Virus record (IMG/VR): IMGVR_UViG_3300044613_002815
Coordinates: 1 to 39,573 of that record
Direction: 5' to 3' (one strand)
Origin: a virus
Length of the DNA: 39,573 nt
The position numbers and the translations under genes were made by a program. Below the pieces are notes generated by a model. It did no database searches. It was not told the origin of the DNA and saw only the letters and a program-made list of their open reading frames with translations. Shown piece by piece: positions 1-39,573 of the stretch. The stretch's first letter is position 1. Every line of letters begins with the position of its first letter.

Positions 1-127
1 GTGGTTCGGAGTGGCCCAGCGCCGTCGCCGTGTGTTCGTTGTCGGATGTCTTGGAGACGGGGCCGCTGCCGCAACGGTTCTATTTGAGTCAGAAAGCGTG
101 TGCCGGAATCCTGCGCCGAGCAGAGAA
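1..127. repeat. 127-bp exact repeat (left copy), assembly-junction signature
   Basis: Bases 1-127 are identical to 37885-38011; the first mismatch is at base 128 (a versus g at 38012). The repeat lies in the methyltransferase gene after motif VI. A perfect repeat of exactly 127 bases at the very start of a sequence, followed by homologous but divergent DNA, is what a de Bruijn assembler run at k=127 leaves at a branch point. I infer that this end joins 37884/37885 on a circular map. Confidence 0.85.
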
Positions 128-200
128 AAGGGGCAAGGAGTTGCCGCCGATGCTGCGGGATGCGCTGGAGGCGGTCGCAGGGGGGGGGATGACGCAATGA
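3..200 (+). CDS. Second-frame protein overlapping the methyltransferase, C-terminal part (second allele)
   Basis: In the +1 frame relative to the methyltransferase this stretch reads without a stop to TGA at 198-200. It contains CSLSDVLETGPLPQRFYLS, then KACAGILRRAEKRGKELP and a short tail LRDALEAVAGGGMTQ. The same frame is open in the other allele (37611-38117). Just after the 127-bp repeat the two alleles differ mainly at third positions of this frame (aaa/aag, agg/cgc, ggc/ggg, aag/aaa, gag/gaa, ttg/ctg), so A-E-K-R-G-K-E-L-P is kept while the methyltransferase frame changes. I recall similar sequences as small unnamed phage proteins beside Dcm-like genes. Function unknown. Confidence 0.55.
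   Translation, partial: GSEWPSAVAVCSLSDVLETGPLPQRFYLSQKACAGILRRAEKRGKELPPMLRDALEAVAGGGMTQ
180..188 (+). repeat. Poly-G tract (G9) near the end of the second-frame gene
   Basis: Nine consecutive Gs encode Gly-Gly-Gly just before the end of the second-frame protein (AVAGGGMTQ stop). The methyltransferase frame also runs through it. A change of one base would alter both overlapping products. The other allele has no such tract at the equivalent place. Confidence 0.7.
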
Positions 201-384
201 GCACGGCAAGATCATTGCGAGCGCAAGCCAACTCGGCGCACCGGGCGGATGCGGACAATTATGTTCCAGAAGCCATAGCCACGCTGACTGCTCGGATGCA
301 GGGCAGCAGTGGATGGGCTCCATACAACGAAACCGCCCATTTGTTACCTCAAATAGTCGGAACCCTTTCAGACGGCGCGCACCA

Positions 385-394
385 GGGGGGGGGG
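385..394 (+). repeat. Poly-G tract (G10) in the methyltransferase recognition region, second allele
   Basis: Ten consecutive Gs within GAHQGGG. The matching tract in the other allele (38170-38178) has nine. The one-base difference moves the C-terminal 40-45 residues into another frame. Length variation at a homopolymer between otherwise similar alleles is the hallmark of slipped-strand phase variation, but long G runs are also prone to sequencing error. Confidence 0.75.
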
Positions 395-523
395 CTTAAC
401 GGCCAAGATGCCTACACGGGCCGCATATTCGCCTGCGCTCGCCAACCCGCTGACGGCGCGGATGGGCAAGGGGATCAACACGACCTTGGACGAGGGGCAG
501 ACGCCGATTGTGGAGGCTAAACA

Positions 524-1414
524 ATGACCAACAGCAAATTCCTCGCCTGGTGCCGCAACCCGAACCGCCGCAAGAAGGTGGCCAGCAGCCTGCACTCCCA
601 GATTTACCATTGGGCTTGTCTGCTGCGTGAAGACGGCGTCACGCACCCTCGGGCCTACCGCATCATCCGGCAGATGGTGGATGCGGTGCGGGAGGACACG
701 GCACGCTTTACGCCGGATCGGGAGATCCTGTCGGCCATTCAGACGGCCTACGAGGTGACGCCGAGCACCGGCACGGCTCGCACGCGGCCTTGGCCGGTGC
801 CGAACCGCACGCTGCAAGGCGAATGCCGCCGGCTGTCCAAGGCGCGGGGCTGGACGTTGGAGAAGTTGCGGGAGGCTTCGGCCTTTACGGTCAAAGACGC
901 GCTCGAAGCCGACCCATGGTTCTTTTTGGCGGACATGGTGGGCAAGGGCGCATTGGTTTGCATTGGTCAGGGCGTGGCCAAGTTTCAGACGTTGCCGCTC
1001 GAGGAGGTGCGCGGACAGCTTCACTTGTGGGAGTTTATCGTGCCGAACGCGATGTCGGCCCTCGAGGGCAAGCGCAAGAGCGACGGCGAACTGTCGGCGC
1101 ACACGCTCGACAATACCGGGCCGCGTCAGAACATCGTGGTGGAGTTCGATGACGGTGCCACGCCTGACGAGCAGGCGGCGCGGCATATTTGGCTCTCCGA
1201 ATACCGCAAGCTGCGGATGGTGGTCTTTAGCGGCAGCAAGTCACTGCACGGCTGGTATCAGGCCAAGGACGAGGCCGAGGACCGCAAATTTATGGAGGAG
1301 GCCGTGCGCCTGGGCGGCGACCCGAAGACCTGGCTGAAGTCGCAATTTGTCCGCCTGCCTAACGGACAGCGGCAGGATGGAACAATTCAAAGGGTGGAGT
1401 TTTTCGATGCGTAA
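524..1414 (+). CDS. Primase-polymerase-like replication protein (AEP-type), allele A
   Basis: A 296-aa protein. Its C-terminal half carries an arrangement typical of archaeo-eukaryotic primases: an acidic strand NIVVEFDDG near residue 205 (metal-binding), SGSKSLHGWY near 240 (the small-x-His nucleotide-binding motif), and QRVEFFD at the extreme C-terminus (third acidic motif). It probably primes replication with the ATPase encoded immediately downstream, whose ATG overlaps this gene by 8 nt. A second version lies at 38308-39204. The two are near-identical over about the last 130 residues, which hold all the motifs, and differ most around residues 125-165. The assignment rests on motifs and context; a degenerate primase is possible. 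Confidence 0.6.
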   Translation: MTNSKFLAWCRNPNRRKKVASSLHSQIYHWACLLREDGVTHPRAYRIIRQMVDAVREDTARFTPDREILSAIQTAYEVTPSTGTARTRPWPVPNRTLQGECRRLSKARGWTLEKLREASAFTVKDALEADPWFFLADMVGKGALVCIGQGVAKFQTLPLEEVRGQLHLWEFIVPNAMSALEGKRKSDGELSAHTLDNTGPRQNIVVEFDDGATPDEQAARHIWLSEYRKLRMVVFSGSKSLHGWYQAKDEAEDRKFMEEAVRLGGDPKTWLKSQFVRLPNGQRQDGTIQRVEFFDA

Positions 1415-2618
1415 GATTCACAAAGCACAACCGGCCGGCGAGGCGGCCTATATGGAAACCAAGGGCATGGACGAGGGCGAAGCGCCTAAGATCCACACGC
1501 TGAAGGTGGCGGATGATCCCGAGGAGCTGGTGGACGGGCTGCCCGAGTGGGTGGACGGCAATGACCTGATCTCCTGCGAAAACGAGGCACCAGAAATCTT
1601 GATCGCGGGGCCAGATGGTAGCGAAGAGGGGGCAATCCTTCGGCGCGGCAGCAAGCTAGTGGTGGGCGGCTCGTCGAAGATGGGCAAAACGTGGTCACTA
1701 ATCGACTTGGGGCTGGCTGTGGCGGCCGGCGGCAAGTGGCTCGGGCATTTTCAGTGCCGTCAGGGGACGGTGCTATATGTGAATTTGGAATTGCGGAAAC
1801 ATACCGCAGGCAAGCGGATGCGCTGGATCGGGGAGAAGCGGGGCTATTGCCGGGGCACGGGGCTGCGGCCCGAGGTGAGCAAGGCCATCAAGACGTGGAA
1901 CCTTCGCGGACAGTGCTACGACCTGATCGCCATGCTTTCAACGGCGCGGATGAGGCTCAAGGACAAGGATGCGCCGAAGTTTGCCCTCATCATCTTGGAT
2001 CCCATTTACAAGACCTACGGGGACAAGGACGAGAACTCGGCCGGCGACATGGCGGCCTTGATGCTGGAGATCGAGCGGTTTGCCGACGAGTGCAATGCGG
2101 CCATTGCCTTTGCGGCGCATTTTTCCAAGGGCAATCAGAGCGGCAAGGAGGCCATTGATCGCATCTCGGGCAGTGGGGTGATGGCCCGCGACCCTGATGC
2201 CATTATCACGTTCACGAACCACGAGGAGGAGGACTGTTACACGCTGGATGCCGTGGTGCGGGAGTTCCCGCCCGTTCCTGCAACCGTAATGCAGTGGGAG
2301 GCGCCGGTAATGTGCCCGAGGGTTGATCTTGACCCCACCAAGCTGCGGCAACCGGGGAAGATCAAGGACACGTTTGGCCCCCGCGCCGAGGCCATTCGTC
2401 AGGTGTTGGACGAGTCCACCAGCGGCGAAATGGGCAGCGCGGACCTCATTTTGCGCGCCAAGGCCATAACTCAAGACAACCACAGCCCCGGCGTCTGGAA
2501 ACAGTCAATCAATAGGCATATGCACGTCCTTGCCGAATACGGCGTGGAAAAGGTGAACAATGGGACAAAACAGGCCGTTTTTCGGCTCAAAAAAGGAGGC
2601 ACACATGACCCGTTTTAA
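1407..2618 (+). CDS. RepA-like AAA ATPase / replicative helicase, allele A
   Basis: A 403-aa ATPase. Walker A is GSSKMGKT at residues 88-95. A hydrophobic Walker B strand LIILDPIYKTYG lies near residue 195, and AAHFSKGN and DRISGSGVMARDPDAI follow, a set typical of RepA/RecA-like AAA_25 helicases of plasmids and phages. The C-terminus looks like a small winged-helix segment (KQSINRHMHVLAEYGV). I chose the ATG at 1407, overlapping the primase stop, because the other allele starts at the same place (39201) with nearly the same first residues (MRKIHKAQPAG / MRNVHKAQPAG). Predicted role: helicase or helicase loader acting with the primase-like protein. Confidence 0.75.
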   Translation: MRKIHKAQPAGEAAYMETKGMDEGEAPKIHTLKVADDPEELVDGLPEWVDGNDLISCENEAPEILIAGPDGSEEGAILRRGSKLVVGGSSKMGKTWSLIDLGLAVAAGGKWLGHFQCRQGTVLYVNLELRKHTAGKRMRWIGEKRGYCRGTGLRPEVSKAIKTWNLRGQCYDLIAMLSTARMRLKDKDAPKFALIILDPIYKTYGDKDENSAGDMAALMLEIERFADECNAAIAFAAHFSKGNQSGKEAIDRISGSGVMARDPDAIITFTNHEEEDCYTLDAVVREFPPVPATVMQWEAPVMCPRVDLDPTKLRQPGKIKDTFGPRAEAIRQVLDESTSGEMGSADLILRAKAITQDNHSPGVWKQSINRHMHVLAEYGVEKVNNGTKQAVFRLKKGGTHDPF

Positions 2619-3207
2619 GCCCGATTCACTTCATTCATCATCATTAAGAGAATATGTGATGAATGAAGCTCCAATCAGTCTTAAGGACAGACAGAAAAGT
2701 CCTGTCCGTCTTAAGACTGTTGGGCCGTCGATAACAGACGTTCAAAAAGAGGCCAAAGACGATTTGCCGCCTTGGCTTAACGGCAACGACTTTTTGGCAT
2801 TAGCCAAAGAAAAACCAGAGGCCGAATGGGAGGCCGAATGGAAATACCGTGATGGCTATTTCACCGGCTGGCTGCATTGTGCCAGGGCCATTGTGCGGCT
2901 TTACAAAAAGGGCTACGTGCGGCCAAGGGATATTGCCTCTGTGCTGGAAAGCCACGATGAGACGCTAAGGCAATGGAGAGATCGGGCCGAAACCGAAGAT
3001 CCACTGACTATGGGCGAACCCTCTTTCAAGGCGCAATCGTGGGGCGATTTGCGGCGCAGTGTTTTTGAGCGCGACGGGTGGGCCTGCATCGATTGCGGCG
3101 ACACGCAAAATCTTGAGGCGCACCACGTCGAGTCAGTCCGCGAGGGAGGGCTGTCTGCTTTGGGCAATCTGGTGACGCTTTGTCGCCAGTGCCACCGAGG
3201 ATTTTAA
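2605..3207 (+). CDS. HNH nuclease-domain protein
   Basis: 200 aa, with a very strong ribosome site (aaaaggagg) 6 nt before the ATG. The C-terminal 55 residues form an HNH domain: a CxxC pair at C161/C164, AHHVES with H173/H174, and CRQCH at 193-197, giving a zinc-ribbon ββα-metal fold. Residues 54-71 (LPPWLNGNDFLALAKEKP) resemble the segment before the ATPase domain of the preceding gene (LPEWVDGND) and more closely its other allele (LPPWLKGNELFALKAQTP). The residues between look like a helical DNA-binding region (RDIASVLESHDETLRQWRDR). It could be a homing-type or packaging-associated nuclease; position far from terminase argues against the latter. It lies 14 nt before the stop of the upstream ATPase and so overlaps it. 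Confidence 0.7.
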   Translation: MTRFKPDSLHSSSLREYVMNEAPISLKDRQKSPVRLKTVGPSITDVQKEAKDDLPPWLNGNDFLALAKEKPEAEWEAEWKYRDGYFTGWLHCARAIVRLYKKGYVRPRDIASVLESHDETLRQWRDRAETEDPLTMGEPSFKAQSWGDLRRSVFERDGWACIDCGDTQNLEAHHVESVREGGLSALGNLVTLCRQCHRGF

Positions 3208-3209
3208 CC

Positions 3210-3407
3210 ATGAAAACACCACGAAAAGCAAAACTGACTGAATTGAGAGAAGGCAGGCCAACCCTTAACAATGGCCAACCGGCAGAATGGCTGATCAGCG
3301 CAGTGGGCCAAGATGTGGCCGAGGCGGCTGTATTGTTTGCCGCTGGGGCCATTGAGACGGCCGGGGTGACCTTGCGGGTGGCTGAGACGGCAAGGAGGGC
3401 GGCGTGA
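3210..3407 (+). CDS. Hypothetical small protein
   Basis: 65 aa (MKTPRKAKLTELREG to AETARRAA), starting 2 nt after the HNH gene stop. The centre (AEAAVLFAAGAIETAGVTLRVAETA) is an Ala-rich amphipathic helix, basic at both ends. I do not recognise it. Its stop overlaps the GTG of the next small gene (GTGA), so the genes are translationally coupled. Confidence 0.55.
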   Translation: MKTPRKAKLTELREGRPTLNNGQPAEWLISAVGQDVAEAAVLFAAGAIETAGVTLRVAETARRAA

Positions 3408-3577
3408 TCAATCTAAACACAGCGCCCGAGACTACGCCTAATTACGGACGCAGCCCGATCCGCCCTGTAGGGGCGCGATATGCAAGGGAGCGGGCGACCA
3501 AAACCAAACGCGACCGGGCCAAGGCCAAGGCGCGGCGACTTATGCAGAAAAACAGCAAACGGAGGAACCGGCTATGA
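3404..3577 (+). CDS. Small very basic protein
   Basis: 57 aa from a GTG overlapping the previous stop, ending in a TGA that overlaps the next ATG (ATGA). The N-terminus is INLNTAPETTPNYGRSP and the second half is almost entirely Lys/Arg (ATKTKRDRAKAKARR, then QKNSKRRNRL). This suggests nucleic-acid binding. Coupling on both sides supports it being a real gene. Confidence 0.55.
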   Translation: MINLNTAPETTPNYGRSPIRPVGARYARERATKTKRDRAKAKARRLMQKNSKRRNRL

Positions 3578-4092
3578 TTGACATTCGACGCTTCACCGCA
3601 ATGGGAGAAAACCCCCTCGATAATTTAGAAACGAGCTATTGGCCCGATCCAGCGGCTCAATGCGACTGCATTGGAGAAGAGTGGGCAGAGGCCCTAGACC
3701 TAAACCGTAAACAGTGCGCCGAGCTGGTCATTTTGATGAGGCAACACCTTCAAACAGAGGTAAGCGAGGCCGCCAGCAAGATGGTCATACCCGTTTTGAC
3801 CTACATCATGGAGCCAAGGGGCAACAAGGTCTTGCGGTATTACGCATTTCTCATGGCGGCGGGCGATATTTCGGTGACCTTATCCAACACTTACACCGAA
3901 ATTGCCAAAAGAATCGGGGTAACCAAGGCGGCGCTTTCTAAGGCCGTCATTGAAATTCAGAAGAAATTCAACATTAAGGGGCACAACGATTTTCAAAAGT
4001 CCGATGAGGCCAGAGAGGCCGCGCGGCAGGCAGCAAACCAAAGTTGGAAACACAGACACCAAATAGATGAACAACGACTTAACAACGATTAA
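3574..4092 (+). CDS. Helix-turn-helix-like regulatory protein
   Basis: 172 aa with a good ribosome site (cggaggaaccggct). A central segment TYTEIAKRIGVTKAALSKAV near residues 110-130 reads as a helix-turn-helix, followed by a basic tail (EAREAARQAANQSWKHRHQ). Bases here are AT-richer than in the flanking genes. It sits just before the packaging genes, so a role in late-gene control or origin binding is plausible but not shown. Confidence 0.5.
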   Translation: MIDIRRFTAMGENPLDNLETSYWPDPAAQCDCIGEEWAEALDLNRKQCAELVILMRQHLQTEVSEAASKMVIPVLTYIMEPRGNKVLRYYAFLMAAGDISVTLSNTYTEIAKRIGVTKAALSKAVIEIQKKFNIKGHNDFQKSDEAREAARQAANQSWKHRHQIDEQRLNND

Positions 4093-4681
4093 ATTAGAAT
4101 TGGCGGCGGTTGATTCCCTGTGCCAAGAAATCAAAGACCTCGACGCAAAGGCGCGAGTTCTTGCCATTGAAATAGGCGACAAAGGCGCCGAGCTTGCCTC
4201 TGTTGTATTCGAGGCCGGCAAGAAGATTGAATCGCTGCAAGATACGACGGGCGCAGCGTTCCACCACATCCTGAGAGAAAAGGTCGGCATGACCTTTGGG
4301 GTGGCCCAGAAATACATGAGGGTTGCCAAGATCTACGGGTGCGGAACCCCTGATCTGCCAGGGTTAAAGGCAATGATGATCGCAGCGGGCTATGAGCAAA
4401 TGGCAACGCAGCCCAGCACTGCCCGCCTTATGAGTGGCGACGAAGACCAGCAAGAGTGGGCAGAGCGGTTCAGCAAGGACGAAGACTCACAGGCATTGGG
4501 CTTTGCGGCTCACTGGGTTCACGATGGCAGAAGGTGGCTCAATCAAGTGGTGCAAAGACATCCAGTTGAGGCAATGGAGCGCGACACTTGCGTTCAGCTT
4601 CTGACAGTTGTAAGGCCAATACGCGATCTTATCTGGAACATTGAGAAGCGGCTTGTGACCTTAACAGGAGAGCAGGCATGA
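4067..4681 (+). CDS. Hypothetical protein, possible terminase-associated or regulator
   Basis: 204 aa, overlapping the previous gene by 26 nt. The N-terminal third is coiled-coil-like (VDSLCQEIKDLDAKARVLAIEI, residues about 14-35). The middle (HHILREKVGMTFGVAQKYMRVAKIYG) has the shape of a helix-turn-helix as seen in phage proteins that delay or repress cell functions (DUF3102-like). I cannot assign a function. It ends in an ATGA overlap with the next small gene. Confidence 0.45.
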   Translation: MNNDLTTIKLELAAVDSLCQEIKDLDAKARVLAIEIGDKGAELASVVFEAGKKIESLQDTTGAAFHHILREKVGMTFGVAQKYMRVAKIYGCGTPDLPGLKAMMIAAGYEQMATQPSTARLMSGDEDQQEWAERFSKDEDSQALGFAAHWVHDGRRWLNQVVQRHPVEAMERDTCVQLLTVVRPIRDLIWNIEKRLVTLTGEQA

Positions 4682-4827
4682 AGATACCAGCCGCCCGCTG
4701 CGACCCGCCCAAGGCCCTCCCAGTCTCAATAAGGAGGCATTTGATAAGCCTTGATGAGACAATGAAAGGAATCTTTTATTATCAGGAGAGCGCGTGGAGG
4801 TCACGACAGGCAGGAATTAGGCCATAG
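4678..4827 (+). CDS. Small hypothetical protein upstream of terminase
   Basis: 49 aa starting at the ATG that overlaps the preceding stop (ATGA). It is basic (SIRRHLISLDETMKGIFYY, then RSRQAGIRP). Half of it lies across a sequence repeated further downstream (see 4723-4747 and 4871-4893), so the DNA may matter more as a packaging or control site than as a gene. Confidence 0.35.
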   Translation: MKIPAARCDPPKALPVSIRRHLISLDETMKGIFYYQESAWRSRQAGIRP

Positions 4828-4893
4828 TTTTTTGCGAATGGTCGAGATAAACAACTATCATCCAAAACTCGTCTCAATAACCCCTTTTGATAA
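4723..4893. repeat. Direct repeat pair upstream of the small terminase gene
   Basis: GTCTCAATAA followed after 8 or 6 nt by TTGATAA occurs at 4723-4747 and again at 4871-4893. The second copy is 30 nt before terS. The stretch 4828-4924 has no gene and is AT-rich, with GATAA/TTATC-type inverted repeats and a CATAAT near 4916. Small terminases of lambda-type phages bind repeated sites just upstream of their own gene (cosB), so these repeats are a candidate packaging recognition region. A late promoter is an alternative. Confidence 0.35.
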
Positions 4894-4924
4894 TGCGACT
4901 TGCAAAAGCCACCCATAATGCCCA

Positions 4925-5464
4925 ATGGCCCTGACTCAGACCCAATTAGCCAACGCTCTCGACTCAAATCCAGCGAGCGTGTCCATCTGGAAAAGCCGGG
5001 GGATGCCAGTGGACTCGGTGGACGCGGCGAAGGCATGGGTAGCGGCCAACATCCGCCGAAACAAAGGGGCGAGAATCAGCGGGCTGGTCGCCTCGGAAAA
5101 CCTAGCAATGGGGGCAAAGCCAAGGCTCGACCGCGCAGCCGAGGGGGAGATCCGTCACTACGAGCTATGGAAAGCAGCGGCCAACAGCCAGGACATGAAC
5201 AGCCGATCAGTGGCCGAGTTGGCCGGGGCGTGGCGCGACAGTCGGAAGGCGGCAGCGCAGGCCGAGCAGGAGCTGGCGGCATTTCTGGCGATGAAGAACG
5301 CGACACTCAACAAACAGGAGACGGTGGCAGCGATCCGCTCGCTAGTCTCGGCACTCAGGCAGGATTTCTCGACGTTCCCTTGGGGCCGGCAGGCCACGGA
5401 GTTGATGAAGAAGCATCTGGGGACATTGCCCAGCTCCTTGAGCGAGGCGACCGCCACGGCCTAG
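4925..5464 (+). CDS. terS: Small terminase subunit (TerS, Nu1-like)
   Basis: 179 aa. The N-terminus TQTQLANALDSNPASVSIWK is a winged helix-turn-helix as in lambda Nu1, followed by DSVDAAKAWVAANIRR. A long helical region at residues 60-130 (RAAEGEIRHYELWKAAANSQ and AAAQAEQELAAFLAMKNA) fits the oligomerisation domain. It recognises the packaging site and hands DNA to the large subunit encoded next. It has no clear ribosome site. The other frame over this region is open too and joins the large terminase frame, but its composition shows it is not protein. Confidence 0.85.
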   Translation: MALTQTQLANALDSNPASVSIWKSRGMPVDSVDAAKAWVAANIRRNKGARISGLVASENLAMGAKPRLDRAAEGEIRHYELWKAAANSQDMNSRSVAELAGAWRDSRKAAAQAEQELAAFLAMKNATLNKQETVAAIRSLVSALRQDFSTFPWGRQATELMKKHLGTLPSSLSEATATA

Positions 5465-5490
5465 ACTTTGCCTGGGGCGAAGCAAGGGCC

Positions 5491-7164
5491 GTGACCCTTG
5501 AGCCTCCCAAGCTCGGGGTGGTCGAGTGGGCCGAGGACAATCTCAAGCTGTCTGAGCGCATCACCAACAAGCCGGGCAGCTACCTCACAACTCGCACGCC
5601 GTATGTGCGCGAGGTGCTGGAATGCTTTGCTGATGACCGAGTGCGCCGGCTGGCCTTGGTCTGGGGGGCTCAGACATCAAAGACCACGGCCATCATAATC
5701 GGCATGGCCTACAAGTTAGACAATGACCCTGCGCCCTGTCTCTGGGTCATGCCGTCCACGCACTTGGCTAGATCATTTTCTGAAACGCGGTGGATGCCGC
5801 TGATTGACCAAAACCCGACGCTGGCCCGACACAAGGAGCCTGACCCTGACAAGTATAGACTTTTGGAGCAGCACTTTGACCGCATGAGTGTGTGGTTTAC
5901 GGGCAGCAACTCACCGGCCTCCCTTTCCTCGCGCTCGATTGCCGCGCTTTGCATGGACGAGCTGGACAAATTTCCAGCCAAGGGCGGCAAGGAGTCAGCG
6001 CCCTTGCAGTTGGCCGAGGCTCGTGTGGCGACTTACCCGCAGCATATCATCATCACCACCTCGACGCCGACGTATGAAGACGGGGCGATTTGGGAGGAAT
6101 GGCTCAAAGGCGACCAACGCAAATACTTTGTGCCGTGCGCCGGCTGCGGCGAGGCGTTTGTTTTGGAGTGGGAGACAATCAAATGGTCACAGGAGGCCAA
6201 ACAAGATTCCGCGTGGAACATGGAGCTTGTCGCGGAGTCGGCGCGATGCCATTGCCCTGCTTGCGACCACGCGCACACCGAGGCCGACAAGGCGCAGATG
6301 CTAGAGCGTGGCGAGTGGCGCGCGACTGACTTAGCCGCCGAGCCAGGGCGCAGAAGCTACCACCTATCGTCACTCTACGCTCCGTGGCGCAAGTGGTCAG
6401 ACCTAGCTGTCAAATTTCTCCAAGACCGCGAGACGCCCGGCGGGTTGCAAGATTTCTACAACCGCGAACTGGCCCTGCCGTGGAAAGCCGCTGGCTCACT
6501 AATCACCACGGCCATGATCCGCGAGCGGGTGGACGCATCGCCTCGCTACACCATCGGGGAACCGCCCGAGGGCAAATTGTTGGGCCGCATCATGTCCGTG
6601 GACGTTCAACAGACTGAGTTGTGGTGGATCATCCGCGAGCTGCACGAAGACGGGTCGAGCTACCTTGTGGATTACGGGGCCGCAATCGGCTGGGACTTGA
6701 TCATGGAAAAGTTCCGCCACTACAAATGCTTTAAGGGCGTTGTCGATTCGGGCTATGCGGCCAAGACCCCGGCAGGCGTTTATGATTTTGTGGCCCGCTC
6801 GGGTGGCCTATTTTGCGCGGCCAAGGGGCGCACGGTTAGCCAAGGGCTGCGGGAGCCGTGGAAGTTTCAGCAGATTCTTGGGGCCGGCCACAATATCTGG
6901 ATGCTCCAATTCGACGCCGAGTTTTGGCAGGCGCGTCTCTACCATGACGTGCTTCGCGACGGGCGGGGCAAGTGGTATCTGCCGCGAGACATTGCCAAGG
7001 ACTATGTGACGCAGTTGCAGGGCGAGGCGCTGGTCGAGAAAGAAGGCGTGGCCAAGTGGACCCGCCTCGGGGAGAACCATTTGGCCGACTGTGAAAAGAT
7101 GGGGCTTGTGCTGATAGACTCAATCATGTCTCAATTTAATGTAGCAACTCAAAATCCAACATGA
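5491..7164 (+). CDS. terL: Large terminase subunit (TerL, GpA family)
   Basis: 557 aa from a GTG 27 nt after terS. It is the packaging motor and nuclease. The ATPase domain has Walker A-like WGAQTSKTTA at residues 58-67 (a lambda gpA-type variant) and Walker B CMDELDKF near 154-161. A zinc-ribbon-like insert follows (CAGCGEAF and CHCPACDHA). The C-terminal RNase H-like nuclease begins near residue 365 (LGRIMSVDVQQTELWW) with further acidic residues (VVDSGYAAKTPAGVYDF). The frame is open further upstream, but that part lies over terS in another frame. The GTG chosen places LEPPKLGVVEWAEDN near the N-terminus, as in relatives. An ATGA overlap couples it to the next gene. Confidence 0.92.
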   Translation: MTLEPPKLGVVEWAEDNLKLSERITNKPGSYLTTRTPYVREVLECFADDRVRRLALVWGAQTSKTTAIIIGMAYKLDNDPAPCLWVMPSTHLARSFSETRWMPLIDQNPTLARHKEPDPDKYRLLEQHFDRMSVWFTGSNSPASLSSRSIAALCMDELDKFPAKGGKESAPLQLAEARVATYPQHIIITTSTPTYEDGAIWEEWLKGDQRKYFVPCAGCGEAFVLEWETIKWSQEAKQDSAWNMELVAESARCHCPACDHAHTEADKAQMLERGEWRATDLAAEPGRRSYHLSSLYAPWRKWSDLAVKFLQDRETPGGLQDFYNRELALPWKAAGSLITTAMIRERVDASPRYTIGEPPEGKLLGRIMSVDVQQTELWWIIRELHEDGSSYLVDYGAAIGWDLIMEKFRHYKCFKGVVDSGYAAKTPAGVYDFVARSGGLFCAAKGRTVSQGLREPWKFQQILGAGHNIWMLQFDAEFWQARLYHDVLRDGRGKWYLPRDIAKDYVTQLQGEALVEKEGVAKWTRLGENHLADCEKMGLVLIDSIMSQFNVATQNPT

Positions 7165-7541
7165 CCTTCTTACTTTTATGGGCGGTGTTCGGAGTGATCG
7201 GATATTTCATCGGCAGCCAAAAGGGACGCTCGACGGAAGGGGTGGTGCTTGGCCTGCTCCTAGGGCCAATCGGCTGGCTGGTGGTTCGCTATGGCCCCGA
7301 CTTCCGCACCGCCCAGGACAAAACCAAGGCGGTGGAAAAATCGACCAGAATCCGGGTGGCCAAAGACGGGCAGGATTTGGGGCCAATAGACTTGCCAGCG
7401 ATCAAGCTGCATTTGCGATCCGGCCATCTAACATGGCATGATTACTACTACGACGAAGACGCTGCCGACTGGGTTGCTCTTGCGTCCTGCCCGCTGCTTT
7501 CGTCCTATGGGCAAGCGTTAAGCGAGCAGCCCGTTTCTTGA
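7161..7541 (+). CDS. Membrane protein with GYF-like domain
   Basis: 126 aa. Two membrane segments at the N-terminus (LLLWAVFGVIGYFIG and GVVLGLLLGPIGWLVV, residues 4-44) are followed by a cytoplasmic-type domain beginning IRVAKDGQDLGPIDLPAIK and ending YDEDAADWVALASCPLL. This is the pattern of the GYF_2/DUF4339 domain (G-P-x5-I/L ... W). Such a protein is unexpected between the large terminase and the portal. It may anchor phage assembly or modify the host membrane. Its stop TGA lies inside the TTGACA element that precedes the next gene. Confidence 0.6.
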   Translation: MTFLLLWAVFGVIGYFIGSQKGRSTEGVVLGLLLGPIGWLVVRYGPDFRTAQDKTKAVEKSTRIRVAKDGQDLGPIDLPAIKLHLRSGHLTWHDYYYDEDAADWVALASCPLLSSYGQALSEQPVS

Positions 7542-7557
7542 CACAGGCCGCGAGTGC
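7538..7557 (+). promoter_or_regulatory. TTGACA start element, spacer 14 nt
   Basis: TTGACA at 7538-7543, then 14 nt containing GCCGCGAG, then the GTG start at 7558. The upstream stop codon lies inside the hexamer. It is one of ten similar elements in the window (see findings). Confidence 0.6.
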
Positions 7558-7821
7558 GTGACGGACGCCGCCATTTTATCCGAAGTCTTTAGCGCCTCAG
7601 AACTCGCCCAGCTTAAAGCCTCCTGCAAGGCGCAGATCCTGTCTGGCGGGGCGAGCCAGGCATTTGTGGTCAGCTCCAGCGTTGGCGGGCGCAGCGTCAC
7701 GCTTCAGCAAACCTATTCCTGCTGGGATATGCTGGGTCTAATCGAAACAGCTTTGGCCGTCAACGCCGGCACGATTGGCAACTCCCGCGTCACGCAGATG
7801 CGCTTTCCTAATAGAACATGA
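7558..7821 (+). CDS. gpW-like head-tail connector
   Basis: 87 aa from a GTG. It occupies the lambda gpW position (between large terminase and portal) and has the same plan: an N-terminal helix (SASELAQLKASCKAQIL), a β-hairpin (VVSSSVGGRSVTLQQ) and a C-terminal helix (CWDMLGLIETALAV). gpW fills the portal channel and stabilises packaged DNA. Identity to gpW is not obvious, so the call rests on position, size and secondary-structure pattern. An ATGA overlap couples it to the portal gene. Confidence 0.65.
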   Translation: MTDAAILSEVFSASELAQLKASCKAQILSGGASQAFVVSSSVGGRSVTLQQTYSCWDMLGLIETALAVNAGTIGNSRVTQMRFPNRT

Positions 7822-9338
7822 AGACCAAATTTGTTGACCGCGTGGCCGCCGCCTTTGGCTTTTCGCGCATGATTGAGGCCGTCAACCACCGCAGCGAAGA
7901 GCGCGGATGGGTTTACGCGCAGGCCCAGGACTCCAAAGTTGACCTTTCCTCCTACGACCGCACCCGCCTCATGGCATTATCGCGCAAGTGTTTCTACAAC
8001 AACGCGATAGTCAGGGGCGCGGTGCGTGACAAAGCCATGTATTCGGTGGGCAGCGGCATCGGTATCCGCCCGCAGGCCATGTCTGGCGACCAAGCGTGGG
8101 ACGATGCTGCCGAGGCTTGGTGGGAAAATTGGGCGCGCTCGCCGGAGATTAGCGGGCGGCACGATATGCGTTCGCTTCAAATGCTGGTTTCCGAAGCTAT
8201 TGACCGCGACGGCGAAATCTTTGCCGTGCTCACAGCCAAGTCAGACGGCGCTCCTGCTGTGCAAATCGTGGAGGCCCACCGCATCGAGTCGCCCGACACC
8301 GCAGCCAACAACAACGGCGTGGTGGACGGCGTGAAGCTGGACAAGTTTCAGCGCCCGCTGGGCTATTTTATCGGGGAAGGGGACGAATACCCGCGCCGTC
8401 ACCGCGAAGTTAAAGCAGACGTGATGCTTCACGTCTACGAGCCCGAACGCTCGGACCAGGTGCGCGGCTATCCTGCCATCGGCGTGGCCCTTAACAGCGT
8501 CCTAGACCGCGACGAGTTGCTGCGCTTCGAGATGATGGCGGCCAAGGCCGGCAGCAGCATTGGCCTCGTTATCAAAAATTCTACGGGCAACATCGGCGCG
8601 GAGGGCTTCCTTGGCGACTTTAGCAAGGACAGCAACGGCAACCTGACCCGCGAAAGCATTTTCGGCGGCGGCCTAGTTCCGCGCATGAAGAACTCGGAGG
8701 ACATTCAATCCTTCGTAATGAATAGGCCGAATGAGAAGCTCGACAAGCACCTTGAGCAATACATTCGGGCAGCGGCCATTGGCCTTGGTCTGCCTTACGA
8801 ATTTGTCTGGGATACTTCGGCCATCGGCGGCGTGGCGCAGCGGTTTATCATTCAGAAGGCGGCGCGTTGCTTTGCTGCCCGTCAAGATGTGCTGGTCAAT
8901 GCGTTCCTGTCCAAGCTGTGGCGCTACGCTATCGCCCGCGCTATTTCTCGCCGCGAATTGCCAATGGTCGCCGGCTGGCAGCAAGTGGGATGGCAGACAC
9001 CGCGCAGCATCACCGTGGACGTGGGCCGCGAGGCGACCGCCCGCCGGGATGACGTGAAAGCGGGCTTGATGACCCTTTCGGATTTCTTTGGCGAGCAGGG
9101 CATTGATTGGAAAGAGGCCGTGGCTGAAATTGCTGCCGAGCGTGAGTTTGCTGCCGACCTCGGCGTAATGATCGGCGTGGAGCAGGCGCAGCCGCAGCCG
9201 CTTTTGGTTGATGAGTCAGAGGCGCCCGCCGTGGTCGCGCCACAGTTGGAATCCAAGGAAGAACCAACCGAACTTGCCTTGCCGAAAAAGCGGAAACGCC
9301 TTTACCGCCGCAAGAAGACCGAGAAGCCGACCCCTTGA
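7818..9338 (+). CDS. Portal protein (lambda gpB family)
   Basis: 506 aa, the usual length for the family. Recognisable parts: RCFYNNAIVRGAVRDKAMYSVGSG-type region near residue 55 (the alternating clip/wing helices), a charged segment SLQMLVSEAIDRDGEIFAVL near residue 118, VQIVEAHRIESP near 150, and LPYEFVWDTSAIGGVAQRF near 330 just before the C-terminal stem. The protein forms the dodecameric DNA gate at one capsid vertex and binds terminase. The last 40 residues are Lys/Arg/Glu-rich and probably disordered. Its stop lies inside the next TTGACA element. Confidence 0.92.
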   Translation: MKTKFVDRVAAAFGFSRMIEAVNHRSEERGWVYAQAQDSKVDLSSYDRTRLMALSRKCFYNNAIVRGAVRDKAMYSVGSGIGIRPQAMSGDQAWDDAAEAWWENWARSPEISGRHDMRSLQMLVSEAIDRDGEIFAVLTAKSDGAPAVQIVEAHRIESPDTAANNNGVVDGVKLDKFQRPLGYFIGEGDEYPRRHREVKADVMLHVYEPERSDQVRGYPAIGVALNSVLDRDELLRFEMMAAKAGSSIGLVIKNSTGNIGAEGFLGDFSKDSNGNLTRESIFGGGLVPRMKNSEDIQSFVMNRPNEKLDKHLEQYIRAAAIGLGLPYEFVWDTSAIGGVAQRFIIQKAARCFAARQDVLVNAFLSKLWRYAIARAISRRELPMVAGWQQVGWQTPRSITVDVGREATARRDDVKAGLMTLSDFFGEQGIDWKEAVAEIAAEREFAADLGVMIGVEQAQPQPLLVDESEAPAVVAPQLESKEEPTELALPKKRKRLYRRKKTEKPTP

Positions 9339-9355
9339 CATGAGGGCAAGCGAGT
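9335..9355 (+). promoter_or_regulatory. TTGACA start element, spacer 15 nt
   Basis: TTGACA at 9335-9340, a 15-nt spacer ending GCGAGT, then the ATG at 9356. The portal stop codon is within the hexamer. Confidence 0.6.
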
Positions 9356-10195
9356 ATGGACTCGCTTAATTTTGAAGGCATCAGCGTGGCAACGGTCGGC
9401 CCCGCACTCGGTCACAGCATGATGGTTGATGACGTAACTTTGTTGCAGGCCGAGGAGGCCGGCAAGGCGGGCAGCCCGGTCAAAGTGTTTGTCGATCACG
9501 ACGAAAGCATTGATAGCTTGATCGGCTTTCTGTCGAACTTCCGCATCGTCGAAGACCAACTCCGCGCCGACCTCGATCTGCTTGGCTCGCACCCGCAGGC
9601 GTCTTTCTACTCGGAGATTTTGAACAAAGCGCCCAACCGCGTGGGATTCAGCATGACTTTCAGCGGGCAGCCCGACGAGCAGGACGGCAAGCGTTTTGCC
9701 AGGGTGTCCGAGCTGGTCAGCGTGGATCTGGTCAGCCGCCCGGCAGCCAATCCTGACGGTGTATTTCGCGCAGGATCGGAGCCTGAGGCCGCGCCCAAAG
9801 TTGACACTGCCGCAGTGGGCATGACCGAAAATACTTCTGTCGCTAAAGTTGAGTTCGACGCGCAAGCCGCCATCGAAGCGTTGACCGCTTCGGTTGCCGA
9901 TCTCAAGTCCACCGTGGACGGCATTGCCGCTTCGCAAGACGAAACACCCGCTCCTGTTGCCGCACCCGTTGATTCGGAAATGTCGGCCAAGCTCGACGCG
10001 GCCCTTAACAAGCTCTCGGCCCTTGAGGTCGAACTCGCCGCTCGCGGCGACAACGCCATCAGCGGCAACGGTTCCGCCGTTTCTGTCGAAGACGCTTACG
10101 CCGCTGGCGACCGCGCCACCAAATTTGAAATCGTTCGCAAGGCTCTCGAAGCCCGCGACTTTTCCCTCATCAGCAAACTCAAATCCAACAAGTAA
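9356..10195 (+). CDS. Prohead protease fused to scaffold
   Basis: 279 aa in two parts. Residues 1-140 look like a serine-type prohead protease: KVFVDHDESIDSLIGF places a candidate catalytic His at 48, NRVGFSMTFSG a candidate Ser at 99, and VSVDLVSRPAANPDGVF is the usual end of the domain. Residues about 156-279 are helical, Ala/Lys/Glu-rich and suit a scaffold (VADLKSTVDGIAASQDE, AKLDAALNKLSALEVELAA). The scaffold part starts at Met156, preceded by its own TTGACA element, so an internal product as with lambda gpC/Nu3 is likely. Acts during capsid assembly, before the coat gene. Confidence 0.8.
   Translation: MDSLNFEGISVATVGPALGHSMMVDDVTLLQAEEAGKAGSPVKVFVDHDESIDSLIGFLSNFRIVEDQLRADLDLLGSHPQASFYSEILNKAPNRVGFSMTFSGQPDEQDGKRFARVSELVSVDLVSRPAANPDGVFRAGSEPEAAPKVDTAAVGMTENTSVAKVEFDAQAAIEALTASVADLKSTVDGIAASQDETPAPVAAPVDSEMSAKLDAALNKLSALEVELAARGDNAISGNGSAVSVEDAYAAGDRATKFEIVRKALEARDFSLISKLKSNK
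9801..9820 (+). promoter_or_regulatory. TTGACA start element inside the protease gene, spacer 14 nt
   Basis: TTGACA at 9801-9806, a 14-nt spacer (CTGCCGCAGTGGGC) and an in-frame ATG at 9821. This repeats the arrangement seen at gene starts, but here it lies inside a coding frame at the exact boundary between protease and scaffold domains. Confidence 0.55.
9821..10195 (+). CDS. Nested scaffolding protein (internal start), predicted
   Basis: 124 aa from the internal ATG (MTENTSVAKVEFDAQAA). Composition is helical and charged with no protease motif, as in scaffolds. Lambda and related phages express the scaffold separately from a start inside the protease gene so that scaffold is made in excess. 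The start element and domain boundary coincide here. Inferred, not proven. Confidence 0.5.
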   Translation: MTENTSVAKVEFDAQAAIEALTASVADLKSTVDGIAASQDETPAPVAAPVDSEMSAKLDAALNKLSALEVELAARGDNAISGNGSAVSVEDAYAAGDRATKFEIVRKALEARDFSLISKLKSNK

Positions 10196-10201
10196 AACAT
10201 C

Positions 10202-11116
10202 ATGGCTTCCATCACTGGTCTAAACGACGACATCATCAGTTCAGCGGCGCTCAAAGCGTTCGTTGATTCCCTGCATCCCCTGTCCGCTTTCAGCGTTAAC
10301 TATAACGCGGAAGCAGCGCGCAAGGGCGAAGTGGTGAGCATCCCGCTCATCTCCTCGATCACCGCCACCACGTTCGCCAACACCTACGAAGGTGCGGACG
10401 GCGATGTGACCCTGACGGCCCGCGAAGTCACTATCGACAAGCATTTCTTGTCCACCGTTGATTTCACGGACACCCAGTGGAGCAAGTCCTCGGCCCTCAC
10501 GCCTCAGATGCTCGCCCAGATTGGCGCAGAGCAGGGCCGTGCGGTTGCCCAGGCGTTCATCAGCGGCGCGTGGGCGATGATCACCACGGCCAACTACGGT
10601 GCGATTGCGACCAGCTCGACCATCGCCAGCTTTGGCATGAGTCAGGTCCGCAAGGCGCGCTTGGAGTTGACCAAGGCCAAGGCTCCGATGAATGATCGGG
10701 CGCTCTTCCTTGATCCCGACTTCTACGATGCGTTGCTGTCCGACAGCACCAACATCCTGGCTAACCTCAACTTCGGCCCCGAAGGCGTGCGTGAAGGCAA
10801 CATCCGCCGCATCGCCGGCATGGATGTTTACGAGAGCACCCTGATCCCTGCCACCAGCGTGGGCAGCAGCATCACGCTCGCGGGCTTCGCGGTGCATCCC
10901 TCGGCCATGGCCGTGGCGGTTCGCACCTTGGCCCCGCAGGCTCCTTCAGAGTATCTGGAGGCCCGCACCATCGTTGATCCCGTCAGCGGCATCGGCCTCG
11001 GGTATCGTCGCCACTACAATACGGCGAACGGCACGCACTTCCTCAACTTCGAGGTGGTCGGCGGATTCACTTACGGCATCACTGCCGGCCTCAAGATTCT
11101 GGGTCGCAGCGCCTAA
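10202..11116 (+). CDS. Major capsid (coat) protein
   Basis: 304 aa, directly after protease/scaffold. Typical coat features: N-terminal helix SAALKAFVDSLHPLSAFS, AARKGEVVSIPLISSITA, a tail rich in β-strand (RTIVDPVSGIGLGYRRHYNT) and the middle NDRALFLDPDFYDALL. I expect the HK97 fold, forming the icosahedral shell. The sequence has no long N-terminal delta region, in line with a separate scaffold. The gene is followed by a strong terminator, so coat mRNA is probably the most abundant late message. Confidence 0.9.
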   Translation: MASITGLNDDIISSAALKAFVDSLHPLSAFSVNYNAEAARKGEVVSIPLISSITATTFANTYEGADGDVTLTAREVTIDKHFLSTVDFTDTQWSKSSALTPQMLAQIGAEQGRAVAQAFISGAWAMITTANYGAIATSSTIASFGMSQVRKARLELTKAKAPMNDRALFLDPDFYDALLSDSTNILANLNFGPEGVREGNIRRIAGMDVYESTLIPATSVGSSITLAGFAVHPSAMAVAVRTLAPQAPSEYLEARTIVDPVSGIGLGYRRHYNTANGTHFLNFEVVGGFTYGITAGLKILGRSA

Positions 11117-11145
11117 AGATTGGTTCTGGTTCGTGTGTTCAGCAA

Positions 11146-11176
11146 GCCCCCGGCATCAGCCGGGGGTTTTGCTTTT
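11146..11176 (+). terminator. Intrinsic terminator after the coat gene
   Basis: Perfect 8-bp GC stem CCCCCGGC / GCCGGGGG at 11147-11154 and 11159-11166 with a 4-nt loop, followed by TTTTGCTTTT. It stands between the coat gene and the glycosyltransferase gene, so the latter and later tail genes need read-through or a separate promoter. Confidence 0.93.
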
Positions 11177-11183
11177 GGTTTCG

Positions 11184-11205
11184 TTGACAAGCGCGCCGTG
11201 CGCGA
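11184..11205 (+). promoter_or_regulatory. TTGACA start element, spacer 16 nt
   Basis: TTGACA at 11184-11189 just after the coat terminator, a 16-nt GC-rich spacer, then the ATG at 11206. No ribosome site is visible. Confidence 0.55.
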
Positions 11206-12957
11206 ATGGACACACAGCATTCTCTGGCGTTGGTCGCTATCACTGGCAATAGCGAGGGTTACATCGGGCGTTTCATCGCGGCTTTTCAGAAGCTGACGCC
11301 CCACATTTACGTTGTCCGCGCCTGTGGCGGCAGGGAGCCAGACCGCTCCCTAGACATTGCCCGCGAGATGGGCTGCAAGGTGGGCGAATACAAAAACGCC
11401 GACGCCTTCCAGTTTTGGGACCATGTGGACAACTTCGCCGCAGCCCGGCAGATGGCCACCGACATGGCCGAAGCAGATGGCCACAAGTGGCTGATGTGGG
11501 CCGATACGGACGATATTATCGAACCCGACTCCTGCGAGACGATCCACCAGCATTTGCGCGAGACGGACCCTAGCAACACGATTGCCATGATTCCCTACCG
11601 TCTGACCAACAACGGCCTCAACCTCCTGCGGGAGCGCGTCTGGAGGGCGGGAACGGCCAGGTGGGACGGCGCTGTCCACGAGCACCTTGAACCCTTCGAC
11701 AAATCGGGCGACGGTCAAGTCCGCTGGGAAGACTGCCGCATTGTCCACGCCCCCGACGAGAAGAAGGATGCCGCCGCCGAAAAGCAGGGCAACGCCCGCA
11801 ACTGGCGCATCATCGCAGCGCAGCCCGACTGGGAGAAAGACCCGCGATGGATTTTCTACGGCAGCCTAGAGAATTTCGGCATGAAGAACGACGCGCGGGG
11901 CATGGAGTTGGCCATCGAGGCGCTCAAGCATGAGGCGCTATCAGGGGATGAACGCTACGAGCTGTATTTGCAACTCGCCATGCGGACACCCGACTTCGCG
12001 CCCAAAAAATCCCTGCTACACGAAGCACACAAGGTTAGCCCGTGGCGCAGGGAGGCGTTGGCCCAGCTTGCCGCCACCAGCCTTGACCACGACAAAAACC
12101 AAGACGCGCTGGCCTATGCGCGGGCTTTCATGGCGCTCCCCGTGCCTGAGATCGTGCCGTGGACCCATCGCCCGGTGGTCTATGGATTCGGCGGGGTGGG
12201 GCTTTACGCCTGCTGTCTGCGCGGCAACGGCCAGATCGAGACGGCAGACAAATTTGAGTTGGAGTGGTTCAAGAAGTGCGGGGCGAAGATCAGCGTGTGC
12301 CACCCGACTCGGGGCAGGCCGCAGCAAGCCGCCGAGACGCGCAAGAAATGGCTGGAGGCAGCCAAAGACCCGCAAAGCGTGGAATACATATTTGGGTTTT
12401 CCGAGGATGACAAGGAAACCCGCGACATCTTGGGGCGCTTCCGCCATGCCTTGTCGCCCGCCGGCCTGATGGATCAAGTGGGCGGCAATGCCGTGGCCAA
12501 CTACAACGCAGCGGTCAAGGCATCCACCGGCCACATCATCGTCACCGCGCAGGATGACATCGAGCCGCCGCTCTTTTGGGACGAGCTGGTATGGCAGGCG
12601 TTGGAGCCGCACCTCAAGCGCCCCAAGGTTCTCGGGGTAAAAGACGGCCACCGCACAGACGGCCTCATGGTCACCTTCATTTGCACGCGGCCAACTTTGG
12701 GCTGGCTCGGCAACGGTGGCGGCGTTTTGTCCAACGATTACCACGGCATTTATTCCGACACCGAGTTTTCCCACCGCGTCCACAAGGCGGGCATTGTTTT
12801 GGACACTGACATTGTGTTTTTGCACAACCACCCGGCCTTTGATCCTAGGGTTCCAACAGACGCCATTTACGATGTTGAGAACAGCAACGAGGCTTACAAA
12901 TTTGGGGCGGAAGTCTTCAAGCGCAGGAACCCTGACGCCTTTGACTCCAAGCCATAG
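11206..12957 (+). CDS. Two-domain glycosyltransferase inserted in the head operon
   Basis: 583 aa. The N-terminal domain (residues about 6-200) opens LALVAITGNSEGYIGRFI and has a DxD-type site WADTDDIIEPDS at 98-109, as in GT-A family 2 transferases that use nucleotide sugars and a divalent metal. A helical, TPR-like middle follows (residues 210-345). The C-terminal domain (about 360-583) starts ISVCHPTRGRP and has a second acidic pair in VTAQDDIEPPLFWDE near 450, plus a late FLHNHPAFDPR. Two transferase domains on one chain can add sugars in sequence. It is flanked by a terminator and by head genes, so it is a cargo (moron) gene; likely targets are the capsid or host surface sugars. Confidence 0.72.
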   Translation: MDTQHSLALVAITGNSEGYIGRFIAAFQKLTPHIYVVRACGGREPDRSLDIAREMGCKVGEYKNADAFQFWDHVDNFAAARQMATDMAEADGHKWLMWADTDDIIEPDSCETIHQHLRETDPSNTIAMIPYRLTNNGLNLLRERVWRAGTARWDGAVHEHLEPFDKSGDGQVRWEDCRIVHAPDEKKDAAAEKQGNARNWRIIAAQPDWEKDPRWIFYGSLENFGMKNDARGMELAIEALKHEALSGDERYELYLQLAMRTPDFAPKKSLLHEAHKVSPWRREALAQLAATSLDHDKNQDALAYARAFMALPVPEIVPWTHRPVVYGFGGVGLYACCLRGNGQIETADKFELEWFKKCGAKISVCHPTRGRPQQAAETRKKWLEAAKDPQSVEYIFGFSEDDKETRDILGRFRHALSPAGLMDQVGGNAVANYNAAVKASTGHIIVTAQDDIEPPLFWDELVWQALEPHLKRPKVLGVKDGHRTDGLMVTFICTRPTLGWLGNGGGVLSNDYHGIYSDTEFSHRVHKAGIVLDTDIVFLHNHPAFDPRVPTDAIYDVENSNEAYKFGAEVFKRRNPDAFDSKP

Positions 12958-12960
12958 AGC

Positions 12961-13293
12961 ATGGCCACCCAACTCGATACCGCGCACATCCTTGGCATTG
13001 GCGCTCTGACTGACTTAGGCGGCGAAGTGGTGACGATTGGCACCGCTTGCTTTAAGGCCATCGTGGGCAGCGTGGACGAGAGGGACGAGTTGGCCGAGGG
13101 CGGCGTTCGCCAGATCCGCAGCGTGCAAGTCGGGCTGCCCGCGCACGTTTTTGAGCCGAGTTTTACGAACATCAACGCTGCGGTGCCGACAATCTGGTCC
13201 CGCATTACGGTGCGCGGACAAGAACTGCAAGTGTTGGCCGTGAACAAGGACGAGGCCATTGTCGAGATCACAGCCGGCGGTCTGGCCGAGTAA
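12961..13293 (+). CDS. Head-tail joining / connector protein, putative
   Basis: 110 aa, short and β-rich (GGEVVTIGTACFKAIVG, then SRITVRGQELQVLAVNKDEAIVEI), located after the head genes and before tail genes. Lambda gpFII-type head-tail connectors have this size and place. No catalytic motif. Assignment by position and fold pattern only. Confidence 0.5.
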   Translation: MATQLDTAHILGIGALTDLGGEVVTIGTACFKAIVGSVDERDELAEGGVRQIRSVQVGLPAHVFEPSFTNINAAVPTIWSRITVRGQELQVLAVNKDEAIVEITAGGLAE

Positions 13294-13301
13294 GGGCTTT
13301 T

Positions 13302-14186
13302 ATGGCCGCCCTCAACGCCACGATCAGCTTGGATGAGCTGCGCGAGTTTGTGCCGAAATTCGTCAACGCCACGAAGAAGGAAGTTTCGCTGGAGCTGCGC
13401 CGGCAGGCGCGGCTGTTGGTGGCGGGCGATAGCGGGGTGGGGCTTGTTTCCATCACCGCGCCCCAGGGCAAGGGCGAAAGCGCCAAGGCCATCGGTGACT
13501 TTGCGGTGGGCCGAGACATCGGGAAGGTCTTTGCCCAGCGCGGAACCATCGCGGCCATCTTGGGGCAAAAAGGCAAGCGCGGCGACAAGACCGCCTTTAA
13601 TCGCTACATCCGCAACGGCGAGCTGCAAAAGGCCAAAGACTTTGTAAACGGCCAAGCGCCGACCTCCGTGCAGGTCAGCGGCTACGTCCGCAACGGCAAA
13701 ACGGTCAAAGGCTACTCGCAGACGCGGCAGGCCAGCGTCTTTTCTGACCCGCGCCTTGGCCGAATTGACGACATTGCCGACGAACCGAGCGCGATGCTGC
13801 ACCAAAGCCGCCGAGGTTCTCGGGGGAAAGTGGGACGGCCACAGTGGGCGCAGATTGTTCTAAAGAAGACGGCCTACAATCAATACGTCAGGGACACCAT
13901 CAAGAGAGTCGGCCTTTTGAAAGCCGGGTGGGCCAAGGCCGCAGACCAAGCGAATCTTGGGGTGAGCGTCCCGCGCTTTGTCCGAAACAATGTGGACCGC
14001 GCCATGGGCAAGGGCCGCGTGAGCGATGGCGACCCCTACAATATGTTTGTTGAGCTGATCAACGAAAGCCCGGTGGCCTCGGTCAAGATCAACAAGGGCA
14101 GCATTCAATTTCTTCTAAACCTCCGCAAAGAAAACATCCTGGCCGAATTTGAAAAACGAGTTGGCAAGGTGGCCAAAGCAGCATGA
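13302..14186 (+). CDS. Minor tail / tail completion protein, putative
   Basis: 294 aa. The N-terminal helix and basic segment (TKKEVSLELRRQARLLV) resemble gpZ/HK97 gp10-type tail completion proteins, which act where the tail joins the head. The middle is basic and Gly/Ser-rich (SRRGSRGKVGRPQWAQIV). It overlaps the next gene (ATGA), which fits the usual pairing of completion protein and tail terminator. Not certain. Confidence 0.5.
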   Translation: MAALNATISLDELREFVPKFVNATKKEVSLELRRQARLLVAGDSGVGLVSITAPQGKGESAKAIGDFAVGRDIGKVFAQRGTIAAILGQKGKRGDKTAFNRYIRNGELQKAKDFVNGQAPTSVQVSGYVRNGKTVKGYSQTRQASVFSDPRLGRIDDIADEPSAMLHQSRRGSRGKVGRPQWAQIVLKKTAYNQYVRDTIKRVGLLKAGWAKAADQANLGVSVPRFVRNNVDRAMGKGRVSDGDPYNMFVELINESPVASVKINKGSIQFLLNLRKENILAEFEKRVGKVAKAA

Positions 14187-15064
14187 TCAACCGAGAAATA
14201 GAGGCCAGCTTTGCCGATTACATCACTGCGGGAGTGAGCGGCACATCCTTGGCTGGGGCGTCCATCCGCAGCGGCGTCCCATCCGAATCGCTGTCTTACC
14301 CTGCCGTTATTGTCCAGGCCAACTCCAGCGAGGTTTTGGAGGGCGGGGCCAGACAAGGCTCGCGGATCAACGTGGACATCTCAGTGGTCAGCTCTGCCAG
14401 CAATGACGACGGCTGGCAAACCGCCCACAAAAACAGGGTGGGGGCGCTGGCCGAGCTGCTAGACGATACCAACACCAACCCGAGCCTTGCCGCCATCAAC
14501 GCCGCGCAGACCGATTACACCCTCTACGGCTGGGCGCTTTCTGAGTTGGCCAGCGAAACATCCGCCAACCACCAAGCCGACAGCTTCCGTCTGGCTGCCG
14601 TGGCCGGCGACCGCGTCGAAAACACGCCGACAGGCCCAACCAACGCCGACCCGCAGGACTTCAGTTTGCGCCATGAGGTTGAGCAGATCCTGACCGCGCA
14701 CCTGGTGGCCGAACTGCCCGAGGCCGTCACGGACGATTATTCGGTCCAGCCTTATTACAACGAAGCCCCTGCCGCCGGCTCCCGCATTGTCGCAGCTTGC
14801 CTTTCAGCCTCGAAGCCCTTCCCGCAGTTGGCGCGCTACCAAGCGCAGGCCACCGTTCACGTCATCACAAATGGGGCCGATTCAACAGGCCACGTTGCCG
14901 CCGTCAGGCAAGTGCAGGACACCCTGCGGCTCCTGACCACACAGGACTTCACCTCGGCCAACGTGACTGTGGCCGGGGTTATCGAGGGCGCGCACACCAA
15001 CGATACGGACAGCAACCGCATTTCTGATGTGCTGGCCCTGACTTTGTGGGCGCAAGTGAACTGA
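14183..15064 (+). CDS. Tail terminator-like protein with internal duplication
   Basis: 293 aa, about twice the length of a phage tail terminator (lambda gpU type). The two halves follow the same pattern: a start helix (REIEASFADYITAGV / HEVEQILTAHLVAEL), a strand with sugar- or amide-rich turn (SYPAVIVQANSSEVLEGGAR / GSRIVAACLSASKPFPQLAR), SRINVDISVVSSASNDDG versus YQAQATVHVITNGADSTG, a helix ending LAELLDD / LRLLTTQ, and a final strand. A linker (NTPTGPTNADPQD) joins them. A tandem fusion would let three chains do the job of a hexamer at the tail end. The assignment rests on this pattern and on position before the tube gene. Confidence 0.5.
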   Translation: MINREIEASFADYITAGVSGTSLAGASIRSGVPSESLSYPAVIVQANSSEVLEGGARQGSRINVDISVVSSASNDDGWQTAHKNRVGALAELLDDTNTNPSLAAINAAQTDYTLYGWALSELASETSANHQADSFRLAAVAGDRVENTPTGPTNADPQDFSLRHEVEQILTAHLVAELPEAVTDDYSVQPYYNEAPAAGSRIVAACLSASKPFPQLARYQAQATVHVITNGADSTGHVAAVRQVQDTLRLLTTQDFTSANVTVAGVIEGAHTNDTDSNRISDVLALTLWAQVN

Positions 15065-15069
15065 CCCAG

Positions 15070-15089
15070 TTGACACCGCCCGCGAGGGC
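15070..15089 (+). promoter_or_regulatory. TTGACA start element, spacer 14 nt
   Basis: TTGACA at 15070-15075, spacer CCGCCCGCGAGGGC, then the ATG at 15090. Confidence 0.6.
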
Positions 15090-15650
15090 ATGGCTATCGT
15101 CTACGGCGTCTCGGGTGCTTTTTCCAAGTCCACCTCCAAAACCTTTGAGAAACTGCTTGTCCAAGACAAGAACGGCGTCACTACGACGATCCTTTCCAAG
15201 TATGTTCGCACGGAGACGGCCACCGAAACTGTCGGCACCACCTTTGGCGCGGGCGTGATTGGCGCGTTGGACGTTCTCAACGCCACGATCACGGCACAGG
15301 TGGACGAGCAACTTATTGAAAGCGGCAGCGCCGCCACCGCGCCACCCGCCATCCGTTTTTACAATCCTCGGGCCGAGGCGTCTGCCCAGGTGCTTGGCGA
15401 CTTTACGGGGTCGAGTTTCACTCTTGATGGCGTCAGCTTTACCACTTTGAGCGCCGAGAAAGCCGAAACAGCCGGCGATGTGGTCAAGACCAACATTCGC
15501 GGCACGGCCATCAACACCGCTACGGTGGCGGGCTCCACACTGACCACGGGCGACCATTCTTCGACTTCAACCATCCGCGTTGAGCGTCGGCTTTCCAACA
15601 CCGATTACGTCCGCGATACCGTCACCACGGTCGCCTTTGCCGGATCGTAA
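15090..15650 (+). CDS. Tail tube protein, putative
   Basis: 186 aa, β-rich, with Thr-rich strands (TATETVGTTFGAG, STSTIRVERRLSNTDYV). It is in the tail-tube position: after the terminator-like protein and before the chaperone and tape measure. It has its own TTGACA element, which would suit high expression of a tube subunit. Function from context. Confidence 0.55.
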   Translation: MAIVYGVSGAFSKSTSKTFEKLLVQDKNGVTTTILSKYVRTETATETVGTTFGAGVIGALDVLNATITAQVDEQLIESGSAATAPPAIRFYNPRAEASAQVLGDFTGSSFTLDGVSFTTLSAEKAETAGDVVKTNIRGTAINTATVAGSTLTTGDHSSTSTIRVERRLSNTDYVRDTVTTVAFAGS

Positions 15651-15662
15651 CCGCCAGCGGCT

Positions 15663-16262
15663 ATGGATGCCCTGGCCGCAGAAGCGTTTCTAAACGCAAG
15701 CCACAAGGTCTATGGCCTCGCCATGCGCCCGCTATCACTGGGCCATGCGTTCGTCTTAGAAAGCCTCGGCAATCCCTTCTACCACGGACGCCTCGGCACG
15801 CCCGAGGAGTTGCGCGTGGCCGCGTGGATCTGTGCTAACCCGCCGCTGTCCGCCCTCCGTCTTGGCGGGGCCAGCAACTTGTGGTGGCGCTACCGCACCC
15901 GCAATGCCGATTTTGAGCGCGAGGTGGCCCGCTGGAAGGTCTTTGTGGATGACTTCTGCACACCACCGCAGCTTTGGACCAAAGCGCCTAAGGCGGGCGA
16001 GAGCCGCGCCGAGCCGTCGCGCATCCCGCACCAGATTTCCACTGCCGTGCGCCTGATGCGCCTCGGCATGAGCGAGCGCGAGGCATGGCAAACACCAGTG
16101 GGCGCGGCGTCCTGGTATGAGGCTGCCGGCTACGAAACCGAAAGCGGCTCACGCCTGGACATTGTGACCGACTCCGAGCGAGTCGCCATCCTGCGGCAAA
16201 AGCTTAGGGAACAGCAGGCCGCAGCGTCTGACATCAAGGGCAAGGACGAAGGCCATGGCTGA
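15663..16262 (+). CDS. Tail assembly chaperone-like protein
   Basis: 199 aa immediately before the tape measure. The motif GMSEREAWQTPVGAASWYEA near residue 138, followed by RLDIVTDSERVAILRQKL, resembles phage chaperones in which a 'meEAWdtPlGralwY' pattern recurs. It would coat the tape measure during assembly. I looked for a second frame extension as in lambda G/GT and did not find a clear slip site before the stop; the gene simply overlaps the next by 8 nt. Confidence 0.55.
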   Translation: MDALAAEAFLNASHKVYGLAMRPLSLGHAFVLESLGNPFYHGRLGTPEELRVAAWICANPPLSALRLGGASNLWWRYRTRNADFEREVARWKVFVDDFCTPPQLWTKAPKAGESRAEPSRIPHQISTAVRLMRLGMSEREAWQTPVGAASWYEAAGYETESGSRLDIVTDSERVAILRQKLREQQAAASDIKGKDEGHG

Positions 16263-18021
16263 AGTAAAAGTAAAAATCACAGCCCAGAACGAGGTGCAGA
16301 CAGGCCTGCAAGCCTCGCTGGCCGAGGTGCGCCAATTTGCCGGGCAAGCGCAAAAGGAAATGCAAGCGGCTTTCGAGCCGCGCCGCATCCAAGCCGAGCG
16401 CGTAGCCCCGACTTTCGGGCCGATTGATATTGGCGATTACGGAATGGAGCCGCTTAAAAAGCTGCAAGAGGAGGCGCGTAAATTGCGTGAATCCGCTCAA
16501 GCGGGGTTTGACAATGGCCCGCCAGAGCAATTCGGCAAAAGCGTTGGCGGGCTGGTTGGTCGCTTCGCCCTTTTAATCGCTGGCTCCGCTGCCGTTGGCA
16601 AGCTGTTGGCAGCGCCTTTTGAAAAGTTAAGCGAAATCGTTAAATCATCAATCGCTATTCAAGAGCAATTCAACAACGATTTAAGCCAAGCAGGGCAGGC
16701 GACAAGTTTTGAGGGCGCTATCTCTGCCTTTAAGCAGCTCAACGCCTTGGCAGATCAAACGGGCAAAACGCTTGAGCAATCAATGGGCCGCAACCTTGGC
16801 GAAGCGTTGGCCAATGCCGTCAGCGGAAGGCCAGGACAAATCTTGGCCAGGATCGGAGACTTGGCCACGGGGGGGGTGGTTTCGGGCGACATACAGGCAC
16901 AGGAGGAGCAGCAGCGCAGGATTGCGGCAGACACCTTGAGGGGAAACGTGGCCCTTGGCGCTGGCGAAGCAGAAGACATTATTGGGGCAGGAGGCGACCC
17001 CGAAGAGATTGCTAAAATTCAAAGGCAACAGGAAAAGCAGCGGGAGCTTATGGCCTTGCGCGCCACGTTTGCAGGAACACCCGGCGGCGAGTTTGGAGAC
17101 GAAGCAAAAGAAGCAGAGAAAGCCCTAAAAGAACAGCAAGCCCTTGAAGATCAAATTGCGGTGCAGAAAAGGTTGTTTGAGGCCAAGCAGCAAGCAAGGG
17201 CGGAAAGCGAAAAAACGCGGCAGCTTGGAATGTCCACAGAAGAAAAGCTGGAGGACGAAAAGATCACGCAGTCTAGGCTAGAAGGAGAAAAGGCCAGCAC
17301 GTCTTCTGGCGCAAGTTCAGTAGCGGAAATTGAAGCTCGCGTTTTGGAGATAAATGCCCAGATCGAGCAGAGCAAGCAGCGTCAGATTTCTCTTGAGGAG
17401 TCTTTGAAACGCGAAGCGGAGCGCAAGGCGATTGTGGGCGTGCCAGTCGCCCTTGCTGTCACGGGTCTTGAATCCATCGCACAACTGGAAAGCGCACTTA
17501 GCGAGATTGAATCAAAAGAAATAGACGTAATTCTAAACGCGCTTGGCGTGGATAGTGTGGCAGAGGCTAAAGAAGCGATTAAATCGCTGGATGAAAGCGC
17601 CCGCACAAAAATAGATCAGGCGCGGGAAAAACAACTAACGCAAGAAAAAGAGCGCCGATCCGACTTTGTCCAAAACACCGATTTGCTTCAGGCCCGCGCA
17701 AGAGGAGACAAAGAGGCTGAAGAGGCCATTTTGCGCCAACAAGACCTAGACAAAGGTCTAGAGGCTACTGGAAGCCTTGAAGAAGCCACACGCTTTGCAG
17801 ATGCCGCCGCCGCCCTACGACAGCAGCAAGGGGCGGGCGGGCAAAGCGGAGCCTTCGGCGCGTCCTCCCTTCAGCGTATCGGCTTTGCCTCCAACGAGTT
17901 TTTCGACGCACGGAGAAGCGATGACACCGCAACACAAATCAAAAACGTGGGCACTGTGGTCAAAGAGATTGGCCAGCTACTGAAAAAAGAAAACGTCCTA
18001 CTAATGAAATCGGAGTTCTAA
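16255..18021 (+). CDS. Tape measure protein
   Basis: 588 aa. It is rich in Ala, Glu, Lys and Gln and mostly coiled coil (residues about 240-390 and 420-500), with a short hydrophobic stretch FALLIAGSAAVGKLLAAPF near residue 103. Position after the chaperone and length agree with a tape measure, which sets tail length; 588 aa would give a short tail (relatives suggest about 0.15 nm per residue). AT content rises within the gene compared with the head genes. It contains a G8 tract at 16869-16876. Confidence 0.72.
   Translation: MAEVKVKITAQNEVQTGLQASLAEVRQFAGQAQKEMQAAFEPRRIQAERVAPTFGPIDIGDYGMEPLKKLQEEARKLRESAQAGFDNGPPEQFGKSVGGLVGRFALLIAGSAAVGKLLAAPFEKLSEIVKSSIAIQEQFNNDLSQAGQATSFEGAISAFKQLNALADQTGKTLEQSMGRNLGEALANAVSGRPGQILARIGDLATGGVVSGDIQAQEEQQRRIAADTLRGNVALGAGEAEDIIGAGGDPEEIAKIQRQQEKQRELMALRATFAGTPGGEFGDEAKEAEKALKEQQALEDQIAVQKRLFEAKQQARAESEKTRQLGMSTEEKLEDEKITQSRLEGEKASTSSGASSVAEIEARVLEINAQIEQSKQRQISLEESLKREAERKAIVGVPVALAVTGLESIAQLESALSEIESKEIDVILNALGVDSVAEAKEAIKSLDESARTKIDQAREKQLTQEKERRSDFVQNTDLLQARARGDKEAEEAILRQQDLDKGLEATGSLEEATRFADAAAALRQQQGAGGQSGAFGASSLQRIGFASNEFFDARRSDDTATQIKNVGTVVKEIGQLLKKENVLLMKSEF
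16869..16876 (+). repeat. Poly-G tract (G8) in the tape measure gene
   Basis: Eight consecutive Gs within LATGGVVSGD. Frame is intact at this length. Loss or gain of one base would truncate the tape measure. Confidence 0.6.
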
Positions 18022-18023
18022 CC

Positions 18024-18671
18024 ATGTCACAATTTGAAACAACAGGCGGCGGATACATCGACAGCGGCGACCGCAAAATCATCCGCAAAGTATTGGTCGC
18101 CACGGGTGGCGAATTAATTAATGTTCCGCAGACACAAGACGGCTTTCCGCTTTCTAACGTAAGCCTAAGCGAAGACGCCGCCGGCCTGCGCCGCGCGGTC
18201 TTGGAATACAGCCAAGGCGGCGAGGGCGGAGCCAGCTACAACGCATACGGCAAGCGCATCGAGCTGACCGGCGGCACCCGCGAGGTGCCGATTCAGACGC
18301 ACGTTAAGTTTGAAACAATGACTGAGCGGCAAGTTGTTGAGGTTCAGGAGGCCGTTGATCAAGGCACCGACGCAGTGCTCACCGCATTTACGGCAGATCA
18401 AGAGCTGCTTTATTCCTTTCTTTCCCGCAAGATTGAATACGTCCTAGCCCCTGCCGTGGTGGGGCGCGTTACTGAAGTCGAGTCCGTTTTGCCCTCGCTG
18501 GACATCATTGCCAAAGTGGCCAATCCATCCGAGCTAAACGCGCCTAACGACACATTTTGGATCTGCACCGCCGTCACGGCCACCCCGATTGGCGACCGCT
18601 ATGAGGTCACGCGAGAATACACCTTAAATTTCAGCAGTTGGGCTGACGTGCGGACGCTTTATTCGTGGTGA
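18024..18671 (+). CDS. Tail protein, hypothetical
   Basis: 215 aa, in the position of a distal tail or baseplate protein just after the tape measure. β-rich (IRKVLVATGGELINV, RYEVTREYTLNFSSWADV). I do not recognise a family. Two nucleotides separate it from the tape measure stop, and the next gene starts 4 nt after it. Confidence 0.45.
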   Translation: MSQFETTGGGYIDSGDRKIIRKVLVATGGELINVPQTQDGFPLSNVSLSEDAAGLRRAVLEYSQGGEGGASYNAYGKRIELTGGTREVPIQTHVKFETMTERQVVEVQEAVDQGTDAVLTAFTADQELLYSFLSRKIEYVLAPAVVGRVTEVESVLPSLDIIAKVANPSELNAPNDTFWICTAVTATPIGDRYEVTREYTLNFSSWADVRTLYSW

Positions 18672-18675
18672 GCTT

Positions 18676-19314
18676 ATGGCGCAATTCGATTCCATTCGAT
18701 TCACGCCTGGCCGGCCGCTGACTAAAGAGCTTGGGTCCGAGCGGCTTAATGCCATCATCACCGAGATCAAGCGCAACAAGCCCAAGGGCGAGCGCGGGAT
18801 CACGGTGCGGCAAGATGGCACCGGCACATACATTGGCCTAGCCGCTTCTCTACCTCGTGGCGGCACCACCACCCCAACCACCCGCCAACCCTGGGACATA
18901 ATCGCCACGCCCGACCCTGACGCCGACCCCGAGGACGAGAACCCGCCGTATATCCTCCGCGTGCGCCCTGGCACCCTCAACGGCATTTTACCAAGCAACT
19001 GGGACATCGAGGAGGAGGTAGCTGGGACGGGGCTGTTTTACGCCAAGGCGGTGATTGCTACGGACGGGGAGGCGGTCACGGGTGTGACGATTGAGATTGA
19101 CGACACGCCGCCAGCAATTCAAGAGCCGGTGCAGTTTGGCATCGAAACAAATATTGAATATTTGTTTGGCCTGTTTACTGAGGGCGCTGCTTGGAGAGTT
19201 ATCGGCAGCGGGCAAATTCAACTAAGCCCACGGGCATGGTTGGTTGGGGACGCGGTAAATCCAGAACCAGGAGTCAGCCCTTACACTATTTACTATTATC
19301 TTGGACCGGCATGA
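18676..19314 (+). CDS. Tail/baseplate protein, hypothetical
   Basis: 212 aa starting MAQFDSIRFTPGRPL. A Pro/Thr/Asp-rich linker (GGTTTPTTRQP and TPDPDADPEDENPP, residues 60-92) separates a helical N-terminus from a β-rich C-terminus. The N-terminal stretch resembles the attachment part of fibre proteins. An ATGA overlap couples it to the following Ser/Thr-rich gene, so the two products probably assemble together. Confidence 0.45.
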   Translation: MAQFDSIRFTPGRPLTKELGSERLNAIITEIKRNKPKGERGITVRQDGTGTYIGLAASLPRGGTTTPTTRQPWDIIATPDPDADPEDENPPYILRVRPGTLNGILPSNWDIEEEVAGTGLFYAKAVIATDGEAVTGVTIEIDDTPPAIQEPVQFGIETNIEYLFGLFTEGAAWRVIGSGQIQLSPRAWLVGDAVNPEPGVSPYTIYYYLGPA

Positions 19315-21365
19315 TTTCGTGGCACATACCAACGACTTATGAGGGGTTAAGCTCTTCCAGCTTTATTTCACGCACGGAGTCATACACTAGATCTGCAACA
19401 AGCAGCCATGCTGAATTCAACCCTACCTACAGCGGTCTGACGGAAACGGCCTCCAGCAGCATATCAAGTGAATCAACCTTTTATTCTTACGAGTATTCTG
19501 GGTATGGGTTTCAATCAACCGAGTATTCCAGCAGTTATTTTAGTTCGAGCACATACACTAATTCATTCAGCAGCACACAAATAAACATCTCCGAAGACGA
19601 AAGCGGTAATGACGTTACAGAAACGCAAACTTTTACCAGCGCTACTAGTGGGTCAAGCTCGTATTCCACCAGCGAAACTTTCTCTTCAACGTATCAGCTC
19701 ACTACTTACGCGCAAACCTCGACAACGACAATAGTCGGCTACCCGACATATTCTATTTTATCAACCACCGCAGAAGAAATTGCTCCTGAATTTTACGCCA
19801 TTGGCATTGGCACGACTTACACAACTTTTACTTTCACAAATTCCTTTTTGCAAACCACCGGCATTGAGACCAGTTCCGGAATATCAGATGTTTATTGGTA
19901 TCTTGCTTTTACCACGTATAGCGCCTCTGCTGACACAACTATTGAAAAGGCTGATACAACAACCCAGTCCAGCACCTCCGAGGCAGCAAACTATGCTGCC
20001 ACGGTCAGCAATACAAACTCAGAAACCACAACCTACCAAACGTGGGCCACAGTAGTTCAGGCGGCGAAAGATGAGATTATTTATCATATTGCAAATCCGG
20101 GTTCAGGGTGGGATGGTTATGCCGCAGCGCGGCCAATAGCGGCGACAGCGACTCGCGTCACGCTATATCCGACCGCAGCCATCACAGAAGGAATTACTTC
20201 GGCGTCTGGCGTGACAACTACATCGAGCTGGTCTTCGCCAGGACTTTCCGCAAGCCTGTCATTTAAGGCGCGCTCAAATAGCACTTTTTCGCTGCAACGC
20301 CCAGCAAACGTCACAGTTATATCGCCAAGCACTACGGCGCAAATATCCACGCGTTTTACGACACAATCAGCATCCACGAGTTACCAAGTCTTTAATTCTT
20401 ACACTTCCACCACATTTAGAACTTACGGCATTGGTAAATCGACCACTAGTGTTCCCTATGTCGGATTTTTGCCAGAGACGGTTTTTCGACAGTGGGCAAA
20501 TGTTAGTCATCATGGTGTAGTTGCAACAAAAACCACCAGTTCTTTGGAAACTTACACCGTGGGCGCATATGTGACCAGCGAGACCAGCACCAACCAAGGG
20601 TCTTCGTCAAGCTACGAAAACATATTTTCTGTCGAATACGCAGACGTTACGGACAGAAGCGCGGATGAGGAGGAACAAGAATACAGCTACGCCACGCTGC
20701 CGGGTGGAAACACCACAATATCGACTGTGCAACTTGGCGTAGTTGGCATGGGGTTTCCTGCCACGCAGCAATATCGATGGGGAACAGCAGGCGTGGCCGT
20801 AGGCAGTAGCGCAGGAGGCTGGTTTACCGCAGACAAAACTTTTGCCATGGGCTTTGCTTATACCGCCGCCGACGGTTCTCGGAGGCGCGTCACAACACTG
20901 GCCGTAACGAGCAACGAAACATGGACATTAAGTTCCGATTCCTTAAGCTACACAACATTGAGCGGCACAGACACCACGACAACGACCGCCTTAGTGGGGG
21001 TGGAGGGCGACACCTTTCAACAACAGGACGGCACATCTAGACCGGCCAGCGCTTATCTTCATTTTGGCGGCGGACCTTTTGCCGATGGATGGACGGTGGT
21101 AGACGGAGCCGGGGTAGGAGCTTACTACGACCTTATTGAAGGACAAACAACATTCTTTACGGGAGGGGATACCGCTTACACTTTCAATGAAAGCGCAGCG
21201 ATTCGTCGCTATGCTCTTATGCCTTGGGTAATGCCTCCTTCGCCGATGGATCAAGAAAGTGGCATTTATTGGATTGAAAAGAAAAATAGCTATTACGACC
21301 TTTACTCCGCTCAAGCCCTTTCGGTGGACACGGGGCGCATGGTGGATGCTGAGTTTATGGTTTGA
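19311..21365 (+). CDS. Ser/Thr/Tyr-rich fibre or adhesin protein
   Basis: 684 aa from the ATG overlapping the previous stop. The first ~370 residues are dominated by Ser, Thr, Tyr and Asn with very few Lys, Arg or Leu (for example SSYFSSSTYTNSFSS, TSATSGSSSYSTSETF). The C-terminal 200 residues look more globular (RRRVTTLAVTSNETWTL, AYLHFGGGPFADGW, RYALMPWVMPPSPMD). Codon and base use is AT-richer than the neighbours, suggesting transfer or relaxed composition. No pectinase, lyase or Ig motif seen. It could be a receptor-binding fibre or a substrate for O-glycosylation by the transferase encoded next. No function can be assigned from motif. Confidence 0.6.
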   Translation: MISWHIPTTYEGLSSSSFISRTESYTRSATSSHAEFNPTYSGLTETASSSISSESTFYSYEYSGYGFQSTEYSSSYFSSSTYTNSFSSTQINISEDESGNDVTETQTFTSATSGSSSYSTSETFSSTYQLTTYAQTSTTTIVGYPTYSILSTTAEEIAPEFYAIGIGTTYTTFTFTNSFLQTTGIETSSGISDVYWYLAFTTYSASADTTIEKADTTTQSSTSEAANYAATVSNTNSETTTYQTWATVVQAAKDEIIYHIANPGSGWDGYAAARPIAATATRVTLYPTAAITEGITSASGVTTTSSWSSPGLSASLSFKARSNSTFSLQRPANVTVISPSTTAQISTRFTTQSASTSYQVFNSYTSTTFRTYGIGKSTTSVPYVGFLPETVFRQWANVSHHGVVATKTTSSLETYTVGAYVTSETSTNQGSSSSYENIFSVEYADVTDRSADEEEQEYSYATLPGGNTTISTVQLGVVGMGFPATQQYRWGTAGVAVGSSAGGWFTADKTFAMGFAYTAADGSRRRVTTLAVTSNETWTLSSDSLSYTTLSGTDTTTTTALVGVEGDTFQQQDGTSRPASAYLHFGGGPFADGWTVVDGAGVGAYYDLIEGQTTFFTGGDTAYTFNESAAIRRYALMPWVMPPSPMDQESGIYWIEKKNSYYDLYSAQALSVDTGRMVDAEFMV

Positions 21366-21383
21366 CACCCGCCGCGCTGCCGA
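21362..21383 (+). promoter_or_regulatory. TTGACA start element, spacer 16 nt
   Basis: TTGACA at 21362-21367, spacer CCCGCCGCGCTGCCGA, then the GTG at 21384. The preceding stop TGA is inside the hexamer. Confidence 0.6.
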
Positions 21384-22406
21384 GTGCTGGCCATCGCAAC
21401 ATACGCAACCAAGAGCTATTTTCACTGCTGGCCCCAGTTCCTTAGGCGCGTCACCGCCGCCGCCGGGCACCACGCCGAGGCGCATTTCATCCTAGCCACC
21501 GACGAGTCCGACGATGCCAAGAAGGCCGTAGAAGCGGCCCGGCACGAATTGCCCGAGGGGTGGAAAATCGCAGCCATAACCCTGCCGCTGGATGACGGAG
21601 GCACCGAAGGCAAAAACTACAAGGAACCGGCGCAAATGCGGATTGCCGCCTTGCAGGGCGCGGCCTTTGCGTTAGCGCGCAAGATTCGTGCCAACGCTTT
21701 GTGGTCCGTAGAGGCCGACAACCTTGTCCCGCCGGATGCCTTGCGGGTGGCCGAGTGGGCGCTGGCCATGCCGACTGAGGACGGGTCGCCTTACTACCAT
21801 GTGGCCGCCGTGACCTATCCCAACGGTTTGTTTCTCGGAGGCAACGGCACGCCGAGAAATCCTATTTGTGAAGATTTTATTGAAGATGAGCGCAAGCTGC
21901 CGCCGCGCCTTGTGCGGGCGCTGGAAGCCTGCCGCGCACGGCTCAAAGACTGCAAGGACAAGGACATCGGCGAAAAGGAGGGCAAGCGCCTCGGGCGACT
22001 GGCCGAGCGGGTGAAAAAATGCCCGCCGGATGGCAACGTCTTTGAGGTGAGCGGCAAACACGGCTGGCGCAGGCGCGGATGGATGGACTTCGCTTATCCT
22101 GGCATCGGGCGCGGGGCTATCGTGCCGTCTGACTGGTGCGGCCTCGGATGCACGCTTATGTCGGCGCGGGCGCTGGCGTTGGCCACCTTTGAGGGCTACG
22201 ACGGGCGAGGGACGCAAGATTTATTCCTCTGCTGGCACCGCTGGCACCCGAACGGCCTGCGGATCGCGGCCATTCCACACACGGCAGCGGACCATGTGAA
22301 GCGGGACGCCAAGGGCGAGGTGGTCCATCACCGCGCTTATCACGAAACGGAAGGGGAGTATCGCGGCCACCTTCGCCAGCGGCAACAACCCTGGATGCCA
22401 TGTTAG
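21384..22406 (+). CDS. Glycosyltransferase (GT-A type)
   Basis: 340 aa from a GTG. The start VLAIATYATKSYFHCW and a later acidic site WSVEADNLVPPDALRV around residue 110 suit a GT-A fold transferase with a metal-binding D-x-N/D-type triad. Other conserved-looking parts: PYYHVAAVTYPNGLF near 140, a Lys/Arg-rich helical insert at about 175-215, and GTQDLFLCWHRWHPNG near 275. The product is soluble. It sits directly after the Ser/Thr-rich fibre gene and before an RmlC-like epimerase, so it probably attaches a sugar to virion or host-surface acceptors. The last 7 nt overlap the next gene. Confidence 0.65.
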   Translation: MLAIATYATKSYFHCWPQFLRRVTAAAGHHAEAHFILATDESDDAKKAVEAARHELPEGWKIAAITLPLDDGGTEGKNYKEPAQMRIAALQGAAFALARKIRANALWSVEADNLVPPDALRVAEWALAMPTEDGSPYYHVAAVTYPNGLFLGGNGTPRNPICEDFIEDERKLPPRLVRALEACRARLKDCKDKDIGEKEGKRLGRLAERVKKCPPDGNVFEVSGKHGWRRRGWMDFAYPGIGRGAIVPSDWCGLGCTLMSARALALATFEGYDGRGTQDLFLCWHRWHPNGLRIAAIPHTAADHVKRDAKGEVVHHRAYHETEGEYRGHLRQRQQPWMPC

Positions 22407-22828
22407 CCGAGCTGCGCCCACTCACCGCCCGCCTCGATGAGCGCGGGAGGCTAACCGAAATCTATCGGGCCACCGATGACGCGCATGGCTTTGGCCAAGC
22501 CTACATCACCACGGCCTCGGCGGGCGTCATCAAGGCATGGCACCGCCACCGCGAGCAGTGGGACCGCTGGTATTGCGTGGCCGGTGCGGCGAAAGTCGGC
22601 CTATTCGACGCAGCCACAGGAGAGTCACGGACCGTAATCCTTGCCGCCGACCACCCGCAGCTTCTGACCATCCCGCCAGGCATTTACCACGGATTCACGC
22701 CATGCCACGGCCACCGCGAGGCGGCCATTCTGAATATGCCGTCGCGGCCCTACGACCCCGCCGACCCAGACGAGGAGCGGGTCGGGCCGTATCGGTTCCC
22801 GTTTCACTGGGAAGTTGCCAGCGGCTAA
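22400..22828 (+). CDS. dTDP-4-dehydrorhamnose 3,5-epimerase-like protein (RmlC family)
   Basis: 142 aa cupin. ASAGVIKAWHRHREQWDRWY (residues 40-58) has the His-rich metal/substrate strand of RmlC-like proteins, IPPGIYHGF near 90 is the second cupin strand, and the tail YDPADPDEERVGPYRFPF is typical of RmlC (pYDpadPDE). Such proteins epimerise a nucleotide sugar to give the dTDP-L-rhamnose precursor; related cupins do other 3- or 4-position chemistry. Overlap with the transferase gene makes sugar supply and transfer a joint function. Confidence 0.72.
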   Translation: MLAELRPLTARLDERGRLTEIYRATDDAHGFGQAYITTASAGVIKAWHRHREQWDRWYCVAGAAKVGLFDAATGESRTVILAADHPQLLTIPPGIYHGFTPCHGHREAAILNMPSRPYDPADPDEERVGPYRFPFHWEVASG

Positions 22829-22832
22829 CGCT

Positions 22833-22860
22833 TTGACACAGAGGGGAGGGGAAGGCTGCC
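22833..22860 (+). promoter_or_regulatory. TTGACA start element, spacer 22 nt
   Basis: TTGACA at 22833-22838 followed by a 22-nt purine-rich spacer with a good ribosome site (GAGGGGAGGGG) and the ATG at 22861. Same start distance as at 23371-23399. Confidence 0.45.
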
Positions 22861-23388
22861 ATGCGTGTTTATATCGACCTTAATTCCCGCGCCTTTGTCG
22901 TGTCGCCCGTGTTGACGCAGCGGGTGACGGAGCTGCTCTTCACCCGGCGCGACATCGTGCCGGTTCAGGTGCAATTTGTGCGCGGCGGCGTGGTGGTCGA
23001 GCTGGCCGCCGGGGCCACCGGGCAAATGGGCCTAAAGAAAACCTTTGCTGGCGCGTTTTTGGCCAACGACGGCGCGTTTACCAAGAGCGGCACCGGGGCA
23101 AGCACGATTTACCAGTTCGACCTGAACCTCAACACGACGAACCTCAACGCGGAGTTCCCGCTTGATACCGAGGACAGCATTTCGGCCAAGGTCGAAATTG
23201 AGTGGACCGAAAGCGGCACGACTTCGAGCACCCTGCCAACCTCTGCGACAGTCTTTAACGATGTCATCCGAGGCGGCGAGGGTGTGCCGACTGTGTTTGC
23301 TGCCCCGTCCTTTAAGCTGCTGGCCCCCGACTCAAGCATTTGGACGATCACGGTGGACAACGACGGCATTTTGACAGCGACCAAATAA
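22861..23388 (+). CDS. Tail fibre/baseplate accessory protein, hypothetical
   Basis: 175 aa, β-rich. Starts MRVYIDLNSRAFVVSP, with the lectin-like or attachment-type pattern of baseplate proteins that carry fibres: IVPVQVQFVRGGVVVELAAGA, then SISAKVEIEWTESGTTSST. No trans-membrane segment. Function from context in the fibre cluster. Confidence 0.45.
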   Translation: MRVYIDLNSRAFVVSPVLTQRVTELLFTRRDIVPVQVQFVRGGVVVELAAGATGQMGLKKTFAGAFLANDGAFTKSGTGASTIYQFDLNLNTTNLNAEFPLDTEDSISAKVEIEWTESGTTSSTLPTSATVFNDVIRGGEGVPTVFAAPSFKLLAPDSSIWTITVDNDGILTATK

Positions 23389-23398
23389 TCAAAAGCCC
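23371..23398 (+). promoter_or_regulatory. TTGACA start element, spacer 22 nt
   Basis: TTGACA at 23371-23376 lies in the last codons of the preceding gene (codons TTG-ACA), 22 nt before the ATG at 23399. Weaker member of the set; may be chance. Confidence 0.3.
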
Positions 23399-24298
23399 AT
23401 GCACCTCGCCCGCCTCCTAACCCTCTTCGCCGCCCTGCTTCTGTGCGCCCCGAGCCACGCCCAAACCATCAAGAGCTTAGGATACAATACGACGAACGGC
23501 TTCGTCGTTTACGGCGGGACAAACGCGCTGACTTTCACCAACTCGCTCCAATTTGCGACGAATGCGCGGGCGGGGACAAGGACGAACCTCGGCGCAACCA
23601 CGGTCGGCGATTCGGTGTTTACGGCGACTAACGCAGCAGCAGCCCGCACGGGTCTCGGCCTCGGCGACTGGGCCGTTTTAAGCGATGGAAGCGCGTTAAG
23701 AAGCGAGATTCTGACTATTTCCGATGGAGAACAGTTGGATTACATCCAGTTCACCGCTGGCTCGGGCGTTTCATTTTTTGGCAACCGCGCCTCGCAATTT
23801 CGCACAGCCCTCGGCCTCGGCCTCCCAGCCCTCACCAACACCAGCAACGTCACCTTCCGCAGCGCAGTTGGCGTGGCCGCTGCACCAATCTTTAAAGTCC
23901 TCACCAACAACTTCAGTATCACCAACCAGACCAACATGACGGTGGTGGACGGGCTGACAATTTCGACGGAAGCGGGGAAAGCTTATATTTTTGAGCTGTT
24001 TCCAATTGTGTCAGCGGATGCTGCTGGCACGTCTTTCCAGATCGTTGCTACGAATGCTACAGTGTATGGAAACTGGGACAGCATTAGTGCAGCCAGCTAT
24101 ACTATTACACCTCTTACTAACGCGTTAAATAGCATCACTATAACCACTGCCCGTGTCCCCAATCAAAAATTCCATGTCGTAGCAGGCACCAACGCAGGCA
24201 GTATTGCGTTTCAATTTAGTAGCTCTGTCGCCACAAACACCAACACCATCGGCGAAGGCAGCTACATGATGGCGCAGGAGGTCGCGCCAACGCCATGA
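23399..24298 (+). CDS. Fibre-like protein with an N-terminal signal peptide
   Basis: 299 aa. The first 21 residues form a classical signal peptide (MHLARLLTLFAALLLCAPSHA, cleavage after AHA-type site SHA-QT). The body has the repeated NLGATT / RTGLGLGDWA / RTALGLG pattern of tail-fibre repeats and a β-rich C-terminus. A phage fibre should not be exported, so this may be a protein carried on the cell surface (superinfection exclusion or receptor masking), or the signal-like stretch may be an anchor. TTGACA lies 22 nt upstream of its start. Confidence 0.5.
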   Translation: MHLARLLTLFAALLLCAPSHAQTIKSLGYNTTNGFVVYGGTNALTFTNSLQFATNARAGTRTNLGATTVGDSVFTATNAAAARTGLGLGDWAVLSDGSALRSEILTISDGEQLDYIQFTAGSGVSFFGNRASQFRTALGLGLPALTNTSNVTFRSAVGVAAAPIFKVLTNNFSITNQTNMTVVDGLTISTEAGKAYIFELFPIVSADAAGTSFQIVATNATVYGNWDSISAASYTITPLTNALNSITITTARVPNQKFHVVAGTNAGSIAFQFSSSVATNTNTIGEGSYMMAQEVAPTP

Positions 24299-24480
24299 GC
24301 CTGCACAACGCCACAGACTTCATCAGCCGCCCGATCATCGGCGTGAGCACCAGCCTTGGCTCGGTGCTGTTCTCTTTGCTGCCGCACCTCGAAACAGGGA
24401 TGCGCGTGAGCGCGTTGGCCTTGGGGCTTTTCGTCGCGGCCATGTCGGCCCGCAAAGTATGGAAGGACCGCAACAAATGA
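24295..24480 (+). CDS. Small membrane protein
   Basis: 61 aa with two hydrophobic segments: IGVSTSLGSVLFSLLPHL and VSALALGLFVAAMSARKV, then a basic end (KDRNK). Size and shape fit a holin-like or membrane-associated phage protein. ATGA overlaps at both ends couple it to its neighbours. Position inside the fibre cluster is unusual for a holin. Confidence 0.5.
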   Translation: MSLHNATDFISRPIIGVSTSLGSVLFSLLPHLETGMRVSALALGLFVAAMSARKVWKDRNK

Positions 24481-24845
24481 GCACCTGCAATTCCATGTCT
24501 GCCGACCTAACCTGGACCCGCGGCGACTCGGGACGCCTCGATGTCAGCGTCACGCAGGCAGACGGCACGGCCTACGACCTCACCGGGGCCACGCTTTTCT
24601 TGACAGTTAAGAACGCGCTGACCGATGCCGATTCCGCCGCCGTGATCCGCAAGGAGGTCACCGCCCACGATGACGCCGAGGAAGGCGAGTCGCATTTCGA
24701 CTTGCTGACGACCGACAACGCCACCAACGGCAGGCGCTTTTACGATGTGCAGTTGAAGGACAGCACGGCCAAAATCTTCACACTTTTCGGCGGCCTGTGG
24801 ACTGTGACGCAGGACGTAACCACGCGCACCGCCCCGCTCGCCTAA
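24477..24845 (+). CDS. BppU N-terminal-like baseplate protein
   Basis: 122 aa. DLTWTRGDSGRLDVSV, YDLTGATLFLTVKNAL and FYDVQLKDSTAKIFTLFGG form the small β-sandwich of BppU_N (baseplate upper protein), which links receptor-binding proteins to the baseplate. It is about the length of the domain alone, so it may be an adaptor for the collagen-like protein encoded next. Confidence 0.6.
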   Translation: MSTCNSMSADLTWTRGDSGRLDVSVTQADGTAYDLTGATLFLTVKNALTDADSAAVIRKEVTAHDDAEEGESHFDLLTTDNATNGRRFYDVQLKDSTAKIFTLFGGLWTVTQDVTTRTAPLA

Positions 24846-24849
24846 CGTC

Positions 24850-25971
24850 ATGGCCGCCTACTACAAGGTCGAGGTTTCGCTAAACACCAACGCGGTGGAG
24901 GTCGGCGTGCCTTCGCCGCAGACGGTCAATGTGGTGGTGCCGACCATTGGGCCGCAGGGAGAAAAGGGCGACCAGGGTGACGTGGGGAATACTGGCCCGG
25001 CCAACTCGCTTGCCATCGGCACTGTCTCCACGGGCGCAGCGGGCAGCAACGCCTCGGCCACCATCACCGGAGCCGCGCCTTCGCAAACCCTCGATCTCAG
25101 CATCCCGCGCGGCGACAAAGGCGAAACGGGCGACACCGGAGCCAGTGGGCCAGCTAATTCTTTGGCCATCGGCACCGTCACCACTGGGGCCGAGGGCTCC
25201 AGCGCCGATGCCACCATTAGCGGCACCGCGCCTTCGCAAACTCTGAGCCTCGTCATTCCTGTCGGTGCCACCGGGGCCGTCGGAGCCACCGGTCCTCAAG
25301 GACCAGCAGGAACCGCCACGACCAGCGCCTCCGACCTCACCTCCGGCACCCTCGCCGACGCACGGCTGTCGGGAAATGTCGCGCTGGAGGACGTGGCCAA
25401 CACCTTCACGCAAAACCAAACGCTGAACGGCACGAACAATGTTGCCCCCAACCAGACGGCGGCGAGTGGGTCGTCGATTATGACGCGGGCGCTGGCGGAT
25501 GCGCGGTATGCCGAAGTCGTTAGCAGTAACGTTAATGCAAACCAAACAGCGGCTGATTTGTCGAATTTTTTTGGAACATCAAATGCGCCGGCGACCTTGC
25601 TCATCAACTATATACCATCCAAAGCAATAGTTTATGCCGTCATTCGATTCACGGCAACGCCAGTCGCAGCCACGACAACCAACTTCGATGCTAGGGTGTC
25701 TATAAGGGATGTCACAAACGCAAACCTTAACACAAACAACACGCAGCGGTGGATCTTGCCGTGCGTCAGCGTGATAAAAATTAGCGGGCTGGAAAACTAT
25801 TTGCTGCAATTTGAATCAACGTCCCCGCCAGCAGGGTGGACAACGCACTACAACACAAACGGTGGGTGGCTGCCCGTAACGTTTGGCGGTGAGATTATTA
25901 ACAAAACTGGCGGCAGCCTAACAACTGATAGCACTTCAGGAGGATGGAGCGCTGCTCACTTTTATCGCTAA
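24850..25971 (+). CDS. Collagen-like tail fibre protein
   Basis: 373 aa. Residues about 35-50, 83-97 and 138-154 carry Gly-X-Y collagen repeats (GPQGEKGDQGDVGNTGP, RGDKGETGDTGASGP, GATGAVGATGPQGP). Two copies of a 45-residue module (PANSLAIGTVSTGAAGS / PANSLAIGTVTTGAEGS) alternate with them. A trimerising fibre stalk is expected. The C-terminal ~170 residues (from TRALADARYAEVV) are a separate β-rich head with lower GC, likely the receptor-binding tip. Confidence 0.75.
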   Translation: MAAYYKVEVSLNTNAVEVGVPSPQTVNVVVPTIGPQGEKGDQGDVGNTGPANSLAIGTVSTGAAGSNASATITGAAPSQTLDLSIPRGDKGETGDTGASGPANSLAIGTVTTGAEGSSADATISGTAPSQTLSLVIPVGATGAVGATGPQGPAGTATTSASDLTSGTLADARLSGNVALEDVANTFTQNQTLNGTNNVAPNQTAASGSSIMTRALADARYAEVVSSNVNANQTAADLSNFFGTSNAPATLLINYIPSKAIVYAVIRFTATPVAATTTNFDARVSIRDVTNANLNTNNTQRWILPCVSVIKISGLENYLLQFESTSPPAGWTTHYNTNGGWLPVTFGGEIINKTGGSLTTDSTSGGWSAAHFYR

Positions 25972-25972
25972 A

Positions 25973-26353
25973 ATGACCCTCCGCCTTTCCAACAACGCTT
26001 TAGTCCGCTACGTCACAAGGCAAGGCTACGCCGCCGCCGAATCCGTCCCCCTCGACGGCCAACTCGGCGCAGTCGCCGCGCAACTACTCGCATGGCTCGG
26101 CGCACAACTCGCGCAGGGCGAGACGCTGGCCGATGTGGTGCTGGAATCCTCGGGCCAAGTGGCGACGGCGTTTGAAACGCAGACCGACGAGGAGGGCAAC
26201 GAGAGCCAAGTTGCGACCGCCTTCCGCCCGACGATCTCTGCCGCCGTTAGCGTTACCGCACCGCTTGGCAGGCGCACCAGCACGCTACCCTCCGAACTTT
26301 TACCCGCCCCGCTCCGGGACGGGCTTGTCGCAGCATGGCAAGCGTTGCTGTGA
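25973..26353 (+). CDS. Tail fibre-associated hypothetical protein
   Basis: 126 aa. It has an Ala/Leu-rich helix (GAVAAQLLAWLGAQLAQ) followed by Thr/Val-rich strands and ends LRDGLVAAWQALL. No family recognised. It begins 1 nt after the fibre stop, so it may be a fibre assembly partner. Confidence 0.4.
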   Translation: MTLRLSNNALVRYVTRQGYAAAESVPLDGQLGAVAAQLLAWLGAQLAQGETLADVVLESSGQVATAFETQTDEEGNESQVATAFRPTISAAVSVTAPLGRRTSTLPSELLPAPLRDGLVAAWQALL

Positions 26354-26718
26354 GGCTAACACTCCTCGCGGCCCTGTTCATCACGGCCTGCGTGTCGCTG
26401 CCGAGCAACCCGGAGGCGTGGATGGAGCGAGAGGTCAACGCCTGCCTGCCGACCGCGATTGCCTTCCGCGAGGGGCTGAGGAAATACCAAGTGTGGGCGG
26501 AGGTCGTCCGCTACAGCTACCACGACGGCAAGCGCCATCGGGGCCACGCCATCACTGCATACCTCTACCCGAAGGGGAAAAACCAACTCTGGACTTACGA
26601 CTCCGAAGGTAGCTACCGCACGCACGCTTTCACCAACAACCCGACGCAAATCGCCCAACGCGCGCACGCCGCCCGACTCTGGCGGGGCACGGTTTATCAC
26701 GCCGAGTTTGTGAAATGA
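26350..26718 (+). CDS. Lipoprotein with a possible Cys/His/Asp hydrolase site
   Basis: 122 aa from a GTG overlapping the previous stop (an ATG at 26335 gives five more residues). The N-terminus RLTLLAALFITAC is a lipoprotein signal with lipobox I-T-A-C, so the mature protein is anchored at Cys14. Downstream, C32 in NACLPTAIAF, H66 in RGHAITAYLYP and D84 in LWTYDSEGS are spaced like the triad of papain-type or transglutaminase-like hydrolases. In the lysis region it may act on peptidoglycan or block superinfection. Catalytic role is inferred. Confidence 0.55.
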   Translation: MRLTLLAALFITACVSLPSNPEAWMEREVNACLPTAIAFREGLRKYQVWAEVVRYSYHDGKRHRGHAITAYLYPKGKNQLWTYDSEGSYRTHAFTNNPTQIAQRAHAARLWRGTVYHAEFVK

Positions 26719-26722
26719 CGCT

Positions 26723-26742
26723 TTGACACCCGCTCCGAGAAC
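26723..26742 (+). promoter_or_regulatory. TTGACA start element, spacer 14 nt
   Basis: TTGACA at 26723-26728, spacer CCCGCTCCGAGAAC, ATG at 26743, lying a few nt after the lipoprotein stop. Confidence 0.6.
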
Positions 26743-26910
26743 ATGAGCTACCTCGTCGCACGACTCAAAGAAAAGTCCACTTATTCCGGCATCTTGGCCC
26801 TGCTTTCCGCCGTTGGCGTGGCCGTGGACCCCGAGCAATTCAGCGCCATCGCCGCCGCCGTCATGGCGCTGGTCGGCGTCTTCGAGGTCTTCCGCCGGGA
26901 GAAGAAGTAG
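26743..26910 (+). CDS. Holin-like small membrane protein
   Basis: 55 aa. One hydrophobic segment (GILALLSAVGVAV) and a second (FSAIAAAVMALVGVFEVF), then a basic end (RREKK). This is the form of many small phage holins that form pores before endolysin release. It is followed at once by a small lipoprotein and the amidase. Confidence 0.6.
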   Translation: MSYLVARLKEKSTYSGILALLSAVGVAVDPEQFSAIAAAVMALVGVFEVFRREKK

Positions 26911-27050
26911 TGCGGGCGATTGTCCTGGCACTGGCCGCTCTCGCCCTCACCGGCTGCGCGGGGATGAAGATTGGCATGGGCTACAACATGGAGGCCAAGC
27001 AATTCTTTTTGCAGTTGGAAAAGCCGCTTGAGCCGGGCTTCAAGAAGTGA
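26910..27050 (+). CDS. Small lipoprotein, o-spanin-like
   Basis: 46 aa from a GTG that overlaps the holin stop codon. MRAIVLALAALALTGC ends in the lipobox L-T-G-C, leaving a mature peptide of about 30 residues (AGMKIGMGYNMEAKQFF onward). Short outer-membrane lipoproteins between holin and endolysin are typical o-spanins (Rz1-like), though no inner-membrane partner is evident. Confidence 0.5.
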   Translation: MRAIVLALAALALTGCAGMKIGMGYNMEAKQFFLQLEKPLEPGFKK

Positions 27051-27058
27051 AGATGTAA

Positions 27059-27706
27059 GTGAAGATCATCCAATGGTTCCAAAAACTCTGGCTACGGCCA
27101 TCAAACGCTGGCCTACCGCCGACCTCGCAGAACTCCTTCTCCTCGTCAAAGTCCAACTCGACAAGCGTGCCGTCCACCACGCCGAAGGCGGGGGCGTCGA
27201 AGCCGAGGTCGCAGGCCGCGCCCGCAAAAGGCTTCCAAGAAACTAAGGTCCGCACGCCTAACGTCTCGGCCAAGGCGATCAAGCCCGAGGCCGTGGTGCT
27301 TCACCACAGCGGCGGGAGCTACGCGGGAGGCGTGTCGTGGATTCGCAACCCCAAGAGCCGCGTCAGCTACCACGTCCTCGTCGCCGAGGATGGCCGCCGC
27401 ACCGTCTTTGCCAACCCGACGCAACGCACTTGGCACGCAGGCAAGAGCGAGTGGCACGGGCGCAAAGATCTTAATTCGTGGAGCATCGGGGCGAGCTTTG
27501 CAGGCGACACGAACAAGGAACCTCTGACGCTCGATGCGATGGAGAGCATGGCCGAATATCTGGTGCCGATCATGCGGCAGTATGGGCTGGAGCTACCCGA
27601 CGTGACTGACCACCGCACCGTTGCCCCCGGTCGCAAAGATGATCTGGCGTGGCGGGAACTGGAGCGGTTTAAGGCTTATCTAAGCAAAGTGTTGGCCGCT
27701 TATTAA
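27059..27706 (+). CDS. N-acetylmuramoyl-L-alanine amidase (endolysin)
   Basis: 215 aa from a GTG. Residues 1-65 are basic and Ser/Pro-rich, then an Amidase_2 domain: VVLHHSGG (H82/H83, zinc ligand), SYHVLVAEDG near 103, TWHAGKS near 125, NSWSIGASFAGD at 139-150, and DHRTVAPGRKDD at 184-195 (second zinc ligand and the Lys-Asp pair of T7 lysozyme type). It cleaves the amide between MurNAc and L-alanine to lyse the cell. Confidence 0.9.
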   Translation: MKIIQWFQKLWLRPSNAGLPPTSQNSFSSSKSNSTSVPSTTPKAGASKPRSQAAPAKGFQETKVRTPNVSAKAIKPEAVVLHHSGGSYAGGVSWIRNPKSRVSYHVLVAEDGRRTVFANPTQRTWHAGKSEWHGRKDLNSWSIGASFAGDTNKEPLTLDAMESMAEYLVPIMRQYGLELPDVTDHRTVAPGRKDDLAWRELERFKAYLSKVLAAY

Positions 27707-27710
27707 AGAA

Positions 27711-27899
27711 ATGAGCCTGCGATTTGAACAACGCAACGCGCTATTAAAGGCACGCAATCTTTTGCGTGATTGCCTCGACCCGCAGAAGCGCCCCAAGACG
27801 GTCAAGCAACTGCGCGAGCGGGCGTATTCTGCCTTGCGGCATTTTCCGTTCCTCGATGAGCGGGGCGAGCCGCTTTGGTCGCAAGACGAATTTGAATGA
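27711..27899 (+). CDS. Hypothetical small protein after endolysin
   Basis: 62 aa, helical and basic (RFEQRNALLKARNLLRDC, KTVKQLRERAYSALRHF). ATG is 4 nt after the amidase stop region with a weak ribosome site. Unknown role; last gene of the late operon. Confidence 0.5.
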   Translation: MSLRFEQRNALLKARNLLRDCLDPQKRPKTVKQLRERAYSALRHFPFLDERGEPLWSQDEFE

Positions 27900-27966
27900 G
27901 CGCGTGGCGGAATCAGACGCAGGCCGACAAGGCTGTTGTATTGTAGGCGGAAACCCTACCGCGCTC
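27898..27966 (+). tRNA. tRNA-like element 1 (degenerate)
   Basis: A 69-nt element with GAGCGCG pairing CGCGCTC in a 7-bp closing helix, a perfect 5-bp stem with 7-nt loop (GTAGG / CCTAC) directly before the 3' strand, and a D-arm-like GTGGCGGAAT..AGACGC resembling tRNA-Leu/Ser. No convincing anticodon stem-loop or TTCRA T-loop. Decayed tRNA or a structure mimicking one. Confidence 0.35.
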
Positions 27967-28024
27967 GCCTTGACAATCAGCACCGTTTAAGACTTTTAAA
28001 GAGCACCGTATGGTGTGTCGAAAT
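27967..28024 (+). promoter_or_regulatory. TTGACA before tRNA-like element 2, possible promoter
   Basis: TTGACA near 27970 is followed, after about 17 nt, by an AT-rich CTTTTAAAG. A promoter for the tRNA-like transcripts is possible. No start codon follows at the 14-16 nt spacing, unlike the gene-start elements. Confidence 0.35.
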
Positions 28025-28091
28025 GGCGGGGGTCGTGCAGCGGACAGATAAACCGTGAAGCTCGTTTGTGGGTTCAATTCCCGACCTCGCC
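28025..28091 (+). tRNA. tRNA-like element 2 (degenerate)
   Basis: 67 nt. GGCGGGG (28025-28031) pairs with CCTCGCC (28085-28091) in 7 bp; the T-arm-like GTGGG-TTCAATT-CCCGA sits right before it and holds a canonical TTCAA loop. The middle lacks a clear 5-bp anticodon stem. It shares a core (AGATAAACCGTG, AGCTC, TTTGTGGG) with the following element. Confidence 0.4.
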
Positions 28092-28112
28092 CCTTTTCTT
28101 TGGCGGGGTTTT
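28085..28112 (+). terminator. Possible terminator between tRNA-like elements
   Basis: CCTCGCC (28085-28091) can also pair with GGCGGGG (28102-28108) across a 10-nt loop, followed by TTTT. This competes with the tRNA-like pairing of both elements. It would end the late transcript here. Confidence 0.5.
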
Positions 28113-28169
28113 AGCGGCGGAGAGATAAACCGTGCAGCTCTTTTGTGGGGCAAGTGCCCTGACCCCGCC
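28102..28169 (+). tRNA. tRNA-like element 3 (degenerate)
   Basis: 68 nt. GGCGGGG (28102-28108) pairs perfectly with CCCCGCC (28163-28169), then CCTTTTT follows. It shares the core of element 2. The T-arm region is changed to GGGC-AAGT-GCCC. It could be a tRNA remnant, or a large-loop terminator because of the trailing Ts. Confidence 0.35.
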
Positions 28170-28185
28170 CCTTTTTCTCTTAGTA

Positions 28186-28226
28186 TTAACCAACGTCACT
28201 TGACCGCGCAAAGTGACGATGGTTAA
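28186..28226. promoter_or_regulatory. 16-bp inverted repeat (operator, origin or terminator)
   Basis: TTAACCA-a-CGTCACTT pairs with AAGTGACG-a-TGGTTAA (28186-28201 and 28211-28226) around a 9-nt loop, with only the a/a mismatch. No T run follows. It lies in a gene-free stretch with other palindromes, so a protein-binding site or replication origin is likely. Confidence 0.6.
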
Positions 28227-28261
28227 CCAACGCCAACCCGCCGAGGGATTTGGCAATGCTC

Positions 28262-28353
28262 AACGTGTCGAAAGTTTGGCGTTTTGCATACACGTTACAA
28301 AAACGTGTCGATATTTATAACCCTCTCTTGCGATAACCTGTCACTTTGTGACA
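28262..28353. promoter_or_regulatory. Cluster of short palindromes and repeats
   Basis: ACACGTT-acaaa-AACGTGT (28290-28308), the direct repeat AACGTGTCGA (28262-28271 and 28302-28311) and TGTCAC-ttt-GTGACA (28339-28353) lie within 92 nt, with an AT-rich TATTTATAAC at 28312-28321. This looks like an operator or origin region; the CGTCACTT arm of the larger repeat upstream shares the GTCAC core. Confidence 0.5.
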
Positions 28354-28394
28354 CCTTTTTGCAACTTTCGTCAGAAAAGTGGGTGCTTTTTTAT

Positions 28395-28436
28395 CCCGTC
28401 GATTTCCACGGGATTAAACCCATCGAATGCGATGGG
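28395..28436 (-). terminator. Tandem hairpins at the end of the leftward operon
   Basis: CCCGT...ACGGG (28395-28399/28408-28412) and CCCATCG-aatg-CGATGGG (28419-28425/28430-28436) stand in tandem, each followed by ATTA on the + strand. They face the end of the leftward operon; on the - strand the second hairpin is followed by TTTAAT, a weak terminator. Confidence 0.45.
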
Positions 28437-28437
28437 A

Positions 28438-28584
28438 TTAGCGCCAAGCAAGCCAAAGGAAGCCCAAGTTAGCGGCAAAATATCCTGCAAAAATGCCACA
28501 CATGGGCCAATTTTTTTCATAGGCAAAGCCTGCGCTGGTGGCCGCGTAGCACAGCGTGCAGAGCAAGAGAGGCCAGAACGTCAT
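28438..28584 (-). CDS. Small membrane protein, end of leftward operon
   Basis: 48 aa, reading leftward from an ATG that overlaps the stop of the HExxH gene (ATGA). Two hydrophobic segments, FWPLLLCTLCYAATSAGFAY and CGIFAGYFAANLGFLWLAW, ending in Arg. Too short for most gene finders; coupling and composition support it. Function unknown; a membrane partner of the operon is possible. Confidence 0.5.
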   Translation of the reverse strand: MTFWPLLLCTLCYAATSAGFAYEKNWPMCGIFAGYFAANLGFLWLAWR

Positions 28585-28928
28585 TTGTCCCGCCTGTGCT
28601 GGCCGATGCTGATCTTCCCGTCACAAAACGTGTTGGCGAGCCATCGCGCAACCACGGACACCACCCGCTCGTGGTCGCGGATGTGCGTTTCGTCCACGCA
28701 GGGCATGGTGGCGTGGCCGACTTCGTGAGCGACGATGCCGAGAAGGTTGCCCGCGATGGCGTGCGGGTGGAAGTAGACCACCCGCTTTTTGAAATCCGTC
28801 ATGCCTTCGCACAACTCCTTAGACGGGGGCCGCTGCACCTTGACCGTCCACCATTCGCCATCGAGCTTGAACCGCAGCGTAGGGCGGCGTTTGCGAGGCT
28901 TTGCCGGGGCTGTGGCGGGCTTTGGCAT
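28581..28928 (-). CDS. Putative zinc metallopeptidase (HExxH)
   Basis: 115 aa. The motif VAHEVGHATMPCVDETH (H68, E69, H72) is a gluzincin-type zinc site; an acidic or His third ligand (D79-H82) follows. A basic N-terminal segment KPRKRR precedes it. Small phage proteins of this sort resemble SprT-like domains. Start is 1 nt before the end of the previous gene stop, so it is in the same operon as the HTH protein. Confidence 0.6.
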   Translation of the reverse strand: MPKPATAPAKPRKRRPTLRFKLDGEWWTVKVQRPPSKELCEGMTDFKKRVVYFHPHAIAGNLLGIVAHEVGHATMPCVDETHIRDHERVVSVVARWLANTFCDGKISIGQHRRDK

Positions 28929-28929
28929 C

Positions 28930-29271
28930 TTACTTGAGGCAATAGTGCGGAACGGGGCGCGTTAGCTGTTTGAGTCGCACGCGGAACATTCGGCACTCGC
29001 ACGCGCCCGAGTCCAAAAGGGCGCGGAGGCGTGGCTTGAGGGTGGCCTTTGGCAGCTTCAATTTTTCCGCGATGGCTTTAGCTGAATGCCAACCGGGAGG
29101 AACGACATCGACAGGGGCGGTGATCTGAGCAAGGGCGGCGCACCATTGGGCGAGGTCGGGGTCTGGCTGCAAAGGCTCCCGATCCGCCCGGCGTCCCGCG
29201 CGTGATGCCCGTCGATCCGGGTCGGAAAGTGCGCTTCGTGGAGAGGCGTCCCGGGAAAGTGTCGCCTTCAT
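28930..29271 (-). CDS. Winged-helix/HTH-like regulatory protein
   Basis: 113 aa from the ATG that overlaps the metallophosphatase stop (ATGA at 29268-29271). The N-terminal half is basic and disordered (RASRAGRRADREP). The C-terminal part HSAKAIAEKLKLPKATLKPR is a helix-turn-helix followed by a wing (SGACECRMFRVRLKQL). DNA-binding role inferred. Confidence 0.55.
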   Translation of the reverse strand: MKATLSRDASPRSALSDPDRRASRAGRRADREPLQPDPDLAQWCAALAQITAPVDVVPPGWHSAKAIAEKLKLPKATLKPRLRALLDSGACECRMFRVRLKQLTRPVPHYCLK

Positions 29272-30002
29272 AGCGGCAGGCGGTAATGGGGGGAAAGCGT
29301 CTCCAGCCGCACGATGGTTAGGTTGTCGCAATACTCAAACCAGCACAGGCCGTGCGCCCACCCAAGGGTCTGCCGGCGGGTCTGGGCGTAGCCGACATCA
29401 AGCTTGATCCCGCATCCGATGTTGTAGCCGACAATGGGCCTTTGGCAGCGGCCTTGCTCCTGGGCAACTCGGTGGGTATGGCCATGCACGCAGGACATCC
29501 CGAGCGCCTCGGCGTGGTCGCGGGCCGCACTGACGTTATACATCACGCCGTGCAAAAAGAGTGTGTCACCAAGCTGCACGCAGGCCGAGGGGCGCAGGCC
29601 GTCATAGGGGACGACCTTGGCTTTTATCTGCTTGGCCGCGTCAGAGATCCGCGCTAGGACATTGCCGGCGGCGTAGCTGACCACGGCGTTGCCGCTATGG
29701 GCCAGGCTCACAAGCCGGTGCTCGTGGTTGCCAAGAAAAATGTGGGTCGGCTCCAACTCGCGCAGGAAGGAGAGGCCGGCGAGCAGATCGTCGGCCATGC
29801 TCTCGGCGCGGTCAGGGTCGTCGGGCTTGGCGCTGGACCGCAGCGCGGCCATGTCGGTAAAGTCGCCCAAGTGCAACACAACATCCGGCTTCCACTTCTC
29901 CCGCATTTTGAGCATGGCGGCCAACGCCTTGGGGTCGGCCATGTGGCCATGAGTGCAGGACACCGCCAAGCCTCGGCGGAATTTACGGGTAACGCTCGCC
30001 AC
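29268..30002 (-). CDS. Calcineurin-like metallophosphatase
   Basis: 244 aa from a GTG with TTGACA 14 nt upstream. Motifs of the metallophosphoesterase family: VSCTHGHMADPKA (residues 14-27), LHLGDFTD (43-50), FLGNHEHR (89-96) and CVHGHTHRV (171-179). In motif I the usual Asp is replaced by Cys16 (S-C-T-H), so one metal ligand may be lost or changed. Substrate unknown: phosphodiesters or DNA ends. First gene of the leftward four-gene operon. Confidence 0.8.
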   Translation of the reverse strand: MASVTRKFRRGLAVSCTHGHMADPKALAAMLKMREKWKPDVVLHLGDFTDMAALRSSAKPDDPDRAESMADDLLAGLSFLRELEPTHIFLGNHEHRLVSLAHSGNAVVSYAAGNVLARISDAAKQIKAKVVPYDGLRPSACVQLGDTLFLHGVMYNVSAARDHAEALGMSCVHGHTHRVAQEQGRCQRPIVGYNIGCGIKLDVGYAQTRRQTLGWAHGLCWFEYCDNLTIVRLETLSPHYRLPL

Positions 30003-30022
30003 GAAGCGGCGGCGGGTGTCAA
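30003..30022 (-). promoter_or_regulatory. TTGACA start element on the - strand, spacer 14 nt
   Basis: On the - strand TTGACA (30022-30017) is followed by CCCGCCGCCGCTTC and the GTG start at 30002: the same arrangement as seven + strand genes. Confidence 0.6.
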
Positions 30023-30037
30023 GGCGCTGTCATATTG

Positions 30038-30062
30038 AGCTACCGAGGATTCCTCGGTAGCT
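30038..30062. terminator. Perfect 11-bp hairpin
   Basis: AGCTACCGAGG (30038-30048) and CCTCGGTAGCT (30052-30062) form an 11-bp stem with a 3-nt loop between integrase and the leftward operon. No U-run, so perhaps a processing site or protein-binding site rather than a terminator. Confidence 0.45.
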
Positions 30063-30077
30063 GGGAAAATCGAACCA

Positions 30078-30242
30078 GAAAGTAACCACTATTCCGAATC
30101 TATGTTATCACCCCACTTTCTCAATTTCCTGTGTCGGACGGCACTACTTTGCACCCTAAAACACTAAGAGTGTAGATTCGATCCCCTCCGCCGGCATCTT
30201 AATAATCAATGACTTACAGAATCTGAGCAAGGAAAGTAACCA
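30078..30242. repeat. Direct repeats flanking the attP candidate
   Basis: GAAAGTAACCA occurs at 30078-30088 and at 30232-30242 (the latter inside the end of the integrase gene), 154 bp apart on both sides of the putative core. Such repeats are typical arm-type binding sites of an integrase. Confidence 0.45.
30175..30196 (+). other. attP: Candidate attP core (tRNA 3' end)
   Basis: GATTCGATCCCCTCCGCCGG followed by CA has the layout of the 3' end of a tRNA gene: T-loop TTCGATC (30177-30183), T-stem CCCTC, acceptor 3' strand CGCCGGC and discriminator A196. The 5' side does not pair as a tRNA, as expected if only the recombining part matches the host gene. Tyrosine integrases often use such sites next to their gene, and this one is 9 nt from the integrase end. 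Exact core limits cannot be seen without attB. Confidence 0.55.
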
Positions 30243-31276
30243 GTTTTGAACCACTCGGTTGCGGCCTTCCTCTCTTGGAATTCCAAGTAATGCTTTCGGA
30301 CGATGGACTCGCTGTTGCCCATTTCTAGGGCGACTTGGGACGCCGACTTCACCGCCGCGCAGCGGTAGCTGCCAAAAGAATGTCGCAAGCCGTTTTTGAC
30401 GTAGACCGCGCCCTTTCTCCGCACGCGCTTTGCTAGGTTGTCGATGCGATCTTGGGGCGCAACCATATTGCCCGGCTGCGGCTCGCTCTTGCGTATCCAT
30501 GTGGCCAGAGCGGGAAGAATGGGCACAAGCCGGCGGCGTTTTGTTTTGCAAATCTCGGGACGCACCTCGATGTGCTTCCTGCCGAGCTTGATGTCCTCCC
30601 AGCGCAACCCTTGGATCTCTTCGGTCCGAAGGCCGGCAAGTCCGCCAATAGCCAGGGCGAGCCGCCATTCCATAGGCGCAGCGGCTAACAGGGCGCGGAA
30701 CTGTTTGGGCGCGTAAATGGCCACGGGCTTTGTGTCCAAGGTCTTTGAGTGTGTGCGCTCGGGCGCTGTCATGCCGTCAGGGATTAAGGCCGACTTGCGC
30801 GCCCAGGAGAAGAGGCTTACCAAGGCAGTGCGAATGTTGTTGTGCCGGCGCGGCCCGACAGGCAGAGGGTCAAGGTAGTCGCGGATCTGGTCAGCGGTTA
30901 CCTCGCTCATGCGGCAGGGGTGGGCTTTGGCGAACTTGGCGAGGTCGGCGGCGATAGTGCGCGTCTCCTGCACCTTGCGGTCTTTCAAGTGCGCCATGTA
31001 GCGGCCTACGGCCTCGGATACTTGGGGCGACTGAAGCCGGGTGGCCCGCCACTGCTCAAACTCGGAGAGCAACGCGGGGCTTACGTCGGCCAGCTCGGAC
31101 TTGCCGGCGCGCATGGCCTTTAGTTGGGCGCGGGCCTTGTCGCGGGCGCGGTCGAGGTCTTTGGCCGTGCAAAGAATACGCTTGCCGCCCTTGTGAGCGT
31201 GCCATTTCCACCGACCGTCCGAGCCTTGCCAAAGGTGCGCCGAAAATGATCCCACTTTGACCGACTCAGTTTTCAT
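30206..31276 (-). CDS. int: Tyrosine integrase
   Basis: 356 aa with a ribosome site AAGGA just before the ATG. N-terminal arm-binding domain (residues 1-75), core-binding helical domain (about 75-165) and catalytic domain: R217 in GLAGLRTEEI, box II KNGLRHSFGSYR with R298, and the nucleophile Y330 in VRKHYLE. The residue normally His before box II Arg is Asn295, a variation known among phage integrases. It recombines attP with a tRNA-type attB. Confidence 0.93.
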   Translation of the reverse strand: MKTESVKVGSFSAHLWQGSDGRWKWHAHKGGKRILCTAKDLDRARDKARAQLKAMRAGKSELADVSPALLSEFEQWRATRLQSPQVSEAVGRYMAHLKDRKVQETRTIAADLAKFAKAHPCRMSEVTADQIRDYLDPLPVGPRRHNNIRTALVSLFSWARKSALIPDGMTAPERTHSKTLDTKPVAIYAPKQFRALLAAAPMEWRLALAIGGLAGLRTEEIQGLRWEDIKLGRKHIEVRPEICKTKRRRLVPILPALATWIRKSEPQPGNMVAPQDRIDNLAKRVRRKGAVYVKNGLRHSFGSYRCAAVKSASQVALEMGNSESIVRKHYLEFQERKAATEWFKTGYFPCSDSVSH

Positions 31277-31369
31277 TCCTTAATTCTTAATTGTTGGGGA
31301 GGGGTGGGACCACCAGTGTCCTACACCATTTGATATCAATGCTCCCTTATGAACACCACCTTTCATCTG
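31277..31369 (-). promoter_or_regulatory. Integrase upstream region
   Basis: 93 nt without a gene between integrase and regulator A. On the - strand it holds an 11-nt palindrome-like GTGT-cct-ACAC, an AT-rich TTGATATC and, next to the integrase start, TTAAGGAATG (ribosome site). Likely integrase promoter/operator; no firm -10 seen. Confidence 0.35.
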
Positions 31370-31600
31370 TTAGCGGCGCTTTTTTACGGAACTCTTGGCC
31401 TTGGCCAACTTTGGCTTGGCCGAAGCCTCAAGGGCTTGGCCCGTCTGCTGTAGCCACTGTTTAAGCAAAACGCGCACCACGGCGCTCAAAGATCGGTCTT
31501 CTTTGGCGGCGGCGAGAGAAGCGGCCTCTTTAAGATCCGTTGGCAAGCTAATGCCTGCGGCTCGTGAGACTTTGTCTGGTTTTTGCTTTGGGTAGGCCAC
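31370..31600 (-). CDS. Ribbon-helix-helix regulator A
   Basis: 76 aa from a GTG. SRAAGISLPTDLKEAASLAA plus SLSAVVRVLLKQWL is the ribbon-helix-helix fold (Arc/CopG type): a DNA-binding β-strand then two helices. The basic C-terminus (KPKLAKAKSSVKKRR) may help DNA binding. Divergent from the paralogue at 31709; on the - strand TTGACA then 17 nt and TAGGTT precede its start closely. Confidence 0.75.
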   Translation of the reverse strand: MAYPKQKPDKVSRAAGISLPTDLKEAASLAAAKEDRSLSAVVRVLLKQWLQQTGQALEASAKPKLAKAKSSVKKRR

Positions 31601-31708
31601 GGCGGAAACCTACGGCCGCAAGCAATTCTTGTCAATTTTTGAGGAGTGGGCAAAAGGCCCCATATTTTTGCTTGCCATGTATTGCGAACCCTTGTTAAGT
31701 CTTGGCGC
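31601..31708. promoter_or_regulatory. Divergent operator region between two ribbon-helix-helix genes
   Basis: 108 nt, AT-rich. Repeated CTTG half-sites (CTTGTCA, CTTGCCA, CTTGTTA, CTTGGCG) occur in the same orientation. Leftward TTGACA-17-TAGGTT and rightward TTGCCA-17-TTAAGT are candidate promoters for the two genes. Confidence 0.5.
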
Positions 31709-31876
31709 ATGGCGAGAAAACCAGTTGCGCAAAACAAGAAAGCCAAGGCCGCAGGCATATCACTACCGGGTGACTTAATCCGTGTTGCACGTAAGGCCGC
31801 TTTCCAAAAAGGCATGAGCCTTTCTTCGTATGTGCGCGTGCTACTGACGGAAAAATTAAACACGGAGGCGGCATGA
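31709..31876 (+). CDS. Ribbon-helix-helix regulator B
   Basis: 55 aa. AKAAGISLPGDLIRVARKAA then SLSSYVRVLLTEKL matches regulator A residue for residue in the fold (AAGISLP-DL, SLS..VRVLL). It begins the rightward early operon. The pair would work like an Arc/Mnt-type switch with one protein blocking each direction. Confidence 0.75.
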   Translation: MARKPVAQNKKAKAAGISLPGDLIRVARKAAFQKGMSLSSYVRVLLTEKLNTEAA

Positions 31877-32049
31877 TCCCGCAACTCGTCACCACCAAGC
31901 AGGCCGCCGAAATGCTCCGCATCAGCCGCAACAAAGTGAAGCTGCATTTGCCCGCCGTGAAACTTTCCGCGCATGGAACCCGCTACGACGTGGCGGATAT
32001 TTGCGCGCTCATCAACAGCAAAAAGGAAAACACCACATGGACCCAATAA
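31873..32049 (+). CDS. Excisionase-like / HTH_17 protein
   Basis: 58 aa from the ATG overlapping regulator B stop (ATGA). TTKQAAEMLRISRNKVKLHL is a winged helix-turn-helix of the AlpA/Xis class, with a wing GTRYDVADICALI. Close to the integrase and second gene of the early operon, so an excisionase or early activator. It overlaps the next gene by 13 nt. Confidence 0.6.
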   Translation: MIPQLVTTKQAAEMLRISRNKVKLHLPAVKLSAHGTRYDVADICALINSKKENTTWTQ

Positions 32050-32225
32050 CCATCATCATCGGCACCGGCATCGCTGCCTCGCTGGTTGGCTTGGCATTTT
32101 TGTCGGGCCACGAGTATGGCCGCAAGCGCGGTATAGTCACCGAGCGCAACCTTGCCAACTTGCGCGTCAACGCTGTGCTCGCCAGCGAAAACAAGCGCAA
32201 GCCCCGCACCCGGAGGAGCAAGTGA
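32037..32225 (+). CDS. Small membrane protein
   Basis: 62 aa. One hydrophobic segment ITIIIGTGIAASLVGLAFL near the N-terminus, then a basic cytoplasmic tail (GRKRGIVTERN, RKPRTRRSK). Function unknown; may be an inner-membrane exclusion or regulatory peptide. GTGA overlap with the next gene. Confidence 0.45.
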   Translation: MDPITIIIGTGIAASLVGLAFLSGHEYGRKRGIVTERNLANLRVNAVLASENKRKPRTRRSK

Positions 32226-32386
32226 GCATTCGCCCCGCAACCATCGACCGTCGCGGCGAGCAGCCGTGCTTGCCGACTGGCGCACTGCTTGCCGTGTGTG
32301 AGCGCATCGCCCAAGGCCACGTCCCAACGCTGCGGGAGCGCATCGTCGCCGGCCTGGCTCAACTTCGCAACCGCCTGACCCGATGA
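32222..32386 (+). CDS. Small hypothetical protein
   Basis: 54 aa from a GTG overlapping the previous stop. Amphipathic helical (ALLAVCERIAQGHVPTLRE, AGLAQLRNRLTR). Not recognised. ATGA overlap with a tiny membrane peptide follows. Confidence 0.45.
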   Translation: MSIRPATIDRRGEQPCLPTGALLAVCERIAQGHVPTLRERIVAGLAQLRNRLTR

Positions 32387-32481
32387 CGCCGCTTCCTCCA
32401 GACAGCGGCGTTTTCGCCATGCTGGTCATGACCGCAATCGCCATCGGCTTTGTGGCCATTCTTGAATTTTTGACACGATGA
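32383..32481 (+). CDS. Tiny membrane peptide
   Basis: 32 aa (MTPLPPDSG, then VFAMLVMTAIAIGFVAILEF, LTR). It is essentially one trans-membrane helix. Overlapping ATGA junctions at both ends support translation. Confidence 0.4.
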   Translation: MTPLPPDSGVFAMLVMTAIAIGFVAILEFLTR

Positions 32482-32840
32482 AAGGCACGAAAAATCACCA
32501 CATTCGCCTGATTGGCGGCAAATTCTTTGTCGTTCTTCGCCAGGGCGACCGCGACATGAAGGTTTTCGCTGGCACGGCGATTGGCGAGGCTCGGCAAACC
32601 CGCGATGATCTTATGCGCGAGCTTGGCCTGTTGAAGCTGACGCGGCAGGAGCGGCGGGCGCAACTGGCATTGTCGGAGACTGATCCTGCACCGGCCCGGC
32701 TGCCTCGGCGGCCTTTTGAATATTTTGCCAATGGCTGCGTGACGTTACTGGCGGCGGTCTATGGAACGCAAGCGGCTTACGATTGGGCGATGGACTCGCT
32801 GAACACGGCCCGCCAAGTGGATGCAAGGAGGGCGGCGTGA
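32478..32840 (+). CDS. Hypothetical early protein
   Basis: 120 aa starting MKGTKNHHIRLIGGKFFVVL. N-terminal β-hairpin (basic), central helices (TRDDLMRELGLLKLTRQERR), C-terminal FEYFANGCVTLLAAVYGTQA. It resembles DNA-mimicking or AP2-like integrase N-termini only weakly. Unknown function. Confidence 0.45.
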   Translation: MKGTKNHHIRLIGGKFFVVLRQGDRDMKVFAGTAIGEARQTRDDLMRELGLLKLTRQERRAQLALSETDPAPARLPRRPFEYFANGCVTLLAAVYGTQAAYDWAMDSLNTARQVDARRAA

Positions 32841-33079
32841 TGAGCGACCAGCACTTGAAGGACACCGAGATCAACGCCTTGCGCGAGGAACTGCAACGGG
32901 CGCGCCTAACCATTGAGCGCCTCGAGGTCGAGGTGGGCGACCTTTACCGTGCCGGCCAAACGGCCACCCGCGACAATCTGGATCTGCGGAAACGTCTGCA
33001 AGTTTACATCGACCAGGCAGACGCAGAAATCCAACTGGCCGCGCTACGGCGCGCCGAAGTGGAGGCCATCGAACTGTGA
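32840..33079 (+). CDS. Coiled-coil early protein 1
   Basis: 79 aa, almost wholly coiled coil (TEINALREELQRARLTIERL, then LDLRKRLQVYIDQADAEIQL). Overlaps the preceding stop (ATGA) and the next GTG. Role unknown; first of a run of short charged coiled-coil proteins. Confidence 0.5.
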   Translation: MSDQHLKDTEINALREELQRARLTIERLEVEVGDLYRAGQTATRDNLDLRKRLQVYIDQADAEIQLAALRRAEVEAIEL

Positions 33080-33390
33080 ACAACACTCTCGTAGGCGAAA
33101 TGTTGGTCGGGCGGGTGGGCTTTGGGGAGTCCTTCCAAGCCTGCCCGGCCAACTATTCCGCGGAGGACGCTATGGCCGCAAGTATCGTGCGGCTGGAGTG
33201 TGAAAATGAGGAGCTGCGGGCCGAGGTGGCTTTGCTGCGGGAGCAAGCGCGCATTTTGGCCGGTGAACGCGACGAGGCGCGGGAGGCGTTAATCCCCTTC
33301 ATCTCTCTGAACCCAAACAGCCAGCGAGTGAAGGAAAAGTGGGATGGATTTGTTCAAGCAGCGAAAAAAGCCTTGGAGGCCGCGAAATGA
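33076..33390 (+). CDS. Coiled-coil early protein 2
   Basis: 104 aa from a GTG. An N-terminal β-like portion (VGEMLVGRVGFGESFQAC), then a coiled coil SIVRLECENEELRAEVALLR with the ERDEAREAL motif shared by its neighbours. Unknown function. Confidence 0.5.
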   Translation: MNNTLVGEMLVGRVGFGESFQACPANYSAEDAMAASIVRLECENEELRAEVALLREQARILAGERDEAREALIPFISLNPNSQRVKEKWDGFVQAAKKALEAAK

Positions 33391-33632
33391 GCGAGCATGA
33401 CGCAATCGAACTGGAGATGTGGCGGGACGGAAACATCCTCCACGAAATCCACCGCGATGAATTGGAAAAAGTAGAACGCGAGCGCGACCAGTGGCGCGAG
33501 TGCGCGGAGGGGTTAATCCTCTATGCACGAGAAGCACTAAACAAAGCGGCGGCGGATAAGTGGGGGCTTGAGCTTCAAAGGCTTAACGCAGACATCGCCC
33601 GCTATGAGCGGCTGAAGGAGGCCAGCAAATGA
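33387..33632 (+). CDS. Coiled-coil early protein 3
   Basis: 81 aa (MSEHDAIELEMWRDGN...). Contains LEKVERERDQWRECAEGLIL and LELQRLNADIARYERLKEA. The repeated ERERD motif recurs in the next protein. Overlapping ATGA starts. Confidence 0.5.
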   Translation: MSEHDAIELEMWRDGNILHEIHRDELEKVERERDQWRECAEGLILYAREALNKAAADKWGLELQRLNADIARYERLKEASK

Positions 33633-33976
33633 GCGACACGCCCGAAACAGACGCTTTTATCGAGGCGTTGAATGAACCCTGCTTGCAAGAAGTCACATGG
33701 TGCGATTGGGACTACGAATTTGCCGCGCTTACTGCCCACGCCAAGAAGCTGGAGCGCGAGCGCGACGAGGCGCGGATGCAATACCGCACAACCGAGCTGC
33801 TGGGCATGGAGCTGGTCAAAACTATTGACCAGCTCAAGGCGGAGAAGGCTGCAATCTTTGCGCAGTTGGTAAGCCTGCAAGCGGGCAGCCGGCGGGCTAC
33901 GCTGGACGAGATCGCGGAGTCGGTGCGGGAGAAATACGAGCCGCAGCACGAAGGGGAGGGAATGGAGAATGAGTAA
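33629..33976 (+). CDS. Coiled-coil early protein 4
   Basis: 115 aa. MSDTPETDAFIEALNEPCLQ is the common start of phage proteins of this type; the coiled coil contains KKLERERDEARMQYRT. Family members are widespread but of unknown role. Overlaps the nuclease gene by 8 nt. Confidence 0.55.
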   Translation: MSDTPETDAFIEALNEPCLQEVTWCDWDYEFAALTAHAKKLERERDEARMQYRTTELLGMELVKTIDQLKAEKAAIFAQLVSLQAGSRRATLDEIAESVREKYEPQHEGEGMENE

Positions 33977-34370
33977 GGCTGCAAGAGACAAGGGCAAGCG
34001 GGGCGAGCGCCTGTGGCGTGACGTGCTTCGCGCTTACGGCTTTGTGGCCGAGCGCGCCGGATACAAGCAGGCAGCCTTTGGCGGTGGTGGCGCTGACGTG
34101 GAGGACAACAGCGGTCTGTGGTGGGAGGTCAAGTTTGTCGAGAAGCTCAATGTGCGCCAGGCATACGAGCAGGCAGCCGTCGCTGCGGCTTTCAACCAGC
34201 CGCCGGCCGTGGCGCACAAGACCTCAAGCAAGCCGTGGCTAGTGACGATGGCAGGGGAAGATTTTCTTTTGATTTTGCAAAAGCTCAAGGCGGCCGAAGT
34301 GCTGCCGGCTGATGCACAACAGCAATCCGCCGGGTGCGCCGGATCGCTGAAACAAACTAAGCACCAATAG
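33969..34370 (+). CDS. Holliday-junction resolvase-like nuclease (PD-(D/E)XK)
   Basis: 133 aa. KGKRGERLWRDVLR holds the conserved basic helix and Glu (E14), GGGGADVEDNSGLWWEVKF the D...EVK catalytic triad near 38-54 and KLNVRQAYEQAA follows. KPWLVTMAGEDFLLIL completes the fold. Similar proteins in phages cut branched DNA during recombination or packaging. Adjacent SSB and RecB-like genes support a recombination role. Confidence 0.65.
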   Translation: MSKAARDKGKRGERLWRDVLRAYGFVAERAGYKQAAFGGGGADVEDNSGLWWEVKFVEKLNVRQAYEQAAVAAAFNQPPAVAHKTSSKPWLVTMAGEDFLLILQKLKAAEVLPADAQQQSAGCAGSLKQTKHQ

Positions 34371-34386
34371 AAAACAGAACACACAT

Positions 34387-34920
34387 ATGGCAAAGATACC
34401 TGAATCAAGCGGCGGCGGACTCCCGGACATGGGGCCACCACCACCGGCCGGAACCTACCTCGCAGTTTGCGTGGACGTGATCGACCTCTACGGGGTGGAT
34501 CGCAAGAAGTATGAGAGCGAGGAAATGGAGAAGGTGGACGTGACCCGCTTTGTCTTCGGAGTGAAGACCAAGAGCGGCCAACTCCACAAGATCGCCACCC
34601 GCGAAATGAAGATCACCAGCGGCCCGAAGGCAAACCTGACCAAGTTCATCAAAGCATGGACGGGCGAGGTGCCGAAGGCTGGATGGGATACGGAATCCCT
34701 AAAGGGCCAAGGCGCGCAGATCACCGTGTCGGCCGAGGAGGCTCGCAACGGGAAGACCTACAACAACATTACGGGCATTGCCCCGGTGTTGGACGATTAC
34801 GCGGACAAGGTGCCGGCGGTTAATGCCTTCGCCAAAGTCGGCGGCGACTCGTCACCCAAGTCGGATGACTCGGACCTCGAGGTGCTCGGGCCAGTCAAGG
34901 GCGGGGGCGATCCGTTCTGA
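34387..34920 (+). CDS. Single-stranded DNA-binding protein-like
   Basis: 177 aa. An OB-like β-rich region (TYLAVCVDVIDLYGVD, VTRFVFGVKTKSGQLHKI, AQITVSAEEARNGKTY) and a disordered acidic tail (DSSPKSDDSDLEVLG) ending GGGDPF, like the DxPF tail of SSBs that recruits partners. It would coat ssDNA for the nucleases encoded on each side. Confidence 0.65.
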   Translation: MAKIPESSGGGLPDMGPPPPAGTYLAVCVDVIDLYGVDRKKYESEEMEKVDVTRFVFGVKTKSGQLHKIATREMKITSGPKANLTKFIKAWTGEVPKAGWDTESLKGQGAQITVSAEEARNGKTYNNITGIAPVLDDYADKVPAVNAFAKVGGDSSPKSDDSDLEVLGPVKGGGDPF

Positions 34921-34926
34921 GGAATT

Positions 34927-34983
34927 GGGGCGGGAGCGCAGCGGAGTCCAACTTTCGACGGGAAGACTCCAGCGCCCCGCCCC
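34927..34983. promoter_or_regulatory. Long GC-rich hairpin between ssb-like and nuclease genes
   Basis: GGGGCGGG-a-GCGC-agc-GGAGTC (34927-34948) pairs with GACTCC-a-GCGC-CCCGCCCC (34965-34983) with two small bulges and a 16-nt loop. The 81-nt gap is one of few in this operon. No U-run, so attenuation, RNA stability or origin function rather than termination. Confidence 0.45.
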
Positions 34984-35001
34984 GCAACCCTTACGATTGC
35001 A

Positions 35002-35838
35002 ATGGCCATCATAACACGCCCCGCCTTGAGCGGAAGTCATTGGTATTCACTGGACGGCAAACCGTGTCACACGGTGCCGAACAAGGACGGAGACGGAGAA
35101 CGCACGACCACGCTGCGGGATGCGCGTAAACTCAACCTGTTGCCCTCGGTCACGACGATCATTGGCATTCTGGACAAACCGCAACTGACCAAGTGGAAAA
35201 TGAGGGAGGCGGCCAAGGCGGCTATCGCCATCCCTGGGCCGCAAGGCGACGAACCGCTGGATCGGTTTGCAGATCGGGCCATCGAACACGCCATGAGCCA
35301 GGTAGGCGAAGCGGCTGACCTTGGCACCAAGATCCACAACGCCATTGAGAACCTGATGCGCGGCAGCGCGGAGGAGCCGAGCGAGGAGCTGCGGCCCTAC
35401 GTCAAGCCCGTGCTGGATTGGATGCGCCAGGTCGGCGTAAAGGTCACGCACTCGGAGATTGTCCTGGTCAATGCCGTGCATGGCTTCGCCGGTCGCGTGG
35501 ATGCGTTGTTCACCTGGGGCGATGGCTTTGGGAAGATGGGTATTTGCGATTTTAAGACAAAAAAAACAAAGCCCGACGAGAAGGTGGAAGCCTACGACGA
35601 GCATACGTTGCAACTCGCGGCCTACGCTGCCACGCACTACGGCCCTGAGCATTTGCAGCACGTTGTCGCGGCCAACCTCTTCATCAGCTCGACCGAGCCG
35701 GGCCGCCTCGAGGTGGTCAAGCACGACAAGGCCAAGTTGGTGGCGGCTTACGAGGCGTTTTGCCAGATGTGCGCGGTGTGGCGCTTTCGCAAGGGGTATG
35801 ACCCGAGGCCGGAAGTGCAGATGAAGGAGGCGGCATGA
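35002..35838 (+). CDS. Cas4/RecB-like exonuclease
   Basis: 278 aa. LPSVTTIIGILDKPQLTKWK near residue 49 is the usual N-terminal signature of phage PD-(D/E)XK exonucleases. GFAGRVDALFTW near 165 and GICDFKTKKT near 185 give D...DxK, and YDEHTLQLAAYAATHYGPE supplies the Gln motif. No Cys cluster for an Fe-S site. Functions in recombination and end processing with the SSB. Confidence 0.8.
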   Translation: MAIITRPALSGSHWYSLDGKPCHTVPNKDGDGERTTTLRDARKLNLLPSVTTIIGILDKPQLTKWKMREAAKAAIAIPGPQGDEPLDRFADRAIEHAMSQVGEAADLGTKIHNAIENLMRGSAEEPSEELRPYVKPVLDWMRQVGVKVTHSEIVLVNAVHGFAGRVDALFTWGDGFGKMGICDFKTKKTKPDEKVEAYDEHTLQLAAYAATHYGPEHLQHVVAANLFISSTEPGRLEVVKHDKAKLVAAYEAFCQMCAVWRFRKGYDPRPEVQMKEAA

Positions 35839-36038
35839 ATAGCGACACCAGTGAAATGGAAAACGCCGCTAAATCTGTGGCCTGCTACCTAGAGTGCGAC
35901 TACACGGCAGCAGCAATCATATGCCAAGCGGCCGTTCTAAACGACCTTGCGGCAGATATAAGTCGGATCGCAGACAGCTTAGATGCGTTGTTGTCCGAAG
36001 TTGCGAAGTCGAATTTGTGCCGGAAGGAGGCGGCATGA
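35835..36038 (+). CDS. Small hypothetical protein
   Basis: 67 aa. Helical, Ala/Asp-rich (NDLAADISRIADSLDALLSE), few basic residues, with three Cys (CYLECDY, IICQAA). Coupled at both ends. Unknown. Confidence 0.45.
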   Translation: MNSDTSEMENAAKSVACYLECDYTAAAIICQAAVLNDLAADISRIADSLDALLSEVAKSNLCRKEAA

Positions 36039-36508
36039 ACGCATGGCAATGCAGCGAGCTAACCAACGGGGTGTTTCAAAACACTTACTGGGGCTATTCG
36101 CGTGAAGCAGGAACCGAAGTCTTTGAGAACAGAGTTAAGTTTTACAATGACTTTGCCATTCGGGGGCTTTGGAAAAGCCAACTGGTTTCAACCATCCCAA
36201 GGCGAGAAAACTGGCTTGATCATTTTGAGGCGTATCGAGCCGGAACTGGAATTGTCTTCATCTGCGCCAATTACCATAGTGCTCCGGCGCCGTGGATGCT
36301 GATGGCGAAGTGCTTCCCGTTATACGGATTTGGCGCGCAGTCTTACATTCGGGCGTTTGAGGGAATGGATCACGCAAGGGCGTTTATTCGCGCCGCAGAC
36401 GCGCTGATGTGGGTATGGCCTACGGATACTTATGACAAAATGAAAAGTCTATGTGTCCCATATCCTAACGGTGTTGGGGCTATGTTTGAGAAGGGGGCGA
36501 CACAATGA
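36035..36508 (+). CDS. Hypothetical protein
   Basis: 157 aa, with many aromatic residues (WQCSELTNGVFQNTYWGY, FYNDFAIRGLWK) and a Cys-rich end (CFPLYGFG, SLCVPYPNGVG). Lower GC than neighbours. I do not recognise a family. Overlapping ATGA coupling on both sides. Confidence 0.45.
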   Translation: MNAWQCSELTNGVFQNTYWGYSREAGTEVFENRVKFYNDFAIRGLWKSQLVSTIPRRENWLDHFEAYRAGTGIVFICANYHSAPAPWMLMAKCFPLYGFGAQSYIRAFEGMDHARAFIRAADALMWVWPTDTYDKMKSLCVPYPNGVGAMFEKGATQ

Positions 36509-36702
36509 GCGACCGCGCCATGACCATCGACAGCGCCATCCTGAGGCTCGCCAAAGAACGCAACGAGGCGCGCGATTTGTGCAAGCGGCTCTTCTACTGC
36601 CTGCCCGCGCAGGGCGGGGAGAAGGACGAGGATGCGATTAACGCGGCCTACTACGAGTATCTTGAGGCTTCGAGAAGGTGGAAGGGAGGCGGCCATGAGT
36701 GA
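36505..36702 (+). CDS. Small coiled-coil protein with ERNEAR motif
   Basis: 65 aa. SAILRLAKERNEARDLCKRL relates it to coiled-coil proteins 2-4 in this operon. Tail EDAINAAYYEYLEASRRWK. Unknown function. Confidence 0.45.
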   Translation: MSDRAMTIDSAILRLAKERNEARDLCKRLFYCLPAQGGEKDEDAINAAYYEYLEASRRWKGGGHE

Positions 36703-36970
36703 GGCCATCCCCACTTACGGCTGCCACTACTGCGACGAATTGGAGCAGGACTGCGGGCGGCACGGCATCAGCCCGTGGATACCCGCCGACAAGGAACTGC
36801 CGGGCAACCCGCGCTGCGTGCTGGCCACGGATGGCGAGTGTCATTTCGTTGCGTGTTACGAGTCGCCGCACGCAGACGATCCTGATGGCTGGATTTACGC
36901 GCACACATCCGACGAGATCGACAGCGTTATTACGCATTGGATGGAGCTACCGGAGGTGCCGAGTGAATGA
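36695..36970 (+). CDS. DUF551-like protein
   Basis: 91 aa. A CxxC...C start (CHYCDELEQDC), then WIPADKELPGNPRCVLATDG and DSVITHWMELPEVP: the W-I-P/.../ITHWMPLP pattern of DUF551. Common in phage early regions with unknown role; often beside methyltransferases, as here. Overlaps its neighbours. Confidence 0.7.
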   Translation: MSEAIPTYGCHYCDELEQDCGRHGISPWIPADKELPGNPRCVLATDGECHFVACYESPHADDPDGWIYAHTSDEIDSVITHWMELPEVPSE

Positions 36971-37237
36971 GCGAGCAATCCAAAGCCATAGGCTTTTACG
37001 CCAACGAGGGCAGCTTGAGCTCTGGAAACAACCTCGAGCGTTCAGCACCGTTAAAAGCGGCCAGCACAACGAATCACGCCGCTGTAGCCTATTCAGTTAC
37101 AATACCGATCAGCACACAGAATGCGTTGGGTCGATTGAATGGGAGGCAAGATTGGCCCCTTGGAATTGGCAAGGATGGCGACCCATCGCCAACTTTGAGC
37201 AAGTCTCATTGCCACGCGGTCGCCAAGGGGGGGGGGC
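36967..37237 (+). CDS. Methyltransferase, N-terminal (recognition-domain second half)
   Basis: About 90 residues from an ATG overlapping the previous stop (AIGFYANEGSLSS, NHAAVAYSVTIP, GIGKDGDPSPTLSKSHCHAV). This matches the distal half of the target-recognition domain that, in ordinary Dcm-type enzymes, comes just before motif IX. It runs into the G10 tract at 37227-37236. With ten Gs the frame goes on out of register to 37614; with nine it would join the next segment to give a single 447-aa enzyme. I call this the 5' part of the same gene. Confidence 0.6.
37227..37236 (+). repeat. Poly-G tract (G10) between recognition domain and motif IX
   Basis: Ten Gs immediately before the GTG that starts the remaining methyltransferase frame. 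Nine Gs would fuse both parts in frame (HAVAKGGGVSNGAMAVRRLT). As it stands, translation could restart at the GTG. Slipped-strand switching candidate. Confidence 0.75.
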
Positions 37238-38311
37238 GTGAGCAATGGCGCAATGGCCGTCCGCAGACTTACCCCGCGAGAGTGCGAGCGTTTGCAGGGA
37301 TTTCCCGACGATCACACGCTCATCCCGTGGCGCGGCAAGTCGCCGCAGGACTGCCCGGATGGGCCGCGCTACAAGGCGCTGGGCAACAGCATGGCCGTTC
37401 CCTGCATGGCGTGGATCGGCAAGCGTATCGCCATGCAGCATCAAGGCCAAGTGCGCTACCTCTCCGTATGCAGCGGGATCGAAGCGGCCTCGGTCGCATG
37501 GGAACCGCTGGGCTGGGAGCCTGCGGCATTTGCCGAGGTGGAGAAGTTTCCGAGCGCGGTCTTGGCGCATCACTGGCCGCAAGTGCCGAACATGGGGGAT
37601 ATGACACGCCATGAATCTTGGAACTTGGGAGCAATCGACCTTCTGGTCGGAGGAACGCCTTGCCAATCCTTCAGTGTCGCCGGACTCCGCAAAGGACTCC
37701 ACGACCCGCGAGGTGGACTCATGCTTACATTTCTTGAGATCGCTCAACGTCAGCGGCCTCGATGGATTGTCTGGGAAAACGTCCCCGGCGTCCTGTCATC
37801 AGACGGAGGAAGGGATTTTGGTGCCTTCCTCGGGGCGTTGGGGGCATTGGGGTATGGGTTTGCCTACCGGGTGCTGGACGCACAGTGGTTCGGAGTGGCC
37901 CAGCGCCGTCGCCGTGTGTTCGTTGTCGGATGTCTTGGAGACGGGGCCGCTGCCGCAACGGTTCTATTTGAGTCAGAAAGCGTGTGCCGGAATCCTGCGC
38001 CGAGCAGAGAAGCGCGGGAAAGAACTGCCGCAACTCTTGTCCGAGGCTCTGCGCGTAGTGGCGGAATCGGATACGACAACCAAGCCATCTTCAGCCAGAA
38101 CGGAGACAATTTCGTGAGGCCGAGTGATTACCCAGAAGTAGTCGGCACCCTCTCAGACGGCGCGCACCAGGGGGGGGGCTTAACGGACAAGATGCCTACA
38201 CGGGCCGCATATTCGCCGTGCGTAGCCAACCCGCTGACGGCGCGGATGGGCAAGGGGATCAACACGACCTTGGACGAGGGGCAGACGCCGATTGTGGAGG
38301 CTAAACGATGA
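37238..38311 (+). CDS. Circularly permuted C5-cytosine DNA methyltransferase
   Basis: 357 aa. Motif order is IX-X first: RRLTPRECERLQGFPDDHT and RYKALGNSMAVPCMAWIG (residues 9-27 and 45-61), then motif I YLSVCSGIEAASVAWEPLG (near 73), IV VGGTPCQSFSVAG with catalytic Cys near 137, VI WENVPGVLSS, VIII QRRRRVFVVG, and a recognition region at the C-terminus. In usual enzymes IX and X close the protein. M.BssHII is a known permuted example. It transfers a methyl from SAM to cytosine C5. Start: GTG after the G10 tract; the C-terminus has a G9 tract. Likely role: protecting phage DNA from restriction. Confidence 0.85.
   Translation: MSNGAMAVRRLTPRECERLQGFPDDHTLIPWRGKSPQDCPDGPRYKALGNSMAVPCMAWIGKRIAMQHQGQVRYLSVCSGIEAASVAWEPLGWEPAAFAEVEKFPSAVLAHHWPQVPNMGDMTRHESWNLGAIDLLVGGTPCQSFSVAGLRKGLHDPRGGLMLTFLEIAQRQRPRWIVWENVPGVLSSDGGRDFGAFLGALGALGYGFAYRVLDAQWFGVAQRRRRVFVVGCLGDGAAAATVLFESESVCRNPAPSREARERTAATLVRGSARSGGIGYDNQAIFSQNGDNFVRPSDYPEVVGTLSDGAHQGGGLTDKMPTRAAYSPCVANPLTARMGKGINTTLDEGQTPIVEAKR
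37611..38117 (+). CDS. Second-frame protein inside the methyltransferase gene
   Basis: 168 aa in the +1 frame relative to the methyltransferase, starting at ATG 37611 (MNLGTWEQSTFWSEERLANP). Other recognisable parts: GKTSPASCHQTEEGILVPSS, WPSAVAVCSLSDVLETG and LPQRFYLSQKACAGILRRAE. I recall many small phage proteins with this sequence type beside Dcm-like genes, so the overlap looks evolutionarily maintained. The allele at 3-200 supports it (mostly synonymous change in this frame). Function unknown; overlap limits variation of both genes. Confidence 0.5.
   Translation: MNLGTWEQSTFWSEERLANPSVSPDSAKDSTTREVDSCLHFLRSLNVSGLDGLSGKTSPASCHQTEEGILVPSSGRWGHWGMGLPTGCWTHSGSEWPSAVAVCSLSDVLETGPLPQRFYLSQKACAGILRRAEKRGKELPQLLSEALRVVAESDTTTKPSSARTETIS
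37885..38011. repeat. 127-bp exact repeat (right copy)
   Basis: Identical to bases 1-127 and internal to the methyltransferase gene. Marks the point where allele A (start of the window) and allele B (this end) separate. Confidence 0.85.
38170..38178 (+). repeat. Poly-G tract (G9) in the recognition region, allele B
   Basis: Nine Gs within GAHQGGG; the frame continues to LTARMGKGINTTLDEGQ and stops in an ATGA overlap with the primase gene. The other allele has ten Gs (385-394). Confidence 0.75.
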
Positions 38312-39204
38312 CCGACAGCAAATTCCTCGCCTGGTGCCGGAACCCGAACAAGCGCAAGCGGCAGGCGTCCAGCTTGCACGGGCAGATTTATGCCTGGGCC
38401 TGTATGCTGCGCGATGACGGCATCGGCCATGCTCGGGCCTATCACATCATCCGGCGGATGGTGGATGCGGTGCGCGAGGACAATGGTGGACGGTTCACGC
38501 CTGACCGCGAGATCCTGTCGGCCATCCAATATGCCTACGAGGTGACGCCGAGCACGGGCACCGCCCGGGTGAGGCCGTGGCCGGTGCCGAATAAGACCCT
38601 GCAAGCGGAGTGCCGCCGGCTTTCCAAGCGGCGGGAGTGGTCGCTGGAGAAGTTGCGGGAGGCGTCGGCGCTGGATGCTGCGGAGATGGAGAAGACCGCG
38701 CCTGAGTGGTTCCTTGGCTCATTGCTGGGCGGCAGCGAGGTGCTTGCCTGCGTGGGGCTCGGTGTGGCGAAGTTCGAGACGGCGGCGATGTCGGCTTTTG
38801 CCGGGCAGTTGCGGATGTGGGAGTTCGTCGTGCCGAACGCGATGTCGGCCCTCGAGGGCAAGCGCAAGAGCGACGGCGAGCTTTCCGCGCACACCTTGGA
38901 CAACACGGGGCCGCGCCAGAACATCGTCGTGGAGTTTGATGACGGCGCCACGCCTGACGAGCAGGCGGCGCGGCATATCTGGCTCTCCGAGTTCCGCGAT
39001 CTGCGGATGGTGGTCTTCAGCGGCAGCAAGTCGCTGCATGGGTGGTATCGGGCGACCGATGAGGCCAGTGACCGGAAATTTATGGAGGAGGCCGTCCGCC
39101 TGGGCGGCGACCCGAAGACTTGGCTGAAGTCGCAGTTCGTGCGGATGCCGAACGGGCAGCGGGAGAACGGGACAATTCAACGAGTGGAGTTTTTTGACGC
39201 ATGA
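38308..39204 (+). CDS. Primase-polymerase-like replication protein, allele B
   Basis: 298 aa, the second version of 524-1414, starting in an ATGA overlap. Same motifs: NIVVEFDDG, SGSKSLHGWY, QRVEFFDA. N-terminal 120 and C-terminal 130 residues agree closely; residues about 125-165 differ (for example EWFLGSLLGGSEVLACVG here). The C-terminal half keeps even synonymous similarity, suggesting recent exchange there. On a single circular genome only one of the two versions would be present. Confidence 0.6.
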   Translation: MTDSKFLAWCRNPNKRKRQASSLHGQIYAWACMLRDDGIGHARAYHIIRRMVDAVREDNGGRFTPDREILSAIQYAYEVTPSTGTARVRPWPVPNKTLQAECRRLSKRREWSLEKLREASALDAAEMEKTAPEWFLGSLLGGSEVLACVGLGVAKFETAAMSAFAGQLRMWEFVVPNAMSALEGKRKSDGELSAHTLDNTGPRQNIVVEFDDGATPDEQAARHIWLSEFRDLRMVVFSGSKSLHGWYRATDEASDRKFMEEAVRLGGDPKTWLKSQFVRMPNGQRENGTIQRVEFFDA

Positions 39205-39573
39205 GAAATGTTCACAAAGCACAACCGGCGGGCTTTCAAGCCTTCAAGGAAACCGAACACATGGACGCGGCGGGCGAGCCGGCCAACGTCCACAAGCTCG
39301 AGGTGGCCGATGACGCGCCTGATTCGGATGCGTTGCCGCCTTGGCTAAAGGGCAACGAGCTTTTCGCGCTGAAGGCGCAGACCCCGGGGCTGCTCATTTG
39401 TGGGCCGGATGGCGGCGAGGAGGGGGCCATTCTGCGGCAACGGCGCAAGCTGGTGATCGGCGGTTCGTCCAAGATGGGCAAGACGTGGACGCTGCTCGAT
39501 CTGGCGCTGGCCGTGGCCTCGGGGGGCTATTGGCTGGGCAAGTTCAAGTGCGAACAGGGGGCGGTGCTCTATG
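39201..39573 (+). CDS. RepA-like AAA ATPase, allele B (partial, runs off the end)
   Basis: First 124 residues: MRNVHKAQPAG, LPPWLKGNELFALKAQTPG, then the P-loop GGSSKMGKTWTLLDLALAVA. Corresponds to residues 1-~125 of the 1407-2618 protein, with a divergent segment after residue 12. Cut by the window end. Confidence 0.75.
   Translation, partial: MRNVHKAQPAGFQAFKETEHMDAAGEPANVHKLEVADDAPDSDALPPWLKGNELFALKAQTPGLLICGPDGGEEGAILRQRRKLVIGGSSKMGKTWTLLDLALAVASGGYWLGKFKCEQGAVLY

Follow-up and report, generated by a model that had tools for sequence, protein, structure and literature searches.

Conserved tRNA-like RNA structures without a decoding arm, and related folds, between the convergent operons of a probable temperate phage and its relatives

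Genes and elements of the locus

The window, i.e. the whole stretch of 39,573 nucleotides that was analyzed, is a 39.6-kb virus record carrying terminase, portal, tail, amidase endolysin and integrase genes. This gene content suggests that it is probably a temperate tailed phage. An array of three structured elements lies 3′ of the amidase gene and of an ORF encoding 62 aa, ahead of minus-strand genes that include a HExxH ORF and the integrase gene. The elements of the window and its relatives are assigned below to classes A to D. The features of the locus are the following (+ and −, strands):

27059..27706, +: N-acetylmuramoyl-L-alanine amidase (endolysin), upstream neighbor of the array
27711..27899, +: 62-aa ORF, whose stop codon extends into the 5′ end of element 1
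27898..27969, +: element 1 (class A), predicted non-decoding tRNA-Leu-like RNA
27898-27904/27960-27966, +: element 1, acceptor (7 bp)
27907-27909/27918-27920, +: element 1, D stem
27922-27925/27931-27934, +: element 1, mini-arm with loop GACAA
27943-27959, +: element 1, T arm (GTAGG-CGGAAAC-CCTAC)
27967-27969, +: element 1, tail GCC directly after the acceptor
28000..28015, +: GAGCACCGTATGGTGT, possible remnant of a class C element, identical to the class C mini-arm stretch of relatives
28025..28093, +: element 2 (class B)
28025-28031/28085-28091, +: element 2, closing helix (7 bp, one G-T pair)
28041-28055, +: element 2, core hairpin CGG-ACAGATAAA-CCG, inside the helix GTGC/GCTC (28035-28038/28060-28063)
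28069-28083, +: element 2, 3′ hairpin (GGG-TTCAATT-CCC, with an additional T-G pair)
28085..28112, +: alternative hairpin between elements 2 and 3, a possible intrinsic terminator
28102..28171, +: element 3 (class B), tandem duplicate of element 2
28102-28108/28163-28169, +: element 3, closing helix (7 bp)
28118-28132, +: element 3, core hairpin CGG-AGAGATAAA-CCG
28146-28161, +: element 3, 3′ hairpin (GGGC-AAGT-GCCC, two extra G-T pairs)
28581..28928, −: HExxH (metalloprotease-like) ORF of the convergent operon, conserved, used as anchor for finding relatives
30165..30200, +: attachment-site-like tRNA-Leu 3′ end, next to the integrase gene
30206-31276, −: integrase gene

Neither the 62-aa ORF nor the HExxH ORF has a match in Pfam or PHROGs; the latter, which is well conserved and was aligned across 37 records, perhaps represents an unnamed metalloprotease family. 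Searches of genome contigs with the HExxH-ORF alignment and with the terminase found no relative, and neither tblastn with the HExxH ORF nor blastn with positions 27059-28500 gave any match among named phages. The best named match of the terminase among the 580 records listed is an Akkermansia phage (32% identity), a weak hint at a host belonging to the Verrucomicrobiota. Self-comparison of the window showed a likeness of positions 1-147 to 37885-38031 (95% identity over 147 nt) and of 351-1779 to 38136-39573 (78% identity over 1,455 nt), which is a diverged duplication rather than a simple end repeat. A direct repeat of 99 nt (24993-25091 and 25146-25244, 76% identical) lies within a tail-fibre-like ORF (24850-25971).

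The original prediction, made from the sequence of the window, described three tandem folds each closed by a helix of 7 bp. All three helices are present, and elements 2 and 3 share a core as predicted (73% identity over 74 nt, with a spacing of 77). The proposed competing pairing also exists: CCTCGCC (28085-28091) can pair with GGCGGGG (28102-28108) around a loop of 10, and TTTT follows (28109-28112). Likewise, the reported lack of normal anticodon arms agrees with all searches. ARAGORN, which also seeks tmRNA, made no call at any class A-D element of the window and its relatives, including 13 added loci; Rfam gave no match at gathering scores in the window or in six loci, and its tRNA model gave none on the window at an E-value of 0.001. 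Among weaker Rfam matches on the elements of the window, the best is that of the tRNA-Sec model to element 2, with 16.8 bits for a cut-off of 47.

On single sequence the three folds are unremarkable (folding z-scores of −1.41, +0.44 and −0.80 for elements 1, 2 and 3, each folded alone), and it is the relatives that decide. The lowest-energy fold of element 1 consists of the four arms, that of element 2 differs from the fold described here, and the fold of a 150-nt stretch includes the hairpin between elements 2 and 3. A crude scan for an acceptor plus a T arm found two matches in the 380-nt region, compared to a mean of 0.42 in 200 shuffles, none of which reached the best score. The same scan gave 1,988 matches in 348 kb (both strands of 38 sources, some overlapping); it was thus too permissive and was dropped as evidence. 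A coding explanation was also considered, since short frames starting with ATG overlap element 1 (by eye) and class B frames are open in records L225 and L226. In relatives, however, these frames are interrupted by stops and indels (by eye) while the helices covary, and this explanation was rejected.

Classes A to D in related records

Relatives were sought through a pattern of the element 2/3 core, the amidase, the HExxH ORF and the 62-aa ORF, and more were obtained through DNA patterns. According to the original prediction, relatives should show conserved pairing at this place rather than unrelated sequence. Pairing is conserved in classes A and B, and at least one element of classes A-D was found near the junction between the lysis genes and the convergent genes in 14 of the 37 HExxH-ORF records, while the other 23 carry no element of any class. 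Absence was scored by eye in the 800-1000 nt past the HExxH ORF, with patterns and with the class A-C models; in three of these 23 records (L197, L198 and L200), other genes adjoin the HExxH ORF; records may also be fragments. The presence of so many related records without any element indicates that it is dispensable. The search for the repeats in relatives, which had been proposed with the prediction, retrieved the same three elements in L001, class A elements in 12 records and class B elements in six, the window being counted in both. Furthermore, L207 and L224 have broken copies of class C elements whose 3′ or 5′ half is gone (L207 has nothing else, L224 also a class D element), which shows gain and loss at this site.

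In L004, L162, L167, L170, L171 and others, L172, L206, L209 and L210 among them, the same place holds a short ORF whose ribosome site is strong (GAAAGGAGG..ATGCACCGA..); in L167 it is additional to an element, elsewhere it replaces one. This ORF is perhaps another cargo of the hot spot. The L201 record carries elsewhere (G015:24270-24342) a true tRNA-Met (CAT) gene, showing that these phages can carry ordinary tRNAs too. In the titles and abstract openings of the literature on tRNA-like or pseudo-tRNA phage elements, including those devoid of a decoding arm, acting as decoys or cut by RNase P, mostly outside subscription journals, class A-D elements are not described.

Class A includes element 1 and its kin in 12 records: the window, L001, L098, L111, L178, L179, L180, L220, L231, L235, L237 and L238. 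Four of them (L231, L235, L237 and L238) were obtained with a pattern fixing both acceptor strands, and the invariance of the acceptor in this class is therefore partly built in. Six others were found without acceptor constraint, either by protein searches (L178, L179, L180 and L220) or by a D-arm pattern, of whose at least 118 new loci only L098 and L111 were kept. Three other candidates from the acceptor-fixing pattern were excluded from the class A counts: L233, called tRNA-Ser by ARAGORN, L234, which has a longer tRNA-like form, and L232, which is devoid of such a shape. The alignment contains 11 sequences, as L237 and L238 are identical (one was used) and repeat loci of one record were dropped; L178 and L179, which share their body, were both counted.

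All class A elements follow the same plan: an acceptor, a D arm, a mini-arm that stands at the place of the anticodon arm and has no more than 4 bp and a loop NAYAA, and a T arm. GAGCGCGTGGCGGAA..AGACGC and CCGCGCTC are common to all records, whereas the T stem exists in three variants (GTAGG/CCTAC, GCAGG/CCTGC and GAAGG/CCTTC) and the inner pairs of the mini-arm are C-G or G-C. The top half made of the acceptor and of a T arm with a T-loop is thus present, element 1 included, with altered loops, and an anticodon loop of 7 nt with U33 on a 5-bp stem is absent from element 1 and from its 10 aligned relatives. Model R2, built from six relatives with the window held out, finds element 1 at 57.5 bits (E-value of 5.4e-11). 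In the 11 sequences, 95.7% of cells are paired (79.5% in the mini-arm) and the covariation score is 0.161 compared to 0.052 in shuffled alignments, none of 500 being as high. The changes affect the T stem (CG/UA/AU) and the mini-arm (CG/GC); the acceptor and D stems never vary and hence receive no support from covariation. Two of the five measures fail, since neither the number of double-change pairs (4 versus 3.0, reached by 115 of 500 shuffles) nor that of further pair types (151 of 500) is above shuffles.

The D-arm motif points to the kinship of these elements: it lies inside a tRNA called by ARAGORN at 97 of 121 sites, 93 of these being tRNA-Leu (among the matches listed). The Rfam tRNA model comes close to its cut-off of 29 bits for L098 (27.6) and L179 (26.7), with E-values of about 2e-5 per record, and has no match on the element at an E-value of 1 for the other eight of the ten class A records given to it. 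Compared to tRNA-Leu (Rfam RF00005), class A has the same 7-bp acceptor, D arm (GTGGCGGAA..AGACGC) and 5-bp T stem, a T-loop end that is often GAAY, and G-C-C after the acceptor in 7 of 11 sequences. It differs by a T loop of 7-8 nt and by the lack of the anticodon loop, U33, G18G19 of the D-loop and the long variable arm. By these features, element 1 is a predicted non-decoding relative of tRNA-Leu whose anticodon arm has been cut to a stub. Observed separately, L234:7099-7185 carries a tRNA-Leu-like form of 84 nt in which a hairpin in the variable arm can be seen by eye. ARAGORN does not call this form, which scores 43.6 bits with the class A model and may link class A to real tRNAs.

Class B gathers eight sequences from six records: two each from the window and L001, the only records in which they are in tandem, and one each from L214 (= L173), L111, L225 and L226. 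Elements 2 and 3 thus are a 77-nt tandem duplication of a class B RNA. The core CGG-ANAGAYAAA-CCG-TGNN-GCTC is invariant but doubled as the search pattern (L173 was found through a protein neighbor). Since this core never varies, its helix has no support from covariation, and in five of the eight sequences the GNGC/GCTC helix lacks its second pair. The evidence comes from the other stems. The closing helix varies (GGC/GCC, GCC/GGC, GAC/GTC and GAT/ATC), as does the 3′ hairpin (TGGG..CCCG, GGGG..CCCC, GGGC..GCCC, CCGG..CCGG and CCGGG..CCCGG, with loops of 3-7 nt). Overall, 94.7% of cells are paired and the covariation score is 0.241 compared to 0.120 in shuffled alignments (0 of 500 as high), with changes GC/AU/CG and CG/UA in the closing helix. 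Double-change pairs number 4 compared to 1.8 (14 of 500 shuffles), whereas further pair types do not exceed the shuffled level (90 of 500). The two held-out members, L214 and L111, are recovered by model R1 at 70.7 and 67 bits, respectively. The covariance models that had been suggested as a check therefore recognize held-out members of both classes. No Rfam model matches at its cut-off, on class B or elsewhere in the elements. The pairing between elements 2 and 3 is not independently supported, because it follows from the tandem duplication and is invariant in the window and L001, in both of which its hairpin is followed by a T run.

The hairpins preceding the 3′ strands had been described as T-arm-like. 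Their position was correctly seen, as they abut the strand or stand one base off, but their likeness to a T arm does not extend to class B as a whole: a T-like loop is found in element 2 only, and the seven other sequences, including element 3 with its 4-nt loop, lack it. As the stem covaries while the loop is free, the class B 3′ hairpin is in general not a T arm. The proposal that the elements are tRNA mimics accordingly holds for element 1, with its tRNA-Leu D-arm motif, T arm, mini-arm and compensatory changes, but only for the outer geometry of elements 2 and 3, whose conserved core hairpin is different. Elements 2 and 3 are a second RNA that has a tRNA-like outer geometry (a 7-bp helix and a hairpin of 3-5 bp) and a core of its own.

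In L225 and L226, the class B element is located shortly ahead of a likely start codon and not at an operon end. A second hairpin shared by these two records (GCCGGCAG/CTGCC..GCCGG; L225:400-465 and L226:200-264) precedes it and follows TGCTATAAT, which is like an extended −10 sequence; hairpin and class B element perhaps form a two-domain leader RNA. L228 and L229, probably proviruses of isolate genomes, score 26.0 and 35.1 bits with the class B model, but their core is inside another stem, and this likeness may reflect chance or kinship. There, several hundred nt without evident gene (L228:2100-2650 and L229:4480-4900, minus strand) end in a terminator-like hairpin; in L228, the loop of a hairpin (TCTCGACCTC) shows complementarity to sequence around the start of the following gene (AGGTCGAGA), which resembles the arrangement of an antisense regulator (by eye).

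The two other classes were found only in relatives:

Class C (L003, L163, L167, L168, L199 and L202): same place as the elements of the window
Class D (L003, L161, L163 and L224): opposite strand, behind the convergent genes

Class C elements have a closing helix of 8 bp, a mini-arm CACC-GTAT-GGTG and a T stem of 4 bp (CGGG/CCCG or CGAG/CTCG) whose loops include TTCGACC and TTCAATG. The middle part is different in the variants L205/L208 and L211, the last of which is followed by ACCA. A single pair is changed on both sides, which is not above shuffles. Class D elements, which were found by pattern and for which there is no model, have a D arm with GG in the loop, a mini-arm (CCG-GACAA-CGG or CCA-GACAG-TGG), a long variable arm (GTCACA/TGTGAC or GTTACA/TGTAAC) and a T arm, followed by ACCA in L224. 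Two of their pairs are changed on both sides, a marginal result since 25 of 500 shuffles reach it. At E-values up to 1, the class B model has ten further matches: seven on class C (L205/L208 at 6e-4, L168/L201 at 0.01, and also L199, L211 and L202), two on the cores of L228 and L229 and one, unexplained, in L226. The other matches of the class C model are element 2 (E-value of 0.057) and class D (0.11-0.35). This weak cross-reaction of the models suggests one superfamily of shape, if not of descent.

Junction features and possible processing by RNase P

This site holds conserved structured RNAs; very probably, the elements are RNA structures that have been conserved, rather than relics. Their retention through matched mutations in some relatives suggests that they are working RNAs, whose job would seem to be other than translation.

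The junction with the closing helix, which was used to set the ends of the elements, was compared in 30 of them (11 of class A, eight of class B, seven of class C and four of class D). All 30, including the three of the window, have T at −1 and G at +1, and all 30 have A or T at −2; elements within one class are not independent and no probability is therefore attached to these counts. The base level of T at −2 to −30 of the elements is 28%. For comparison, the 596 distinct tRNAs called by ARAGORN in the retrieved phages include 312 with T at −1 and 473 with A or T at −2; among 1,609 chance folds, T occupies −1 in 23% and G occupies +1 in 39%. According to passages of PMC10731613, the optimal consensus of bacterial RNase P combines a 12-nucleotide stem, a T loop, a 3′ RCCA and U(-1)/G(1), and phage mRNAs and small RNAs are cut by this enzyme; hairpins made of the acceptor stem, T stem and T loop alone are described as sufficient for cutting (PMC11143913). 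Class A fits most of this consensus, and class B only the stem lengths and the junction. Against a mimicry of tRNA precursors stands the fact that RCC, which pairs with the RNA of RNase P, directly follows the helix in only nine of the 30 elements (A, 7/11; B, 0/8; C, 1/7; D, 1/4), element 1 having GCC and elements 2 and 3 none. CCA directly follows it in six more (four of class C and two of class B). Other points against such a mimicry are the 3′ hairpin of class B, devoid of a T loop in seven of eight sequences, the position of class B ahead of a likely start codon in L225 and L226, and the 23 of 37 records in which no element is present.

Taken as a whole, these features favor processing at transcript ends: we consider it possible, without regarding it as probable, that the elements are pre-tRNA mimics cut by host RNase P at the ends of transcripts. 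The transcript of the late (lysis) operon would carry the elements at its 3′ end, host RNase P would recognize their tRNA-like top half and would cut at the U(-1)/G(+1) junction, and the cut would both give the late mRNA a defined 3′ end and free a compact RNA. In L003 and L163, the convergent genes are also followed, on the opposite strand, by a class D element. It is conceivable, if doubtful, that a group of temperate phages uses interchangeable non-decoding mimics, of at least four classes, as RNase P processing modules at the ends of convergent operons, and that the freed RNAs may serve as decoys. The usual view of phage tRNAs is that they help decoding or insure against defenses that cut tRNAs. 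If a conserved set lacks the anticodon arm, selection would be acting on the tRNA body alone, and such a set would be a clean test of what phages gain from the tRNA shape, be it transcript ends, stability or the occupation of a host or defense enzyme. It should also be emphasized that these elements escape ARAGORN and the Rfam cut-offs, and that others may therefore be hidden in phage genomes.

The tRNA-like domain of tmRNA and the tRNA-like structures of plant viruses also consist of an acceptor and T-arm domain without a decoding arm. Pre-tmRNA has the same U(-1)/G(1) (passages of PMC10731613), and the plant-virus tRNA-like ends are described as RNase P substrates (PMC11143913). The present elements differ by the absence of any ARAGORN or Rfam match and by their location between operons of DNA phages. 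The tRNA-Other of Bacillus cereus, as described in passages of PMC3399842, is likewise a tRNA-shaped pseudo-tRNA that is non-functional in translation, and it has been proposed to be the tRNA-like part of a larger RNA; it keeps, however, a Trp anticodon and flanks a bacterial island, whereas our elements are phage-borne, have an anticodon arm reduced to a stub and belong to several classes that exchange at one site. Other non-tRNA substrates of RNase P of phage origin are the C4 antisense RNA of P1/P7 and the M3 RNA, according to passages of PMC11143913; in contrast, our elements have no Rfam match at gathering scores and their cutting is inferred.

Alternative functions and origins

The main rival to processing at transcript ends is a function in trans, in which stable tRNA-shaped RNAs, either excised or accumulating, would act as decoys that bind a tRNA-handling host or defense protein while offering no anticodon to cut. 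We regard it as rather unlikely. The patchy presence of the elements (14 of 37) and the exchange of classes at one site are those of accessory cargo, the anticodon arm is reduced differently in classes A, C and D, and the class B elements of L225 and L226 follow an extended −10-like sequence; however, a consensus scan of 27000-29000 in the window found no promoter-like site.

It is unlikely that the elements are transcription terminators whose helices and T runs stop the convergent operons, with the pairing between elements 2 and 3 as the main hairpin in the window. The array does lie between convergent operons, the hairpin between elements 2 and 3 belongs to the 150-nt fold, and at least four T follow elements 2 and 3, both class B elements of L001, those of L111 and L226 and the class A elements of L001, L180 and L111. 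However, there is no T run after 21 of the 30 elements, including element 1 and all those of classes C and D. A terminator scan lists none at 27898-28170, but it covers loops of 3-8 only, so that the hairpin between elements 2 and 3 (loop of 10) is invisible to it. Moreover, the closing strand of a multi-branched fold makes a poor terminator stem. The late-operon terminator made of repeats, one of the possibilities initially put forward, thus does not account for a shared function, TTTT being found within ten bases of the helix in nine of 30 elements only and repeat-to-repeat pairing only in the window and L001.

The decayed tRNA array that had also been envisaged, i.e. tRNA genes on their way out, is very unlikely despite the tRNA-Leu motif of class A and the broken class C copies of L207 and L224. 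Stems of classes A, B and D show compensatory changes on both sides, the same shortened arm has been kept by the 12 records of class A, and every one of the 30 elements has U(-1)/G(+1); relatives thus keep non-decoding folds by paired changes, and ARAGORN calls no tRNA at class A. That the elements are recombination or attachment sites carrying tRNA 3′ ends is highly improbable: although there is an integrase gene and these genomes do contain 3′ halves of tRNAs, the attachment-like tRNA-Leu 3′ end of the window adjoins the integrase gene, 2 kb off, similar tRNA-Leu or tRNA-Ser ends are found in 11 relatives, several of which also have an element, and the elements hold both acceptor strands.

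An RNA anti-CRISPR appears extremely improbable, since the nine-base likeness of the class B stretch GATAAACCG to what we take to be the end of type I-E CRISPR repeats comes without the hairpin of the repeat itself, and the CCG is paired inside the class B core, unlike in the handle of the crRNA. In crRNA this handle is single-stranded. Solitary repeats in phages do act as RNA anti-CRISPRs, type I-E candidates included, according to passages of PMC10651486.

Among the 24 sources checked for such tRNA ends, L001 and L238 have a tRNA-Leu end like that of the window, while nine others have a tRNA-Ser 3′ half (for example L004:6430-6515, anticodon CGA by eye). These ends suggest that a change of integration target has taken place within the group.
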